Shown piece after piece: positions 1 through 64,000 of a stretch of 64,000 nucleotides of DNA (position 1 is its first letter; every line of letters starts with the position of its first letter). The stretch covers positions 35,048 through 99,047 of the forward strand of contig JAUJOQ010000002.1 of NCBI GenBank assembly GCA_030447725.1, in the 5' to 3' direction. The position numbers were made by a program, and so were the translations under genes. The DNA is from Thermoleophilaceae bacterium (GTDB lineage: Bacteria > Actinomycetota > Thermoleophilia > Solirubrobacterales > Thermoleophilaceae). Under the pieces are notes generated by a model. That model saw only the letters and a program-made list of their open reading frames with translations, ran no database searches and was not told the DNA's origin.

Positions 1-39
1 CCCGGCCGTCCCGCCCGCGGCTATCGCGACCTTGGCCAT
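1..39 (-). CDS. murG: MurG N-terminus (partial, cut by window edge)
   Basis: Only the first 13 codons are inside the window, reading MAKVAIAAGGTAG. This is the glycine-rich GGTxGH motif at the start of MurG, the UDP-GlcNAc:lipid I transferase that makes lipid II at the inner face of the membrane. A strong Shine-Dalgarno (AAGGAGG) lies about 5 bases before the ATG at 39. Position directly after ftsW is the standard dcw order. The call rests on this short motif plus context. Confidence 0.8.
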   Translation of the reverse strand, partial: MAKVAIAAGGTAG

Positions 40-1279
40 CGCGGCCTCCTTGGATGACATCGAAGGGGGGCACCGCCCCCCTTCGCAACCCCCCACTCGC
101 GGGAGTGCGCGCGTGCGCCGCCAATCCCCCGGTATCGGCGATGTTGAGCAGAAGGCCCATGCCCCCCAGCAGCACGATCAGGTTCGTGGCGCCGTAGGAG
201 ATGAAGGGCAGCGGCACGCCCGTGAGGGGCGCCATGCCCAGCACGGCGAAGAAGTTGAGCGTGGCCTGGCACATGATCAGCGAGGTGATGCCCGCGGCCA
301 CGAGCTTGGAATAGGGGTCGCCTGCGGCCTTGGCGGTCCGCAGACCGGCGTATCCGATCATCCCGTAGAGAGTCGTCACGCCGAAGATGCCGACCAGGCC
401 CAGTTCCTCGCCGATGATGGCCAGGATCATGTCCGTATGGGCCTCGGGCAGGTAGAAGATCTTCTGCACCGACTCGCCCAGCCCAACGCCGAACAGGCCG
501 CCGGAGCCGATCGCCGTGAGGGCCTGGACGGCCTGGAAGCCGCTGTCGCCTGCGTCCTTGAACGGGTCGAGGAAGGAAGTGAGCCGCTCCATGCGGTAGG
601 GCTCGAGGATCGCCAGCGGTATAGCCAGCGCGACCAGGCCGCCAAGCATCGCGGCCAGGTGGCGGATGGGGGTACCGGCGGCGATCAGGATCGCTCCGAT
701 GGTGAAGCAGATGACCATCGTCGTACCCATGTCGGGCTGCTTCATCAGCACAGCGCAGGAGAGGCCGACCACGAGCAGCAAAGGGCGCGACAGCCCCTTC
801 AGCGTGAGCACGGTCTTCGGGCGCTCTGTCAGCAGCCGGACCGTGAAGAGGATCAGGGCCAGCTTGAGCAGCTCCGAGGGCTGGAACTGCAGCGGTCCGG
901 CTCCCAGCCAGCGGGTGGCGCCGTTCACCGTCACGCCCAAGCCGGGAATCATCACCAGCAGGCAGAGGAAGAGCGAGAGGCACAGGAGCATCGGCGTCGC
1001 TTCTCGGACGACGGCCAGCCCCCTGCGCGAGAGCACGTACATCACCGCAAGGCCGACCAGACCGAACATCACGTAGCGCTTGAGATACAGAGACGCGTCC
1101 CCCGAGCCGCCGAGCACGGCCTCGGCCGAGCTGGCGGAGTAGACCATTACCGCGCCGGCGGCGAGCAGGCAGAGCGTGGCGGTGTAGAGGATCGAGTACT
1201 CGACGGGCCTCTTGCGAGACCGGCGGCGAGCCGCGCCCCAGGAGCGGCCCGGGCGGGCGGAGCTTGCGACGGCAGCCAT
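1..1279 (-). CDS. ftsW: FtsW lipid II polymerase (3' end outside window)
   Basis: SEDS-family peptidoglycan glycosyltransferase of the divisome, a polytopic membrane protein. The ATG at 1279 follows an AAGGA ribosome site by about 6-8 bases, and 426 codons are visible. Family motifs are present: FQPSELLKLALILF, then FGVGLGESVQKIFYLPEAHT followed by D-MILAIIGEELG, and near the end LPFISYGATNLIVLLGGMG. The N-terminal part before the first membrane segment is basic (RRRSRKR). The frame has no stop before the window edge, so it appears to run across the murG start in another frame; the overlap is at least 39 bases. Upstream murD ends at 1310, 31 bases before this start. Confidence 0.93.
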   Translation of the reverse strand, partial: MAAVASSARPGRSWGAARRRSRKRPVEYSILYTATLCLLAAGAVMVYSASSAEAVLGGSGDASLYLKRYVMFGLVGLAVMYVLSRRGLAVVREATPMLLCLSLFLCLLVMIPGLGVTVNGATRWLGAGPLQFQPSELLKLALILFTVRLLTERPKTVLTLKGLSRPLLLVVGLSCAVLMKQPDMGTTMVICFTIGAILIAAGTPIRHLAAMLGGLVALAIPLAILEPYRMERLTSFLDPFKDAGDSGFQAVQALTAIGSGGLFGVGLGESVQKIFYLPEAHTDMILAIIGEELGLVGIFGVTTLYGMIGYAGLRTAKAAGDPYSKLVAAGITSLIMCQATLNFFAVLGMAPLTGVPLPFISYGATNLIVLLGGMGLLLNIADTGGLAAHARTPASGGLRRGAVPPFDVIQGGRDGQGRDSRGRDGR

Positions 1280-1309
1280 TCGGCCGTCCTTCGACGGCCG
1301 CGGCGGAAA

Positions 1310-2605
1310 TCATCCCTCGGCAGAAACGAGCTGGCGAAAGCGCTCCCCACGGTGCTCGTAGTCGCGGAAGGCGTCCCAGCTGGCGCAGGCCGGAGACAGC
1401 AGCACCACGTCTCCCGGTGAGGCAGACGAGGAGGCCTCCGCAACCGCCTGATCGAGAGTGCCCGAGCGGTGCAGAGCGACCGTGCCCTGCAGGTCGGCCT
1501 CCAGCAGATCCGCCGCCTCGCCGATCAGGTAGGCGGCCTCACAGCGGGCGACCACCGCCTCGCGCAGACCGGCGAAGCCGCCGCCCTTCAGGCTGCCGCC
1601 GAGGATCACGTGCACGCCTGCCTCGAAAGCCTCGATTCCGCGCGTCGCGGACGCGACGTTGGTGGCCTTGGAGTCGTTCACGTAGAGCACGCCTCGGTGG
1701 CGGCCGACCTCCTCCAGCCGGTGCTCGACCCCCGCGAAGGTGCGTAGCGCCTTCACCACCGCGGCCACGGGGACGCCCGTCGCCAGCGCCGCCGCCGCCG
1801 CGGCCATGGCGTTCTCGACGTTGTGCGCGCCACGCAACCGCAGCTCTGACACCGCAATCAGCGGTTCGCCGCGCCAGAGCAGCTCCCCGCCTCGCTGGGC
1901 CAGATCGCCGGCGTGCCCGCCGAAGGTGACTCTGCGCCCCCGCCCGGGCAGGTCGAACTGAGGCGGGGCTACCGCCACGGCATCCGCCGGCTGGCGACGG
2001 AAGATCCGCAGCTTGGCGTCGCGGTAGCGGTCCAGGTTGCCGTGGCGATCGAAATGGTCCTCTTGGACGTTGAGCAGCACCGCGCATTCCGGGGCGAGCT
2101 CCGAGGCGTCCTCGAGCTGGAAGCTCGACGCCTCACAGACCACCGTCGCGGCGCCATCGAGCTCTCCCACCAGCGAGCCGAGGGCCGTGCCCACGTTGCC
2201 GGCCACCGCGACATCGATCTCCGCCGCCCGGTGGATGGCGCCCAGCAGCTCGACCGTGGTGGTCTTGCCGTTGGTGCCCGTCACGGCCAGGACACGGTTG
2301 GGCAGCAGCCGCCAGGCCAGCTCCAGCTCGCCTGTCACCTCGATCCCCCGCTCGAGCGCGGCGGCGACCACCGGGGCCTCCCGCGGCACGCCCGGGCTCT
2401 TGACCACCGTGGCCGCCCGGTCGAGCAGGTCGACTCCGCTCACGCCCAGGTGCAGCTCGATCCCCGGCAGGTCGACCTCCGGCCGGCCGGAGTCCACGCC
2501 GATCACCTCGCCGTGCGCGGCGAGCATGCGCGCGGCGGCCACTCCCGAGCGCGCGAGCCCGACCACCAGGAAGGGCGCCGGCGGCAACGGTGGTCGTGCG
2601 ATCAC
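1310..2605 (-). CDS. murD: UDP-N-acetylmuramoylalanine--D-glutamate ligase MurD
   Basis: Cytoplasmic ATP-dependent ligase adding D-Glu to UDP-MurNAc-L-Ala; 431 residues, normal for MurD. The N-terminal Rossmann-like region starts FLVVGLARSGVAAARML; the ATP loop is AVTGTNGKTTTVELL near residue 110; HFDRHGNLDRY and NDSKATNVAS are conserved Mur-ligase segments in the central and C-terminal domains. The GTG at 2605 overlaps the mraY stop as GTGA, which decides the start; the same frame is open far upstream but that part is the shadow of mraY. Confidence 0.96.
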   Translation of the reverse strand: MIARPPLPPAPFLVVGLARSGVAAARMLAAHGEVIGVDSGRPEVDLPGIELHLGVSGVDLLDRAATVVKSPGVPREAPVVAAALERGIEVTGELELAWRLLPNRVLAVTGTNGKTTTVELLGAIHRAAEIDVAVAGNVGTALGSLVGELDGAATVVCEASSFQLEDASELAPECAVLLNVQEDHFDRHGNLDRYRDAKLRIFRRQPADAVAVAPPQFDLPGRGRRVTFGGHAGDLAQRGGELLWRGEPLIAVSELRLRGAHNVENAMAAAAAALATGVPVAAVVKALRTFAGVEHRLEEVGRHRGVLYVNDSKATNVASATRGIEAFEAGVHVILGGSLKGGGFAGLREAVVARCEAAYLIGEAADLLEADLQGTVALHRSGTLDQAVAEASSSASPGDVVLLSPACASWDAFRDYEHRGERFRQLVSAEG

Positions 2606-3579
2606 GCCGGTTGGATCGATTGCTGGTACAGCGTGAAGCCGATCGCCGAGCAGATCGCGGCGACGATCCAGAAGCGCAGGATGATCTTTGTCTCCGACCA
2701 GGCGAGCATCTCGAAATGGTGGTGGATCGGGGCCATCAGGAACACCCGGCGGCGAAAGCGCTGGAAGGCGAAGACCTGGATCAGCACCGACAGCGCCTCG
2801 ATCACGAAGATGCCGCCGATGAGCAGCAGCAGGATCTCGGTCTTGGTCATCACCGCCAGCGCGGCGATGGCGCCGCCGAGGCCCAGGGACCCTGTGTCGC
2901 CCATGAAGATGGCGGCGGGGAACGAGTTGAACCAGAGAAAGCCCACGCAGGCGCCAACGAGGCAGGCAGAGAGCAGAGCAAGGTCGGTCTGCGCCGAGCC
3001 GGTGGTGATGAACGTCATCGCGGTGAAGGCCAGCAGCACTATCGCGCAGCAGCCGGCGGCCAGCCCGTCGAGGCCGTCGGTGAGGTTCACGCCGTTGGTC
3101 GCGCCGAGCAGCACCAGCAGGATCAGCACCGGGTAGAGGTAGCCCAGGTCGACCGATGAGTCGACCACGTGCAAGCGCAGGGTGTCGTTGAGGCCCACGT
3201 ACTCCGCCGCCTGCCACAGCCCGACGGCGATCACCGCCTGCACGATCAGCTTGGTCTTGCCGTCCACGCCAAGCGAGCGGCGCTTGGAGATCTTGGCCCA
3301 GTCGTCGACGAATCCCAGTGCGGCCGTGGCAAGCGCCGTACCGAGCACAGCAAGGCTGGCGGCGTAATAGTCGCTGAGGATAAGGAACGGCACCGTGACC
3401 GCGAGGAAGATCACCAGCCCCCCCATCGTGGGCGTGCCGGCCTTCTCGTGATGCCCCGCCGGCCCGTCCTCGCGGATGTGCTGGCCGAACTCCCGGGCCC
3501 GCAGCGCCTCGATGAACTTGGGCCCGAGGAAGATGCAGATGAGCAGGGAGGCCATGCCTCCGATCAGCATCTCCCCCAT
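2602..3579 (-). CDS. mraY: Phospho-N-acetylmuramoyl-pentapeptide transferase MraY
   Basis: Integral membrane enzyme transferring phospho-MurNAc-pentapeptide to undecaprenyl phosphate to form lipid I. 325 residues with about ten hydrophobic segments. Diagnostic motifs: KAGTPTMGGLVIF (about 46-58), the Asp pair in GFVDDWAK, NLTDGLDGLAAG, the catalytic-loop segment FMGDTGSLGLGG, and the C-terminal HHHFE histidine motif. It starts 32 bases after murF and is translationally coupled to murD. Confidence 0.97.
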   Translation of the reverse strand: MGEMLIGGMASLLICIFLGPKFIEALRAREFGQHIREDGPAGHHEKAGTPTMGGLVIFLAVTVPFLILSDYYAASLAVLGTALATAALGFVDDWAKISKRRSLGVDGKTKLIVQAVIAVGLWQAAEYVGLNDTLRLHVVDSSVDLGYLYPVLILLVLLGATNGVNLTDGLDGLAAGCCAIVLLAFTAMTFITTGSAQTDLALLSACLVGACVGFLWFNSFPAAIFMGDTGSLGLGGAIAALAVMTKTEILLLLIGGIFVIEALSVLIQVFAFQRFRRRVFLMAPIHHHFEMLAWSETKIILRFWIVAAICSAIGFTLYQQSIQPA

Positions 3580-3611
3580 CTATCGGGCCTCTTCCGGCAC
3601 AGGAGAGAAGA

Positions 3612-4952
3612 TCAAGCGAGCACCCTCTCCAGTCCCACCGAGCGCGAGCCCTTGACCAGCACTCGGTCGCCCGGCTGGGCGATCTCCTCGAGCAGCGCGC
3701 TCGCCTCCTCGGGTGATCCCGTGGCGTAGGTCTCGCCCGTATACCCATCTCCGTAGCCGGCTGCCTCCTCGCCCACGGTGATCAGCACGTCGATACCGAG
3801 AGCCGCCACCTCCTCGCCGATCTCGCGGTGGAAGGCCGCCGAGCCCGTGCCCAGCTCGGCCATGGCTCCGAGCAGCGCCACGCGCCGCTGCGCGGGCGTC
3901 TCGGCGAGGTGCTGGAGGGCCGCCCGCATCGACATCGGGTTGGCGTTGTAGCAGTCGTTGACCACCGTCACCCCTCCGGGCAGCTCGATGACCTGCCCGC
4001 GCAGGGAGGAGAAGCGCGGCTCGATCCGACCGCCGGGCCGCTCGCCGAGCGCCACCGCGGCGCCCACCGCGGCGAGCGTGTTCAGCAGGTTGTGGGGCTC
4101 GTCGTAGGAGAGCTCGAGACGGAATTGCCTGCCCCGGGCCTCGATCTCCGCCATGCCGCCCCGGCCGCGCCGCTCGAAGGCCAGCAGCATCACCTCACCA
4201 CCGGGACCGAAGGTGATGGTGTCGAGGTCACCGCGGAGGTGCGAGCCCAGCAGTGCCTCCCCGGCGGGCACCACGCAGGCTGCCCCGGGCCGCAGGTCGC
4301 GGATCAGCTCCGCCTTGGCCGCAGCCACCCGCTCGACCGTGCCGAGCAGCTCGAGGTGCACAGGCCCCACGTTCACGATCACGCCGACGTCGGGCTCCGC
4401 CACCTCCACCAGCTCGGCGATCTGCCCCTCCCCGCGCATTGCCATCTCCAGCACCATCACCTCGGTCCGGGGGTCGGCTTCGAGGATCGTGAGGGGCAGC
4501 CCGATCTCGGTGTTGAGGTTCTCGCGGTTGGCGTGTACCCGCATGGTCTGGCCGAGCAGGGCGGCGAGAATGTCCTTTGTGGACGTCTTGCCGGTTGAGC
4601 CCGTGACCCCGACCACGCGGCACCCGAGCTCGCGGCGCCACCCGCGCGCCAGAGCCTGCAGCGCCGCGAGCGGTGCATCGGCGGCCATCACGACGGCGCC
4701 GGACGGAGCGCCCGCGGCCGCTCGTTGCACGTGGTCAGCGCTCACGAGCACCCCCCACGCCCCGGCCGCGAATGCGTCAGCCGCGAACTGCCCGCCGTCG
4801 AACCGCTCGCCGGCCAACCCCACGAACAGGTCGCCCCCGGCAACCTCGCGAGTGTCGATCACGGCTCGCCGGGGCCCCTCGGCGCCGGTCTCGCCCCTCG
4901 CCAGGCGCGCGCCTGCCGCCTCTGCCACCCAGCCCGCCGTGCGGTCCTTCAT
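3612..4952 (-). CDS. murF: UDP-MurNAc-tripeptide--D-Ala-D-Ala ligase MurF
   Basis: Last cytoplasmic ligase of the pentapeptide precursor. 446 residues. The N-terminal substrate domain contains VIDTREVAGGDLFVGLAGERFDG; the ATP loop is GVTGSTGKTSTKDIL (about 116-129); further family blocks are NRENLNTEIGLPLTIL, NVGPVHLELLG and VVNDCYNANPMSM. The ATG at 4952 overlaps the murE stop as ATGA, so the two ligases are coupled. Confidence 0.97.
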   Translation of the reverse strand: MKDRTAGWVAEAAGARLARGETGAEGPRRAVIDTREVAGGDLFVGLAGERFDGGQFAADAFAAGAWGVLVSADHVQRAAAGAPSGAVVMAADAPLAALQALARGWRRELGCRVVGVTGSTGKTSTKDILAALLGQTMRVHANRENLNTEIGLPLTILEADPRTEVMVLEMAMRGEGQIAELVEVAEPDVGVIVNVGPVHLELLGTVERVAAAKAELIRDLRPGAACVVPAGEALLGSHLRGDLDTITFGPGGEVMLLAFERRGRGGMAEIEARGRQFRLELSYDEPHNLLNTLAAVGAAVALGERPGGRIEPRFSSLRGQVIELPGGVTVVNDCYNANPMSMRAALQHLAETPAQRRVALLGAMAELGTGSAAFHREIGEEVAALGIDVLITVGEEAAGYGDGYTGETYATGSPEEASALLEEIAQPGDRVLVKGSRSVGLERVLA

Positions 4953-6412
4953 CCCCGCTGCTCCAGCGCTCTCAGCGCCTCCCGGGCCAAGGCGACGTCA
5001 TCGAAGGGCTCCTTGCGCCCGTCCTCGAACTCCTGGCCCTGCTCATGGCCCTTGCCTGCGATCACGACCACGTCACCGGCCTCCGCACCCTCGAGCGCCA
5101 GTGCGATCGCGCGCCGGCGGTCCACGCAGCGCTCCACATGCGGCGCTATCGGACCGGCGACGATCTCGTCGACTATCGCCTCCGGGTCCTCCGAGCGCGG
5201 GTTGTCGGAGGTCACGATCACACGGTCGGCAAGCCGAGTCGCCACCTCCCCCATCAGGGGGCGCTTGCCGCGGTCGCGGTCTCCCCCGGCACCGAACAGC
5301 ACGTGCAGCCGGCCCTCGGTCAGATCGCGGGCGGCGCGCAGCACGTTCTCCAGCGAGTCGGGCGTATGTGCGTAGTCCACGAGCACGCCAAAGGGCTGGC
5401 CCGCTTCCACCGGCTCGAAGCGCCCGGGCACACGGGCGGCTTGTGCCAGCGCGGCGGCGGCTGTGTTCGCTTCGACCTGCATCGTCCGTGCCGTGGCAAA
5501 GGCAGCCAGGACGTTCTGCACGTTGAAGAGGCCGGGCAGCCGGGACGAGAGCTCCACCGGGCCGTCGGGGGTCTCGGCGGTGAACCTGGCGCCGGAGACA
5601 TCGAAGCGCACGTCGCGGGCGCGGTAATCCCCCGCCTCTATCCCGAAGGTGACCGCGCGCCCGAGCTCCCGCGCCAGGCGGCGCCCGTAGGGGTCGTCGG
5701 CGTTGACCACCGCCGACCCCGGCTCGGGGGCCTCATCCGAAGCACTCGGCGGCCATGCCCGATCCTTCACAAAGAGCCGCCGCTTGGCGAGGTAGTAGGC
5801 GTCCATCGTCTTGTGGAAGTCGAGGTGGTCCTGGGTCAGGTTGGTGAACACCTTGGCGGTGAAGTGGATGCCGCTCGTCCGGCCCATGGCAAGCGCGTGG
5901 GAGGACACCTCCATCGCGCACGCGCTGTCGCCCGCCTCGAGCATCCTGCGGAAGGTGGCCTGCAGGTCGATCGCCTCGGGGGTGGTGCGCTCGACCGCCT
6001 CCTCGGTCCCTCCCACCACCTGCTTCACGGTGCCGAGCAGCCCGGTCTGGACACCTGCGGCCTCGAGCAGCTCGCGAACGAGGAATGCCGTGGTGGTCTT
6101 GCCGTTGGTGCCGGTGATGCCGACGACGCGCAGCTCGGAACTGGGGTCGCGGTAGAAGCGTGCCGCGCCGGGACCCATCGCCGCCCGTACGTCTTCCACC
6201 ACCACCTCGGGCACTCCAAGGTCCAGCGGCCGCTCGCAGACGAGCGCGGCCGCGCCACGCTCCACCGCGTCTCGGGCGAAGTCATGGCCGTCGGAGGTGA
6301 ATCCGGGCACACAGAAGAAGAGCGTCCCCTCGGAGACGCTCCTGCTCGAGTAGGCGAGGCCCGTGATCTGTACCTCAGGCGCCCCACTTCCCATCAGCTC
6401 GCGAAGGGTCAT
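4949..6412 (-). CDS. murE: UDP-MurNAc-dipeptide--diaminopimelate ligase MurE
   Basis: 487-residue Mur ligase adding the third stem-peptide residue. ATP loop GITGTNGKTTTAFL (about 98-111); NLTQDHLDFHKTMDAY is the conserved central motif; VSSHALAMGR precedes it. The C-terminal SDNPRSEDP contains DNPR, the motif known in diaminopimelate-adding MurE enzymes as opposed to lysine-adding ones, so DAP-type peptidoglycan is predicted. First gene of this dcw half: 87 bases separate it from the TolB-like gene, and no ribosome site is seen before the ATG at 6412, although a TACAAT hexamer lies 10 bases upstream. Confidence 0.96.
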   Translation of the reverse strand: MTLRELMGSGAPEVQITGLAYSSRSVSEGTLFFCVPGFTSDGHDFARDAVERGAAALVCERPLDLGVPEVVVEDVRAAMGPGAARFYRDPSSELRVVGITGTNGKTTTAFLVRELLEAAGVQTGLLGTVKQVVGGTEEAVERTTPEAIDLQATFRRMLEAGDSACAMEVSSHALAMGRTSGIHFTAKVFTNLTQDHLDFHKTMDAYYLAKRRLFVKDRAWPPSASDEAPEPGSAVVNADDPYGRRLARELGRAVTFGIEAGDYRARDVRFDVSGARFTAETPDGPVELSSRLPGLFNVQNVLAAFATARTMQVEANTAAAALAQAARVPGRFEPVEAGQPFGVLVDYAHTPDSLENVLRAARDLTEGRLHVLFGAGGDRDRGKRPLMGEVATRLADRVIVTSDNPRSEDPEAIVDEIVAGPIAPHVERCVDRRRAIALALEGAEAGDVVVIAGKGHEQGQEFEDGRKEPFDDVALAREALRALEQRG

Positions 6413-6415
6413 CGC

Positions 6416-6427
6416 GCGGTGATTGTA
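6416..6427 (-). promoter_or_regulatory. Possible -10 element for a near-leaderless murE transcript
   Basis: On the minus strand TACAAT occupies 6427-6422, ending ten bases before the murE ATG. If used as a -10 box, the transcript would start within a few bases of the ATG. No purine-rich ribosome site precedes murE, which fits a leaderless message. No convincing -35 hexamer is seen. Inference only. Confidence 0.35.
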
Positions 6428-6499
6428 AGACTGCGATCGGCGACTCCGGGAGCGAACCGGCGCCTGCGGGCCGAGCGAGCATGAGGCGGATGCCGGGCG

Positions 6500-7351
6500 T
6501 CAGCGGCGGACCTTCATCCGCCTGGTCGGCGAAACGTCAGACAACAAACCCCCGTTGCCCTGAAAACGAACAGCCACCCGCAAGATCACCGGTGTGCTGC
6601 GCGCCCGCGACGCACGCGGCAGCCGGCGCACCGGGAACACAACCCGCTTCGAATACCGACAGTTGGCCCCCATCCGAGCGACCCGGGTGACGCGGCGACT
6701 CTTCGCAAAGCGAACCCCGATCTTCAACCGACCCGCACAAGAGCGACCCTGATTGCCGGCCATCCGGCCGCGAACCTTGACCACGATCTTGCGCCCAGAC
6801 TGCCGCGCCGACCCACCCGGCCGGAACAAGTTGGGCCTCACCCGAGCGACAGTGGGCGACCCCCCATCCACCGGCGACCGCGGAGGATCACCGACAGGCG
6901 GCACCCCCTTGGGAGAAATCGGCTGCCAGTCGCAACGCCCGTCGAAGCCGGCGCTGTTGGTCAGGCGGGTCACGTCGCTGCCGTCGGCGTTCATTGTGTG
7001 CACCTCGGTGTCACCGGTGCGGTTGCTCTCGAACACGATCCTGGTGCCATCGGGCGAGAAGGCCGGATCGCCGTCGGTCGCCTCGTTGATCGGCGTGGCC
7101 GGATCGTCGGCGTCGTTGGTGGTCAGCCGGACGACCTCCGATCCGTCTGAGTTCATGGTGTAGATCTCGAAGTTGTCTGCGCCCGGGTTGGCGCCAAGGC
7201 CGTCGCGAGTGCTCTGGAAGGCGATCCTGCTGCCGTCCGGGGACCAGTTCGCGCTCCAGTCGCCGAAGCGGCGTCGCCCGGCAACCGAACCAGAAATGAG
7301 GGACTCCGCAACAACCCCTGAAGAATCCCCTCTGCGCAATCTGGACATCAT
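6500..7351 (-). CDS. TolB-like PD40 beta-propeller protein, short form
   Basis: 283 residues with at least two propeller strands of PD40/WD40-like type: [52 protein letters not shown] and [16 protein letters not shown] basic C-terminal domain (about 170-283) with two cysteines follows. Related secreted proteins usually have a signal peptide and six or more blades; here no hydrophobic export signal is visible and only a partial propeller remains, so it may be a 5'-degraded gene. The ATG pair at 7351 does have a good ribosome site (GGGGAGGAG). Function unknown. Confidence 0.6.
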
Positions 7352-7472
7352 CTCCTCCCCAGCGTTCCCCGGCCTCTGCTGGGGCTGCAGAGTTTCCTAC
7401 CATCAGTCGGCGAGAACGGCAATAGATGTCGAGCACATCTAGCAGCGCTCGCCTCCTGAAGGTGCTCCACGT

Positions 7473-12992
<5,520 letters not shown>

Positions 12993-13044
12993 CCCGGCGG
13001 CAGCGTCCGAACGTGGCGGAGTCGGTGGAGCCGTCAACGTGCCA

Positions 13045-15870
13045 TCAGCCGGTGTTGCGCAGTCCCCCGGCGATCCCGTTGATGGCGAGCGACATCGAGC
13101 GGGCCAGCTGGTCGTCGTCGGCGGTGGCGCGCACCCGCCGTATCAACTCCGACTGGATGAACGACAGCGGGTCGATGTAGGGGTTGCGCCGCCGCAAGGA
13201 CTCCTGGAGCACGGGGTGGTTGTCGAGCAGGCGCTCCTGCTCGGTGACGGCAAGCACTTCGCGCACCGTCGCACCATGCTCGTCTCTGATCCGCTCCCAG
13301 ATCCGCGCCCGCACCGCCTCCTCGGCCACGAGCGCGGCGTACCGCTCGGCGATCCGGAGGTCGGCCTTGGCAAGGGCCATCTCCGCGTTGGCCAGCAGCG
13401 TCGCGAAGAACGGCCAGGATCGCCGCATCTCGCGCAGGAAATCGAGTCCGGCGTCCTCCCGCGCCGCCGCCAGGGCGCTGCCCAGGCCGTACCAGCCGGG
13501 GAGGATGATCCTTGCCTGTGTCCACGAGAAGACCCAGGGGATGGCGCGAAGGTCGCCTACCCCGGGCGCCTCGCCCCGCTTCGTGGGCCGAGAGCCGAGC
13601 CGCAGGCGGGTGATCTCAGTGAGGGGCGTGGCGCCGTAGAAGAAGGCGAGGAAGTCGGGGTCCTCGTGCACTAGCGCGCGGTACGCGGCCGCCGAGCGGA
13701 CGGCCATCCGCTCCATCGCCGCCTCGAACGAATGGAGCGTCTGCGGAGGTGGCTGCGGGACCGCGTCGAGCGTCGACAGCAGCACGGCGTTCGCCGTCAG
13801 CTCGAGCTCGCGATGAGCTATCTGCGTGGTCGAGTACTTGGCTGATACGACCTCGCCCTGGTCAGTCACCTTGATGCGGCCGCCGACGGTCCCCGGCGGC
13901 TGCGCCAGTATGGCCTCGCTGCTGGGCCCGCCCCCGCGGCCCACCGTCCCGCCGCGGCCGTGGAAGAAGATGGCCTCCACCCCCCGTTCGTGGAGAACCG
14001 ACGCCACATCGGACTGTGCGCGGTAGGCCGCCCATGTCGAGGCCAGATAGCCGACGTCCTTGTTGGAGTCCGAATAGCCGATCATGATCTCCTGCTTGTC
14101 GCCCACCGCCGCGAGCGCCCGCCGGTAGACGGGGACGTCGAGGAGCCGCGCGACCGTCTCCCCCGCCCCCGCCAGCGTGTCGCCCGCTTCGAAGAGCGGT
14201 ACCAGCCGGAGCATCGCGGCCTCCCCGCCGACGCCGGAGAGCCCGGTCTCCTTCATGAGCAGAAGCAGCTCCAGCAGCGCGCAGGGCGCGGCCGTTCCCG
14301 ACACCACGTAGCTGCGCACCGCTCCGGCGTGGCGGCCACGCAGGGCGAGCGCGAGGGCACGCATCGTCTCGATCACGTCCCGCGTCTGCTCGGAGAAGCC
14401 GCTCAGATCACCCGGCACGAGCGAGCGGCGATCTGCGATCTCGCGCTCGAGCAGGGACAGGCTCTCCTGCTCGTCGAGCTCCGTGTAGCGCTCGACGACC
14501 CCAGCTCGAGCGAGGACCTCGGCGAGGGCGGCCCGGTGGCGATTGGCGTGCTCGCGAATGTCCAGGCGGGCGAAGTGGAAGCCGAAGACCTCGAGTTGGC
14601 GGACGAGGTCGCGCAGGTCACCGCGGGCGAGCAGCCGCAGACCTTGCTCATGAAGCGAGCGCTCGAGCAGCCGCAGGTCGTTGTCCAGCTCGCCCGGTCT
14701 GGCGTAACCGCTTGCCTCGGCCCTGCGTGTGGCGCCGAGGCGCGCGGCCAGCAGCGTCAGTGCCTGGCGATAGGGCTCGTATGGGTGGCGTCGCTCGATG
14801 TCAGCGGCGACCTCGGGGAAGGAGCTCCTGAGATCGGCTAGCAACGGCTCGAGAAGGGGCGCCTCCCCCGTCACCCGTCGCGACATCGACATGCGCGGGG
14901 CAAGCGAGGCCACGCGCATCTCGAGGAAGCTCAGACAGGCCTCGCGCATGAGGTCGAGCGTCTCGATCGTCACCTCCGCCGTCACGTACGGGTTGCCGTC
15001 CCGGTCGCCGCCGATCCAGGACCCGAACGAGAGCAGCGAGGGAACGGTGATCGCGTCCTGCGGATAGGCCTCGGCGACCGCAGCCTCGATCTCTCGGTAG
15101 ACGAGCGGAATGACGTGGACGAGCGTCGCGGGGAAGTAGGCCAGCCCGCCGAGCACCTCGTCGCGCACCGAGGGCGCCGCCGCCCGGGTGTCATCCGAGG
15201 ACCAGAGCTCCTGGATCGCCGCGGCGATCAGCTCACGCGTGGCGCGCTCCTCGTCGGGCGGGAGGGTCCGCTCGTCGAGGTCGCGGATGCCGGCGAAGAT
15301 CCGCATCAGCTTCTCGACCGTCCTCCTGCGCCGGGCCTCGGTGGGGTGCGCGGTCAGCACGAGCGTCACCTCCGCCCCCGACAGCAGCTCTTCGAGTCCC
15401 CGCGCGTCGACGCCGCGCTCGCGCAGCGTGTGAACCGCCTCACGCAGCGATCCCGGTCGCGGATGGGGGGCGCGCTTGGCCTCCTTCGTCCTCAGCCGCC
15501 TGACGCGATCGTTGTCCTCGGCAAGGTTCACGAGCTGGAAGTACTTCGTGAAGGCCCGGATCAGCACCTCGGCATCGTCGAGCGACACGTCGGCAGCGAG
15601 CGCGGCCAGCTCGTCCGCGGCTCGCTCGTCACCGGCGCGGAACGATTGGGCAAGGGATCGGGACCGCTCCTCGAGGGCGAGCACGGGCGAACCGCTGCCC
15701 TCCTCGATCGCCTCTCCGAGCAACTCACCAAGCAGATGGATGTCCGCGGACAGCGAGCCGCCGAGGCGCCGCGGCGAAGACTCCGTCTCCCGGGCTTCGG
15801 CAACCGGGGCGCCGCCGGGCAGCGGGCCGGCGAACGGCGCCCGTGACCCGTGGGGGCGTGTCGCGCTCAC
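13045..15870 (-). CDS. ppc: Phosphoenolpyruvate carboxylase
   Basis: Carboxylates PEP to oxaloacetate (anaplerosis). 941 residues. Catalytic landmarks: VLTAHPTEARRRRTVEKL with the active-site His; SFGSWIGGDRDGNPYVTAE; the second catalytic His block FFHGRGGTVGRGGGPSSEAI; GYSDSNKDVGYLAS; and the C-terminus NGIAGGLRNTG, the usual ending of the family. The GTG at 15870 is the farthest start; the first 40 residues are low-complexity and the true start could lie downstream near SADIHLLGELL. The ACC-like gene follows about 50 bases downstream and probably shares its transcript. Confidence 0.96.
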   Translation of the reverse strand: MSATRPHGSRAPFAGPLPGGAPVAEARETESSPRRLGGSLSADIHLLGELLGEAIEEGSGSPVLALEERSRSLAQSFRAGDERAADELAALAADVSLDDAEVLIRAFTKYFQLVNLAEDNDRVRRLRTKEAKRAPHPRPGSLREAVHTLRERGVDARGLEELLSGAEVTLVLTAHPTEARRRRTVEKLMRIFAGIRDLDERTLPPDEERATRELIAAAIQELWSSDDTRAAAPSVRDEVLGGLAYFPATLVHVIPLVYREIEAAVAEAYPQDAITVPSLLSFGSWIGGDRDGNPYVTAEVTIETLDLMREACLSFLEMRVASLAPRMSMSRRVTGEAPLLEPLLADLRSSFPEVAADIERRHPYEPYRQALTLLAARLGATRRAEASGYARPGELDNDLRLLERSLHEQGLRLLARGDLRDLVRQLEVFGFHFARLDIREHANRHRAALAEVLARAGVVERYTELDEQESLSLLEREIADRRSLVPGDLSGFSEQTRDVIETMRALALALRGRHAGAVRSYVVSGTAAPCALLELLLLMKETGLSGVGGEAAMLRLVPLFEAGDTLAGAGETVARLLDVPVYRRALAAVGDKQEIMIGYSDSNKDVGYLASTWAAYRAQSDVASVLHERGVEAIFFHGRGGTVGRGGGPSSEAILAQPPGTVGGRIKVTDQGEVVSAKYSTTQIAHRELELTANAVLLSTLDAVPQPPPQTLHSFEAAMERMAVRSAAAYRALVHEDPDFLAFFYGATPLTEITRLRLGSRPTKRGEAPGVGDLRAIPWVFSWTQARIILPGWYGLGSALAAAREDAGLDFLREMRRSWPFFATLLANAEMALAKADLRIAERYAALVAEEAVRARIWERIRDEHGATVREVLAVTEQERLLDNHPVLQESLRRRNPYIDPLSFIQSELIRRVRATADDDQLARSMSLAINGIAGGLRNTG

Positions 15871-16081
15871 GCCGCCGAACCTCGAGGAGTCGCCCCCGCT
15901 CCGCGGAGCGGGCTCTCACCTCGTCCCAGCCGGATTGCAACCAGATATCGAGGCATGGCCACGGCGCCTATCTACGCTACTGGGGCAGCCCTTTCCCTGC
16001 CGGCCGGCCGCACCCCCGCCATTCGGGGGGGTCTGTCGACCGCGCGGCACTCTGCGGCGGCCGGGGCGCTAGACAGGGGCC

Positions 16082-16930
16082 ATGAGCGATCTCGTTCTTC
16101 TCTTCCCGGGACAGGGCAGCCAGGAGCCGGACATGGCCGAGACCGTCGCCCGGCTGCGTCCGGACCTGGTCGAGCTTGCGGCTGAGGCGGTCGGCGAGGA
16201 TCCGTTCGCGCGGGTGGGCGAGGGCACGCGCTTCGACCAGCCTGCGATCTATTGCGCTGCGCTGGCCGGTCTCGAGCGCGCAGGGCGCCCGAAAGCGGAT
16301 CTCTATGCGGGGCATTCGCTGGGTGAGATCACGGCGCTGGCGGCGGCGGGAGCGTTGAGCGACGCGGACGGGTTGCGTCTGGTCGCCGAGCGCGGCCGGC
16401 TGATGGAGACGACCGCTGCCCGGACCGGTGGCGCGATGCTCGCGATCCGAGCGGGGCGCGAGGAGGCGGGGCCGATTGCCGAGCGCCACGGGCTGGCCGT
16501 GGCGAACGACAACGCGCCGGCCCAGGTCGTGCTGTCTGGGCCGCTTGCCGGCATCGAGGCGGCGGAGGCCGAGGCTCGCGAGGGCGGGGCGCGCGCCAAG
16601 CGGCTGCCGATCACCGGGGCCTTCCACTCGCCGCTGATGGCAGACGCGGTCGAGCCCTTCCTCTCCTTCCTGGCGGACATCGAGTTGCGCGCCCCGCGCG
16701 CGCCCGTGTTCTCGTGTGTGACGGCGGTCCCGTTCGACGACGTGCGCAAGCGCCTGGCCGAGGCGCTGGTGGAGCCGGTGCGCTGGGTCGAGGTGCTGCG
16801 CGCTCTCCACGCGGCTGGTGGGCGCCGGTTCGAGGAGACGGGGCCCGGCAGGGTGCTTGCCGGTCTCGTGCGACGCACGCTCGAGGATGTCGAGATCGTC
16901 GGGGCGGAGCCGACGGGGTCCCCGCGCTGA
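16082..16930 (+). CDS. fabD: Malonyl-CoA:ACP transacylase FabD
   Basis: Transfers malonyl from CoA to acyl carrier protein for fatty-acid elongation. 282 residues. FPGQGSQ at the N-terminus, the nucleophile serine in AGHSLGEITALAA (about 85-95), the catalytic histidine in ITGAFHSPLM and the closing ETGPGRVLAGLVRRT are all present. AGGGG lies just before the ATG at 16082. First gene of a plus-strand fabD-acpP-fabI set, divergent from ppc. Confidence 0.95.
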   Translation: MSDLVLLFPGQGSQEPDMAETVARLRPDLVELAAEAVGEDPFARVGEGTRFDQPAIYCAALAGLERAGRPKADLYAGHSLGEITALAAAGALSDADGLRLVAERGRLMETTAARTGGAMLAIRAGREEAGPIAERHGLAVANDNAPAQVVLSGPLAGIEAAEAEAREGGARAKRLPITGAFHSPLMADAVEPFLSFLADIELRAPRAPVFSCVTAVPFDDVRKRLAEALVEPVRWVEVLRALHAAGGRRFEETGPGRVLAGLVRRTLEDVEIVGAEPTGSPR

Positions 16931-16979
16931 TAGTACGGTAGGCCGCTGCATTCGACCCCTTAAAGGAACTGAGGTGCCT

Positions 16980-17222
16980 ATGGCCGACAAGGAACAGATC
17001 GAGACGCGCATGACCGACGCTCTCGAGAGCTTCGGCGCCGACCGCGACCAGATCAAGCGCGACGCCGACTGGGAGTCGCTCGACATCGACTCGCTCGATC
17101 TCGTCGAGCTCGCGCAGATCGTCGAGGAGGAGTACGGCGTGAAGATGCGCGAGGAGGACATGAAGGAGTTGAAGACCGTCGGCGACGCCGTCGACTTCGT
17201 CGCGGAGCGAGCCGGATCCTGA
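16980..17222 (+). CDS. acpP: Acyl carrier protein
   Basis: 80-residue acidic protein; the phosphopantetheine serine is in DIDSLDLVELAQIVEEEYG (residue about 38). It carries fatty-acyl intermediates as a thioester. The ATG at 16980 was chosen because MADKEQIETRM begins a normal-length ACP; the frame is open farther upstream but that part overlaps fabD. AAAGGA lies about 12 bases upstream. The spacing fabD-50 bases-acpP-13 bases-fabI suggests one operon. Confidence 0.93.
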   Translation: MADKEQIETRMTDALESFGADRDQIKRDADWESLDIDSLDLVELAQIVEEEYGVKMREEDMKELKTVGDAVDFVAERAGS

Positions 17223-17235
17223 CCGGAGTGCCGCG

Positions 17236-18015
17236 ATGATCCTCGAGGGCAAGCGCCTGCTGATCACGGGCCTGATGACCAAGCAGTCGATCGCGTATGC
17301 GGTCGCCGAGCAGGCCCAACAGCAGGGCGCCGAGATCGTGCTGACGAGCTTCGGCCGGGCGCGCAGGTTGACCGAGCGGGCCGCGCGCGGCCTGCCGAAC
17401 ACGCCCGACGTGCTCGAGCTGGATGTCAACGAACCCGACGACTTCGCCACCCTGGCCGACGAGCTTCGCTCGCGCTGGGGGGCGCTCGACGGCGTGCTGC
17501 ACGCGATTGCCTTCGCCCCCAAGGACGCCCTCGGCGGGCGCTTCCTCGAGACCCCGCCCGAGAGTGCCGTCCAGGCCTTCACCACCAGCGCCTACTCGCT
17601 CAAGGCGCTAGCCGCGTCGCTCGCCCCGCTGCTCGAGGAAGCCGACGCCGGCAGCGTCGTCGGCCTCGACTTCGACGCATCCGTGGCGTGGCCCGTCTAT
17701 GACTGGATGGGAGTGGCCAAGGCCGCGCTCGAGGCGGTGGCGCGTTACCTTGCCCGCGACCTCGGCCCGCGCGGGGTGCGGGTGAACCTCGTGTCCGCGG
17801 GGCCGATCGAAACCGCCGCCGCAGGAGGGATCCCAGGCTTCGACCGGCTCGCCGCCGAGTGGCAGAGGCGGGCTCCACTCGAATGGGACACGGGCGACCC
17901 GTCCTCGGTGGCAGGAACCGTCTGCTACCTGCTGTCTGACCTCTCGCGCGGCGTGACCGGTGAGATCGTCCACGTCGACGGCGGCTACCACGCGATGGGC
18001 GCCCCGCTGGCCTGA
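17236..18015 (+). CDS. fabI: Enoyl-[acyl-carrier-protein] reductase (NADH) FabI/InhA type
   Basis: Short-chain dehydrogenase that reduces enoyl-ACP in the last step of each FASII cycle. 259 residues starting MILEGKRLLITGLMTKQSIAYAVA, the atypical SDR nucleotide loop of FabI. The catalytic Tyr-xxx-Met-xxx-Lys pattern appears as YDWMGVAKAALE; the C-terminal SRGVTGEIVHVDGGYHAMG is typical of the family. GGAG is eight bases before the ATG. Spacing and the WPVYDWMG segment look closer to mycobacterial InhA than to E. coli FabI. Confidence 0.93.
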   Translation: MILEGKRLLITGLMTKQSIAYAVAEQAQQQGAEIVLTSFGRARRLTERAARGLPNTPDVLELDVNEPDDFATLADELRSRWGALDGVLHAIAFAPKDALGGRFLETPPESAVQAFTTSAYSLKALAASLAPLLEEADAGSVVGLDFDASVAWPVYDWMGVAKAALEAVARYLARDLGPRGVRVNLVSAGPIETAAAGGIPGFDRLAAEWQRRAPLEWDTGDPSSVAGTVCYLLSDLSRGVTGEIVHVDGGYHAMGAPLA

Positions 18016-18020
18016 GCGAC

Positions 18021-18368
18021 CTACCCGGCGGGAGCCTGTTGCGCAAGCCCGAACGGGCTCCCCTCGCAGTCCTTGCAGACCGCCCACGCCTCCCCCGGGT
18101 GGACCACGGTGCCGCCTAACGCCTCCACCCGCTCGAGCGCCGCGGCCACATCGCCCACCGCGAAGTAGGGCAGGGAGAAGGAGTCGCCGGGGCCGCGACC
18201 GCGGGCGTGCACACCGACCGCGGGCGCCTGGCCGCGCGTCTGCCAGCCCTGTCCCTCTCCATCTCGGCGGGGCTCCAGCTCCACGCCCAGCAAGTCCGCC
18301 CAGAAGCGCCGGGCGCGCTCGGGATCGTCGGCCGGAAACTCGATCAGCGACATCCCCCGATCGCTCAC
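18021..18368 (-). CDS. VOC (glyoxalase-like) family protein
   Basis: 115 residues with a single beta-alpha-beta-beta-beta half-domain: IEFPADDPERARRFWADLLGV at the start and YFAVGDVAAALERVEALGG, then GSPFGLAQQAP at the end. Substrate unknown. The GTG at 18368 has a GGAAGGG ribosome site five bases upstream and begins right after the fabH stop, so it is preferred over the ATG at 18353. The gene is convergent with fabI, five bases apart. Confidence 0.8.
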   Translation of the reverse strand: MSDRGMSLIEFPADDPERARRFWADLLGVELEPRRDGEGQGWQTRGQAPAVGVHARGRGPGDSFSLPYFAVGDVAAALERVEALGGTVVHPGEAWAVCKDCEGSPFGLAQQAPAG

Positions 18369-18369
18369 T

Positions 18370-19368
18370 TCACCCTTCCAGCCCCCAGTCGACGATGACC
18401 GCGCCCCAGGTGAAGCCGGCTCCGAACGCCGCCAGCAGCAGCCGCTGACCCGAGGCGAGCGTGCCGTCGGCCTGCGCCTCGGCGAGAGCGATCGGGATCG
18501 TGCCCGCGGAGGTGTTGGCGTATTCCGCGATGTAGTCGAGCACGCGCTCGGATTGGAGCCCGAGCCGCTCGCCGACGGCGCGCAGGATGCGTCGGTTCGC
18601 CTGGTGATAGACGAAGAGGTCGATGTCCTCCGTCTCGATGCCCGCACCTTCGAGCGCCTCCCCGGTCACCTCGCTGAGGAGGGCGACAGCGTTCTCGAAT
18701 GTCTCCCGCCCCGCCATCTCGACCTTGGCCCCGTGATCCGCAAAGACCAGTTCCGCCTGATCGCCGTTCGAGCGCAGCACAGGAAGGCTGACCCGACCTG
18801 GTGGTTCGGTCGCCGTCATCACGACCGCGCCGGCCCCGTCGCCGAAGAGAGCCGCGGTGCGCTTGTCGTCGGGGTCGAGGTGCTGGAAGAGCGCGTCGGC
18901 CCCGATCACGAGCACGCACTCCGCGGCGCCGGTCTCGATCTGCCCGCGCGCGACCGCGACGCCCGCGACGAAGCCGGTGCACGCCGCGCCCACATCGAAC
19001 GCCCCCGCGCGGCGAGCACCGATCTCGGTGGCCACCAGCGGGGCGGCGTCAGGGGTGATCTGGTCCTTGGTCGTGGTCGCGACGAGGACGAGATCGACGT
19101 CGTCCGGGTCGAGCTGCGCGCGCGCCAGCGCGGCACCGCCGGCCCTCGCGGCTATGTCGACGAGGCGCTCGCCGGGAGCGAGGACGTGGCGGCGGCTGAT
19201 ACCGGTGCGCTTGACGATCCACTGCGGTTCCACCCCGAGCCGCTCCGCGATCTCCTCGTTCTCGATGACCTTTTCGGGCACGGCCATTCCGGCCGCGCCG
19301 ATCGCCGCGCCGGCGACGGCACGCTCCGAGCCGAGCGCACGTCGGACCGTGACCGCCGCATCAGGCAT
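18370..19368 (-). CDS. fabH: Beta-ketoacyl-ACP synthase III FabH
   Basis: Condenses acyl-CoA with malonyl-ACP to start fatty-acid synthesis. 332 residues from the ATG at 19368, which has GGAGG upstream. The catalytic triad is visible: Cys in DVGAACTGFVAG, His in FVYHQANRRIL, Asn in EYANTSAGTIPIA. The N-terminal WIVKRTGISRRHV and the C-terminal AAFGAGFTWGAVIVDW also match. It is on the opposite strand to fabD-acpP-fabI, and a VOC gene follows directly. Confidence 0.95.
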   Translation of the reverse strand: MPDAAVTVRRALGSERAVAGAAIGAAGMAVPEKVIENEEIAERLGVEPQWIVKRTGISRRHVLAPGERLVDIAARAGGAALARAQLDPDDVDLVLVATTTKDQITPDAAPLVATEIGARRAGAFDVGAACTGFVAGVAVARGQIETGAAECVLVIGADALFQHLDPDDKRTAALFGDGAGAVVMTATEPPGRVSLPVLRSNGDQAELVFADHGAKVEMAGRETFENAVALLSEVTGEALEGAGIETEDIDLFVYHQANRRILRAVGERLGLQSERVLDYIAEYANTSAGTIPIALAEAQADGTLASGQRLLLAAFGAGFTWGAVIVDWGLEG

Positions 19369-19577
19369 CTGCGGCCTCCGTGGATCGTTTGTTTGCGCCC
19401 ATGGTCTCCCTCGATTGACTCCGACGTACGGCAAGCTGTACAGCGGCCAGATGATAGACGCATGCCGGGCGCTCACCTGAGCGGTCGACGGGCTGCCATG
19501 CCGTTGAGTAATGTAGGCCGCACCGTGCAGCTCGCATCCCGCGCCCATCCGGATTGTCACTGAGGACCGGCAGGGCT

Positions 19578-20543
19578 ATGCCGCGACCGGTAATCCTTGG
19601 CATCGTCGGCGACTCGGCGGCCGGAAAGACGACCATCTCCGGGGCGCTCGTCGACATGCTCGGCTCAGAGCAGGTGACCCACGTCGCCACCGACGACTAC
19701 CACAAGTACGACCGCGAGCAGCGCAAGGAACGCGACATCACGCCGCTGCATCCCGAGTGCAACTACATGGACATCATCGCGCAGCACCTCTCGCTTATAC
19801 GCGAGGGTGAGCCGATCCTGAAGCCGGTATATCAGCACGCGGACGGCACCTTCGGGCCGCCGGAGCACGTCGCACCGAGGCCCTTCGCGGTAGTGGAGGG
19901 CCTGCTCGGCTACCACACGGAGGGGCTGCGCGACTCTTATGACGTGCGCGTCTACCTGGCGCCTCCGGAGGATCTGCGCCGCAAGTGGAAGGTGAAGCGC
20001 GACACCTCCAAGCGCGGTTACACGGAGGACGAGGTGCTGGCGGATCTCGACAAGCGCGAGCCGGACTCGGCGCAGTTCATCCGCCCCCAGGAGCGCCACG
20101 CCGACGTCGTGATCAGGTTCGTGGAGAGCGAGGGCGGGGACCCCGACACACTCGACGCCCAGATCGTCCTGCGCGAGAGCCTGCAGCATCCCGACCTCTC
20201 ACCGTTCCTCGGTGATGGGGACAAGGGGATCACCCTGATCGAGGAAGGCCCGGACCCCTACGTTCAGATCCCCGGCGACATCGAGCACCAGCACGCCGAG
20301 GAGATCCAGGAGGCGATGTGGGAGAAGCTGCACTTCGCAAGCCACCTCCGCTCAGAGCGGCTGGGACAGCTCTCCGTCGGAGATGAGTCCAAGCACTCCG
20401 ACTCGCTGGCGCTCGTGCAACTGCTCATCCTCTATCACATGGTGACCGCCAGGGCAGCGGTCGCGGTCGGTGGTGAAGGCGCCCGTTCCGAGGACAACGA
20501 CGCGCGCGAGAACGACGAGAAGGACGGCGCAGAGGAGTCGTAG
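19578..20543 (+). CDS. prk: Phosphoribulokinase
   Basis: 321 residues. P-loop GIVGDSAAGKTTISGALV at the N-terminus; then VATDDYHKYDR, ITPLHPECNYMDI, a PVYQHADGTF substrate segment and VVEGLLGYHT, all typical of PRK. It phosphorylates ribulose 5-phosphate to ribulose 1,5-bisphosphate, the committed Calvin-cycle step. No RuBisCO gene lies in the window; rpiA, which makes the precursor pool, is at 34.4 kb. ATG at 19578 preferred over a TTG at 19554. The C-terminus is a charged tail rich in Asp, Glu and Asn. Confidence 0.88.
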   Translation: MPRPVILGIVGDSAAGKTTISGALVDMLGSEQVTHVATDDYHKYDREQRKERDITPLHPECNYMDIIAQHLSLIREGEPILKPVYQHADGTFGPPEHVAPRPFAVVEGLLGYHTEGLRDSYDVRVYLAPPEDLRRKWKVKRDTSKRGYTEDEVLADLDKREPDSAQFIRPQERHADVVIRFVESEGGDPDTLDAQIVLRESLQHPDLSPFLGDGDKGITLIEEGPDPYVQIPGDIEHQHAEEIQEAMWEKLHFASHLRSERLGQLSVGDESKHSDSLALVQLLILYHMVTARAAVAVGGEGARSEDNDARENDEKDGAEES

Positions 20544-20549
20544 CGATCG

Positions 20550-20972
20550 ATGTTCGGCTCGGTGGGGGATACTGGTGCGGTGGCCGATCGCAATGTGCTG
20601 GGCGAAGAGCTCGAACCCTGCGGTACCGACCCGGTAACCGGCTTCTACCGGGACGGGTGCTGCAACACGGGCGTCGATGACCGGGGCAGCCATACGATCT
20701 GCGCGGTCGTGACGGCGGAGTTTCTCTCACACCAGCGGCGGATCGGCAACGACCTCACCACGCCGATGCCCCAATACCACTTTCCCGGCCTGGTGCCCGG
20801 CGACCGCTGGTGCGTGACCGCGGCGAACTGGCTGCGAGCCCACGAGGACGGCGCGGCCGCCTACGTGGTGCTCGCGTCCACCCACGAGAGGGCCCTCGAC
20901 ATCGTACCCCTCGACGCGCTCCAACAGCATGCCGTCGACGTGCCGGGAAATCCGAGCATCCTCGAGAGCTGA
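20550..20972 (+). CDS. DUF2237 family protein
   Basis: 140 residues. The family signature is clear: NVLGEELEPCGTDPVTGFYRDGCC, then HTICAVVTAEFLSHQRRIGNDLTTP and FPGLVPGDRWCVTAANWL. The cysteines in CG and GCC are conserved in the family; its function is not established. The start may be the ATG at 20550 or the GTG at 20579. It lies six bases after prk and is probably co-transcribed; it converges on ftsI. Confidence 0.85.
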   Translation: MFGSVGDTGAVADRNVLGEELEPCGTDPVTGFYRDGCCNTGVDDRGSHTICAVVTAEFLSHQRRIGNDLTTPMPQYHFPGLVPGDRWCVTAANWLRAHEDGAAAYVVLASTHERALDIVPLDALQQHAVDVPGNPSILES

Positions 20973-20998
20973 GCCGTGGGCCCGAAGCGTGCGGGCAC

Positions 20999-22645
20999 TC
21001 AGTCCGGCGGTATGCGCAGGTACGGCAGCGCGAACTCCAGGATCCGCTCGAACGCCGGGGCCGCGACCTCGGCGCCGTAGTAGGCGCCCTTGGGCTCGTC
21101 CACCATCACCGAGACGACCAGCCGGGGGTTGCGAGCCGGGGCATAGCCGATGAACGACGAGAAGAACTTGTAGGCGGAATAGCCGCCGGTCTCCGGGTCG
21201 GGCTTCTCGGCGGTACCCGTCTTGCCGGCGAGCGTGTAGCCGTCGATGGTCGCCTCCTGCGCGGTGCCGCCGGCCCCGAACACCCCCTCGAGCATCCGCG
21301 ACACCTGGGTAGCCGTGGTTGCCGAGATCACCCGCCGTCCCTCGTCGATCTCCCCTGCGACCACGTGTGGCCGGTGGATGACTCCACCGTTGGCCAGCGC
21401 GGAATAGGCGGACACCATCTGCATCGGAGTCACCGCGAGTCCCTGACCGATCGGCAGGTTGCCGAGCGAGGAGCCCGAGTAGTCCTCGGGCCTGGGCACG
21501 ATGCCGCCGGCCTCGCCGGGCAAGCCGATGCCGGGAAGCTCGCCGAAGCCGAACCTGCGCACCCATTTGTCGAAGCGTTCCGGGCCGAGCTTCAGCCCCA
21601 CCATCACCGAGCCCACGTTGGAGGACTGCGCGAGGATCTCCGCGATCGTGAGGCTGGCGCCGCCGCCCTCGTGGGCCTCACCGATGGTCCGGTCGGCCAC
21701 CTGGATCTCGGCCGGCACCTCGAGCGTCGTGCCGGGACGTATCAGCCCCTCCGCGAGGGCGCCCGCCACGGTGAAGGCCTTGAAGGTCGAGCCGGGCTCG
21801 AAGCTGGCGCCGACGGCCCAGTTCTGACGGGCGTACTGCGGCGACGCGCCGAGGTCGTTGGGGTCCACCCGCGGCCAGTTGGCGAGCGCAAGCACCTCGC
21901 CGTTGCGGGGGTCCATCACCACCGCCGTGGCCGCCTTGGGCATGTGGGTCGCGCCGACCTCGCCCATGATCGCCTCCACGCGCTCCTGAAGCGTCGCGTC
22001 GATGGTCAGCCGCAGGTCTTCGCCGGCCTCGGCACGCTCGGTCTCGACGATGCTCACCACCTCGCCCATGGCGTCCTTGACCAGGCGCCGCCTGCCGTCG
22101 GAGCCGTGCAGCTCGTCCTCGTGGGACTGCTCGATACCCGAGAGGCCGTAGTTGTCGGTGCCCACCGCGCCGATCAGCTGCCCCGCCATCGCGCCCTGGG
22201 GATAGGTCCGCCGCGGCTCGGTCACCGTGTCGATGCCCTCGATCACCAGCTTCTCGACCTTCTCGCCCAAGGCCGGGGCCAGCTTGCGACGCAGGTACAC
22301 GAACCCCTTGTCGCGGTCCGAGAGATCCTCGAGCAGGTCCTCCTCTGACCGGCCAAGGAGGGGAGCCAGCTGCGCGGAGGCCGCCACGGGGTCTTCGACC
22401 AGCATCGGGTTGGCGAAGACCGTCACCGCCTCCTCCGACACCGCGAGCTCGAGGCCGTGGCGGTCGGTGATCGTCCCACGCGCGGCCGGCACTTCGAGGT
22501 CCTCGACCTGTTGCGTATTGGCGCGCTCCCCGAGCTCGCCGGCCTTTACGGTGCCCAGCCACGCGGCGCGCGCGCCGGCCATCACGAGGAGACAGAGGAA
22601 GAGGGCGAAGAGGAGTCCGATCCGGCGGTTGTGGAGGCCCGTCAC
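20999..22645 (-). CDS. ftsI: FtsI-type penicillin-binding protein (division transpeptidase)
   Basis: Class B PBP, 548 residues. One N-terminal membrane segment (about 8-28), a pedestal/dimerisation region beginning RGTITDRHGLELA, and a transpeptidase domain with the three active-site motifs: SxxK in EPGSTFKAF, SxN in QSSNVGSVM, and KTG in LAGKTGTAEK. It cross-links septal peptidoglycan with FtsW. The GTG at 22645 abuts the ftsL stop. It is the last gene of the mraZ half of the split dcw cluster. Confidence 0.95.
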   Translation of the reverse strand: MTGLHNRRIGLLFALFLCLLVMAGARAAWLGTVKAGELGERANTQQVEDLEVPAARGTITDRHGLELAVSEEAVTVFANPMLVEDPVAASAQLAPLLGRSEEDLLEDLSDRDKGFVYLRRKLAPALGEKVEKLVIEGIDTVTEPRRTYPQGAMAGQLIGAVGTDNYGLSGIEQSHEDELHGSDGRRRLVKDAMGEVVSIVETERAEAGEDLRLTIDATLQERVEAIMGEVGATHMPKAATAVVMDPRNGEVLALANWPRVDPNDLGASPQYARQNWAVGASFEPGSTFKAFTVAGALAEGLIRPGTTLEVPAEIQVADRTIGEAHEGGGASLTIAEILAQSSNVGSVMVGLKLGPERFDKWVRRFGFGELPGIGLPGEAGGIVPRPEDYSGSSLGNLPIGQGLAVTPMQMVSAYSALANGGVIHRPHVVAGEIDEGRRVISATTATQVSRMLEGVFGAGGTAQEATIDGYTLAGKTGTAEKPDPETGGYSAYKFFSSFIGYAPARNPRLVVSVMVDEPKGAYYGAEVAAPAFERILEFALPYLRIPPD

Positions 22646-23275
22646 CTACTGACCCACCGGCGTCAGCGCCGGATCCGTCGTCGTCACCGGCTCGGGCACC
22701 ACCGGCGCCGGCTCGGAGGTCACGGGCTCGACCGGCGCAGCCTCGGCGACCACCGGCTCGTCGGCCACCGGCTCGGGCGAAACCGGCGGCGCCGTAGCCG
22801 CGCCTTCCTCGATGCGGGCGGCCGCCCGGCGCGCATCCACGGCGGGGTTCGAGCGCAGGTAGCGCACCTCACCGGGAGCGGGCAGCACCAGCCCGGCCTC
22901 GGCCGCCACCCGCTGGATCCGCTCGCTCGAGCCCAGGCGCGCGATCTGGGTGCGCAGCTTGGCGTTCTCGCGCTTGATCTCTCCGGCGGCCTCGGCGGTG
23001 GCGGCGATGTCGCGGTTCATCTGCAGCAGGTCGACGTTGAAGAACACGATCCCGGCCAGCAGCACGAAGACAATCGCGATCCAGCCGCGTCCGTGGAGGA
23101 GGTTGTCGAGCACGGCTGCTCCCCGCGGCTGGCCGCGGCGGGCGGTCCGGGCGCCGCCGGCGGGCGCGCCCCTGCGGGCCGGGCTCGGGCGGCGGACCGG
23201 CGCCGGCGCCGGAGCGGACTTTGGCCTCGGGGACGCTCGGCGCGCCGGAGCACGTCTGGCCGGGGCGGCGGCCAT
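22646..23275 (-). CDS. ftsL: FtsL-like division protein
   Basis: 209 residues: a basic, Ala/Pro/Arg-rich cytoplasmic tail (1-60), one membrane segment WIAIVFVLLAGIVFFNVDLL (about 65-84), a heptad-like coiled coil (about 87-125; EIKRENAKLRTQIARLGS) and a Pro/Val/Glu-rich tail. This topology and its place between rsmH and ftsI define FtsL; the sequence itself is little conserved in the family. The ATG at 23275 overlaps the rsmH stop by one base. The proline-rich extracytoplasmic tail is long for FtsL. Confidence 0.82.
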   Translation of the reverse strand: MAAAPARRAPARRASPRPKSAPAPAPVRRPSPARRGAPAGGARTARRGQPRGAAVLDNLLHGRGWIAIVFVLLAGIVFFNVDLLQMNRDIAATAEAAGEIKRENAKLRTQIARLGSSERIQRVAAEAGLVLPAPGEVRYLRSNPAVDARRAAARIEEGAATAPPVSPEPVADEPVVAEAAPVEPVTSEPAPVVPEPVTTTDPALTPVGQ

Positions 23276-24228
23276 CAGGGCCTCCCCGTCTCGATGCGGC
23301 GCGCCGCACGCAGATGTGCGGAGCGCGCGCGGGGGTTGTCGGCCACCTCGCCCGGCGACGGGGCCACCGCACGGCGGGTGAGCAGCTCCGCCTCCGGCGT
23401 GCGGCCACAGCCGCACACGGGCATGTCGGGCGGGCAGATGCAGCCACGGGCGCGCTCGGCGAGGAAGCGCTTGACCCGGCGGTCCTCGAGCGAGTGGAAG
23501 GAGATGGCCGCCAGGCGGCCCTCCTCGCGCAGAATGGCCCACGCGGCGGGCAATGCGCGGTCGAGCGCCTCCAGCTCCTCGTTCACCGCGATGCGGATCG
23601 CCTGGAAGATGCGCTTGGCGGGGTGACTGCCACCGAAGCGCCGGCGGATGGCGGCGGGAAGCGCAGCCTCGACGGCGTCGACCAGCTGGCCCGTGGTCTC
23701 GAACGGAGTGGTCTCGCGCCGGCGCACGATCTCGCGGGCGATGATGCGCGCGTTGGGATCCTCGCCGTAGCGGCGAAAGACCTGGGCCAGGCGGCGCTGA
23801 TCCCATCCGTTCACGATCGCGCGCGCGTCGAGCTCGCGCTCGGGATCCATCCGCATGTCCAGCGGCGCGTCGTAGGAGTATGAGAAGCCGCGCTCGCGCG
23901 CGTCCACCTGCATCGACGAGACGCCGAGGTCCAGGTACACGAGGTCTGCCTGAAAGCCCTCCTCGCCCAGCAGCTCGAGCGCCTCCGAGTACTCCATGCG
24001 CATGAAGCGCGTCTCGCAGGAGACCTCGGCGGCCATCTCCTCGAAGCGCTCGCGGGCCGCCGGATCGCGATCGATGCACACCAGCGTGCCGCCGGCGCCG
24101 AGGCGGTCGGCGATCAGCCGCGCGTGACCGCCCGCCCCGAAGGTGCAGTCCACCACATTCTCGCCCGGCGCCGGGTCGGTCAGCTCGATCAGCTCACCGG
24201 CCAGGACGGGTACATGCGCGCGCGTCAT
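23275..24228 (-). CDS. rsmH: 16S rRNA (cytosine-1402-N4)-methyltransferase RsmH
   Basis: 317 residues. SAM-binding motifs VDCTFGAGGHARLIAD and YLDLGVSSMQVDARERGFSY, RIFQAIRIAVNEEL, and SFHSLEDRRVKRF are the family blocks (formerly MraW). It methylates C1402 of 16S rRNA. ATG at 24228 (MTRAHVPVL) is the classical start; a TTG at 24246 would overlap mraZ. It is next to mraZ as in most dcw clusters. Confidence 0.96.
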   Translation of the reverse strand: MTRAHVPVLAGELIELTDPAPGENVVDCTFGAGGHARLIADRLGAGGTLVCIDRDPAARERFEEMAAEVSCETRFMRMEYSEALELLGEEGFQADLVYLDLGVSSMQVDARERGFSYSYDAPLDMRMDPERELDARAIVNGWDQRRLAQVFRRYGEDPNARIIAREIVRRRETTPFETTGQLVDAVEAALPAAIRRRFGGSHPAKRIFQAIRIAVNEELEALDRALPAAWAILREEGRLAAISFHSLEDRRVKRFLAERARGCICPPDMPVCGCGRTPEAELLTRRAVAPSPGEVADNPRARSAHLRAARRIETGRP

Positions 24229-24229
24229 G

Positions 24230-24664
24230 TCAAGAAGGATCGCCAAGGGAGCCGGTCACCTCCCCGATGCTCGCGTCGAGCGCCTCCTGCTCCTCCTGCC
24301 AGCGCTCGTTGCTCCACACCTCCAGGTGGTCGCCCACACCGGCCACCACGACCTCCTTCTCCACGCCCGCGTGTGACATCAGCGGCGGTGGCAAGGTCAC
24401 CCGGCCCGACGAGTCGAGTTCGACGTCGAAGGAGTTCGCACCGAAGAAGCGCTGGATGCTCTTGTACTCCCGGCCGAGCGGGTTCTGGCCCTGGAGTGCG
24501 CGCTCGAAGGTGCTGACACGCGCTTCGGGGGTCCAGACGGATATGCAGGGGTCGGAGTCCTTGGCGAGAACAAGTCCTGATGAGAAGGCGGCGCGGAACC
24601 GGGAGGGGATGCTCAAGCGGTGCTTTGCGTCCAGCGTGTGTTCGTAGTGGCCTCTGAATGCCAT
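24230..24664 (-). CDS. mraZ: Transcriptional regulator / division protein MraZ
   Basis: 144 residues with the two AbrB-like DNA-binding repeats: DAKHRLSIPSRFRAAF (about 12-27) and LDSSGRVTLPPPL (about 83-95), each with the D-x-x-x-R motif. MraZ is known to bind direct repeats in its own promoter and repress the dcw operon; such repeats are present about 100 bases upstream (see operator). ATG at 24664 begins MAFRGHYEHTLD, the conserved N-terminus. Confidence 0.96.
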   Translation of the reverse strand: MAFRGHYEHTLDAKHRLSIPSRFRAAFSSGLVLAKDSDPCISVWTPEARVSTFERALQGQNPLGREYKSIQRFFGANSFDVELDSSGRVTLPPPLMSHAGVEKEVVVAGVGDHLEVWSNERWQEEQEALDASIGEVTGSLGDPS

Positions 24665-24710
24665 CCGTGCAGCTCTCTTCCCTGGGTGCTGCCTCGGGGG
24701 CCTACTCGGA

Positions 24711-24747
24711 CCGGAGTGGCGGAGTGGGAGGAGCCCCGCCACTCCGG
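24711..24747 (-). promoter_or_regulatory. 12-bp perfect hairpin in the mraZ leader
   Basis: Arms at 24711-24722 and 24736-24747 are perfect 12-base complements around a 13-base loop. On the mRNA strand the element lies just after the predicted transcription start and 47 bases before the mraZ ATG. No U-tract follows. It could affect leader stability or translation. Confidence 0.55.
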
Positions 24748-24760
24748 TCGTCGTAGGCTG

Positions 24761-24810
24761 GCGCCACTGTAGCCCACAGTCTCCCACTCTGCAACACCAG
24801 GTCCCACTTT
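24761..24810 (-). promoter_or_regulatory. mraZ promoter overlapped by five MraZ-type boxes
   Basis: On the minus strand five GTGxxx boxes start exactly 10 bp apart, at 24807, 24797, 24787, 24777 and 24767: GTGGGA, GTGTTG, GTGGGA, GTGGGC, GTGGCG. Known MraZ operators are TGGGN/GTGGG direct repeats at this spacing. A TTGCAG (24794-24789) and a TACAGT (24771-24766) separated by 17 bases could be -35 and -10, and they fall inside the box ladder, which would place MraZ on top of RNA polymerase. Confidence 0.8.
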
Positions 24811-25006
24811 CCCGTCCGAGCGGTGTGCTGTCGCGGCTCCAGGATCCCGGAAAGCCACTCCCCGAGCGGGATCGGCGCCGGTGGAGAAGGTGGGACGACC
24901 TCCCGCGAACGTGGATGTGTTCGTGCAGCCCGAGCGCGCGGGTGGGCGATTGCAGCCGGGGGCCCATCCTGCACCCGTTCCTGCACCCCGGGTCCGCCCC
25001 GCATCG

Positions 25007-25855
25007 CTACACGGCCGGCAGCCCTCCGGAGCCCAGCAGCGCCGCAGCCAGCGCGGCCGCCACCATCAACAGCACCGACGGCACGAGCAACAGCGCCACC
25101 ACAAGCTGGATCTTGGGCCCGGCCTTGGCGGCCTCCTCCTGCACATGGCGGCGCAGCGCCACCCTCGTGTCGCGCGCCTGGGCGGCGAGCGTGCGCCCCA
25201 GCGGCGCGCCGTGGCGGCGCGCCCGTTCCAGCGCGGCGCAGAGCGCGCGCACCTCGGGTTGGGGCAACCGCTCGGTGAGCGCGTCGAGCGCCTCGGACAG
25301 CGGCACCCCCAGCTCAACCTCCCTCCCCACCGCGCGCCACTCCGCGGCCAGCGCGCCCGAGCTGCGACCACCCACCTCCGAGAGGGCGGCCGGCAGCGAA
25401 GCACCGGCCTCGACGGTCACGCGCAGCACGTCGAGCATCGCCGGAAGCGCTCGCCGCACGGCCTGCTCGCGCTCACGCGCGCGGCGAGCCAGCCACAGGT
25501 CCGGGGCCAGAAAGCCCGCCCCAGGCGCTGCCACCGTCACGAGCACGCCGAGCCGGCCGGGCGCCATCCCGGCCGCCAGGGCGCCGGCCAGCCCGCCCAG
25601 CACCGCGGCGGCGAGCTTGGCGGCCATCAGCTCCCGCGGCCCGAACCCACCGGGCCGTCCCGCGGCCAGGATCCGCCGCTCCAGGTCGCGCGGCGTACCG
25701 CGGCCGGCCGCCGCTCGCGCCCCGAGAGCGATGAGGGCGCGAAGCGTTCGGGGCCCGCCGGCTCCGCGCGCTCGCGGCTCCGCCGGGATCAGCCACAGGG
25801 CACCGAGCACCCCCAGAGCGGCAGCGGCGAACGCGAGCGCGGCGGCGATCACCAC
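25007..25855 (-). CDS. tadC: TadC-like membrane protein of Tad pilus/secretion system
   Basis: About 282 residues with a type II secretion F (T2SSF) domain: [28 protein letters not shown] (about 125-155), then a conserved helix [26 protein letters not shown] and a C-terminal hydrophobic hairpin. N-terminal membrane segment about 2-24. It would be the second inner-membrane platform subunit. Start is one of two GTG codons (25855 or 25852) overlapping the tadB stop. Confidence 0.85.
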
Positions 25856-26706
25856 CGCACCCGGCCGAGCCGGCGGATCGCGACGGCCGCGACAATCTGC
25901 AGCACCACCGCAATCCCCACGAGCCACGCCGTCAGGAACGAGGTCATCAGGCCGATCAGAAATCCTGGACTGGCCAGCTCGGCGAGCAGCGCGCCGCCCA
26001 CGGGAAGCAGCACCACGATCAGCCCCGTGAAGCGGGCCTGCGCCGTGGCGCTGCGCACCTCGTCCTCCAGACGCGCCTGATCGCCGAACGCCTCGGCAGT
26101 CTCGCGCAGCAGGGCGGACAGGTCGCCGCCGGCACGGCGCTGCACGAGGCAGGCCGCCACCACGGTGTCGAGCCGCGCGGAGCGCACGCGCATGCGCATG
26201 GCCTCGAGCGCGTCCTCGGTGCGGGCGCCCGCGTCGAGCTCACCGGCCACACGAAGCAGCTCGTGGCCCGCCGCCCCCGACAGTCCCTCGGCGGCGCCGG
26301 CCAGCGCGCCGCGCAGCGACCGCCCGGCGCCGAGGGCGTCGGCCAGCGCCACAGCCACCGCGGCGGCATCCGCCTCCACCGCGCGCCGGTAGTGCTCGCG
26401 CCGGGCACGCAGCCCTCGAGAGGCGGCCCATGGACCACCGGCGCCCAGGGCCAGCCCCGCGAGCGGTCCGGCCACCAGCGCCCCTACGACGAACGCGAGG
26501 GCGGCGCCGGCCAGCAGCATCCGCCTTCTATCGGCCGCCCCAGGGTCGCGCCCCTCCCGTCCCACCCGCACAAGCGCCTCGGCCAGATCGGCCACCGATC
26601 GGGCCGCGCCGGGGAGGCGCTCCCGCGCGCCCGCGGTGATCGCGAGCTGCAGCAGTCCCAGCGCGCCCAGCGTCCCCGCTACGAACGCCAGCGACGCCGC
26701 GCTCAC
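25849..26706 (-). CDS. tadB: TadB-like membrane protein of Tad pilus/secretion system
   Basis: 285 residues. T2SSF domain with [25 protein letters not shown] and [32 protein letters not shown]; hydrophobic segments near the N-terminus, about 63-95, and at the C-terminus. It forms the inner-membrane platform with TadC. GTG at 26706 overlaps the cpaF stop as GTGA. Confidence 0.87.
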
Positions 26707-27860
26707 CCGCTCACCCGCGCGAGCCGCTCCGCCAGCCGGCCTCCGTGCAGCGGCGCCATCCGCCCGTCGTGCAGCAGCTCCCGCGTGCCGGTCCCGCCGG
26801 CCACTCTCACCGCCTCGGCGATGGAGGTGACGGCACGTGAGCCGTCGGTCTGTCGCGCCTGGTGCACCACCAGATCCACCGCGCTGGCCACCTGCTCGCG
26901 CACGGCCGCGTGGGGCAGCGCGACATCGGCCATCAGCGCAAGCGTCTCCAGACGGCGCAGTGCATCCTCGGGCGAGTTGGCGTGCACCGTGCTCAGGGAG
27001 CCGTCATGTCCGGTGTTCAGCGCCTGCAGCAGGTCGAGCGCCTCGCCGCCGCGCACCTCTCCGACCACGATCCGGTCAGGCCGCATCCGTAAGGCGTTGC
27101 GCACCAACTGGCGGATGGTCACCTCGCCGCGGCCGTCGAGGCTCGCCGGCCGCGACTCGAGCCGCACCACATGGCGCTGACGAAGCCGCAGCTCGGCCGC
27201 GTCCTCGATCGTCACGATCCGCTCCTCGCCTGGGATGGCACCGGAGAGAGCGTTCAGCGTGGTGGTCTTGCCGGAGCCGGTGCCGCCGCTCACGAGGATC
27301 GAGGCCCGTCCGGCCACGGCTACGGCAAGGAGCTCCGCCGCTGTCGCGGGAAGGGTTCCGTTGCCCACGAGGTCGCGCAGCGAGAACCCTTCGCGACGGA
27401 AGCGGCGGATCGTCAGGCACGGACCGCTCAGCGAAAGCGGCGGAATCACCACGTTCACGCGGGAGCCGTCGGCAAGCCGGGCGTCGCACAGGGGCGAGGC
27501 CTCGTCGACCCGCCGGCCGAGGGGGGCCAGGATCCGCTCGATCGCGTGCATGAGAGCCGCTTCGGACTCGAAGCTCGCCCCACTACGCTCGAGCCTGCCC
27601 CTTCGCTCCACGTAGACCGAGCCGGCGCCGTTGACCATCACCTCGTCCACCGCCGGGTCGGCCAGCAGCGGCTCGAGCGGCCCCAGACCGGTCGCGAGCA
27701 GGATCACCCGGTCGCAGAGGGCGGCCCTGTCGGCCTCCCCCAGCGCGGCCGCCTCGCGCTCGACGAGCGCGTGCACCTCCTCGCGCACGTCCCCGCCCGC
27801 GGCGCCCGAGCGCGCCCGCTCGATCAGCTGCGCGCGCAGCACCTCCGCGAACTCGTCCAT
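26703..27860 (-). CDS. cpaF: CpaF/TadA pilus-assembly ATPase
   Basis: 385-residue hexameric secretion ATPase of the type II/IV family. [23 protein letters not shown] is the N-terminal domain motif of TadA/CpaF; Walker A is [17 protein letters not shown]; the Asp box TIEDAAEL and Walker B region [19 protein letters not shown] with [12 protein letters not shown] follow. It energises pilin assembly at the cytoplasmic face. ATG at 27860 with an upstream AGGG-like site is preferred over a GTG at 27869. First gene of cpaF-tadB-tadC; no pilin, TadE/F, CpaE or prepilin peptidase lies beside it. Confidence 0.93.
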
Positions 27861-27919
27861 CGGTCCCACACCCTGGGGAGGCCTCGGCCGCTGAGTTCTC
27901 GCCCCCCATACTTGCGGGA

Positions 27920-29083
27920 GTGCGCCGCCTGCTCCTCCTCGTGTCCGCCGTGGTCCTCGTGGACACGATGTTCTACGCCGCGATCGTCCCTCTGCTGCCG
28001 GAGTACCGCGACGATCTCGGCCTGTCGAAGTCGGCGGCCGGCGGGCTCACCGCCTCCTATGCGGCCGGCACCCTGATCGGGGCGCTTCCATCCGGATGGC
28101 TCGCCGCCCGCGTGGGCGGAAAGAGCACCGTGCTCGCAGGTCTCGGCCTGCTCGCGGTCTCGAGCGTGGCCTTCGGCTTCGCCGGCGACATCGTGCTGCT
28201 CGACGCCATCCGCTTCGTGCAAGGAATCGGCGGCGCCTGCTCCTGGGCCGGCGGGTTCGCCTGGCTGATGGCGGCCGCTCCCGCCGACCGCCGCGGTGAG
28301 CTGATCGGCACGGCGCTCGGCGCCGCCATATTCGGCGTGCTGCTGGGGCCCGTGCTCGGCGGCGCAGCAACCCAGACCAGCCCGGAGGTCGTTTTCTCCG
28401 GCGTCGGCGGGCTGGCGGTGGGGCTGGCTGTCTGGGCGCTGTCCACACCCGGTGACGTGCCTCAGGGACAGGCCGGCTGGGGCCGGCTGGTGGTCGCCCT
28501 GCGCGGGCGGTCACTCGTACTCGCGATCTGGCTCGTCGCCCTTCCCGCTCTGTTTTCGGGCACCATCGGTGTGCTTGTGCCGCTGCGCCTGGACGACCTC
28601 GGCGCCGGCGGTGTCGCCGTCGGAGCGATATTCCTCGCCGCGGCCGCGGTCGAAGCGATCCTCAGCCCACTGCTGGGGCGCTTCTCCGATCGCCGCGGCC
28701 GCCTGCTGCCGCTGCGCCTCGGACTGGGCGCCGCTGCCGTGGCGGCCATCCTCCTACCCCTGCCGGGCGCCGTCTGGCTGCTCGGCGCGACGGTGGTATT
28801 CGCTGTCGCGGCGCTGGGGATGTTCTGGGCCCCGGCCGCCGCGCTGCTGTCGGAGCGCTCGGAGTCCGCCGGGCTCGACCAGGGCTTCGCTTTCGGGCTG
28901 ATGAACCTGGCTTGGGCTGCGGGCCAGGTGGTGGGCGGCGCCGCCGGGGGCGGCCTTGCCGACGCGACTGCCGATGCCCTCCCCTACGCGCTGCTGGGCC
29001 TGCTCTGCGCGGGCACGCTTGCGGTGGCCGGCCAGTCGCGTCTCGGCGCTCGTGCGCGCAGACGCTCGCCGGCCTCGGCGTAG
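27920..29083 (+). CDS. Major facilitator superfamily transporter
   Basis: 387 residues and about 12 membrane segments. The MFS loop-2 motif appears as GWLAARVGGKSTVLAGLGLL, and a second copy in the other half as PLLGRFSDRRGRLLPLRLGL; RFVQGIGGACSWAGGF is the typical helix-4 segment of drug-efflux type members. Substrate unknown. GTG start at 27920, 60 bases from the divergent cpaF start. Confidence 0.85.
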   Translation: MRRLLLLVSAVVLVDTMFYAAIVPLLPEYRDDLGLSKSAAGGLTASYAAGTLIGALPSGWLAARVGGKSTVLAGLGLLAVSSVAFGFAGDIVLLDAIRFVQGIGGACSWAGGFAWLMAAAPADRRGELIGTALGAAIFGVLLGPVLGGAATQTSPEVVFSGVGGLAVGLAVWALSTPGDVPQGQAGWGRLVVALRGRSLVLAIWLVALPALFSGTIGVLVPLRLDDLGAGGVAVGAIFLAAAAVEAILSPLLGRFSDRRGRLLPLRLGLGAAAVAAILLPLPGAVWLLGATVVFAVAALGMFWAPAAALLSERSESAGLDQGFAFGLMNLAWAAGQVVGGAAGGGLADATADALPYALLGLLCAGTLAVAGQSRLGARARRRSPASA

Positions 29084-29093
29084 ACGGCCGCGG

Positions 29094-29747
29094 CTACTGA
29101 CGCCCGCAGGTGGGCCACGGGTCCGTGCCGCGGTCGCGGTACAGACGCAGCGCTACTCGGTCCTGGTGGGACTCCGAGGCCTTTGCGGGGTCGCTGCCGC
29201 GACCGCCGTAGGCCTCCCAAGTTGCGCGGGCGAACTGGAACTTGCCGCGGTAGCGACCATCGGGGGAAACGGCCGTGGGGTCACCGCCGGACTCGCAGAG
29301 CGCGATCAGCCGGAGCACGCGCGGAAGCCTCACCGAGCTCCCATCCTGCGGCGGGGAGCCACCGGCCGGAGCGCCGCCGCTGCGTCCACCGGGATGGACC
29401 ACGCTGTCGCGGCTGAACGGGCGAAGGCTCAGGGCGCGGCGGGTCAAGGGACCGACTATGCCGTCGGCGACCAGACCTCGGCGGCGCTGGAACCGGCGTA
29501 CCGCTCGATCGGTCTCGGGCCCGAACACACCATCGGCGCTGAGCTTGAGACGCCGCTGTACCCGCCGGACGGCGCGGCCGCGGTCGCCCTTGCGAAGGGT
29601 CACCGAGCTGCTCGACGCGCCCGCCTGGACGCGGGGCTCGTCGGCGACGGCGGTGGAGGTGCCGGTACCGGCGCTGCCCAGCACGGCGGCGGCAAGCAAC
29701 AGCGGCACGGATCGGCGCAATCGGCCAGAGACTGCAATGTCACCCAC
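29094..29747 (-). CDS. Secreted Rpf/lysozyme-like hydrolase with peptidoglycan-binding domain
   Basis: 217 residues: signal peptide (RRSVPLLLAAAVLGSAGTGTSTAVADE, cleaved near 35), a PG_binding_1 domain (about 48-105; VRRVQRRLKLSADGVFGPETDRAVRRFQ), a linker, then a resuscitation-promoting-factor-type fold (about 143-217) with the catalytic glutamate in IALCESGGDP and GKFQFARATWEAYGG. It likely cleaves peptidoglycan outside the cell in growth or resuscitation. GTG at 29747. The leader carries a c-di-AMP riboswitch, a pairing known for such genes in actinobacteria. Confidence 0.88.
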   Translation of the reverse strand: MGDIAVSGRLRRSVPLLLAAAVLGSAGTGTSTAVADEPRVQAGASSSSVTLRKGDRGRAVRRVQRRLKLSADGVFGPETDRAVRRFQRRRGLVADGIVGPLTRRALSLRPFSRDSVVHPGGRSGGAPAGGSPPQDGSSVRLPRVLRLIALCESGGDPTAVSPDGRYRGKFQFARATWEAYGGRGSDPAKASESHQDRVALRLYRDRGTDPWPTCGRQ

Positions 29748-29763
29748 GGACTTCGGACTCCTC

Positions 29764-29912
29764 TTTCCTGGCGCCTACGGGGTGAGCTGACGGGCTCGCG
29801 CTGGAAAGTGCGCTACGCCGCAATGCAGACGGCGATTCGCCCCGGGGACCGGAAGCACTTCCGATCCCGATGGGTCCCCCGTTCTCCGGCGCTCAGGGCG
29901 ACGGAGACTCGG
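29764..29912 (-). promoter_or_regulatory. ydaO/yuaA-type cyclic di-AMP riboswitch
   Basis: The leader of the Rpf-like gene contains the conserved blocks of the ydaO class in order on the minus strand: AACGGGGGACCCA, then GGGGCGAATCGCCG, then CCCGTCAGCTCACCCCGT with AGGCG, ending in GGAAAGAGGAG, which also supplies the ribosome-site region. Known members bind c-di-AMP and usually turn off wall-hydrolase genes. Read by eye; boundaries approximate. Confidence 0.85.
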
Positions 29913-29976
29913 CTTGGTTCAATGAACGTGGAGTATGAAAGCAGATCTGGCGGCCGGTGGCGGCCCGCCGGATCTC

Positions 29977-30762
29977 TCAGGCGCCCGTCCGTGCGTCCCC
30001 ATCGTCGGCAGAAGGGGCCTCGACCACGGTCGCGTCCTCGATCCGAGCGTCGCTGTCGCGGGAGGGCGCGAGCAGGTCGTCGACGATGTCCGTCACGCTC
30101 ACCGGGGGCGGTTCGGCCGCCGGGGGCGGCGGCCGGGGTGGCTCCTCTTCCGGACGCTCGGGGGAAAGCTCCTCCACGGGCGGCGGCTCGACCGGGGGCT
30201 CCTCCACGGGCGGCGGGTCAGCCGGGAGCTCCTCCACGGGCAGCGGCTCGACCGGGGGCTCCTCCACGGGCGGCGGGTCGACCGGGAGCTCCTCCACGGG
30301 CGGCATCTCGACGGTGGATTGGTCCACGGGCGGATCCTCGACGAACGGCGGCTCCACCGGGGGCAGCGACTCCACTGGGGGCGGCGGCTCCTCGACGGGG
30401 AGTGGCTCCACCGGGGGCGGCGGATCCTCGACGGGAAGTGGCTCCACCGGGGGCGGCGGATCCTCGGCGGGCGGCGGATACTCGACGGCCGCCGGATACT
30501 CGACGGCCACCGGCTCCGCCGGACCCGGTGGCTCCACCGGTGGCTCCTCCACGGGAGGCGGCACGACCGGAGACTCCGCGGAGGCAACCTCCTGGGCCGG
30601 CGTCGATCCCACGACGGGGGCCGGCTCGGCCGCGGGCTCCGGCGAAGGGCCCGGCGTCAACTCGACATGACCGAGCCCGCCACCGCGCCGCCTCGCAGCC
30701 CTCGCGACAGCCACTCCGGCGGCCAGCAGTACGGCACCTCTGACGATCCTTGCGGCTCCCAT
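29977..30762 (-). CDS. Membrane-anchored proline-rich repeat protein
   Basis: 261 residues: one N-terminal hydrophobic segment (ARIVRGAVLLAAGVAVARAA), then a long Pro/Glu/Val region with about twelve imperfect decapeptides of the type PPVEEPPVEP or LPVEELPADP (residues about 80-215), ending in an acidic tail. The DNA shows the same thing as 30-bp repeats. Such stretches usually form extended rods. Start ATG at 30762 (MGAARIV). The opposite strand gives a Gly/Ser/Thr-rich shadow frame. Function not known. Confidence 0.7.
   Translation of the reverse strand: MGAARIVRGAVLLAAGVAVARAARRRGGGLGHVELTPGPSPEPAAEPAPVVGSTPAQEVASAESPVVPPPVEEPPVEPPGPAEPVAVEYPAAVEYPPPAEDPPPPVEPLPVEDPPPPVEPLPVEEPPPPVESLPPVEPPFVEDPPVDQSTVEMPPVEELPVDPPPVEEPPVEPLPVEELPADPPPVEEPPVEPPPVEELSPERPEEEPPRPPPPAAEPPPVSVTDIVDDLLAPSRDSDARIEDATVVEAPSADDGDARTGA
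30160..30500. repeat. Tandem 30-bp coding repeats
   Basis: Imperfect direct repeats with a 30-base unit (each holding CTCCTCCACGGGCGGCGG or a close variant on the plus strand), best preserved at 30168-30305. They encode decapeptides of the proline-rich protein and are candidates for copy-number variation between strains. Confidence 0.8.
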
Positions 30763-30938
30763 GGCATCGACGATAGCGCCGCCCCGTGGCGACGGCAGCA
30801 CAGCACGCCACTACGCACGCACGTCTCGACCGGGTGGCAGACCAGGTCATCGCGGCGAATGCTCTATTACTGGCTCGACCGGGAGGCGCCAGCACTGGGA
30901 GAAGAGTGTGGCTCGCCTCCGCCGTACGCGAACCTTTG

Positions 30939-31778
30939 ATGCGTGAACTGAACGAGCACGAGATTCGGGACGGGCTTCGAGTTCTGGGGCTGACCAAGGA
31001 GTCGACTGCCCTTGTCCACTCCTCCTTACGGTCGTTCGGCCGAGTCGCAGGCGGCGCTGCAGCCGTGGCGCGAGCGATTGTCGCCGCTTGTGGGACTGTC
31101 GTGGTGCCATCCGGAACCTGGGAGCTAACTGGCGTTCCCGCGCCGCCCGGACGCGAACGCCCCAACAACGCCTACCGGCCCTCAAGCACGTGGGATGAGT
31201 TCGATCGACGGGTGGGACAGGCGGTGCCTTTCTCCGCCGGCCTGCCGATCGACCGCGACTTGGGCGCCATCTCCGAGGCGGTACGGCGCTCCGTCGACCA
31301 CGTACGCGGGCATCATCCGCTGTTCTCCTTCCTGGCCACGGGGCCGCTGTCCGAGGCGGTCATCGCCGAGGTTCGCCTCGATTGGCCGCTGGGACCAATC
31401 GAGGCTCTCGCCGAGCTGGACGGCGAAGTCCTGCTTCTCGGCGTCGGGCATGCGGCCAACACGGCGGTCCATCTCGCCGAGCAGCGCCTCGGCCGCTCCC
31501 GGTTCTACAGGTATGCGAAGTTGGCGCCCGGCGTTTGGGGCGAACTCCCGAACATCCCCGGCGAGAGCCACCGGTTCGACGATCTCGAGCCCGCACTTCG
31601 TGCTTCGACCCGTGAGGTCACCATCGGTACGTGCCGAGCGCGGCTCGTGAGGGTTCGGGATGTGCTCCAACAGGCCACGGCGGCGGTTGCTCGTGACGCT
31701 GGGGTTCTCCTGTGCGATGACGACAAGTGCCGGTGCGTCGCAGCCCGGCGCCAGAGAGAAGCGGTACTCGGACGCTGA
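30939..31778 (+). CDS. AAC(3)-family N-acetyltransferase-like protein
   Basis: 279 residues from the ATG at 30939. Family blocks: ALVHSSLRSFGRVAGGAAAV, TVVVPSGTWELTG, HHPLFSFLATGP and EVLLLGVGHAANTAVHLAEQ, matching the antibiotic 3-N-acetyltransferase/YokD fold that uses acetyl-CoA. Whether it modifies aminoglycosides cannot be told; many chromosomal homologues have unknown substrates. Divergent from the proline-rich gene. The frame is open upstream to 30786 but that part looks non-coding. Confidence 0.78.
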   Translation: MRELNEHEIRDGLRVLGLTKESTALVHSSLRSFGRVAGGAAAVARAIVAACGTVVVPSGTWELTGVPAPPGRERPNNAYRPSSTWDEFDRRVGQAVPFSAGLPIDRDLGAISEAVRRSVDHVRGHHPLFSFLATGPLSEAVIAEVRLDWPLGPIEALAELDGEVLLLGVGHAANTAVHLAEQRLGRSRFYRYAKLAPGVWGELPNIPGESHRFDDLEPALRASTREVTIGTCRARLVRVRDVLQQATAAVARDAGVLLCDDDKCRCVAARRQREAVLGR

Positions 31779-31975
31779 GTTCAGCCAGCCGGCTGCGGCG
31801 ATTCCCCTAGTGCTTCGGCGAGCCTCTACATGTCGAACACGGCCGCCCGAGCACGAGCTGAGTCGGGATGGCGTTTGGCTATCCGCCGTTCGCGCGACTG
31901 TGACTCGAGCGTCACGAGCCAAGCGGCCGCCGGCGGCATCAACGGCCTGAGTGTCCCGCAGCGTCGGCGAAGCTC

Positions 31976-34270
<2,295 letters not shown>

Positions 34271-34289
34271 GGCGTGCCTCTCCATCGGT

Positions 34290-34312
34290 TACTTACTTGT
34301 TGTAAGCAAGTG
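34290..34312. promoter_or_regulatory. Inverted repeat upstream of lon
   Basis: Minus-strand ACTTG-N7-CAAGT overlaps CTTAC-N5-GTAAG, about 20-40 bases before the lon start. It may be an operator in the lon promoter. It does not match the HspR inverted repeat (CTTGAGT-N7-ACTCAAG) well, so the regulator is unknown. Confidence 0.4.
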
Positions 34313-34366
34313 TAGCCATCGCGTCGGGCCGTCACGAGGCGTACGCGCCGGGAGGCGTGAAAGGCT

Positions 34367-35065
34367 ATGGCTCTGATGAGCGAATCCCCCTCTCCCGCTC
34401 GCGAGGCGGCCGCCGCCGCCGCGGTAGAGCTGATCGAGCCAGGGATGACGATCGGGCTCGGCTCGGGGCGTGCCGTGTGGCGCCTGGTCGAGCTGATCTC
34501 CGAGCGCTGGCCCGAGGGCCCGGAGCTGCGGGTCGCGGTGGCCTCCGACCGCACTCAGGCGCGCGTGATGGAGGCGGGCATCGGGCTCGTGGAGCTCGAC
34601 GGCTCGATCGAGCTCGACCTGGCCCTGGACGGAGCAGACGAGGTGGATGCCGAGCTGCGCCTTATCAAGGGCGGCGGCGGTGCCCTGCTGCGCGAGAAGA
34701 TCGTGGTGGCCGCCGCACGGCGGTTCGTGGTGGTGGCCGAGAGTGCGAAGCGGGTGGAGAGACTAGGGGAGGGGTTCCGGCTGCCGGTGGAGGTCGTGCA
34801 GTTCGCCTGGCCGGACACCAGGCATCGAGTGGCGGCGCTGCTGCCCGAGCCCGAGCTGCGCGAGGAGGACGGCGCGCCGTTCGTGACCGACGAGGGACAC
34901 TTCATCCTCGACTGCCCGCTGCCTGCTGATGTCGATGTGGACGAGCTGGATGTCGCGCTCCAGCGCCTCCCGGGCGTGGTGGAGCACGGGCTGTTCATCG
35001 GGCTCACCGAGCGGGCGTTGCTCGGCACACCCGAGGGGCGCGTCGAGGTCCTCGGAGCCGGTTGA
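34367..35065 (+). CDS. rpiA: Ribose-5-phosphate isomerase A
   Basis: 232 residues. MTIGLGSGRAVWRLVELI is the phosphate-binding N-terminus; DLALDGADEVDAELRLIKGGGGALLREKIV carries the catalytic region (Asp/Glu/Lys); GVVEHGLFIGLTERAL closes the family pattern. It interconverts ribose 5-phosphate and ribulose 5-phosphate, the substrate of the phosphoribulokinase at 19.6 kb. Confidence 0.94.
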   Translation: MALMSESPSPAREAAAAAAVELIEPGMTIGLGSGRAVWRLVELISERWPEGPELRVAVASDRTQARVMEAGIGLVELDGSIELDLALDGADEVDAELRLIKGGGGALLREKIVVAAARRFVVVAESAKRVERLGEGFRLPVEVVQFAWPDTRHRVAALLPEPELREEDGAPFVTDEGHFILDCPLPADVDVDELDVALQRLPGVVEHGLFIGLTERALLGTPEGRVEVLGAG

Positions 35066-35114
35066 GAATGCCCGCGGGGCGCGACAGGCGCAGCCCACAC
35101 CGCTGGCAGCCAAA

Positions 35115-36590
35115 CTAGGGCGGGGTCCCCACGCCCACGCTAGAGGCGCCCACGCTAGAGGTTTCCACCGTGGTCCGGTAGACGAGCCTCGACACGCCGG
35201 CGCCGGGCTGGATGGTCTCGATCACGAACCGGGCCGGGACGCTGCCCTTGCGCTTCAGCTGCTCGACGGTCTGCCCATCCAGCGCCAGCTCGACGAGCCC
35301 GGATTCGTCGCGCGCGATCGAGAAGGCGACCGGATTGCCGGTACGACCGGAGACGTCCAGGCGGGCAGTTCCTTCACAGGGCGAAGGGGCGTCGCCGGGG
35401 CAGCCAACGGTCGCGAGGGCGGTGCTCGAGCCGTGACGGCTTTCGAGCGACTGCGGCAAGGAGGCATTGTTGAAGACGGCGCCCGCGGGCGCGTCGCGCT
35501 GCACGTCCTCGCAGCGCCCGGCCAGGCTCGTGAAGAAGTCGAAGCGGTCGAGGATCAGAGTGTCGGATCCGTCGCCGCACTGCACGTCGTCGCGGGCGCC
35601 ATCGCGGATGTCCATCCGGTCATCGCCGGGGCCGCCGCTCACGCTGTCCCGCCCTCGCCCGGCGATGATCCTGTCCGGACCCGAGCCCCCGGTTATCTCG
35701 TCCGGGCCCTTGCCGCCGATCAACCGGTCGCCGGGGTCGTCCGGCGTCGAGGGCTCGTCGCCTGTGAGACCGTCACTTCCCGCGCGCCCGATCGCGACGT
35801 CGGATCCTGGGCCGGTCACGAGACCGTTGTTCTCGGAGTTGCCCACGAGCACGTCGTCTCCGCTCCCGCCGGTCAGCGACTCGATGTCACCCGGGATCAG
35901 GTCGCGCTCGCCGCGGGCGCCGTCGTCGCGGTCACCGGCGAGGTCGGCCCGGATGTCGCCGCTGCGCTCGCTGTAGGAGACGAAGTCGGACGACCCGCCG
36001 ATGTCTGAGATCGTGTCGCTTCCGTCGGGCGAGCCGTCGGCGATGAAGGCGTCGTCCCCTCCTCCACCGCGCAGGCGGTCATCGCCGGGCCCCCCCACGA
36101 AGGTGGCGTTCGCGCGAGTACGGAGCAGATCCCTGCCGGTACCCCCGTGCAGGGAGCCTTCGGTGAAGCCGGCGCGGACGCGGTCGTTGCCTGCGCCGGC
36201 CATGACGACGATGCCGCCTTTGGCGGCGATCAGCACCTCGTCGAACGCTGCCCTATCCGGCTTGTCCCCCAAGGTGACACGCATGTTGGCCTGCTCGAAA
36301 GCTTCGAGGCTGCAGGCGACGGCGCGCCTGCCCCTTGGCCGGCAGCCCCGGCCCGGCGTGATCCCGGCCCCGTCGGCTATCACGACGCTCGCGCCGCGGT
36401 TTGTCACGCGCAGGCGGTTGCGCTCCCCGGGCCGGGCAAGCACGATCACCAATCCCCCCAGCTGCGGCTGGTCTCCCCGGTCGGTGGTCGGGAAGGTCTC
36501 GAGATGGGCGGTGCTGGCGCCAGCCGGCGCCGAGGCCGAGCAGGCAATCGCGAGCACGGCGAGGGGAAGCAGCTTCGAGCGGAGTGTCAT
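35115..36590 (-). CDS. Secreted RTX-like (hemolysin-type calcium-binding repeat) protein
   Basis: 491 residues from the ATG at 36590, which has GGGGGAG upstream. Signal peptide (KLLPLAVLAIACSASAPAGA), then many glycine/aspartate nonapeptides such as GGPGDDRLRGGGGDD, GGSGDDVLVGNSENN, GGKGPDEITGGSGPDRI and GGPGDDRMDIRDG (about 140-370), and a C-terminal beta-rich domain (400-491). Such repeats bind Ca2+ outside the cell. A second, shorter RTX-like segment is on the DUF4430 protein at 52.1 kb. Function unknown. Confidence 0.8.
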   Translation of the reverse strand: MTLRSKLLPLAVLAIACSASAPAGASTAHLETFPTTDRGDQPQLGGLVIVLARPGERNRLRVTNRGASVVIADGAGITPGRGCRPRGRRAVACSLEAFEQANMRVTLGDKPDRAAFDEVLIAAKGGIVVMAGAGNDRVRAGFTEGSLHGGTGRDLLRTRANATFVGGPGDDRLRGGGGDDAFIADGSPDGSDTISDIGGSSDFVSYSERSGDIRADLAGDRDDGARGERDLIPGDIESLTGGSGDDVLVGNSENNGLVTGPGSDVAIGRAGSDGLTGDEPSTPDDPGDRLIGGKGPDEITGGSGPDRIIAGRGRDSVSGGPGDDRMDIRDGARDDVQCGDGSDTLILDRFDFFTSLAGRCEDVQRDAPAGAVFNNASLPQSLESRHGSSTALATVGCPGDAPSPCEGTARLDVSGRTGNPVAFSIARDESGLVELALDGQTVEQLKRKGSVPARFVIETIQPGAGVSRLVYRTTVETSSVGASSVGVGTPP

Positions 36591-36698
36591 GCTCCCCCCA
36601 GACCGCGGGGCCCCCCGAAGTTGCGGCAGAGACATCACGGTCGGGCCAGGCGCGGCGACTGCTGGGTATCGGCGCTGGGCAGCAGTACAGCTGATGCC

Positions 36699-37433
36699 TC
36701 ACAGTCCATCCGCGGGCACCTCAGCCCGTCCCGCACGCCGGCGGTCGCCGGGCGGGCGTGGCAGCAGGCGCACCTCGCGGGCGAAGTTCTGCGCCGCGGT
36801 GAGATAGACCGCCTGGCGCAGGGTGACGCGCAGGGTGGCCGTCCCGGAGGCGGTCGCACCCGCTCCCTCGCCCTCGATTGCGCCCACGGCTGCCGCGCCG
36901 CCCGCCCCGGCACGCAGATCCAGCAGCTCCACGTCCTCGAGGGCCAGCAGCGTGCGTCCGGGACCCTCGCGAGCGTCGGTCGAGATGAGCACGTCGACCC
37001 GCGCGCCCGGGGCCGAGCCGGCCAGGGCATCGCCCCCCGCCACCGCCACCTCGACGGCCCTCTCACCCCGGCGCAGCGGCGCCGGGCCGCGCGCCCCGGC
37101 CTCGCCCCCAGCGGCAGGACCGAAGACGGCGGAGGTCACATAGCTGCCCTTCGTCAGCGGCGCCGCCACCGGCAGCCCCGCGGCTTCCTGAGCCGCCACC
37201 AGGCCGTCCGGAGGGGCGAAGCGCTCGGGTACCTGGCGCACCGCGACGTCCGCTCGGCGCAGCTCCTGCCCCGCGGGCACGTCGCGGGCGGCGGTGAGCA
37301 CCGGCACCAGCCCGCCGACCGACGCCTCCACCTCCCGCATCCGGCTGCCAACCTCTGAGGCCGCCAGGCCTCCGCACGCCAGGGCCAGCGACAGGAACAG
37401 GAACGCGCGCCTGCGGCGCGCCCGCGCGCTCAC
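36699..37433 (-). CDS. cpaB: CpaB/RcpC-like SAF-domain pilus protein
   Basis: 244 residues: basic N-terminus and membrane segment (RRRAFLFLSLALACGGLAA), then the SAF domain with VPVLTAARDVPAGQELRRADVAVRQVPERF, which is the CpaB hallmark, and a C-terminal RcpC-like domain (RVDVLISTD). CpaB acts in the envelope part of Tad systems. GTG at 37433 overlaps the histidine-kinase stop as GTGA, so it is coupled to the two-component genes rather than to cpaF-tadBC nine kilobases away. Confidence 0.82.
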   Translation of the reverse strand: MSARARRRRAFLFLSLALACGGLAASEVGSRMREVEASVGGLVPVLTAARDVPAGQELRRADVAVRQVPERFAPPDGLVAAQEAAGLPVAAPLTKGSYVTSAVFGPAAGGEAGARGPAPLRRGERAVEVAVAGGDALAGSAPGARVDVLISTDAREGPGRTLLALEDVELLDLRAGAGGAAAVGAIEGEGAGATASGTATLRVTLRQAVYLTAAQNFAREVRLLPRPPGDRRRAGRAEVPADGL

Positions 37434-38161
37434 GACTCCGCGGACCCGCTCTCGACACGCAGCGGCAGCTCAACCGAGGCGACCGTGCCGTGCTCGCCAC
37501 GGTCGAGCGCCACGCTCCCGCCCGCCTCCTCCGCCGCCCGGGCGACGATTGCGAGCCCGCGCCCACGGCGGGCGTCGCGGGAAGCGCCGGGGGCTCGGCG
37601 CCGGTCCGCCCCGCTGCGCTGCTGTGCCGGCCCCGCGTCACGCACCTCGATCAGCGCGCGGCCGTCCACCGCGCGCCCACGCAGCTCCACCGGACCCGAT
37701 CCGTGCTCGATCGCGTTGGCCAGCAGGTTGCCGAATGCCTGGGCCAGGCGACCGGGGTCCGCCCGCACCGCCGCCGGCTCGCCCTCCCAGCGCATCCGCA
37801 GGCGCCTGCCCTGTGACTGCGCCGCCGGGTGCCAGCCGGCAGCGGCGCCTCGCAGCACCCGATCGAGGGCAACGGTCCGCGGTCGGACCGGCGCGCGAGC
37901 TCCGCTACGCGCTGCGTCGAGGTCGGCCAGGCCGGCCCGCATCCGCTCGAGCTGGGACTCGAACATCAGCGCCCGGCGCAACCCGCCCGGCTCGCGCCGC
38001 AGCGCCGCGGCGGCCAGCCCGATAGCGGTGGCAGGACCCCTTAGCTCATGCTCGGCCTGCGCCACCCGCTCCAGCCGGCTGCGAAACCGGACCAAAACCA
38101 CCGCGCAGCCCACCGCCACGGCCCATCCCGTCGCGGCCAGGCCGATACCGACCGCCGTCAC
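37430..38161 (-). CDS. Small membrane histidine kinase
   Basis: 243 residues: one membrane segment near the N-terminus (VGIGLAATGWAVAVGCAVVL), an HisKA-like helix with the phospho-acceptor His in AEHELRGPATAIGL, and a short ATPase domain with N box FGNLLANAIEHG, a DxG element VRDAGPA and the G2-like GRGLAIVARAAEEAGG. There is almost no extracellular sensor, so it may read an intramembrane or partner signal. GTG at 38161 overlaps the regulator stop. Confidence 0.85.
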   Translation of the reverse strand: MTAVGIGLAATGWAVAVGCAVVLVRFRSRLERVAQAEHELRGPATAIGLAAAALRREPGGLRRALMFESQLERMRAGLADLDAARSGARAPVRPRTVALDRVLRGAAAGWHPAAQSQGRRLRMRWEGEPAAVRADPGRLAQAFGNLLANAIEHGSGPVELRGRAVDGRALIEVRDAGPAQQRSGADRRRAPGASRDARRGRGLAIVARAAEEAGGSVALDRGEHGTVASVELPLRVESGSAES

Positions 38162-38859
38162 GCCGCGTCCGTGAGCTTGTAGCCGACACCGCGCACGTTG
38201 ACCACCCATCCGCGCCCCGAGGGGCCGAGCTTGCGCCGCAGCCGGCACGCGTGGGCGTCGACCGTCCGCGTCTGCCCGATGGACACGTAGCCCCACACGT
38301 CGCGCAGCAGCTCGTTCTTCGACCTCACGCGAGTGGGATCCTCGGCCAGCGCCTGCAGCAGCGAGAACTCCTTGGCCGAGAGGTGCACGGCCCGCCCGCC
38401 GACGCGGACCGCGCGGGTGAGCGGGTCGAGGGTGAGCTCACCGACCCGCAGCACCCCCCGCCGCGGGCGCCCAGCCGCGCGCCGCAGCACGGCTCGTACC
38501 CGGCCCAGCAGCTCGCCATAGTGGAAGGGCTTGACCAGGTAGTCGTCCGCCCCTCGCGCGAAGCCGCGGACGCGATCGGCCTCCGCCGCCCGTCCGGTGA
38601 TCACGATCACCGGAAGGTCGGGGTCGAAGCGCGACGCGATGCCGTCGGCGCTACGCACACGGTCGAGCAGGTCAAGCCCGTGGGAGTCCTCCAGGCCGAG
38701 GTCGAGTAGAACCAGCGCCGGGTGGCGCACCTCGATCGCGCGAAGTCCCTCCCCGACGCCGCCGGCGCAGGCGACCTTGAAACCGTCAGCCGAGAGGTTA
38801 TCGGCCAGGAAGGCCCGGGTGGGCTCGTCGTCCTCCACGATCAACAGCGACTGCTTCAT
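38158..38859 (-). CDS. OmpR/PhoB-type response regulator
   Basis: 233 residues. Receiver with the acidic pair IVEDDEPT, phospho-acceptor Asp in LVLLDLGLED, and Lys in YLVKPFHYGELL; winged-helix domain ending in RTVDAHACRLRRKLG and VNVRGVGYKL. It heads the operon regulator-kinase-cpaB, so the Tad envelope protein is a likely target (inference). Confidence 0.95.
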   Translation of the reverse strand: MKQSLLIVEDDEPTRAFLADNLSADGFKVACAGGVGEGLRAIEVRHPALVLLDLGLEDSHGLDLLDRVRSADGIASRFDPDLPVIVITGRAAEADRVRGFARGADDYLVKPFHYGELLGRVRAVLRRAAGRPRRGVLRVGELTLDPLTRAVRVGGRAVHLSAKEFSLLQALAEDPTRVRSKNELLRDVWGYVSIGQTRTVDAHACRLRRKLGPSGRGWVVNVRGVGYKLTDAA

Positions 38860-39009
38860 GTCCGGTCAAGGAGCGGGAGCCCTGGAAATCGCCCCCCCTT
38901 GGGGGCATCTCGTGCAACCCACGTTGCAGTTCGTCCGGCGGGGAAGGGATCGGGGCTACGATGCCGACGCCCTCACGGCCGGCCTCGTCGTCCGGGAGCG
39001 CATCTCTCC

Positions 39010-39471
39010 ATGGACACCACTCGACGAGGCAACTACGAATCCGGCGCCGACTACGTCCTCGAGTACGGAGAGCTGCGGTTCACCTTCAACGAACGCGACT
39101 TCACCGAGCGAGTCGAGCAGGCCGCCGTCAAGCTCGGCTTCGTGTCCGGGCCACTCGGAGACGACGAGCGCGAGGACCTGGTCAACCTGGCCGTGAACGG
39201 CGAGGTGACCGACGCTCACTCCGACCTCGGCGAGCACATCGTCGAGTGCTGGTACGAGCTGCACGGTCCCTCCGATCGCTCACTCGTGCACTGGCTGCGC
39301 CGCCTGGTGTTCCGCGGCGCATGGCTCGATCAGCGGGTGATGGAGGGTGAGCTGGAGGTCATCTTCCATCAGGACACCCACTCGTTCGGCTACGCCCAGC
39401 CCGACCGCGGCTACGAGCCGATCGAGCTCTCCCCCGAGCCTTCCTGGAAGCGAGTGGCCTACCGCCGCTGA
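39010..39471 (+). CDS. Hypothetical acidic protein
   Basis: 153 residues from the ATG at 39010, rich in Asp/Glu, with no signal peptide or membrane segment. Sequence landmarks: GELRFTFNERDFTERVEQAAVKLGF and LVHWLRRLVFRGAWLD. I do not recognise a family. It stands alone between the response regulator (divergent) and the minus-strand group beginning at 39.5 kb. Coding seems likely because the composition is protein-like and the start falls where the frame becomes ordered. Confidence 0.6.
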   Translation: MDTTRRGNYESGADYVLEYGELRFTFNERDFTERVEQAAVKLGFVSGPLGDDEREDLVNLAVNGEVTDAHSDLGEHIVECWYELHGPSDRSLVHWLRRLVFRGAWLDQRVMEGELEVIFHQDTHSFGYAQPDRGYEPIELSPEPSWKRVAYRR

Positions 39472-39538
39472 GAGCGTAGGGTCCTCCGGCAACGTCCCGG
39501 CTGCGCTCCTCGCCTCCCCGAGAGCCTCCGGCTCCGGG

Positions 39539-39733
39539 TCAGCCGCGAAGCGTGCTTCGCAGCAGAAACCCTGCTATCGCGGCCACCACCAGCGCGAGGA
39601 ACGCCAGTCCCATCGACACCGAGGTGACGAGCGCGACTACGAAGAGCACCACTGCGGCGATTCCCGACCCGCCGGCCACGAGGCCGAGCGTGTAAGCGCG
39701 CTTCTCGCGCTGCCTGCGGCTCAATCCACCCAT
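39539..39733 (-). CDS. Small two-helix membrane protein
   Basis: 64 residues: basic N-terminus (GGLSRRQREKRAY) and two hydrophobic segments, about 14-36 and 40-58. It lies ten bases after the LOG gene. No family recognised. Confidence 0.55.
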   Translation of the reverse strand: MGGLSRRQREKRAYTLGLVAGGSGIAAVVLFVVALVTSVSMGLAFLALVVAAIAGFLLRSTLRG

Positions 39734-39743
39734 CTGCCGGAGA

Positions 39744-40469
39744 CTAGCTGCCCGCGTGGTCGCCGTCGGCCCGGGGGCGCCGATGCTCGACCTCGTGCAC
39801 CAGCTCCAGCACGCGATCGGGATCGTCGGTCACCTCGATTCTCGAGACATCCTCGGGGGAGATGTTGCCTTGCGCCAGCGCGGTGCCGCGCAGCCAGTCG
39901 ACGAGCCCGCTCCAGTAGGCGGAGCCGAACAGGATGATCGGGAAGTGCCTGATCTTCTCCGTCTGACGCAACGTCGCGGCTTCGAACAGCTCGTCGAGGG
40001 TGCCGAACCCGCCGGGGAAGACCACGAACGCGCTCGCGTAGCGCACGAACATCACCTTGCGGGTGAAGAAGTAGTGGAACTGCAGCCGTAGGTCCACCGA
40101 CGTGTTCAGTCCGACCTCGAGCGGCAGGTCGATCCCGAGCCCGATCGACGCCACACCCGCCTCCCGGGCGCCCTCGTTGGCCGCCTGCATGATCCCCGGG
40201 CCGCCGCCCGTGATGATCGCGAAGCCTTCGCCGCCGAGCCGCCGCGCGAGGTCGCGGGCGTGCCCGTACTCCGGATCGCCCGCCGGGGTCCGGGCCGATC
40301 CAAAGACGGACACCGCCTTGCCCACGTGCGCCAGCGTTGCGAAGCCGTTGCGCAGCTCCTCGGCGATCCGCTCGATGCGAGCGGCGTCGTCGAGCTTCGT
40401 GGCGATCGTGAGCGACTCCGCCTCTAGCAGCTCCTCGTCGGCGCTGGTGGGGTCGCGGGGCTCGGTCAA
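39744..40469 (-). CDS. LOG family (TIGR00730-type) phosphoribohydrolase-like protein
   Basis: 241 residues with AVSVFGSARTP, ITGGGPGIMQAANEGA and the family motif VFPGGFGTLDELFEA. LOG proteins hydrolyse nucleotide 5'-monophosphates such as cytokinin nucleotides to base plus ribose 5-phosphate; the bacterial role is often unclear. The start is a TTG at 40469 overlapping the Rho-like gene's stop as TTGA, so translation is coupled. Confidence 0.88.
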   Translation of the reverse strand: MTEPRDPTSADEELLEAESLTIATKLDDAARIERIAEELRNGFATLAHVGKAVSVFGSARTPAGDPEYGHARDLARRLGGEGFAIITGGGPGIMQAANEGAREAGVASIGLGIDLPLEVGLNTSVDLRLQFHYFFTRKVMFVRYASAFVVFPGGFGTLDELFEAATLRQTEKIRHFPIILFGSAYWSGLVDWLRGTALAQGNISPEDVSRIEVTDDPDRVLELVHEVEHRRPRADGDHAGS

Positions 40470-41623
40470 TCGAGCAGGTCGGCCCTGAGGGTGCCCGACC
40501 GGGCATCCGAGATCCGCGGCTCGCCGGCCTTCTCGGGCGGGTCGAGCCCAATGCGGGTGCTGGCCTGACGCTGGGCCTCCCAGGCCATGCCGGTGGCCGC
40601 GATCACGGTGACCGAGCCGCCCTCCTCGAGGTTGCGGGCCGACCCGAACACCCTCCGTGAGACGCCCGGGGCGAGCGACTCGAGGGAGTCGATCACCACG
40701 ACGGCGTCTCCGCCCCGCTCGGCCAAGCGCTTGGCGCGCTCGACCGCCAGCTCGGCGGCTTGGGCCTGAGCCTCGATCGAGCGGTAGAACGACCCGCCGG
40801 TCACCGGCACGTCGGTCTCGCGGGCCCAGTCTGTGACCTCCTCCGGGCGAACGCCGACGAGCACGACGCTCACCTGGAGGTCGCCGGCCTCCTCGTCGGC
40901 GAGAGTCGAGACGATCTCCCGGAGCAGCCGGGTGGCGCCGGCTCCCGGGCCGCCGGCCACGGCCACCCGGGAGCCCTTGCCCATCGGCACGGAGGCGAGC
41001 GCCTTCGGCGCGGGCAGGGTCTCCCTGGGGTGCACGGGCGTGAGGTCGTCGAAGTGCGGCCGCTCCTCGGGGGGCTCGGCGTCACGGCCGTTGACACTTT
41101 CCACGCGCACGAGCGAGGGGTGGCGCTCGTTGCGCCGGGCGCGACGCAGCGGCCCGCTGACCTCGTCGCCCGCGCGCAGCTCGCAGCGCCGGATCTGGGC
41201 GGGAGAGACATAGACGTCATTCGAGGGAGCAGCGCCGACGCGGATGAATCCACTGCTGTTGGGAAGGATGTCGAGCGTGCCGGTTACCGGCTCGCCGGAG
41301 GGGATGCCGTCCTCAGGCGCCTCGTAGGGCTCTTCGATGTGCGCGGGCTCGGCAGCGGTCTCCTCGACCTGGGGCCTAGACCGCGACCGCGATCGACCTC
41401 TGGACCTCGGCGCCGGCGCCTCTTCCCGGAGGTTGGCGTCTGCCTTGGCTCGGTCATCGGGTAGGGACCGGCCGCTGTCCTCGCCCTCGTCCCCCTTCAG
41501 GATCGCAGCGATCAGATCCTCCCTGCGCAGTGTGCGGTAGCCCTCGATCGTCAGCTCGGAGGCGATCGCGTGGAGATCGGCGAGCGGGCTGTCTTCGAGC
41601 TCCTGGCGCTGGAGAACTGACAC
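40466..41623 (-). CDS. Rho-like protein with degenerate ATPase (predicted pseudoenzyme)
   Basis: 385 residues that align with transcription terminator Rho: a Rho N-terminal helical domain (about 8-44), an Arg/Ser-rich spacer, the RNA-binding cold-shock-like domain (112-180; LDILPNSSGFIRV), and a shortened ATPase half (about 200-385). Known Rho has a P-loop APPKAGKT; here it is GGPGAGAT, without the lysine. Rho's DERPEEVTD is GVRPEEVTD. The Q-loop stretch between the Walker B strand and FGAARN is missing (IDSLESLAPGVSRRVFGSARN), and the R-loop region is cut. The ending RSGTLRADLL still matches. RNA binding without helicase action is likely. Confidence 0.85.
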   Translation of the reverse strand: MSVLQRQELEDSPLADLHAIASELTIEGYRTLRREDLIAAILKGDEGEDSGRSLPDDRAKADANLREEAPAPRSRGRSRSRSRPQVEETAAEPAHIEEPYEAPEDGIPSGEPVTGTLDILPNSSGFIRVGAAPSNDVYVSPAQIRRCELRAGDEVSGPLRRARRNERHPSLVRVESVNGRDAEPPEERPHFDDLTPVHPRETLPAPKALASVPMGKGSRVAVAGGPGAGATRLLREIVSTLADEEAGDLQVSVVLVGVRPEEVTDWARETDVPVTGGSFYRSIEAQAQAAELAVERAKRLAERGGDAVVVIDSLESLAPGVSRRVFGSARNLEEGGSVTVIAATGMAWEAQRQASTRIGLDPPEKAGEPRISDARSGTLRADLLD

Positions 41624-41691
41624 TGGGGACTGCTCCTTCAGGTGGCTTGCGGGCGGCGAAGGCTAACCGCTGGGGCGGCTCTCTAGGCCGA

Positions 41692-42150
41692 TCAGCCCTC
41701 GCGGGGCACCTCTCCGCGCCAGGCGCCGGTCGTGCCACCCTGGGACTCGATCAGCTCCTTGAAGCGCTCCAGGTCTCCCTCCACCCGCCGCTCGTCGAAG
41801 TTCAACGACGCGCCGAGCTTCTCCTTGATGCCCTCCGGTGCCCAGTCCATCTGGACCATGACGCGAGTGGTGCCGTCATCGATCTTGTGGAAGGTGACCA
41901 CGCCGGCGTTGTCCTTTCCGTCGACACTGCGCCAGGCCACGCGCTGCTCAGGCTCCTGCTCGGTGATCTCGGCATCCCACTCGTGCCGCGAGCCGCCGAG
42001 CTCCACGGTCCAGTGCAGGTGGCGGTCGTCGCGCTGGCGAATCTCCTGCACGCCCTCCATGAATCGCGGGAACTCCTCGAATTGGGTCCACTGGTCGTAC
42101 ACGCTCGCGATCGGTGCGTTCACCTCGATCGACTTCTCGATGTTCGCCAT
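41692..42150 (-). CDS. SRPBCC/polyketide-cyclase-like protein
   Basis: 152 residues: KSIEVNAPIASVYDQWTQFEEFPRFMEGV is the usual N-terminus of this START-like ligand-binding family, followed by HLHWTVELGGSRHEWDAEI and VMVQMDWAPEG. It binds unknown hydrophobic ligands. It is 26 bases downstream of folP and ahead of the Rho-like gene. Confidence 0.85.
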   Translation of the reverse strand: MANIEKSIEVNAPIASVYDQWTQFEEFPRFMEGVQEIRQRDDRHLHWTVELGGSRHEWDAEITEQEPEQRVAWRSVDGKDNAGVVTFHKIDDGTTRVMVQMDWAPEGIKEKLGASLNFDERRVEGDLERFKELIESQGGTTGAWRGEVPREG

Positions 42151-42176
42151 CTTTTCGGCTCCTTGGGACGGTCGGC

Positions 42177-43088
42177 TTACACGGTGTGTCCGTGCCCGGC
42201 CGCCGGCCGGATGAAAGCCTCCCGGCGCAGCTCCGCGACCAGCGCAGCGTCGAGGCCGTCGACCGCACCGAGCAGAGCGCGGCGCACCGCCACGAAATCC
42301 GCCGTGGCTGCCACGTCGTGCACCCTCAGCACCGCGCCGGGTAGCGCGAGGCTGGGCTCGATCGCGGCCAGGGTGCCTGCACCGCGATCGGCGGGGTGGC
42401 GGCCCGTGACGGCGCCGATGAAGTCCTTGCGCGAGATGGCAAGCAGCAGCGGACGCCCCAGCTTCGCGAGCTCGGGGAGGCGGCGCAGCACCTGCACCGA
42501 CTCGGCCGGCGTCTTCGCCAGGTCGAGGCCGGGGTCGAGCAGGATCGAGTGCTCGGCCACACCGACGTCGCGAGCTGCCCGTGCGCGGTCGCGCAGCAGC
42601 CCGATCACGTCGGCGACCACGTCCTCGTAGTTCCCGAAGCCCTTCACCTTCGGGGCCGCACGGGTGTGGGTGATCACGAGTCCCGCCCCATGCTCGGCGC
42701 AGAGCTCGGCCACGGTCGGGTCGGCCAGGCCGCTCACGTCGTTGACCATCGCCGCGCCGGCGCCCAGCGCCGCCCGGGCGGGTCCCGCGCGCCAGGTGTC
42801 CACGGAAACGGCGATCCCGTCGGCCACGAGGCGCTCGATCAGGGGCACGATCCGCCGGCCCTCCTCGGCCTCGGTCACCGGCGGTCTGTCGGTACGGCCG
42901 GACTCGCCGCCCACGTCGATGATGTCGGCGCCCTCGGCCACCAGCCGGTGCGACTGCTCCACCAACTCGTCGAGCCCCCTGGAGCCCTGGCGATCGGAGA
43001 AGGAGTCCGGCGAGGCGTTCACGATCCCCATCAGCCGCGGCCGGCCCCGCTCGAGCGAGAGCGCCCCCCCGCGCAGCTCGAGCCTCAC
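42177..43088 (-). CDS. folP: Dihydropteroate synthase
   Basis: 303 residues. LMGIVNASPDSFSDRQG (pterin/pyrophosphate site), ADIIDVGGESGR, VSVDTW, MVNDVSG and ILLDPGLDLAKT are the family motifs. It joins dihydropterin pyrophosphate with p-aminobenzoate in folate synthesis and is the sulfonamide target. GTG at 43088 overlaps the glpD stop. Confidence 0.94.
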   Translation of the reverse strand: MRLELRGGALSLERGRPRLMGIVNASPDSFSDRQGSRGLDELVEQSHRLVAEGADIIDVGGESGRTDRPPVTEAEEGRRIVPLIERLVADGIAVSVDTWRAGPARAALGAGAAMVNDVSGLADPTVAELCAEHGAGLVITHTRAAPKVKGFGNYEDVVADVIGLLRDRARAARDVGVAEHSILLDPGLDLAKTPAESVQVLRRLPELAKLGRPLLLAISRKDFIGAVTGRHPADRGAGTLAAIEPSLALPGAVLRVHDVAATADFVAVRRALLGAVDGLDAALVAELRREAFIRPAAGHGHTV

Positions 43089-44752
43089 GTGTGCTCTGCC
43101 GCCGCGGTCAGGCCGGGCACCAGCCCCTCGACAGAGGCCACGCGCTGCCAGCCGTCGAGCTGGGCCGCCATCTCGGCCTCGTCCCAGCCCAGCTCGGGCG
43201 CCATCGCGCGCGCCACCGCCCGGGCCCCTTCCGAGCCGGGCTCGGTGAGCCGGCGGGCGTCGAGCAGCCCAAGGCGCGTGCGGCGCAGCATCACGTCGGC
43301 CACCGAGCGCGTCTGCTCCCGGCGGGCGGCGAACGCCGCCTCGGCCACCAGGTCGGGCAGGTCGGGACTCACCCGGTTCGCCAGCTCGCGCGATTCGCTC
43401 GCCAGCGCCAGCACGTCGACCGCGGCGTGCCCGTAGCGGCCGGCAAGCGCGATGCGGGTTTCCTCATCGACCCCGTCGACCTCGGGCAGCTCCGACACCT
43501 CGACGGGCATTCCCAGCGGGATCTCGTGGGTGCGGGAGGGCGCCTCACGACCCTCGCGCTCCACGATGCGGTCTACGGCCATCTTGGCCATCCGCCGCCA
43601 GGTGGTGAGCTTGCCGCCGGTGATCGTGACCATCCCGGAGCTGGTCTCATACAGCTCCGCCTTGCGGGAGATGTCCACGGACTTCTTGGGATCGCCGGTG
43701 GAGATGAGCGGCCGCACCCCCGCGTAGGCGCCGGTCAGATCGCCTCCGCCGAGCGACGTGCCGAAGAAGTCGTTGGTGGCGCTGAGCAGGTAGTCGACAT
43801 CGTTCTCGGATGGAGGGACGTGGTTCAGCGAGCCCTCGTAGTCGTTGTCGGTGGTGCCGATTAGCGTGCGCCCCAGCCACGGCAGCACGAAGATCGAGCG
43901 TCCCGACGCGGCCGGCACGATAGCGCCGGCAACCACGGGCAGGTCGTCCATCGACACGGTCAGGTGGGTGCCGCGGCTGGGGCGGATGCGTGGCACCTCG
44001 GCTTCGTCGTGCAGCTCGTCGGGGCGAAGGCGGTCCGCCCACACGCCGGTGGCGTTGACCACGTTGGCGGCACGCAACTCGAATTCCCCGCCGCCCACGG
44101 CGTCGGCGCACAGCGCCCCGGCGGCCCGACCCCCGCGCTCGACCAAGCCCGTCACCTCCACGCTGTTGCAGCAGACCGCGCCGAAGCGCTCGGCCTCGCC
44201 GAGGGCTGTGAGCACCAGGCGCACGTCGTCGGTCTGGCAGTCGTAGAAGAGATACGCCGCGCTCGGTTTCTTGGCGGCCAGTGCGGGCAGCAGCCGCACG
44301 GTCTCCTCGGCGTCGATCGTACGGTGTCGCTCGGGGCTCCACTCCTCGTCGACGCCCCGGCGCCGGCGCAGCCCCTCCCGGGTCATCACGTCGTACATGT
44401 TCAAGCCCACCCCCGTGATCCGGTCCGGTCTGCGGCCCTCGAAGGCGGGGATCAGCAGCGCCAGCGGCCGCACCAGGTGGGGGGCCAACTTGACCATGAG
44501 CTGGCGCTCGAGCAGCGCCTCGCGCACCAGCCCGAGGTCGAAGTTCTGCAGGTATCGCAGGCCGCCGTGCACGAGCTTGGAGGAGCGGCTTGACGTGCCC
44601 GAGGCGTAGTCGGCCTTCTCGACGAGGGCGACGCTGTAGCCGCGCGATGCGGCGTCGAGCGCGACGCCCGCTCCGGTGATGCCGCCCCCGATCACCAGCA
44701 CGTCGTACTCGTCGCGCTCCAGTGCGGCCAGTGCGTCGGCCCGTGCAATCAC
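43085..44752 (-). CDS. glpD: Glycerol-3-phosphate dehydrogenase (FAD) GlpD
   Basis: 555 residues. FAD loop VLVIGGGITGAGVALDAASRGY; FDLGLVREALLERQLM, ATGVWADRL, TRGTHLTVS-like SRGTHLTVSMDD, and ITGGKLTTWRRMAKMAVD fit the family. It oxidises sn-glycerol 3-phosphate to dihydroxyacetone phosphate at the membrane. GTG at 44752 overlaps the nitroreductase stop; nitroreductase, glpD and folP are chained by GTGA overlaps. Confidence 0.94.
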   Translation of the reverse strand: MIARADALAALERDEYDVLVIGGGITGAGVALDAASRGYSVALVEKADYASGTSSRSSKLVHGGLRYLQNFDLGLVREALLERQLMVKLAPHLVRPLALLIPAFEGRRPDRITGVGLNMYDVMTREGLRRRRGVDEEWSPERHRTIDAEETVRLLPALAAKKPSAAYLFYDCQTDDVRLVLTALGEAERFGAVCCNSVEVTGLVERGGRAAGALCADAVGGGEFELRAANVVNATGVWADRLRPDELHDEAEVPRIRPSRGTHLTVSMDDLPVVAGAIVPAASGRSIFVLPWLGRTLIGTTDNDYEGSLNHVPPSENDVDYLLSATNDFFGTSLGGGDLTGAYAGVRPLISTGDPKKSVDISRKAELYETSSGMVTITGGKLTTWRRMAKMAVDRIVEREGREAPSRTHEIPLGMPVEVSELPEVDGVDEETRIALAGRYGHAAVDVLALASESRELANRVSPDLPDLVAEAAFAARREQTRSVADVMLRRTRLGLLDARRLTEPGSEGARAVARAMAPELGWDEAEMAAQLDGWQRVASVEGLVPGLTAAAEHT

Positions 44753-45258
44753 GGCAGGTACGTTACGAAGTCCGCCGGGGGGACCCTGTCCGGCGGCCTC
44801 TTCTCCTCACGCGCGTGGCCGAGATGGATAAGGCCCACGAACAGCTCGTCCTTTCCCATTCCCACCGCCTCCGCGCCGTCCGGCGTGCGCAGCACGCCCG
44901 GCGTGCGCCAGTAGCCCGCCAGACCGCGCGCATGCGCGGCCAGCAGCACGATGTAGACCGCCGAGGCCGCGGCGCAGATGTCCTCCTCGTCCTGGATCGG
45001 ATCGCCGCCGAGCACCACGGAAGCACACACCAGCGTGGGCGCCCGGTCGAGCTTGCCCGCCGCCTCCGGGCCCGCCGAGGCCTTGAGCCGGGCGAGCGCG
45101 TCGGGCCCGAGCACGCGGAAGCGCCACGGGTTGGTCAGGTGGTGATTGGGCGCCCAGCGCGCGAGGTCGAACAGCTCGTCGAGCGTCTCACGGTCGACGG
45201 GCTCGGGCCGGTAGGCCTTGTGGGTGCGCCGGCCGCGGATCGCCTCGTCGAGCTCCAC
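44749..45258 (-). CDS. Nitroreductase family protein
   Basis: 169 residues: ELDEAIRGRRTHKAYRPEPVD, LFDLARWAPNHHLTNPWRFRVL and AAHARGLAGYWRTPG are typical of short FMN-dependent nitroreductases. Substrate unknown. GTG start at 45258. Confidence 0.87.
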   Translation of the reverse strand: MELDEAIRGRRTHKAYRPEPVDRETLDELFDLARWAPNHHLTNPWRFRVLGPDALARLKASAGPEAAGKLDRAPTLVCASVVLGGDPIQDEEDICAAASAVYIVLLAAHARGLAGYWRTPGVLRTPDGAEAVGMGKDELFVGLIHLGHAREEKRPPDRVPPADFVTYLP

Positions 45259-45311
45259 CCCGGCGACGCTAGACGATCTGGCCGGCCGACCCGACGGCCG
45301 CGGTGACGCGC

Positions 45312-45767
45312 TTACCGGGGGTCGCTCGTGTGAGCGACCGAAGGTCGAGGGCTTGCGGTCTCGGACGCGACGACGTGGGTGACCAGCGCGTCAGTGAGCT
45401 TGGCGACACGCTGGGGCAGGTTGATCGAGAGCCACTTCGACGTCTGCGCCGGCAGGGTCGACACGATCACCTCGTCGAACTCCCCCGGGTCCCAGGCGTC
45501 GTGGACCGCGCCCGCAGGATCTCTCTCCCCCATGCGCCCCTCCACGTCGAGCCCGGCGGCACGCATCCCCTCCAGCGCGGACTCCAGCTGGCGTGCTGTG
45601 ACCTCGCGGCCCGTGCTCGCCGGCGCCAGCAACGTAAACCGGACAGGACCGCGCTGGGCGCGAGCGAGCAGCGCATCCAACAGCTCGGGCGAGTCAGCGG
45701 TGCGATTCGCAACTACCAACACGCTGAATGTGAAAGCCAAAGTAGAGTCTCCCGCCGAGGTGCTCAT
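45312..45767 (-). CDS. Universal-stress-like alpha/beta protein
   Basis: 151 residues from the ATG at 45767. VLVVANRTADSPELLDALLARAQ and FDEVIVSTLPAQTSKWLSINLPQRVAKL resemble USP-type nucleotide-binding folds, although the GxxGS ATP motif is not obvious. The frame is open to 45986, but the extra N-terminal part does not look like this fold. Confidence 0.65.
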   Translation of the reverse strand: MSTSAGDSTLAFTFSVLVVANRTADSPELLDALLARAQRGPVRFTLLAPASTGREVTARQLESALEGMRAAGLDVEGRMGERDPAGAVHDAWDPGEFDEVIVSTLPAQTSKWLSINLPQRVAKLTDALVTHVVASETASPRPSVAHTSDPR

Positions 45768-46004
45768 TTGAATCTTCCCGCTGGTGCACCGAAGTAAACG
45801 GCGGACCAGGCCCGACGCGTAACCGGCGGTCCGGAAGATGCCGAACACGCGACCGGCCGCCACCGAGGCGAAGAAGTCCTCGAGGGCGAGGCCGACAACC
45901 GGTGTGCGCGGCTCACTTCGATGTCCCCGGGGTCGCCCCGGAGAGGAGGACGCGCCCGAAGGCACGCCCGTCCGCCTCGGCCCCACGGCGTCGCCGGGCG
46001 CAGG

Positions 46005-47918
46005 TTACCCGCCGAGCGCAGAGGAGCGCGGGCGCGGGCGGCGGGATCGCAGCCGCCGGCGCAACAGCACCGCAAACACCACGGCCGCGGTCGCGGCGCC
46101 GGCCAGCGCGAGAGCGGACACTGCGGGATCGCCGTCGCCCTCGCCGACCGGCTTTTCGCCGGCCGCCTCGTTGCCGAGCTCCTCCGACTCGGCGCCGGGC
46201 GAGACCAGCGGGCCGGCGTCGGACCGGGTGGTCCGAGCATTGCCCGCCGCCCGCCCCCCTGCCTTCTGCTTCTTCGGCTTGCCGGCGCTCCCGACCCGGC
46301 GGCCTCCACCGCCGGCGACATCGCGGCCACCACCTGGACCCGCCGCGCTCGCGGCGCGAGATCGGTCCTCGCGGGGCACCGCCGCGAGCGGGAACGGCTT
46401 CTCGCGCAGAGCGGTGAGCGCCTGGGCGGTCACCCAGACCGGCGTCTGGTCGCTCGTCCGCGAGTAGGCGATGTGGCCGTCGGAACGCTGAAGTCGCATG
46501 AGGTAGCGGATCGGATCGGAGCCCACCGACTGCGGGCGAACGCCCGCGGCCACCAGCCCCTGCACGGCCCACGCCGTGGACTGGGCATTGGAGTCGCGGC
46601 CCTCCATCTGGCCGAAGCCTCCGTCGCCGTTCTGCAGCCGGCGCAGATAGTCCACGGCACGGCTGCTGCCCATACCGGCGGCGCTCAGCGCCTGGAGCAC
46701 CGCGCCGGTGTCGTCCACGTCGCTCTCCGCACGCGCGACGAAGCCCCAGCCGCCATCGTCGTTCTGGGATCCGAGCAGCCACCGGGCAGAGTCCCTGACG
46801 GCGGCCGGCGGCTCACCGGCGGCACGCAGCGCGAGGATGCCGAAGGCCGTAAAGGCCACGTTGCGCCGCCAGGACCCGTCGCGGCGGCGGCGCGCGATCA
46901 GGGCGGCCACGAGGTCGCGTCCCCGGAAGCGCCTGACCGAAGCGCCGGCGGCGCGCAGCGCCAGCATCGTGCGCTCGAGCTCGCCGGTGTCCTCCACCGA
47001 GCCGGCCGTGCGCAGGTACCCCGTCACCGACCGGCCTCCGCGGCGCCTGACGTCGGAGGGGTTTCGTCCCGCTGCCGCGAGCCCCAGCGCCGACCACCCC
47101 GTGAAGAGCTGGCTCGATGCCTGGCCGCGGTCGCCGCCAAAGCCGCCGTCGCGGTTCTGGGCTCGCATGAGATAGCTCGCGGCGCGGGCGGCGGGCGAGG
47201 ACGCGGCATGGGCGTCGCCCGGCGCGGCGGCGCCCGTGCTCAGGCCGGCGGCCACGGCCAGGCAGATCAGGGCCGTGGCGGCGGCGCCCGCGCGAACCGT
47301 CGCCGCGGGTGGCGCCCAGCTCACCTCGAACCGGCGGCGGTAGCGGCACAGCGCGCGGATGAAGAGGGGGCCGATCAGCAGGCAGAAAACCACGTTGCCA
47401 AGGGCGTGAGCCAGGTTGTAGGCCAGTGAGCTCACCGACACCGCCAGGTAGGCCGGCAGCGTCTGCTCGGCGGCGAGGGTCCACTGGTAGACGTCCATGA
47501 AGGCCCCGAAAGCCAGCCCCGCGGCGCCGCACGCGATCGCGAGCGCCACCCGTCCGAGCTCGCGGCGGCCGGCCGCGCGCGCCAGCAGCGCGCCGCCGAC
47601 GCCCACCCCTCCCCAGGCCACCATCTGCCACACCGTCCACGGGCCGTGGCCGAGGAAGACGTTGGAGACGAGGGCGGTCACGGCGCCGACCATGAAGCCG
47701 GGCACGGGGCCAAGCGCGTAGCCGGCGAACAGCACGATGTCAGTCGTCGGCTTCACGTTGGGGATCGCGGCGAAGGCCAGCCGGCCCACGACGGCGAGTG
47801 CGGCAAGCGCGGCGACGAGGGCGATCACCTTGGCCGGCGGTCGCCGGCGCTCGTACCAGGCGAAGCCGGCCAGCAGGACGAGAGCGAGCACCACGAAGGG
47901 GGTCGTCTGCCAGGTCAT
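46005..47918 (-). CDS. ECF transporter S-component fused to transcobalamin-like alpha/alpha-toroid domain
   Basis: 637 residues in three parts. (a) 1-195: a five- to six-helix membrane module with RLAFAAIPNVKPTTDIVLFAGYALGP and GAVTALVSNVFLGHGPW, typical of ECF S-components. (b) A membrane helix near 208-230, then 240-505: repeats of the terpene-cyclase/prenyltransferase toroid type, each with a Q-N-x-D-G-G-F/W-G turn (MRAQNRDGGFGG, LGSQNDDGGWGF, LQNGDGGFGQ). This is the fold of the N-terminal domain of transcobalamin and intrinsic factor. (c) A Gly/Lys/Arg-rich linker and a C-terminal membrane helix (about 595-618). The toroid would lie outside the cell, held at both ends. ATG overlaps the ATPase stop as ATGA. 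The riboswitch at the operon head points to cobalamin. Confidence 0.86.
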   Translation of the reverse strand: MTWQTTPFVVLALVLLAGFAWYERRRPPAKVIALVAALAALAVVGRLAFAAIPNVKPTTDIVLFAGYALGPVPGFMVGAVTALVSNVFLGHGPWTVWQMVAWGGVGVGGALLARAAGRRELGRVALAIACGAAGLAFGAFMDVYQWTLAAEQTLPAYLAVSVSSLAYNLAHALGNVVFCLLIGPLFIRALCRYRRRFEVSWAPPAATVRAGAAATALICLAVAAGLSTGAAAPGDAHAASSPAARAASYLMRAQNRDGGFGGDRGQASSQLFTGWSALGLAAAGRNPSDVRRRGGRSVTGYLRTAGSVEDTGELERTMLALRAAGASVRRFRGRDLVAALIARRRRDGSWRRNVAFTAFGILALRAAGEPPAAVRDSARWLLGSQNDDGGWGFVARAESDVDDTGAVLQALSAAGMGSSRAVDYLRRLQNGDGGFGQMEGRDSNAQSTAWAVQGLVAAGVRPQSVGSDPIRYLMRLQRSDGHIAYSRTSDQTPVWVTAQALTALREKPFPLAAVPREDRSRAASAAGPGGGRDVAGGGGRRVGSAGKPKKQKAGGRAAGNARTTRSDAGPLVSPGAESEELGNEAAGEKPVGEGDGDPAVSALALAGAATAAVVFAVLLRRRLRSRRPRPRSSALGG

Positions 47919-49516
47919 GAGACGAGCTCGGTGGTGAGCATCCGGGCGCCCGCCTCGGGAGTCAGCGCGCCACCGGCTCCCGCGAGCGTGCGCGCCACGT
48001 CGGTGGAGAAGTGCCAGCCGCCGGCCAGCACCTCGGACGGCGTGCCGTCGGCGATCACCGTGCCCTGGCCCATCAGCACCACGCGGTCGGCGAACTCGGC
48101 CGCGAACTCGGTGTCGTGGGTGGCCACCACCACCGCCGCGCCGCCCTGGGCCAGGCCGGCGATCCGCTCCGCAAGCGCGGCGCGGCTGGCGCGGTCCATG
48201 CCCCTGGTCGGCTCGTCGAGGCAGACCACGGCGTGAGGCCCGCCGCCCAGCGCGACCTCGAGGGCCAGCCGCTGGCGCTCGCCCCCGGAGAGATCGCGCG
48301 GGCTGGCGCCGGGCCGCCCGCTCAGCCCGGCGGCGGCCAGGCCCTGGCTTCCCGTCTCCTCCCCCACGCGCTCGTGGATCAAGTAGTCGCCCGGGTTCTG
48401 AAGCAGCAGCGCCACCGCACCCGCGGCGTCGATCCGCCCGCGCGTGGGCTCCACCAGGCCCTTCAGGTGGCGCAGCAGCGTGGATTTCCCCGCCCCGTTT
48501 CGGCCCATCAGCGCCACCCGCTCGCCGCGTTCCATTCGCAGGTCGAGCCCGCGCAGCACCTGGGGTCCGTCCTCGATCTCATGCCATACGCCGCGCGTCT
48601 CGAGCGCGGGCTGGGTGCGTGCGCGGCGGCGCAAGCGCCTTCTCGGGGTCTGCGCGACCCCGCCGGCCGGTGGCGAGTGCGCTGGAGCCAGCCCGGCCGC
48701 GCGCAACCTGTCGCGCGCGGCCTTCACCGACACCGGCAGCGGCCCCAGTCCGGCCAGCGAGAACAGACGGGCGACGGGCGTGGCCAGCGCCCCTCCGTGG
48801 GAGGCCGCCCAGGACAGGAAGTCGGCAGGCGGGGCGTCGCACAGCACCGAGCCGGCGTCGAGGGCCACCACGCGGTCGGCCGCGGGCAGGCAGCGCTCGA
48901 GCCGGTGCTCGGCGATCACCACGGCCGTGCCCCACTCCTCGTTGAGGCGGCGCAGCAGCCAGATCAGCTCGTCGCCCGCCACGGGGTCGAGCTGGGAGGT
49001 GGGCTCGTCGAGCAGCAGCAGGGCGGGGCGGTGCACCAGCGCCGCGGCGATCGCCACTCGCTGCAGCTCCCCGCCCGACAGGGTGTCGGTGCGGCGCTCG
49101 AGCAGATGCGCCACCCCGAGCGCCAGAGCCACCTCCTCCACCGAGCGCCCCACCGCGGCGGCGGACTGCCCTCGGTGCTCGACGGGCAGCGACAGCTCCG
49201 CCCGCACGCCGCCCATCACCACCTGGGTCTCGGGCTCCTGGAATACGGTGCCGCACACCGCGGCCAGCTCTCCCGGCCCGTGCTCGCGCACGCTCATCCC
49301 GCCCACGTGCAGCTCGCCCGAGACCTCTCCCCCGTGAAAGTGCGGCACCAGGCCGCAGAGGGCGCGCAGCAGGGTCGACTTGCCCGATCCCGACGCGCCG
49401 GCGAGCACGGTGAAGGACCCCTCGGCCAACTCGAGTGAGATGTCGCAGAGCCCCGCCTCGGCGCGCTCGGGATAGGCGTAGGAGAGGCGGTCGGCGCGAA
49501 CCAGAGCGTCAGGCAC
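47915..49516 (-). CDS. Fused double ECF ATPase (EcfA-EcfA')
   Basis: 533 residues with two ABC ATPase domains in one chain. Domain 1 (about 1-235): Walker A GASGSGKSTLL, signature LSGGELQRVA, Walker B ALLLLDEPTSQLD. Domain 2 (about 305-515): Walker A GRNGAGKSTLL, signature LSGGERQRLA, Walker B VVCLDEPTRGMD. A basic linker joins them. It would power the EcfT/S complex. GTG at 49516 overlaps the ecfT stop by eight bases. Confidence 0.94.
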   Translation of the reverse strand: MPDALVRADRLSYAYPERAEAGLCDISLELAEGSFTVLAGASGSGKSTLLRALCGLVPHFHGGEVSGELHVGGMSVREHGPGELAAVCGTVFQEPETQVVMGGVRAELSLPVEHRGQSAAAVGRSVEEVALALGVAHLLERRTDTLSGGELQRVAIAAALVHRPALLLLDEPTSQLDPVAGDELIWLLRRLNEEWGTAVVIAEHRLERCLPAADRVVALDAGSVLCDAPPADFLSWAASHGGALATPVARLFSLAGLGPLPVSVKAARDRLRAAGLAPAHSPPAGGVAQTPRRRLRRRARTQPALETRGVWHEIEDGPQVLRGLDLRMERGERVALMGRNGAGKSTLLRHLKGLVEPTRGRIDAAGAVALLLQNPGDYLIHERVGEETGSQGLAAAGLSGRPGASPRDLSGGERQRLALEVALGGGPHAVVCLDEPTRGMDRASRAALAERIAGLAQGGAAVVVATHDTEFAAEFADRVVLMGQGTVIADGTPSEVLAGGWHFSTDVARTLAGAGGALTPEAGARMLTTELVS

Positions 49517-50396
49517 GGGACACCCCCAGCCGCGCGGACCGGCCGGTGAAGGGCAGCGCGGCGCCGATCAGCACGCATGCCGCGAGAGCCAGCTCGGCCG
49601 GTGCGAGGGGGATGTCGAGCGCCGGGTACTCGGTCACGGCGCCCGCACCGGCGATCCGCCCGGCCACTGCTGCCGCCAGCACCAGCACGGCTCCCGCGCC
49701 CACGCGCAGATCGTGGCGCGACCACGGCCGGCGAATGCGCTCGGGCCGCCCGCCTGCCGAGTAGCCGCGCACTTCGAGCGCCGCCGCCACGTCGACCGCG
49801 CGGTCGAGCGCCCCCGACACGGCGGCGCGGGTCACCGCCAGCCGCCCGGGCGGCTCGGCTCGGCAGCGCGCGGCGTCGCCCATGCGCATCGCGTCGCGCG
49901 CCAGCACGGGCACCAGCCGAGTGGCGAGCGAGGCCGTGAGCGCTGAGCGGTAGGACACCCGGCGAAAGAGGCGCAGCAGCTCATCCGGGTCCACGCACGC
50001 CGACGCCAGCCCGAAGACCATGGTGAAAGCGCCCACCCTCAGCCCGGCCAGCGCGCCGGCGGCCAGCGCCTCAAGCGTGATGTCGAAGCGGTGGCCGAGC
50101 ACGGTGGCGCCGCGCACCAGCAGCGTCTCTCCCTCGGCGTACACCAGCGGGTTGACCGCGGTGACCAGCAGCGCCAGCGGCACGGCCAGCCAGGCGGCGC
50201 GGGCGATCTCGCGTCCCACGCCCGCCGCCAGCCCCGCCCCCACCACCGCCGCCAGCACCGCCGCCAGCGCTAGCGGATGCTCGTAGAGAGCGCACACCAG
50301 CGCCAGCGATGCGCACAGGCCGGCGGCCGCTCCTGCGCGAGCGGCATGGAGCGGGCTCGGGCGCGGCCGGTAGACACCCACCAGGCCACCCCTCAC
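49509..50396 (-). CDS. ecfT: ECF transporter transmembrane protein EcfT (CbiQ family)
   Basis: 295 residues with hydrophobic segments at about 20-60, 65-90, 110-135 and near the C-terminus. Coupling-helix motifs: SALTASLATRLVPVLARDA and the CbiQ-type AALEVRGYSAGGRPE. It links the S-component to the ATPases. The GTG at 50396 overlaps the preceding lipoprotein's stop as GTGA. The frame is open far upstream, but that is a shadow. Confidence 0.88.
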   Translation of the reverse strand: MRGGLVGVYRPRPSPLHAARAGAAAGLCASLALVCALYEHPLALAAVLAAVVGAGLAAGVGREIARAAWLAVPLALLVTAVNPLVYAEGETLLVRGATVLGHRFDITLEALAAGALAGLRVGAFTMVFGLASACVDPDELLRLFRRVSYRSALTASLATRLVPVLARDAMRMGDAARCRAEPPGRLAVTRAAVSGALDRAVDVAAALEVRGYSAGGRPERIRRPWSRHDLRVGAGAVLVLAAAVAGRIAGAGAVTEYPALDIPLAPAELALAACVLIGAALPFTGRSARLGVSRA

Positions 50397-51328
50397 CCTC
50401 CAGCCTCCAGGGGCAGCTTCGACACCTTCTCGCCCTCCACCGCGACGGCGAAGGCGTCGCGCAGCGAGCCGGCGTCGAACGCCGCCGCGGCGCTGTCCAC
50501 GGCCTGTTCGCTGCCGCCCGTCACCAGCCAGAGCAACTCCTTGTCGGTGGGCCGCAGCGCGGCGATCAGTCCGGTGTCGGGGCCGGCGGCGCGCACCACG
50601 TCGCCGTCGAAGTCGAGCAGCTCCAAGCGCTCGCCCTCGCCGGCGAAGCGGGCGAACACGCCACTCCTGCGCGGGCCCGACTCGATCGCCCGTGCCGTGT
50701 TCAGGGCACGCGCGCGGTCCCACGGTGCCACCACGACGCGGATCACCTCCTGGGTGCCCGGTGCGCCGAGGGTGGAGCCCGTAGCCGGCACCCCCGCCTC
50801 GATGAGACCGTCCTTCACGCCGGCGCAGGCGTCGGACTCGGTGTCATCGCACTCCACGCGCACGGGAAAGCGCTTGCCGTCGAGGCCATGGAGGAACGGC
50901 TCGGGGAACGCGCCCACGATCGCGCGCACGTCCATGGTCTCGCGCCAGTCGCGGAAGTCCCACTGCACTACGTCGCCGGGCGAGAGCTCGTACTCCGCCG
51001 CACCGCGGTCGGCCTCGATGCCGTTCACGTAGAAGAACCAGTCGAGGGTCCCGCTCGCGCCGCCGCCCGCCAGGCCGTCGATGGCCTGCACGAAGCCGCC
51101 GCCGAAGCGGGTCTCCACGTCGTTGTGGGAGCGCAGGAGGCGCATCACGGTCTGGTCCTCGCGCAGCTTCGGCGCGGTTGCCGCCGACAGCGTCTCGCGG
51201 CCGAAGTCACGGGTCACCCGCAGCGAGGCGCCGTCGCCGCCCTGCGCGTCGCCGGGCCCCAGGCCGCAGCCCGCTACGGCGGCGGCGGTGGCCAGGACGG
51301 CGAGCAGGCAGGCGAGGCGGCGGGCCAT
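50393..51328 (-). CDS. Secreted lipoprotein with DUF4430 (transcobalamin C-terminal-like) domain
   Basis: 311 residues. Lipoprotein signal with lipobox VAGC at about 18-21. DUF4430-type domain at about 55-135: VMRLLRSHNDVETRF, FVQAIDGL, LDWFFYVNGIEADRGAAEYELSPGDVVQWDFRDW; the W-x-x-Y-V-N-G and P-G-D-x-V-x-W motifs are diagnostic. A second alpha/beta region (about 140-311) is unassigned. Its ATG overlaps the upstream gene's stop by one base. In the operon it is a candidate surface ligand-binding part. Confidence 0.85.
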   Translation of the reverse strand: MARRLACLLAVLATAAAVAGCGLGPGDAQGGDGASLRVTRDFGRETLSAATAPKLREDQTVMRLLRSHNDVETRFGGGFVQAIDGLAGGGASGTLDWFFYVNGIEADRGAAEYELSPGDVVQWDFRDWRETMDVRAIVGAFPEPFLHGLDGKRFPVRVECDDTESDACAGVKDGLIEAGVPATGSTLGAPGTQEVIRVVVAPWDRARALNTARAIESGPRRSGVFARFAGEGERLELLDFDGDVVRAAGPDTGLIAALRPTDKELLWLVTGGSEQAVDSAAAAFDAGSLRDAFAVAVEGEKVSKLPLEAGG

Positions 51329-52068
51329 CAGGGCACGATCACCTTCTCTCGGAAGGACGCGACGAGGCCGGACTTCTGGGCCCTCACCCGATAGGTGCCG
51401 GGCGCCAGCTTCAGGGTCGCCCGACCGGCGGCGTCGGTCACGGCCTCCGCCCCACCGGTCCTCACCGTGGCGCCGGCGACGGGCACGCTCTTTCCGTCGT
51501 CGTCATAGCCGCGCACGGTGACGGTCGCGCCGCCCGCCTCGCCCGCCGGCTCGGCGCCGAGCGTGCGCTGACAACTCGCGTTGCGGGTCCGGCAATAGAA
51601 CCAGGTGACGCGCCGGCCTGCGCGCAGCCGCCCGTTGCCGAAGGCGCCCGCCGGGTCGGCTGCACCGGCCGTGGCGAGCCTGGCGCCCACCTTGTACACC
51701 CAGCCGCTCAGGCCCCGCGCGCGCTCATTGCGGATCGAGCGGACGTAGAGCCCGCCGGCGTCGCGGGGGCGCGCCGTGCAGCTGCCGTAGTCGGTCAAGC
51801 CGATCCTGCCGGGGCGCGCACGAACCAGCGAGGCCAGCGCCGTGCCCTCGCCAACCGCACACCGGCGGCCCTCCACGCGCACCCGGGTGGCCGAAGCGCG
51901 AACGGTCTTGTCCACCACCCTGCCGCTCTTGAAGGCCACGAGCTGCTTCACCGTCGGTGGCGTCGCGGACGCGACCGATGGCCTGGCGGACGTCGCCGCC
52001 GGCGGCACGGCGCAGACCGCGAGGGCCGCCGCGCACGCGACGGCCCTCAGCGGCGATCGGCCCCCCAT
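51328..52068 (-). CDS. Secreted DUF4430-like protein with carboxypeptidase-regulatory-like domain
   Basis: 246 residues: signal peptide (AVACAAALAVCAVPPAATSA), a DUF4430-like domain at about 65-165 (GTALASLVRARPG, GLYVRSIRN, LSGWVYKVGARL, GRLRAGRRVTWFYC), with paired cysteines, then a beta-sandwich (about 175-246: GYDDDGKSVPVAGATVRTGG, TDAAGRATLKLAPGTYRVRA) of the carboxypeptidase-regulatory type. No C-terminal anchor is seen, so it may be released or held by partners. It starts four bases after the previous gene. Confidence 0.78.
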   Translation of the reverse strand: MGGRSPLRAVACAAALAVCAVPPAATSARPSVASATPPTVKQLVAFKSGRVVDKTVRASATRVRVEGRRCAVGEGTALASLVRARPGRIGLTDYGSCTARPRDAGGLYVRSIRNERARGLSGWVYKVGARLATAGAADPAGAFGNGRLRAGRRVTWFYCRTRNASCQRTLGAEPAGEAGGATVTVRGYDDDGKSVPVAGATVRTGGAEAVTDAAGRATLKLAPGTYRVRAQKSGLVASFREKVIVP

Positions 52069-52072
52069 CGGG

Positions 52073-53080
52073 CTAATTCCGGCGAGCGGACCGAGACGTC
52101 CCCCGCCTGCCGTTCACGAGCTCGCAGTCGCGCGCGGCGCGGTCGGTGGCGTTCATCAGAACGCGGTCGATGCCCCGGCCGCAGCGCACCACGTCACGGC
52201 CGCCGCCGCGCACGTCGATCCGGTCGCGGCCGCCGTAGGCCCTGATCGCATCCGGCCCGCGGCTGCCCTTGATGCGATCGCCGCCGGTGGTGCCGTTGGA
52301 GCGCCTCAGGGCCACGGGCGAGCAGTCCGCGAGCCTGTCGGCCACGCACACCTCCGCGATCTCGGACGCCACGTCGGTGCCGCGCACGGCGCGCAGGCGC
52401 ATCCGAGGTCCGTCCCCGGCGGTCACACGCGCCACGCCGTTCTCGTCCGCGGTCGCGGTCTTGCGGCCGTAGCGCACGATGGCACCCGCCGCCGGGGTGC
52501 GCTTGCCGGCGAAGTCGTACGCGGTTACCTTCACCTCGAAGGAACTGGACGACTTCGAGCGGGCCGGGGCGTCAAGCGCCAGCTCGTCACCGGTGTTGCG
52601 GCCGGTGGCGGTGTTCGAGAAGTACCACAGCACCTCGTCGCCCGGCCTGACCCTCCGCTGATCGGCGCCCACCTCGGGCGCCGCGTGGTTGACCTTGTAG
52701 AGCCAGAAGGCGTTGTCGCTGGACACCGAGCGGCCGATGCCGCACACGAGCAGCCCGAAGTCGAACTTGTCGCTGATGCCGAGCGGACGCAGGGCAGGGC
52801 TCACGCCCGCCGCGTCGATGAGCACGCTGAGGGCCGTGGGGCCCTTCACCGTCCTTGTCTCTCCGCTGCCTCCGCAGGCCGGCTTGCGGGTGGCGGTGGC
52901 GATGCGTGTGGTGTCGGTCAGGTAGGTCTGTCCGGACGCGAGCGCGTTCTGCTCGCCCTGCACCCTCAGCTTCACCGCGGCGGGCCTTGCCTCGGCGGCC
53001 GGTACGCAGGCGGTGAGAACGGCGAGTGCGCAGGCGGACAGGGTCAGCCGGCGCCTGATAGGTGAAGCGGAGATCTTCAT
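52073..53080 (-). CDS. Secreted DUF4430 protein with RTX-like tail (first gene of B12 operon)
   Basis: 335 residues from the ATG at 53080 (MKISASPIRRRLT). Signal region LTLSACALAVLTACVPAAEA, with a possible lipobox LTAC. DUF4430 domain at about 65-165: LSVLIDAAGVSP, FGLLVCGIGR, NAFWLYKVNHAAPEVGADQ and RPGDEVLWYFS. A second beta domain (180-260), then a short glycine/aspartate repeat tail (GGDRIKGSRGPDAIRAYGGRD) like RTX repeats, with cysteines. A purine-rich AGGAAAGGG lies upstream. It follows the riboswitch directly. Confidence 0.84.
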   Translation of the reverse strand: MKISASPIRRRLTLSACALAVLTACVPAAEARPAAVKLRVQGEQNALASGQTYLTDTTRIATATRKPACGGSGETRTVKGPTALSVLIDAAGVSPALRPLGISDKFDFGLLVCGIGRSVSSDNAFWLYKVNHAAPEVGADQRRVRPGDEVLWYFSNTATGRNTGDELALDAPARSKSSSSFEVKVTAYDFAGKRTPAAGAIVRYGRKTATADENGVARVTAGDGPRMRLRAVRGTDVASEIAEVCVADRLADCSPVALRRSNGTTGGDRIKGSRGPDAIRAYGGRDRIDVRGGGRDVVRCGRGIDRVLMNATDRAARDCELVNGRRGTSRSARRN

Positions 53081-53114
53081 AGATCGCCCTTTCCTCGAGG
53101 GGTTGATGATCGCG

Positions 53115-53305
53115 GCCGGAGACAGGTCTCCTGGCTTCGGGCTCAGATGCCGCGCCTTCCCGGTCGGCCCTGGGGGCCTTCCAGTGGCTGACGCACTGTC
53201 GTGCGGCGCCTTCATCGCCCGGTCACAGTGGCGGGACCGCGCCGGATTCACACCGGACTTCCCTGGCCCACCGGCCGTATGTCGGGGTGAGGATACAGGC
53301 GCCCC
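53115..53305 (-). promoter_or_regulatory. Cobalamin (B12) riboswitch
   Basis: Minus-strand leader of the DUF4430/ECF operon with the class hallmarks in order: GGGAAGTCCGGTGTGAATCC, CGGTCCCGCCACTGTGACC (together 53264-53220) and the B12 box GCCAGGAGACCTG (53135-53123). Known members bind adenosyl- or methylcobalamin and shut down uptake or synthesis genes when B12 is plentiful. The 3' edge lies about 40 bases before the first start codon. Confidence 0.95.
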
Positions 53306-53317
53306 GGGCGCCCGGGG

Positions 53318-54175
53318 TCAGGCCCGCCGTGACAGCATGCTGGTCAGCGCGCCCAGCAGCACGAGCGCGCTGAGGGCCAGCACGCCGGCGACCACGAAGA
53401 AGACGGTGTTCTCGCGGGCGTAGTCCACGATTTGGGGCCCTCTGAGGACCGCGAGGCCTGCGAGCGCGACGGCCCCGAGCACGCCGATTCCGAGACCGGC
53501 CGCCAGGCCGACCGCCGCCAGACGTTCGGTCCACCGGCGAGCGGTGAACGCAGCCTTCCTTCGTCCCTCTCTGTCCGGATAGCGGGTCTCGGCCGCGCGC
53601 ACCCCGGCGAGCAGCGCGAGGGCCGTGCCCGTTGCCAGGAGGTACCCGCCGACCACGTCGCTCGGGAAGTGACCCCCGAGGGTCACGAGCGAGTAGGAGA
53701 CCGCGACCACCACGCCAAGTCCGAATGCAGCGGCCGCCGGGCGCAAGCGCGCGGGCATGCTGACCACGAGCGCGATCGCGAGCGACATGACGGCGGTGGC
53801 GTGCCCGCTCGGGAACGCGGCGTCGGCGACCCCCACCGGAACGCCCTGGGGGCGCGGATGGGCCAGCAGCGCCTTGAGCACCTGGCTCGAGACGCTGGTG
53901 AGGACGATCAACGCGAGCACGAACAGAGCGATGCGGGGGCGGGCGCGCGCGATGGCGGTGAGCGCCAGCAGCAGGCCGATGAGAGCGACCGGCACGGGGT
54001 TGCCGATGTCGATGAGCCCGTTGATGAGCCCCCGCGAGCCGGGGCGATCGAGTCCGCTGAAGCCCTGAAGAGCCGCGCTGTCCACGGCGCGAGCCTCGCT
54101 GGACAGGTACGCGAGCGCCAGGACGATCCCGAAGGCGACCGCACACGCCGCGGCACCAGCGAGCAGGCTCTTCAC
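53318..54175 (-). CDS. PAP2 family phosphatase
   Basis: 285-residue membrane protein with the three phosphatase motifs: KALLAHPRP, PSGHATAVMS, and SLVTLGGHFPSDVVGGY. It likely dephosphorylates a lipid phosphate such as undecaprenyl pyrophosphate or phosphatidate. The GTG at 54175 has GAGG six bases upstream and is preferred. C-terminal helices at about 205-285 extend beyond the core. It ends just before the B12 riboswitch. Confidence 0.88.
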   Translation of the reverse strand: MKSLLAGAAACAVAFGIVLALAYLSSEARAVDSAALQGFSGLDRPGSRGLINGLIDIGNPVPVALIGLLLALTAIARARPRIALFVLALIVLTSVSSQVLKALLAHPRPQGVPVGVADAAFPSGHATAVMSLAIALVVSMPARLRPAAAAFGLGVVVAVSYSLVTLGGHFPSDVVGGYLLATGTALALLAGVRAAETRYPDREGRRKAAFTARRWTERLAAVGLAAGLGIGVLGAVALAGLAVLRGPQIVDYARENTVFFVVAGVLALSALVLLGALTSMLSRRA

Positions 54176-54241
54176 GGTGATCCTCACCCGACCCGAGGCT
54201 AGCGAGCCATGGGCCGGCGCTAGAATCGCTCGTCGCCCCGA

Positions 54242-54314
54242 GCCGCCATCGTCTAGGGGACTAGGACGCCGCCCTCTCACGGCGGAAACCGGGGTTCGAA
54301 TCCCCGTGGCGGTA
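54242..54314 (+). tRNA. tRNA-Glu (anticodon CTC)
   Basis: 73 bases folding into a cloverleaf: acceptor GCCGCCA with TGGCGGT, discriminator A at 54314, anticodon stem CCGCC/GGCGG around loop CTCTCAC, T loop GGTTCGAATCC. No encoded CCA. A terminator follows. Confidence 0.96.
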
Positions 54315-54317
54315 TGC

Positions 54318-54347
54318 CGCAACCCGCTCCACGAGGGGGTTTTTTGC
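54318..54347 (+). terminator. Terminator after tRNA-Glu
   Basis: GCAACCC and GGGGGTT form a short stem around CTCCACGA, followed by a run of six T bases at 54340-54345. It is a typical intrinsic terminator placed just after the tRNA. Confidence 0.7.
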
Positions 54348-54699
54348 GTTGTGGGGGCGGTCCGAGGGGCAGTGAGCTACACCGGCGACAATGAATGGAT
54401 GCCCGCCCGCCCGTGCCTATGCTGCGGCACCCTCACGCCAAAGGGAAGCTACTACCCCCGCCACCGCCCCTCAGGGCGATCGGCGGCGCGGCCTTCCGCG
54501 ACGCCACGCGCCGAGTCGGGTCGAACTCGTGGCCATAGCCGGCGGGCTTGAGGGCCTGGGGACGAGCTCGAAGGACTGCTGTCCTCGATGCTTGGCTTTA
54601 TCGGTGCGCCGCCCTTCCCCAGTCCTCAAGCTGGCGAGGGCAGCGAAGTGCGCCCTTCACTGACACGTGTTACGGTCGGGCACACGCGCTTGGGAGACA
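54348..54699. other. Gene-poor stretch next to tRNA-Glu
   Basis: 352 bases without a convincing intact gene. It holds the 50-codon zinc-ribbon-like fragment at 54399-54551. Composition is slightly less regular than neighbouring genes. No tRNA 3'-end duplication that would mark an attachment site was seen. Confidence 0.5.
54399..54551 (+). pseudogene. Possible remnant of an HNH-endonuclease N-terminus
   Basis: 50 codons starting MPARPCLCCGTLTPKGSYYP and continuing RHRPSG. The C-x-x-C-G then P-R-H-R-P pattern recalls the zinc-ribbon start of small phage-type HNH proteins. The frame stops after an Arg/Ser-rich run with no nuclease core. Low confidence. Confidence 0.3.
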
Positions 54700-54918
54700 G
54701 TGATAAATCCTCCACGCTCAAGACCTCGACGCCGCCGCTACGTCCCTCCCTGGCTGCTGTCAAGCCTGGGATTCGCATTTCGGTACAGCGGAGGCCGGGA
54801 CGCCTATGTCCTGCGCGTGGTTGGCGGGCAGATGGGTCCGGTGCTTCGTCCCGACCGGCGCCGCCGGCAGTCATCCGGATTCAGCGGGCCGGAGCGGCGC
54901 GGCGATGTGGTCTTTTGA
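54700..54918 (+). CDS. Small basic hypothetical protein
   Basis: 72 residues from a GTG at 54700 with GGGAGA upstream. The sequence is Arg/Pro-rich, with an ordered core RRYVPPWLLSSLGFAFRYSG and DAYVLRVVGGQMGPVLRPDRR. It looks like a genuine short protein rather than a shadow, but I cannot name a family. Confidence 0.45.
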   Translation: MINPPRSRPRRRRYVPPWLLSSLGFAFRYSGGRDAYVLRVVGGQMGPVLRPDRRRRQSSGFSGPERRGDVVF

Positions 54919-54960
54919 GTAGAGCCAAGACCTAGGCACGGTGGGCGGGCTGGAGGGCGG

Positions 54961-55446
54961 TCAGCTGGCCGGGACACCATCAGCTGCGCTGCGCAGCGCG
55001 GCGATGTCGAGCTTGCTCATCCCGAGCATCGCCTCCATCGCGCGCCGGGCCCGCTCCGGGTCCGCGTCGGTGAGCACCTCCGCCATTCCGGTCGGTACGA
55101 CCTGCCAGGACAGGCCGTACCTGTCCTTGAGCCAGCCGCACGGCCCTTCCTTCCCGCCCTCGGACAGCCGCTCCCAGTAGTAGTCGACATCGTCCTGGGT
55201 CTCGCAGCTGACCTGGAAGGAGACGGCCTCGTCGAAGGTGAACTGAGGGCCGCCATTGATGCCGACGAACGGCTGACCGTCCAGCTCGAACTCCACGGTC
55301 ATCACCGTGCCGGCCGGTCGCGGCCCGGCCTCGGTGTAGTGGGTGACGTTGACGATGCGCGAGCTCTTGAACACGGAGGTGTAGAAGGCCGCGGCCTCCT
55401 CGGCCTCGGTGTCGAACCACAGGTTCGGCGTGATCTTCTGCTGCAT
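54961..55446 (-). CDS. PhnB-like VOC family protein
   Basis: 161 residues from the ATG at 55446: QQKITPNLWFDTEAEEAAAFYTSVFKSS, VEFELDGQPFVGINGGPQFTF, YYWERLSEGG and CGWLKDRYGLSWQVVPT are the standard blocks of the 3-demethylubiquinone-methyltransferase-like/PhnB VOC group. Enzymatic role unknown. Divergent from the next VOC gene. Confidence 0.9.
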   Translation of the reverse strand: MQQKITPNLWFDTEAEEAAAFYTSVFKSSRIVNVTHYTEAGPRPAGTVMTVEFELDGQPFVGINGGPQFTFDEAVSFQVSCETQDDVDYYWERLSEGGKEGPCGWLKDRYGLSWQVVPTGMAEVLTDADPERARRAMEAMLGMSKLDIAALRSAADGVPAS

Positions 55447-55634
55447 GGCGCTGCTCCTCTCATACGGCGGGAAGGAACTCCGCGACGGATACTGCACCTG
55501 TAGACCGCCGTACGCGGAGAAACTCATCGTCCTCTCGCAGGAACCGGGCCGATGACTTTTGGACCGAGCCGCGGTCTCACCCATTGACTCGATTCGCTAC
55601 GCGCCTGCGTGGGCGCAGACAAGGAGACAGCCGC

Positions 55635-56012
55635 ATGGGACAGCCTGTAGTCCATTTCGAGATCATCGGGCGAGACGCCGGGAAGCTGCAGAGCTACTAC
55701 TCGGACCTGTTCGAGTGGAAGATCGACGCCCCGATTGGCCCGATGAACTACGGGGTGGTGCAGCGTGACGGCAACGTCAACGCCGACGGAGTCGGGATCG
55801 GCGGCGGTGTCGGAGGCGGGATGGCCGGGTACGACGGACACGTCACCTTCTATGTCGAGGTTCCCGATGTCGAGGCCGGGCTCGTGAAGGCCGAGTCCCT
55901 CGGTGGCTCGCGCGTGATGGGGCCGGACGAGGTGCCGGGCGGCCCCGTGATCGGACAGTTCAAGGACCCGGAGGGCCACACGGTCGGTCTCGTCGAAGCG
56001 GCCTCAGAATGA
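55635..56012 (+). CDS. VOC (glyoxalase-like) family protein
   Basis: 125 residues; the ATG at 55635 follows AAGGAGA by seven bases. VVHFEIIGRDAGKLQSYYSDLFEWKI and HVTFYVEVPDVEAGLVKAESLGG, with FKDPEGHTVGLVE at the end, give one VOC module. It overlaps the next gene as ATGA, so exporter and VOC protein are co-translated. Confidence 0.9.
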   Translation: MGQPVVHFEIIGRDAGKLQSYYSDLFEWKIDAPIGPMNYGVVQRDGNVNADGVGIGGGVGGGMAGYDGHVTFYVEVPDVEAGLVKAESLGGSRVMGPDEVPGGPVIGQFKDPEGHTVGLVEAASE

Positions 56013-57502
56013 CGGAGCACATGGTGGGTGGAGCGCGCCCGGGGCGCCACGGCGACCGGCAGCGCTGGATCGCCCTCTACGTCCTGTGCACCGGCATGCT
56101 GATGATCGTTCTCGACCTCACCGTCGTGAACGTGGCGCTGCCCTACATCCAGGACGACCTGGGCTTCTCGACCTCGGGCCTCGCCTGGGTGGTCAACGCC
56201 TACCTGATCGCGTTCGGCGGCCTGCTGCTGCTGGCCGGACGACTCGGTGACCTCCTGGGGCGCAGGCGCATCTTCATGGCCGGCCTGAGTCTCTTCACCG
56301 TGGCCTCGCTGGCGTGTGGGCTTGCGCCGAGCCAGGACGTGCTGATCGGGGCCCGCTTCGTCCAGGGCATCGGCGGGGCGATGACATCGGCCGTCATCCT
56401 GGGGATGATCGTCACGATGTTCCCTGAGCCGAGGGAGCAGATGAAGGCGATCGGCGTCTACGCCTTCGTCGCTTCGGCCGGTGGATCGGTTGGCCTACTG
56501 GCCGGTGGCGTGCTGACGCAGTTGATCAACTGGCACTGGATCTTCCTCATCAACATCCCGATCGCGATTGGCACCGCGGCGCTCGCGCTGCGGCTGCTCG
56601 AGGGCGACAAGGGCATCGGCTTCGGGCGGGGCGCCGACATTCTGGGCGCGACCCTGATAACGAGCTCGTTGATGCTCGGCGTCTACACGATCGTCGAGCC
56701 GGCGGCCGAAAAAGGCTGGGGCGCGGGCCGCACCTTGGCACTCGGCGCCGTCTCGGTAGCGCTCCTGGCGGCCTTCCTCGCGCGCGAGGCTACCGCGCGC
56801 ACTCCGCTCATACCGCTGCGGATCTTTCGCTCGCCAAACGTCAGCGGCGCGAATGGGATTCAGGCGCTTTCGATCTCGGGGATGTTCGGGATGTTTTTCT
56901 TGGGCACGCTGTACATGCAGCGGATCCTCGGCTACGGCGCCCTCGAGATCGGTCTCGCGTTCCTGCCCGTCACGATCACGATGGGCACCCTGTCGGCGCG
57001 CTATTCCGAACGGCTGGTCATGCGCTTCGGCGCGAGGGACACGCTGCTTTCCGGCCTCGTGCTGATCCTGGCGGGACTCGCCCTGTTCACGCGCGCGCCG
57101 GTCGATGGCGACTATGCGACACACGTCTTGCCGGTGATGCTCCTGCTCGGTAGCGGCGCCGGCCTCAGCTTCCCGGCGTTGATGACCCTTGCGATGTCGG
57201 GGGCCACCCAGGACGACGCAGGCTTGGCGTCGGGTCTGGTCAACACGACGGCGCAGGTCGGCGCGGCGCTTGGCCTGGCCGTACTCGCCACCCTGTCGTC
57301 GTCACGGACCGCCGATCTGATCCAAGACGGGGAGTCCCGGGCGGCCGCTCTCACCAGCGGCTACCACTTCGCGTTCTGGATCGGGGCCGCGCTCGTCACG
57401 GGGGCGATCGTCGTCGCGCTGACCGTGTTGCGGACGGAGGCCGGCGGAGCACCGGCTGCCGAGCGTCTCAGTCGACGTCAGCCGGTGGAAGGGGACGCGT
57501 AG
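56009..57502 (+). CDS. EmrB/QacA-type (DHA2) MFS multidrug exporter
   Basis: 497 residues, about 14 membrane segments. MLMIVLDLTVVNVALPYIQDDLGFS is the classical DHA2 helix-1 motif; AGRLGDLLGRRRIFMAGL is the loop-2 motif; GARFVQGIGGAMTSAVIL follows. A drug/proton antiporter is likely, substrate unknown. It is coupled to the VOC gene and the sigma-factor gene (1-base gap). Confidence 0.92.
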   Translation: MTEHMVGGARPGRHGDRQRWIALYVLCTGMLMIVLDLTVVNVALPYIQDDLGFSTSGLAWVVNAYLIAFGGLLLLAGRLGDLLGRRRIFMAGLSLFTVASLACGLAPSQDVLIGARFVQGIGGAMTSAVILGMIVTMFPEPREQMKAIGVYAFVASAGGSVGLLAGGVLTQLINWHWIFLINIPIAIGTAALALRLLEGDKGIGFGRGADILGATLITSSLMLGVYTIVEPAAEKGWGAGRTLALGAVSVALLAAFLAREATARTPLIPLRIFRSPNVSGANGIQALSISGMFGMFFLGTLYMQRILGYGALEIGLAFLPVTITMGTLSARYSERLVMRFGARDTLLSGLVLILAGLALFTRAPVDGDYATHVLPVMLLLGSGAGLSFPALMTLAMSGATQDDAGLASGLVNTTAQVGAALGLAVLATLSSSRTADLIQDGESRAAALTSGYHFAFWIGAALVTGAIVVALTVLRTEAGGAPAAERLSRRQPVEGDA

Positions 57503-57503
57503 A

Positions 57504-58496
57504 ATGGCCGTCATCGAGGCGTCGTCGCCCACGACCACCCCCACGCTCGAAGAGCTCGAGGAGCACCGCCGGGAGCTGACCGCGTACTGCTACCGGATGC
57601 TCGGCTCGCCGTTCGAGGCTGAGGACGCGGTTCAGGACACGCTCGTGCGCGCGTGGCGCAGCCTCGACCGTTTCGAGGGTCGCGCCACGTTGCGGTCCTG
57701 GCTGTACCGCATCGCGACGAACGTCTGCCTCGACATGGTGAAGGGCAGAGAGCGCCGCGCGCGTCCGATGGATCTCGGGCCTGCCCGGTCCCCCGACGGC
57801 CCGATCGGCGACACGCTGCCGGAGGTCACCTGGCTGGAGCCGGTGCCCGATGGGCTCGTGATCTCCGAAAGCGATCCGGCGGAGGTCGCGGTCGCCCGTG
57901 AGACTGTCCGGCTCGCGTTCGTGGCGGCGCTGCAGCGTCTTCCGCCCCGCCAGCGAGCCGCATTGATCCTGTGCGAGGTGCTCCGCTGGAAGGCGGCCGA
58001 GGTAGCCGAGCTGCTCGATACCAGCGTCGCCTCTATCAACAGCGCGCTCCAGCGCGCGCGCACGACACTCGACGCGAGCGGCGTCAGCGCCGCCGACCCT
58101 CCACCGTCGCTCGACGGCCCCGACAGCGAGCTGCTCGCCCGCTATGTCGAGGCTTTCGAGCGCTACGACATGGATGCGCTCACCTCGCTTATCTACGAGG
58201 ATGCGACCCAGTCGATGCCGCCGTATGAGCTGTGGCTCAGCAGCCGCGACGACATCCTGAGCTGGTGGGTGGGCCAGGGTGCCGGCTGTCGCGGGTCGCG
58301 CGTAATCCCGACCTCGGCCGCGAACGGCTCACCGGCGTTCGGGCAGTACAAGCCGAGTGAGACGGGCGAGGGGTACGACCCCTGGGCACTCCAGGTGCTC
58401 GAGGTCGAGCAGGGCCGGATCGTCGAGTTCACGTTCTTCCTCGGCACGAAGACCCTCTTCCCGCTCTTCGGCCTACCCGCCCGACTGGCGACCTAG
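57504..58496 (+). CDS. ECF-type sigma factor with SnoaL-like C-terminal domain
   Basis: 330 residues. Sigma region 2: ELTAYCYRMLGSPFEAEDAVQDTLVRAWR and LRSWLYRIATNVCLD; region 4: LPPRQRAALILCEVLRWKAAEVAELLDTSVASINSALQRAR; then a SnoaL/NTF2-like domain (about 205-325), as in SigG/SigJ-type factors that lack a separate anti-sigma. The last codons CTGGCGACC are followed by TAG, of which AG is the first two bases of the repeat element at 58495, so the present C-terminus may have been set by insertion. Confidence 0.9.
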   Translation: MAVIEASSPTTTPTLEELEEHRRELTAYCYRMLGSPFEAEDAVQDTLVRAWRSLDRFEGRATLRSWLYRIATNVCLDMVKGRERRARPMDLGPARSPDGPIGDTLPEVTWLEPVPDGLVISESDPAEVAVARETVRLAFVAALQRLPPRQRAALILCEVLRWKAAEVAELLDTSVASINSALQRARTTLDASGVSAADPPPSLDGPDSELLARYVEAFERYDMDALTSLIYEDATQSMPPYELWLSSRDDILSWWVGQGAGCRGSRVIPTSAANGSPAFGQYKPSETGEGYDPWALQVLEVEQGRIVEFTFFLGTKTLFPLFGLPARLAT

Positions 58497-58657
58497 TGTC
58501 CTGAGGCGGAAGTTCGGCGTCAGCTTCCCGAGTGGCTGGGCGTGGCTGACGGCGCACGCGGGATGAGTCGATGCCGAAGCATCGGCGATTCCCGCGGGTG
58601 GCGTCAGGCGCGTCCAGACACCGGGAAGGTGCGCGCGAACTGACGACTCAGGACACT
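58495..58657. mobile_element. 163-bp MITE-like palindromic element
   Basis: Ends are the perfect 11-base inverted repeat AGTGTCCTGAG / CTCAGGACACT (58495-58505 and 58647-58657). The match extends to 22 bases with three mismatches per arm (through AGTTCG), and further imperfect pairing (CTTCCCG with CGGGAAG; CGCGGGA...CGATGC with GCATCG...TCCCGCG) reaches the centre near 58593. The whole element can fold into one long hairpin. It has no coding frame. No clear target duplication is visible. Confidence 0.75.
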
Positions 58658-58661
58658 GGCC

Positions 58662-58967
58662 TCAGTCGGGCAGGACGTCGCGCAGGCCCATGAAGGCGAG
58701 CAGCTCGCGGAGCTCGCTCGACGCATGGCGCAGCCTGACCTGACAGCCGTGGCGCCGGGCGGCGAGCTGGAGCCTCGCCAGGGCCTCGACCGTCACCGCG
58801 TCGGCAGCGACGCCGCGGACGTCGCAGAACGCGATGTCGGCGCCGCTGTCCTCCAGCAGCCCGCAGACACGCTCGCAGAGCCCCGGGAGGTTGGAGCGCG
58901 AGATCGGGCCGCGGATGGCGAACGCGACCGTTTCCGGAGCCGAGGAGTCCATCCACAGTAGGACCAT
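58662..58967 (-). CDS. STAS-domain protein
   Basis: 101 residues: VAFAIRGPISRSNLPGLCERVCGLLEDSGADIAFCDVRGVAADAVTVEALARLQLAARRHG resembles the STAS/anti-sigma-antagonist fold (SpoIIAA-like), with the D-x-R-x-V segment in place of the usual phosphorylated D-S-S. A phospho-switch serine is not evident. Its stop is four bases from the repeat element. Confidence 0.72.
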   Translation of the reverse strand: MVLLWMDSSAPETVAFAIRGPISRSNLPGLCERVCGLLEDSGADIAFCDVRGVAADAVTVEALARLQLAARRHGCQVRLRHASSELRELLAFMGLRDVLPD

Positions 58968-59044
58968 GCAGCCGGGCGAAACTCATCGTCATGGGCCCGG
59001 CATGCGCCGGGCCAGGCCCGCACGCAAGCGCCCCTTCCTACGGC

Positions 59045-60082
59045 CTACAGGCAGATGAGCAGGTTGGTCACGCAGATCGAGGTGATGCGGTTGTTGGTCT
59101 CGGTGATCTGGGACTGCAGGGATTCCTGGGCGGCTAGCAGAATCGCGTAGTTCTCTTCCACGGACGTCACCCGCGCGGTCAGGGCGTCTAGTTCTGCCTG
59201 GGTGGTCTCCAGTGACGTCCCCACACTGGTGGCGAGAGCGGCAAGCGAGGCGTCAAGCGCGTTCACCTGGGTTTGGAGCGCCGTCAGCTGCGACCGCATC
59301 TGGCCCACGGTGGCCTCGAGCGTGTCCACTCGGGAGGTCAGCGAGTTGACCTCGCTCTTGACGGCCAGCAGCTGGTCCTGCAGATCGCCCACGGTGCCCT
59401 CGAGCGCCCGGATGCGGGCATCAAGCTCTGCTCCGAGCGTCCGCATCGCGTCCTGAAGCTGAGTCAGCTCGGACTCGATGTCGGAGAGCCGCCGCTCCGC
59501 CGACGACATCCGCCGCTCGAGGGAGGACATCCGGGTGTTCAGCAGGCGGAAGTTGGCGTTCACCGCCGCAAAGGCGGCGTTGGTGTCGAGGATGTGGCGG
59601 TCCAGGCGGCCCGAGAGCGAGCTGACCTCCCCGCGCAGGAACTTGATCGCCTCCGCCAGCTCGCGATTGCTGAAGGCGTTCTCGCGAGAGGTCACGCGGA
59701 GACCCTTCATCTCCAGCGCGGGAACGCTTCGCGTGAGGGCTCGGCGCGTGTAGCGCACCCGTCCCTTCACGGCGTCGCCCGAGCGCAGCGTCGTCGGCTT
59801 GACCTTGATCCGTCCCGCGCCCCCGGGGTGGGGCGCCGAGATCGCGGTACGGCGGCTCACGATCACGCGCACGATGTCCACCCGCAGCCGGCGTCCGGAC
59901 CTCTCGGAGAGCAGCACCGGAAGCCGGGCCTTACCCTTGGCGATCGTAGGAGCCGCGATTACCTGGCCAGCTATCACGGCTGACTTCGGCTTCGCGGCCG
60001 GCTTCGCCGTTGCGGCCGCGGGCAGCGCGAGCGCGAGGGCGGCCGCGAACAGGATAGTCAGGCGACGGCGGGAGTAGAACAT
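59045..60082 (-). CDS. Secreted coiled-coil protein
   Basis: 345 residues from the ATG at 60082: signal peptide (RRRLTILFAAALALALPAAATAKP), a beta-rich domain (about 30-125), then a very long heptad coiled coil (about 150-335; LSGRLDRH, MSSLERRMSSAERRLSDIESEL, TSRVDTLEATVGQM, LDALTARVTSVEENY), ending ITSICVTNLLICL with two cysteines. It may form trimeric or dimeric fibres on the surface. No known family named. Confidence 0.75.
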   Translation of the reverse strand: MFYSRRRLTILFAAALALALPAAATAKPAAKPKSAVIAGQVIAAPTIAKGKARLPVLLSERSGRRLRVDIVRVIVSRRTAISAPHPGGAGRIKVKPTTLRSGDAVKGRVRYTRRALTRSVPALEMKGLRVTSRENAFSNRELAEAIKFLRGEVSSLSGRLDRHILDTNAAFAAVNANFRLLNTRMSSLERRMSSAERRLSDIESELTQLQDAMRTLGAELDARIRALEGTVGDLQDQLLAVKSEVNSLTSRVDTLEATVGQMRSQLTALQTQVNALDASLAALATSVGTSLETTQAELDALTARVTSVEENYAILLAAQESLQSQITETNNRITSICVTNLLICL

Positions 60083-60134
60083 GCGGTCCTTGTCGGCCGC
60101 GTCCCGCCGGACCACGATCGAACAATCGTCGAGA

Positions 60135-60154
60135 GCGCCCTCCGACGAGGGCGC
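60135..60154 (-). terminator. Hairpin between DUF6458 gene and coiled-coil gene
   Basis: Perfect 8-base stem GCGCCCTC / GAGGGCGC around CGAC. It follows the DUF6458 gene on the minus strand. There is no long T run, so termination is probable but not certain. Confidence 0.5.
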
Positions 60155-60187
60155 CCGGCCGGCGCTCTTGAGCCCGACTGACCCGGA

Positions 60188-60403
60188 TCAGTACCGGCGT
60201 TCGGTCACCACGGGGGCAACCTCATCGTCGCGGCGGTCTCGGCGCATGGTCAGCAGGAGTATGGATATGACGAGTCCGATCAGGCCGACGACGATCAGGA
60301 TCAGTCCCGCCGTCTGGATCTTGAACCCGCCCACCGTTGCGGTGACAGCAAACTTGAGGATGGCGCCGAGGGCGATCAGGAAAATTGAGGTTCCGATGTA
60401 CAT
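60188..60403 (-). CDS. DUF6458-like small membrane protein
   Basis: 71 residues from the ATG at 60403: MYIGTSIFLIALGAILKFAV, a second helix AGLILIVVGLIGLVISILLL, then a charged tail RRDRRDDEVAPVV. This is the layout of the DUF6458 family of actinobacteria. Function unknown. Confidence 0.75.
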   Translation of the reverse strand: MYIGTSIFLIALGAILKFAVTATVGGFKIQTAGLILIVVGLIGLVISILLLTMRRDRRDDEVAPVVTERRY

Positions 60404-60594
60404 GCGTTGACTCTGCCCCGAATCGGCACATTCCATGCACGGCCGGACGAACGTACTAGGCCAGACGGGGTGCGATCCGCTGCCTCGGCAACGGCGGCTG
60501 ATTTGACCTCCTGGGTCGGGGTTCACGCCCTTTTCACCGGCCGATCACGCGCCGGTCACAGCCGAGCGAGCGCACGGGCCGACCATCTCTCCCG

Positions 60595-60825
60595 ATGAAA
60601 GAGACCATCCTTCAGAGGGTAATTCGCTCCGTCATCCTCGCCTTCGTGGCCGGCGTAACCGTGTGCCTGCTCGCCTTCGCCTTCGGCCAGGCGCCCCGGG
60701 GCGCATCGGGCCTGCCCGGGATGGTCGTGTACGCGTTCACGGCCGGCTTCGGGCTGGAGTTCATCGGCGCGGCGTGGACAGGCGGCTGGCGCCAGCGCCA
60801 GGCCCGCCGCCGGCTGCGGAGCTGA
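60595..60825 (+). CDS. Small membrane protein
   Basis: 76 residues: two hydrophobic segments (about 10-30 and 43-60) and a basic tail WRQRQARRRLRS. Not recognised. Divergent from the DUF6458 gene. Confidence 0.5.
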   Translation: MKETILQRVIRSVILAFVAGVTVCLLAFAFGQAPRGASGLPGMVVYAFTAGFGLEFIGAAWTGGWRQRQARRRLRS

Positions 60826-60885
60826 CTCGCCGAATAGCCGCTACTCGAAGGTTCGGCTCCGCCGCGCTTGGTAGATTCGGACCTG

Positions 60886-61509
60886 ATGGACGCGCGTCGA
60901 ACAAGCATCCTCCGGGCCTCCCCACGGATGTTCGAATCGGACCTGCTCGATCGGCTCTCGCGCGTGCATCCGATGGTCCCGCCGGTGCTGTTCGCCCCGA
61001 TCATCGCCGTGCTGTTCGCGCTCGGCCAGGAGGGCGCTCCCGCCGTCGGGGTGATCACCTGGATCGCCGGCGGCTGGCTGTTCTGGACCCTCACCGAATA
61101 CTGGATGCACCGGCTCGTGTTCCACTTCGAACCTCAGGAGGGAATCGGCGCACGGCTGCACTGGATCATCCACGGCGTGCACCACGACCACCCGAATGAC
61201 TCGATGCGCCTGGTGATGCCGCCGTCGGTGAGCATCCCACTGGCGGCCGCCTTCTACGGCGCGTTTTCGGTTGTGCTGGGCACGCCCGCCGCCCATCTGT
61301 TCGGCGCCGGCTTCCTGGCCGGCTACCTGGCCTATGACATGACGCACTACCACGTGCACCACCACAAGGCTCGCACGGGGCTGGGCAAGCTGCTCTACGA
61401 GCTGCACATGCGCCACCATTTCCAGGACGACACCCGCGGCTTCGGTGTGAGCGCCCCGTTTTGGGACTACGCGTTCGGCACCCCGCATCGCCGGGGCAGC
61501 TCACGCTAG
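60886..61509 (+). CDS. Fatty-acid hydroxylase / sterol-desaturase family membrane protein
   Basis: 207 residues, about four membrane segments, with the di-iron histidine clusters of the family: EYWMHRLVFH, HGVHHDHP, THYHVHHH and HMRHHF. It likely hydroxylates or desaturates a membrane lipid, perhaps a fatty-acid 2-hydroxylase type. ATG at 60886 preferred over a TTG at 60868. Confidence 0.88.
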   Translation: MDARRTSILRASPRMFESDLLDRLSRVHPMVPPVLFAPIIAVLFALGQEGAPAVGVITWIAGGWLFWTLTEYWMHRLVFHFEPQEGIGARLHWIIHGVHHDHPNDSMRLVMPPSVSIPLAAAFYGAFSVVLGTPAAHLFGAGFLAGYLAYDMTHYHVHHHKARTGLGKLLYELHMRHHFQDDTRGFGVSAPFWDYAFGTPHRRGSSR

Positions 61510-61559
61510 GTCGCACGCCCCGGCCAAAGGGCTGGCCGAGTAAAGTTGCCGCTTCCCCC

Positions 61560-61643
61560 GCGGATGTGGCGGAATTGGCAGACGCGCGGCGTTCAGGTCG
61601 CCGTGGGCTTAGGCCCGTGGAGGTTCGAGTCCTCTCATCCGCA
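61560..61643 (+). tRNA. tRNA-Leu (anticodon CAG)
   Basis: 84 bases: acceptor GCGGATG/CATCCGC, discriminator A at 61643, anticodon loop TTCAGGT (CAG), a long variable arm CCGTGGGCTTAGGCCCGTGG typical of class II tRNAs, and T loop GGTTCGAGTCC. No encoded CCA. Confidence 0.96.
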
Positions 61644-61705
61644 TGGTGCCCAAGGCTCTAGGGCCGGGGCGCTTGGCCGCGCGCCCAAGGGGGTAGGGGT
61701 GCCTC

Positions 61706-61867
61706 ATGCGTTCAGAGACACCCACCCCCGCGCCACCGACTCCGACTCCCCCCAGCCCGGGGCCAGATCCTCAACCGCCGACCCCGACTCCAGCGCCCAC
61801 GCCTTCGCCCAACCCGGACCTTCCGGGCGTGCCCACACCGAGCCCGGGCCCCGGGCCGACGATCTGA
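61706..61867 (+). CDS. Proline/threonine-rich small protein
   Basis: 53 codons, too short for most gene callers: MRSETPTPAPPTPTPPSPGP, then further P/T/D repeats, ending GPGPTI. A G-rich stretch (GGGGGTAGGGG) lies just before the ATG at 61706. It sits between tRNA-Leu and sodA. It could be translated or be a low-complexity leader of sodA. Confidence 0.4.
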   Translation: MRSETPTPAPPTPTPPSPGPDPQPPTPTPAPTPSPNPDLPGVPTPSPGPGPTI

Positions 61868-61920
61868 GCCGCGACAGACCTTGACGTAGACTCGCCGTTC
61901 CGCAAGACGAGAGGAGAAAA

Positions 61921-62525
<605 letters not shown>

Positions 62526-62529
<4 letters not shown>

Positions 62530-62957
62530 CCGGCAGCGTCAGCCCGAGATCGAAGGGCGGTGTCGCGGCCGCCTTTGGTCTTTTCGGGGGAGACCTTCCG
62601 GCGCGCGACCAGGTAGGCGCTCAGCGCTAGCACCACTGCCACCTCGGCGATCGTCGACAGCAGCACCGGAGTGCGGAAGGTGGGCTCGACGTACTGGAAC
62701 AGCCCGTCCGATGTCCTCGCGATCACGAGCGACACAAGCGCTCCCACCGAGAGAAGGATGCCGCCGACGGCGCCCAGCACGCGCACGCCCGTGACGAGCA
62801 TCGCGGCGATCACGGCCGCGCCGGCGGCGTTGAGCAGGAACAGCTCACCGATCGTCGGGACGTCCTTGATCAGCACGGCGTACTGCTGGAGATGGATGGC
62901 GCCGACGACGAGCGTCAGGACGGCGCCGGCGTAGCGCAGTGCTCCGGAGCTATTCAA
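62526..62957 (-). CDS. Four-helix membrane protein, hypothetical
   Basis: 143 residues with four hydrophobic segments (about 8-30, 40-60, 65-85, 103-120) and a basic tail. The start is a TTG at 62957 that overlaps the cupredoxin stop by eight bases, so the pair is likely co-translated. No family recognised. Confidence 0.6.
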
Positions 62958-63348
62958 CGATGACCCTGCCTTCCATGTAGGGGTGGAAGTCGCAGATGTA
63001 GTCGTAGGTGCCGGGCTTGTCGAGCGTGATCGTCTTGCGCTCGCCCTTCGGGATCGTGTTGGTCTCCACGTCTGCCCCCATCCTGGAGCTGGCGGTGTGA
63101 CCGGCGGTGTCGTCGTTGATCCAGGTGACCTTCGAGCCGGCCTTGACCCTGATCACCGGAGGCTTGTACATGAACTCCCTGATGGTGACCGTGTTGGTCG
63201 CCACCGCCTGCGTGTCCTCGCTGACGGCTTTCTCCTCCGCGCCGGCGTCCGGGAGGTTGACGGCTCCGACGACCAGGGTGAGCACAAGGAGCGCGCCACA
63301 CAGAAGGAGGATGATGCGATCCGCGAGACGTGTAGGGAAGCTGGGCAC
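62950..63348 (-). CDS. Membrane-anchored cupredoxin (plastocyanin-like)
   Basis: 132 residues from a GTG at 63348: one N-terminal membrane segment ([19 protein letters not shown]), then a cupredoxin domain (about 45-132): VTIREFMYKPPVIRVKAGSKVTWINDD. The type-1 copper ligands are visible: His in TAGHTAS, Cys, His and Met in YICDFHPYMEG. It may carry electrons or copper outside the membrane; a role in respiration is inferred. Another GTG at 63354 would add two residues. Confidence 0.85.
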   Translation of the reverse strand: MPSFPTRLADRIILLLCGALLVLTLVVGAVNLPDAGAEEKAVSEDTQAVATNTVTIREFMYKPPVIRVKAGSKVTWINDDTAGHTASSRMGADVETNTIPKGERKTITLDKPGTYDYICDFHPYMEGRVIVE

Positions 63349-63407
63349 GATCACTTGTTCGCGCGCCCGCTGCCGGCAGATCAGCGACGTGACGCCAACC
63401 CGGTTTC

Positions 63408-64000
63408 CTAGGAGCTGAGGAACGAGAGCATATGCCCGGCGATCGCCTCGCCGCGGTCTTCCTGGAGGAAGTGCGAGGCCCCCTCGATGCACACCTGCTC
63501 GCCGGCGCCCGGAATCATCCGGGTGAACTGCTCCCCTGACCGCGGATAGGGGAACACCGGGTCGCAGTCCGAGAAGGCGACCAGCGCCGGCTTGTCCCAG
63601 CTCCGGAGGGCCTCGCTCACGACCAGCATCTCGGCGGCCCCCGGCGCGCGCTCCTCGACGGGCACCAGCAGCGGGAACTGGGCCGCGCCGGCCTTGGACT
63701 CGGCCGTCGGGAACGGCGCCTCGTAGGCGGCTACTACGTCGCCGGGGAGCTCCGTGGCCGTGGCGCCCTGCAAGACGAAGCCCACGGGCAGGTCGGGATT
63801 GCGCTCGGCGAACGCGCGCCAGGCGAGGAAGCCCTCGCTCACGCGCCCGGTGAACAAGCCGGTGTTCATGATCACCAGGCGGTCCACGCGATCGGCGTTC
63901 TCGATCGCCCAGCGCAAGCCGATCGGTCCCCCCCAGTCCTGCACTACAACCGTTGCGCCAGTCAGGTTGAGCGGCTCCAGGACACCGGCTATCTGCTCGA
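63408..64000 (-). CDS. Haloalkane-dehalogenase-like alpha/beta hydrolase (5' end outside window)
   Basis: At least 197 codons; the frame is open to the right edge. Nucleophile elbow VQDWGGPIGLRWA has Asp as nucleophile, the hallmark of haloalkane dehalogenases; SDCDPVFP and GASHFLQED supply the acid and histidine. The last of these, with IAGHMLSFL, forms the C-terminus. Substrate unproven. Confidence 0.85.
   Translation of the reverse strand, partial: EQIAGVLEPLNLTGATVVVQDWGGPIGLRWAIENADRVDRLVIMNTGLFTGRVSEGFLAWRAFAERNPDLPVGFVLQGATATELPGDVVAAYEAPFPTAESKAGAAQFPLLVPVEERAPGAAEMLVVSEALRSWDKPALVAFSDCDPVFPYPRSGEQFTRMIPGAGEQVCIEGASHFLQEDRGEAIAGHMLSFLSS

What the first reader, a model, noticed from the sequence alone, without database searches (positions are those of the whole stretch)
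40466..41623. Rho-like protein that has lost the P-loop lysine, catalytic glutamate and Q-loop
The protein keeps Rho's N-terminal and RNA-binding domains and Rho-specific segments (RPEEVTD, FGSARN, GGSVTVIA, RSGT). But Walker A reads GGPGAGAT instead of APPKAGKT, DER of DERPEE is GVR, and the Q-loop and R-loop regions are deleted. It should bind RNA and perhaps join Rho rings without ATP hydrolysis. It could modulate termination, in tight translational coupling with a LOG-family gene.
Basis: partly seen in the sequence, partly recalled or inferred. Interest (0 to 1): 0.62.

Follow-up and report, generated by a model that had tools for sequence, protein, structure and literature searches.

The report
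Order-wide Rho without its motor
A whole order of soil bacteria (Solirubrobacterales) lacks a working copy of Rho, the motor protein most bacteria use to stop transcription, and instead keeps, at the same chromosomal spot, a Rho descendant whose motor is dead but whose RNA-binding part is preserved, so how these bacteria end their transcripts is an open and testable question.

Summary
The 385-aa protein (40466-41623, minus strand) has Rho_N, the Rho cold-shock RNA-binding domain and a RecA-like domain with a dead P-loop (GGPGAGAT), GVR in place of DER, and no Q- or R-loop. It is not local decay. It is the only Rho in its genome, and 0 of 151 Solirubrobacterales genomes has a Rho above the curated cut-off; almost all carry one such "Rho*". 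Of 129 distinct Rho* sequences, none keeps K181, the arginine finger R366, the Q-loop or the R-loop lysine, and none has both K184 and E211. All 52 canonical actinobacterial Rhos compared have K184, E211 and R366. Synteny shows that Rho* sits where sister orders have canonical rho, so the motor died in situ. The rest is under purifying selection, and most primary RNA-binding-site residues are kept. Sister families have no Rho; some have only Rho_N fused to an enoyl-CoA hydratase at that spot. Best reading: a non-motor RNA-binding protein that cannot terminate transcription by translocation. The LOG neighbour is genus-specific. U-tract terminators show no compensating increase.

The parts
40466..41623 (-). 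rho* ORF, 385 aa (GTG start), motor-dead Rho orthologue
   Evidence: AlphaFold2 mean pLDDT 87, nearest PDB folds are all Rho
41633..41638 (-). Shine-Dalgarno AAGGAG, 9 nt before the GTG
   Evidence: sequence read directly
41495..41602 (-). Rho_N domain (residues 8-43)
   Evidence: PF07498 E 5.2e-12; pLDDT 88-97; dN/dS 0.18-0.27
41288..41488 (-). low-confidence, probably disordered linker (residues 46-112), fast evolving
   Evidence: pLDDT about 42-65 over most of it; dN/dS 0.25-0.81
41075..41284 (-). Rho cold-shock/OB RNA-binding domain, primary RNA site (residues 114-183)
   Evidence: PF07497 E 5.4e-21; E. coli F64/R66/D78/Y80/E108 equivalents conserved across the order
40589..41071 (-). RecA-like domain (residues 185-345), catalytically dead scaffold
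   Evidence: TIGR00767 match to residue 318; Foldseek match to Rho over about 311-327 columns at 2.5-3.2 A
40931..40954 (-). degenerate Walker A GGPGAGAT (residues 224-231); lysine K184 is Ala
   Evidence: alignment; residue states
40847..40855 (-). GVR in place of DER (residues 257-259); catalytic E211 is Val
40658..40672 (-). site of the Q-loop deletion (around residues 318-322)
   Evidence: gap in 129 of 129 Rho*
40577..40588 (-). site of the R-loop deletion (around residues 346-349)
   Evidence: K326 position gapped or replaced in 129 of 129
39744..40469 (-). LOG-family (TIGR00730) gene overlapping the rho* stop; adjacent only in this genus
39010..39471 (+). uncharacterised ORF convergent with rho* (LOG lies between in this genus); homologues beside rho* across the order
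   Evidence: cluster 1; no Pfam match for its near full length (39016-39471)

Best explanation
The gene is the positional orthologue of the ancestral canonical rho. In the common ancestor of Solirubrobacterales the Q-loop and other motor elements were lost. The families then separately lost P-loop and catalytic residues, and Thermoleophilaceae-like lineages also lost the C-terminus. What remains is a folded protein: Rho_N, a disordered linker, a largely conserved Rho cold-shock domain and an inert RecA scaffold. Shown: the anatomy, the order-wide absence of canonical Rho, the synteny and the purifying selection. Inferred: it binds single-stranded, probably C-rich, nascent or free RNA through the primary site, perhaps multivalently through the scaffold, but cannot thread RNA, hydrolyse ATP with coupling, translocate or unwind. 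Its most likely role is that of a static RNA-binding factor (masking or marking untranslated RNA, or sequestering it), not a motor terminator. Termination in this order must then rest on something other than translocating Rho.
For: Canonical Rho is absent: own genome; 0 of 151 order genomes over the cut-off, 149 with a weaker match, 97 of them well assembled; six further genomes including Solirubrobacter soli, S. phytolaccae, S. deserti, S. taibaiensis and a Conexibacter strain. Phylum control: 168 of 198 over the cut-off by the same search. Residues: 0 of 129 Rho* keep K181, R366, the Q-loop or K326, none has K184 and E211 together; 52 of 52 canonical keep K184, E211, R353 and R366. In situ orthology: metallophosphoesterase, cDPG-synthetase-like, 2-phosphoglycerate kinase, FSA/GlpX, rho is shared between canonical and Rho* loci. 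Constraint: dN/dS 0.09-0.27 in Rho_N and CSD, 0.19-0.46 in the RecA-like part. Primary-site residues R66 118, Y80 116, E108 123, D78 107, F64 104 of 129. Fold model confident and Rho-like. One lineage (G035) has shed the RecA part entirely and keeps only Rho_N+CSD. Literature: Q-loop mutant P279S cannot be rescued and ATPase is needed for termination (PMC1950744); the catalytic-Glu mutant of M. tuberculosis Rho does not unwind and termination needs a competent ATPase pocket (PMC4499133).
Against: RNA binding was not measured. F62 is Ser in most Rho* and Y110 is variable, so the primary site is altered. One genus (G092, G129) keeps Rho_N and the RecA remnant but has deleted the CSD, so RNA binding by the CSD cannot be the function everywhere. 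f2 proteins keep GKT/GKS and the Walker B Asp and could still bind ATP. Walker B D265 (127/129) and R212 (122/129) stay conserved, which a purely inert scaffold does not explain.
Confidence: 0.65

Rival explanations
1. Motor-less terminator: Rho* still binds RNA polymerase, nascent RNA and NusG and ends transcription by altering RNA polymerase without translocating RNA.
For: Rho* is kept in nearly every genome of an order that lacks any motor Rho, NusG is present, and U-tract terminators do not rise in compensation. Open-ring Rho-RNAP complexes that suggest allosteric weakening of the elongation complex are reported for E. coli (cited in PMC9908020).
Against: Those studies still place ring closure and translocation at the release step, and Thermus Rho engages RNAP through its C-terminal domain (PMC9908020), the part most eroded in f1 and f2. 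Q-loop and ATPase mutants of real Rhos do not terminate (PMC1950744, PMC4499133). Sister families live without any Rho.
Confidence: 0.12
2. Slow decay with little or no function: the protein is a remnant on its way out.
For: Sister families f5, f7, f10 and f11 have no Rho CSD at all. 12 of 120 well-assembled order genomes lack a CSD match. Different lineages lose different modules.
Against: Intact reading frames across dozens of genera, dN/dS well below 1 in every folded domain, and confident folding; a decaying gene would not keep this over an order.
Confidence: 0.12
3. Rho_N or the RecA remnant, not the CSD, is the retained function: a protein- or nucleic-acid-binding adaptor.
For: Rho_N is the piece that survives most widely: with a dead RecA and no CSD in G092/G129, with the CSD alone in G035, and fused to enoyl-CoA hydratase at the old rho site in f10/f11. 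L14, L17, H18 and A21 are invariant.
Against: Most lineages keep the CSD with the lowest or near-lowest dN/dS; Rho_N matches in the fusion proteins are below the gathering score.
Confidence: 0.1
4. Regulatory subunit that joins or poisons rings of a canonical Rho.
For: Fold and family resemblance.
Against: No canonical Rho in this genome or in any genome of the order searched.
Confidence: 0.01

Closest known systems
Transcription termination factor Rho (TIGR00767; E. coli, Thermotoga, M. tuberculosis Rho)
   Same: Domain order Rho_N, CSD, RecA-like; Rho-specific segments; same chromosomal position as canonical rho of sister families; Rho fold
   Different: No K181, K184 (in this protein), E211, R353, R366, Q-loop or R-loop; C-terminus missing; score 196 bits against a 509 cut-off
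Rho2 short-form paralogue (NF041509)
   Same: A non-standard Rho; weak match over CSD and RecA part (154.6 bits)
   Different: Far below its cut-off of 628; here Rho* replaces rather than accompanies Rho
Isolated RNA-binding domain of E. coli Rho (PDB 1a62, 1a63)
   Same: The natural 169-aa G035 protein (L180) has just this layout, Rho_N plus CSD
   Different: PDB entries are engineered fragments; L180 is a genomic product and the window protein still carries the dead RecA domain
M. tuberculosis Rho (poor NTPase and helicase)
   Same: Actinobacterial Rho with an altered secondary RNA site (K326 to T, PMC8828861)
   Different: Keeps all catalytic residues and needs a competent ATPase pocket to terminate (PMC4499133)

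Membership tests
Transcription termination factor Rho (equivalog TIGR00767) | Score above the curated cut-off | tested here: not met
   196.1 of 509.45 bits; 0 of 151 order genomes over it
Transcription termination factor Rho (equivalog TIGR00767) | Rho_N and Rho_RNA_bind domains | tested here: met
   both over the Pfam gathering score
Transcription termination factor Rho (equivalog TIGR00767) | Walker A lysines K181 and K184 | tested here: not met
   GGPGAGAT; K181 in 0/129, K184 in 65/129 Rho*
Transcription termination factor Rho (equivalog TIGR00767) | Catalytic Glu E211 and arginine finger R366 | tested here: not met
   V and L here; E211 26/129, R366 0/129
Transcription termination factor Rho (equivalog TIGR00767) | Secondary RNA site: Q-loop and R-loop | tested here: not met
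   deleted
Transcription termination factor Rho (equivalog TIGR00767) | Primary RNA-site residues | tested here: met
   F64, R66, D78, Y80, E108 kept in 81-95% of Rho*; F62 and Y110 altered
Transcription termination factor Rho (equivalog TIGR00767) | Orthology by position | tested here: met
   shared upstream genes with canonical rho loci; Rho* one clade, support 97
Transcription termination factor Rho (equivalog TIGR00767) | Hexameric ring, RNA-dependent ATPase, termination | not testable with these tools
   needs biochemistry
Rho2 short form (NF041509) | Score above the curated cut-off | tested here: not met
   154.6 of 628 bits

The most novel reading that the evidence does not exclude
Solirubrobacterales use a motor-less Rho descendant as an ATP-independent termination or elongation-control factor: a natural case in which Rho-type control works without translocation.
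Probability: 0.12. Interest if true: 0.92.

Novelty: new variant of a known kind. Interest (0 to 1): 0.72.

Why it matters
Rho is thought of as near-universal, and in a high-GC actinobacterium such as M. tuberculosis its depletion is rapidly lethal (PMC5379054). Here a large order of high-GC Actinobacteria, with cultured members, has lost the motor but kept the RNA-binding remainder at the same locus, next to families that lost Rho altogether. That gives a natural series (full motor, dead motor, RNA-binding domain only, Rho_N fused to an enzyme, nothing) for asking which part of Rho a cell needs and how transcription ends without it. No paper naming this was found in the library searched, which holds open-access papers only.

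Tried and rejected
Local pseudogene or sequencing error: rejected by orthologues in dozens of genera and dN/dS. Second, canonical rho elsewhere: rejected; the second hit in the own genome is the F1-ATPase beta subunit. Paralogue after duplication: rejected by synteny and single copy. LOG partnership: only in the same genus. Compensation by intrinsic terminators: scanned for GC-rich hairpins with a T-rich tail (at least 6 T in 8) in about 344 kb of Rho* genomes, 120 kb of no-Rho genomes and 400 kb of canonical genomes; Rho* 14 against 9.3 in shuffles, no-Rho 1 against 1.5, no general rise; hairpins at convergent gene ends gave small, inconclusive samples. An Rfam scan around the gene found nothing. 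Linker composition (R/G rich in f2, f3) was computed but is weak evidence.

Full report
What is there. The ORF at 41623..40466 (minus strand) encodes 385 aa with a good Shine-Dalgarno. Pfam finds Rho_N and Rho_RNA_bind. The Rho equivalog model matches residues 6-318 at 196 bits, far below its cut-off of 509. phmmer against the PDB finds only Rho. AlphaFold2 gives a confident model (mean pLDDT 87; only the linker around 46-110 is low). Its best PDB matches are all Rho, about 2.5-3.2 A over 311-327 columns in the chains where the domains superpose.

No other Rho. The genome (3.17 Mb, 13 contigs, 93.75% complete) has no second rho; the other hit is the F1-ATPase beta subunit. NusG is present. In 151 genomes of the order, 149 have a match to the Rho model and none is over the cut-off. 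A genome-contig scan names the carriers: Thermoleophilaceae and Solirubrobacteraceae MAGs, plus Solirubrobacter soli, S. phytolaccae, S. deserti, S. taibaiensis, Conexibacter and Patulibacter. Six of those genomes searched whole have no canonical rho either. The same search finds Rho over the cut-off in 168 of 198 genomes of the phylum.

Three states in one class. Among 229 class genomes at least 90% complete, the Rho RNA-binding domain occurs in 141, one copy each. By my count of that table, 33 are canonical (families f6, f8, f9; 615-667 bits when intact), 108 are Rho* in the window's order, 12 order genomes have no CSD match, and 73 genomes of families f5, f7, f10, f11 have none (the remaining three are exceptions in f6 and f9). 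The family codes f1-f61 are the tool's anonymous labels.

What is lost and what is kept. I aligned 129 distinct Rho* and 52 canonical actinobacterial Rhos to E. coli Rho. Rho*: K181 0/129, R366 0/129, Q-loop 0/129, K326 0/129, R353 3/129, K184 65/129, E211 26/129, K184 and E211 together 0/129. Canonical: K184, E211, D265, R353 and R366 52/52. Kept in Rho*: D265 127, R212 122, R66 118, Y80 116, E108 123, D78 107, F64 104 of 129. F62 is mostly Ser and Y110 is variable. By family: f3 has PRSGRT with DERPEE kept; f2 has GKT/GKS with GVR; f1 has GAT-like with GVR; f4 has AAAT. The tree places Rho* as one clade (SH-aLRT 97), f3 against f1+f4+f2, so the Q-loop loss is most simply ancestral and the catalytic losses later and separate (K184 5 changes, E211 3 changes over the whole tree).

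In-situ orthology. Canonical loci read metallophosphoesterase, cyclic-2,3-DPG-synthetase-like, 2-phosphoglycerate kinase, then GlpX-like or fructose-6-phosphate aldolase, then rho. Rho* loci in f1 and f4 read metallophosphoesterase, cDPGS-like, 2PGK, rho*; many f2 and f3 loci have the aldolase before rho*. The names cDPGS-like and GlpX-like are from my own reading of the sequences; the kinase, aldolase and phosphoesterase rest on family hits.

Modular decay. In G092 and G129 (f3) the gene at the same place encodes Rho_N and a shrunken RecA domain with the CSD deleted (model mean pLDDT 73). In G035 it encodes 169 aa, Rho_N plus CSD, with the RecA part gone. In f10 and f11 the spot after 2PGK/GlpX holds a Rho_N-like N-terminus fused to enoyl-CoA hydratase (the Rho_N part scores below the gathering cut-off, E 5e-5 to 0.02). 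In f7 the spot is empty.

Selection. Within the genus, dN/dS for the window gene against four relatives is 0.30-0.43 overall, 0.18-0.27 in Rho_N, 0.09-0.23 in the CSD, 0.19-0.46 in the RecA-like part, and higher in the linker and C-terminus. The protein is maintained, not drifting.

Function. Known Rhos need the Q-loop and a competent ATPase to release RNA: the P279S Q-loop mutant could not be rescued under any condition tested (PMC1950744), and the E211-equivalent mutant of M. tuberculosis Rho does not unwind (PMC4499133). Rho* should therefore not terminate by translocation (inference). The primary-site residues and the N-terminal half are what selection keeps in most lineages, so a static RNA-binding role is the best-supported function. 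The CSD-less genus and the persistence of Rho_N leave room for an adaptor role. A motor-less, RNA-polymerase-directed terminator is not excluded. A simple scan showed no compensating rise of U-tract terminators in Rho* or no-Rho genomes, so how they end transcripts is open; hairpins without U-tracts were not ruled out.

Right on the anatomy and on RNA binding without hydrolysis as the likely state. Wrong on partnership with a canonical Rho, and the LOG link is local to the genus.

Noticed in passing
window 39010-39471 (+): Uncharacterised about 153-aa ORF (MDTTRRGNYESGADYVLEYGELRF...) with no Pfam match; its homologues lie convergent to rho* in all four families of the order (35 members in the loci studied).
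   Followed up: partly
L246:6630-7469, L248:8964-9779, L249:9762-10601: At the former rho position of families f10/f11, a Rho_N-like N-terminus is fused to an enoyl-CoA hydratase domain.
   Followed up: partly
L223, L224, L226, L227, L228 (family f34); L225 (f60); L221 (f56): Other actinobacterial families whose best Rho is below the cut-off, most with altered P-loops (APPAAGRT, PPSADGT, PPEADGA, EQRGGRS), suggesting independent motor loss elsewhere in the phylum.
   Followed up: partly
L176:7207-8064, L177:5883-6770: Genus g37 protein: Rho_N plus arginine-rich linker plus shrunken RecA domain, CSD deleted.
   Followed up: partly
L180:6702-7211: 169-aa protein consisting only of Rho_N and the Rho RNA-binding domain, RecA motor wholly gone.
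   Followed up: yes
L181 (G134) and L182 (G210): rho* in G134 and the canonical rho in G210 are each split over two reading frames; both sit in single- or few-contig assemblies, and it was not settled whether these are sequencing errors.
   Followed up: no
L254-L293: Hairpin-plus-T-run terminators are near background in most sampled high-GC Thermoleophilia, with or without Rho.
   Followed up: partly
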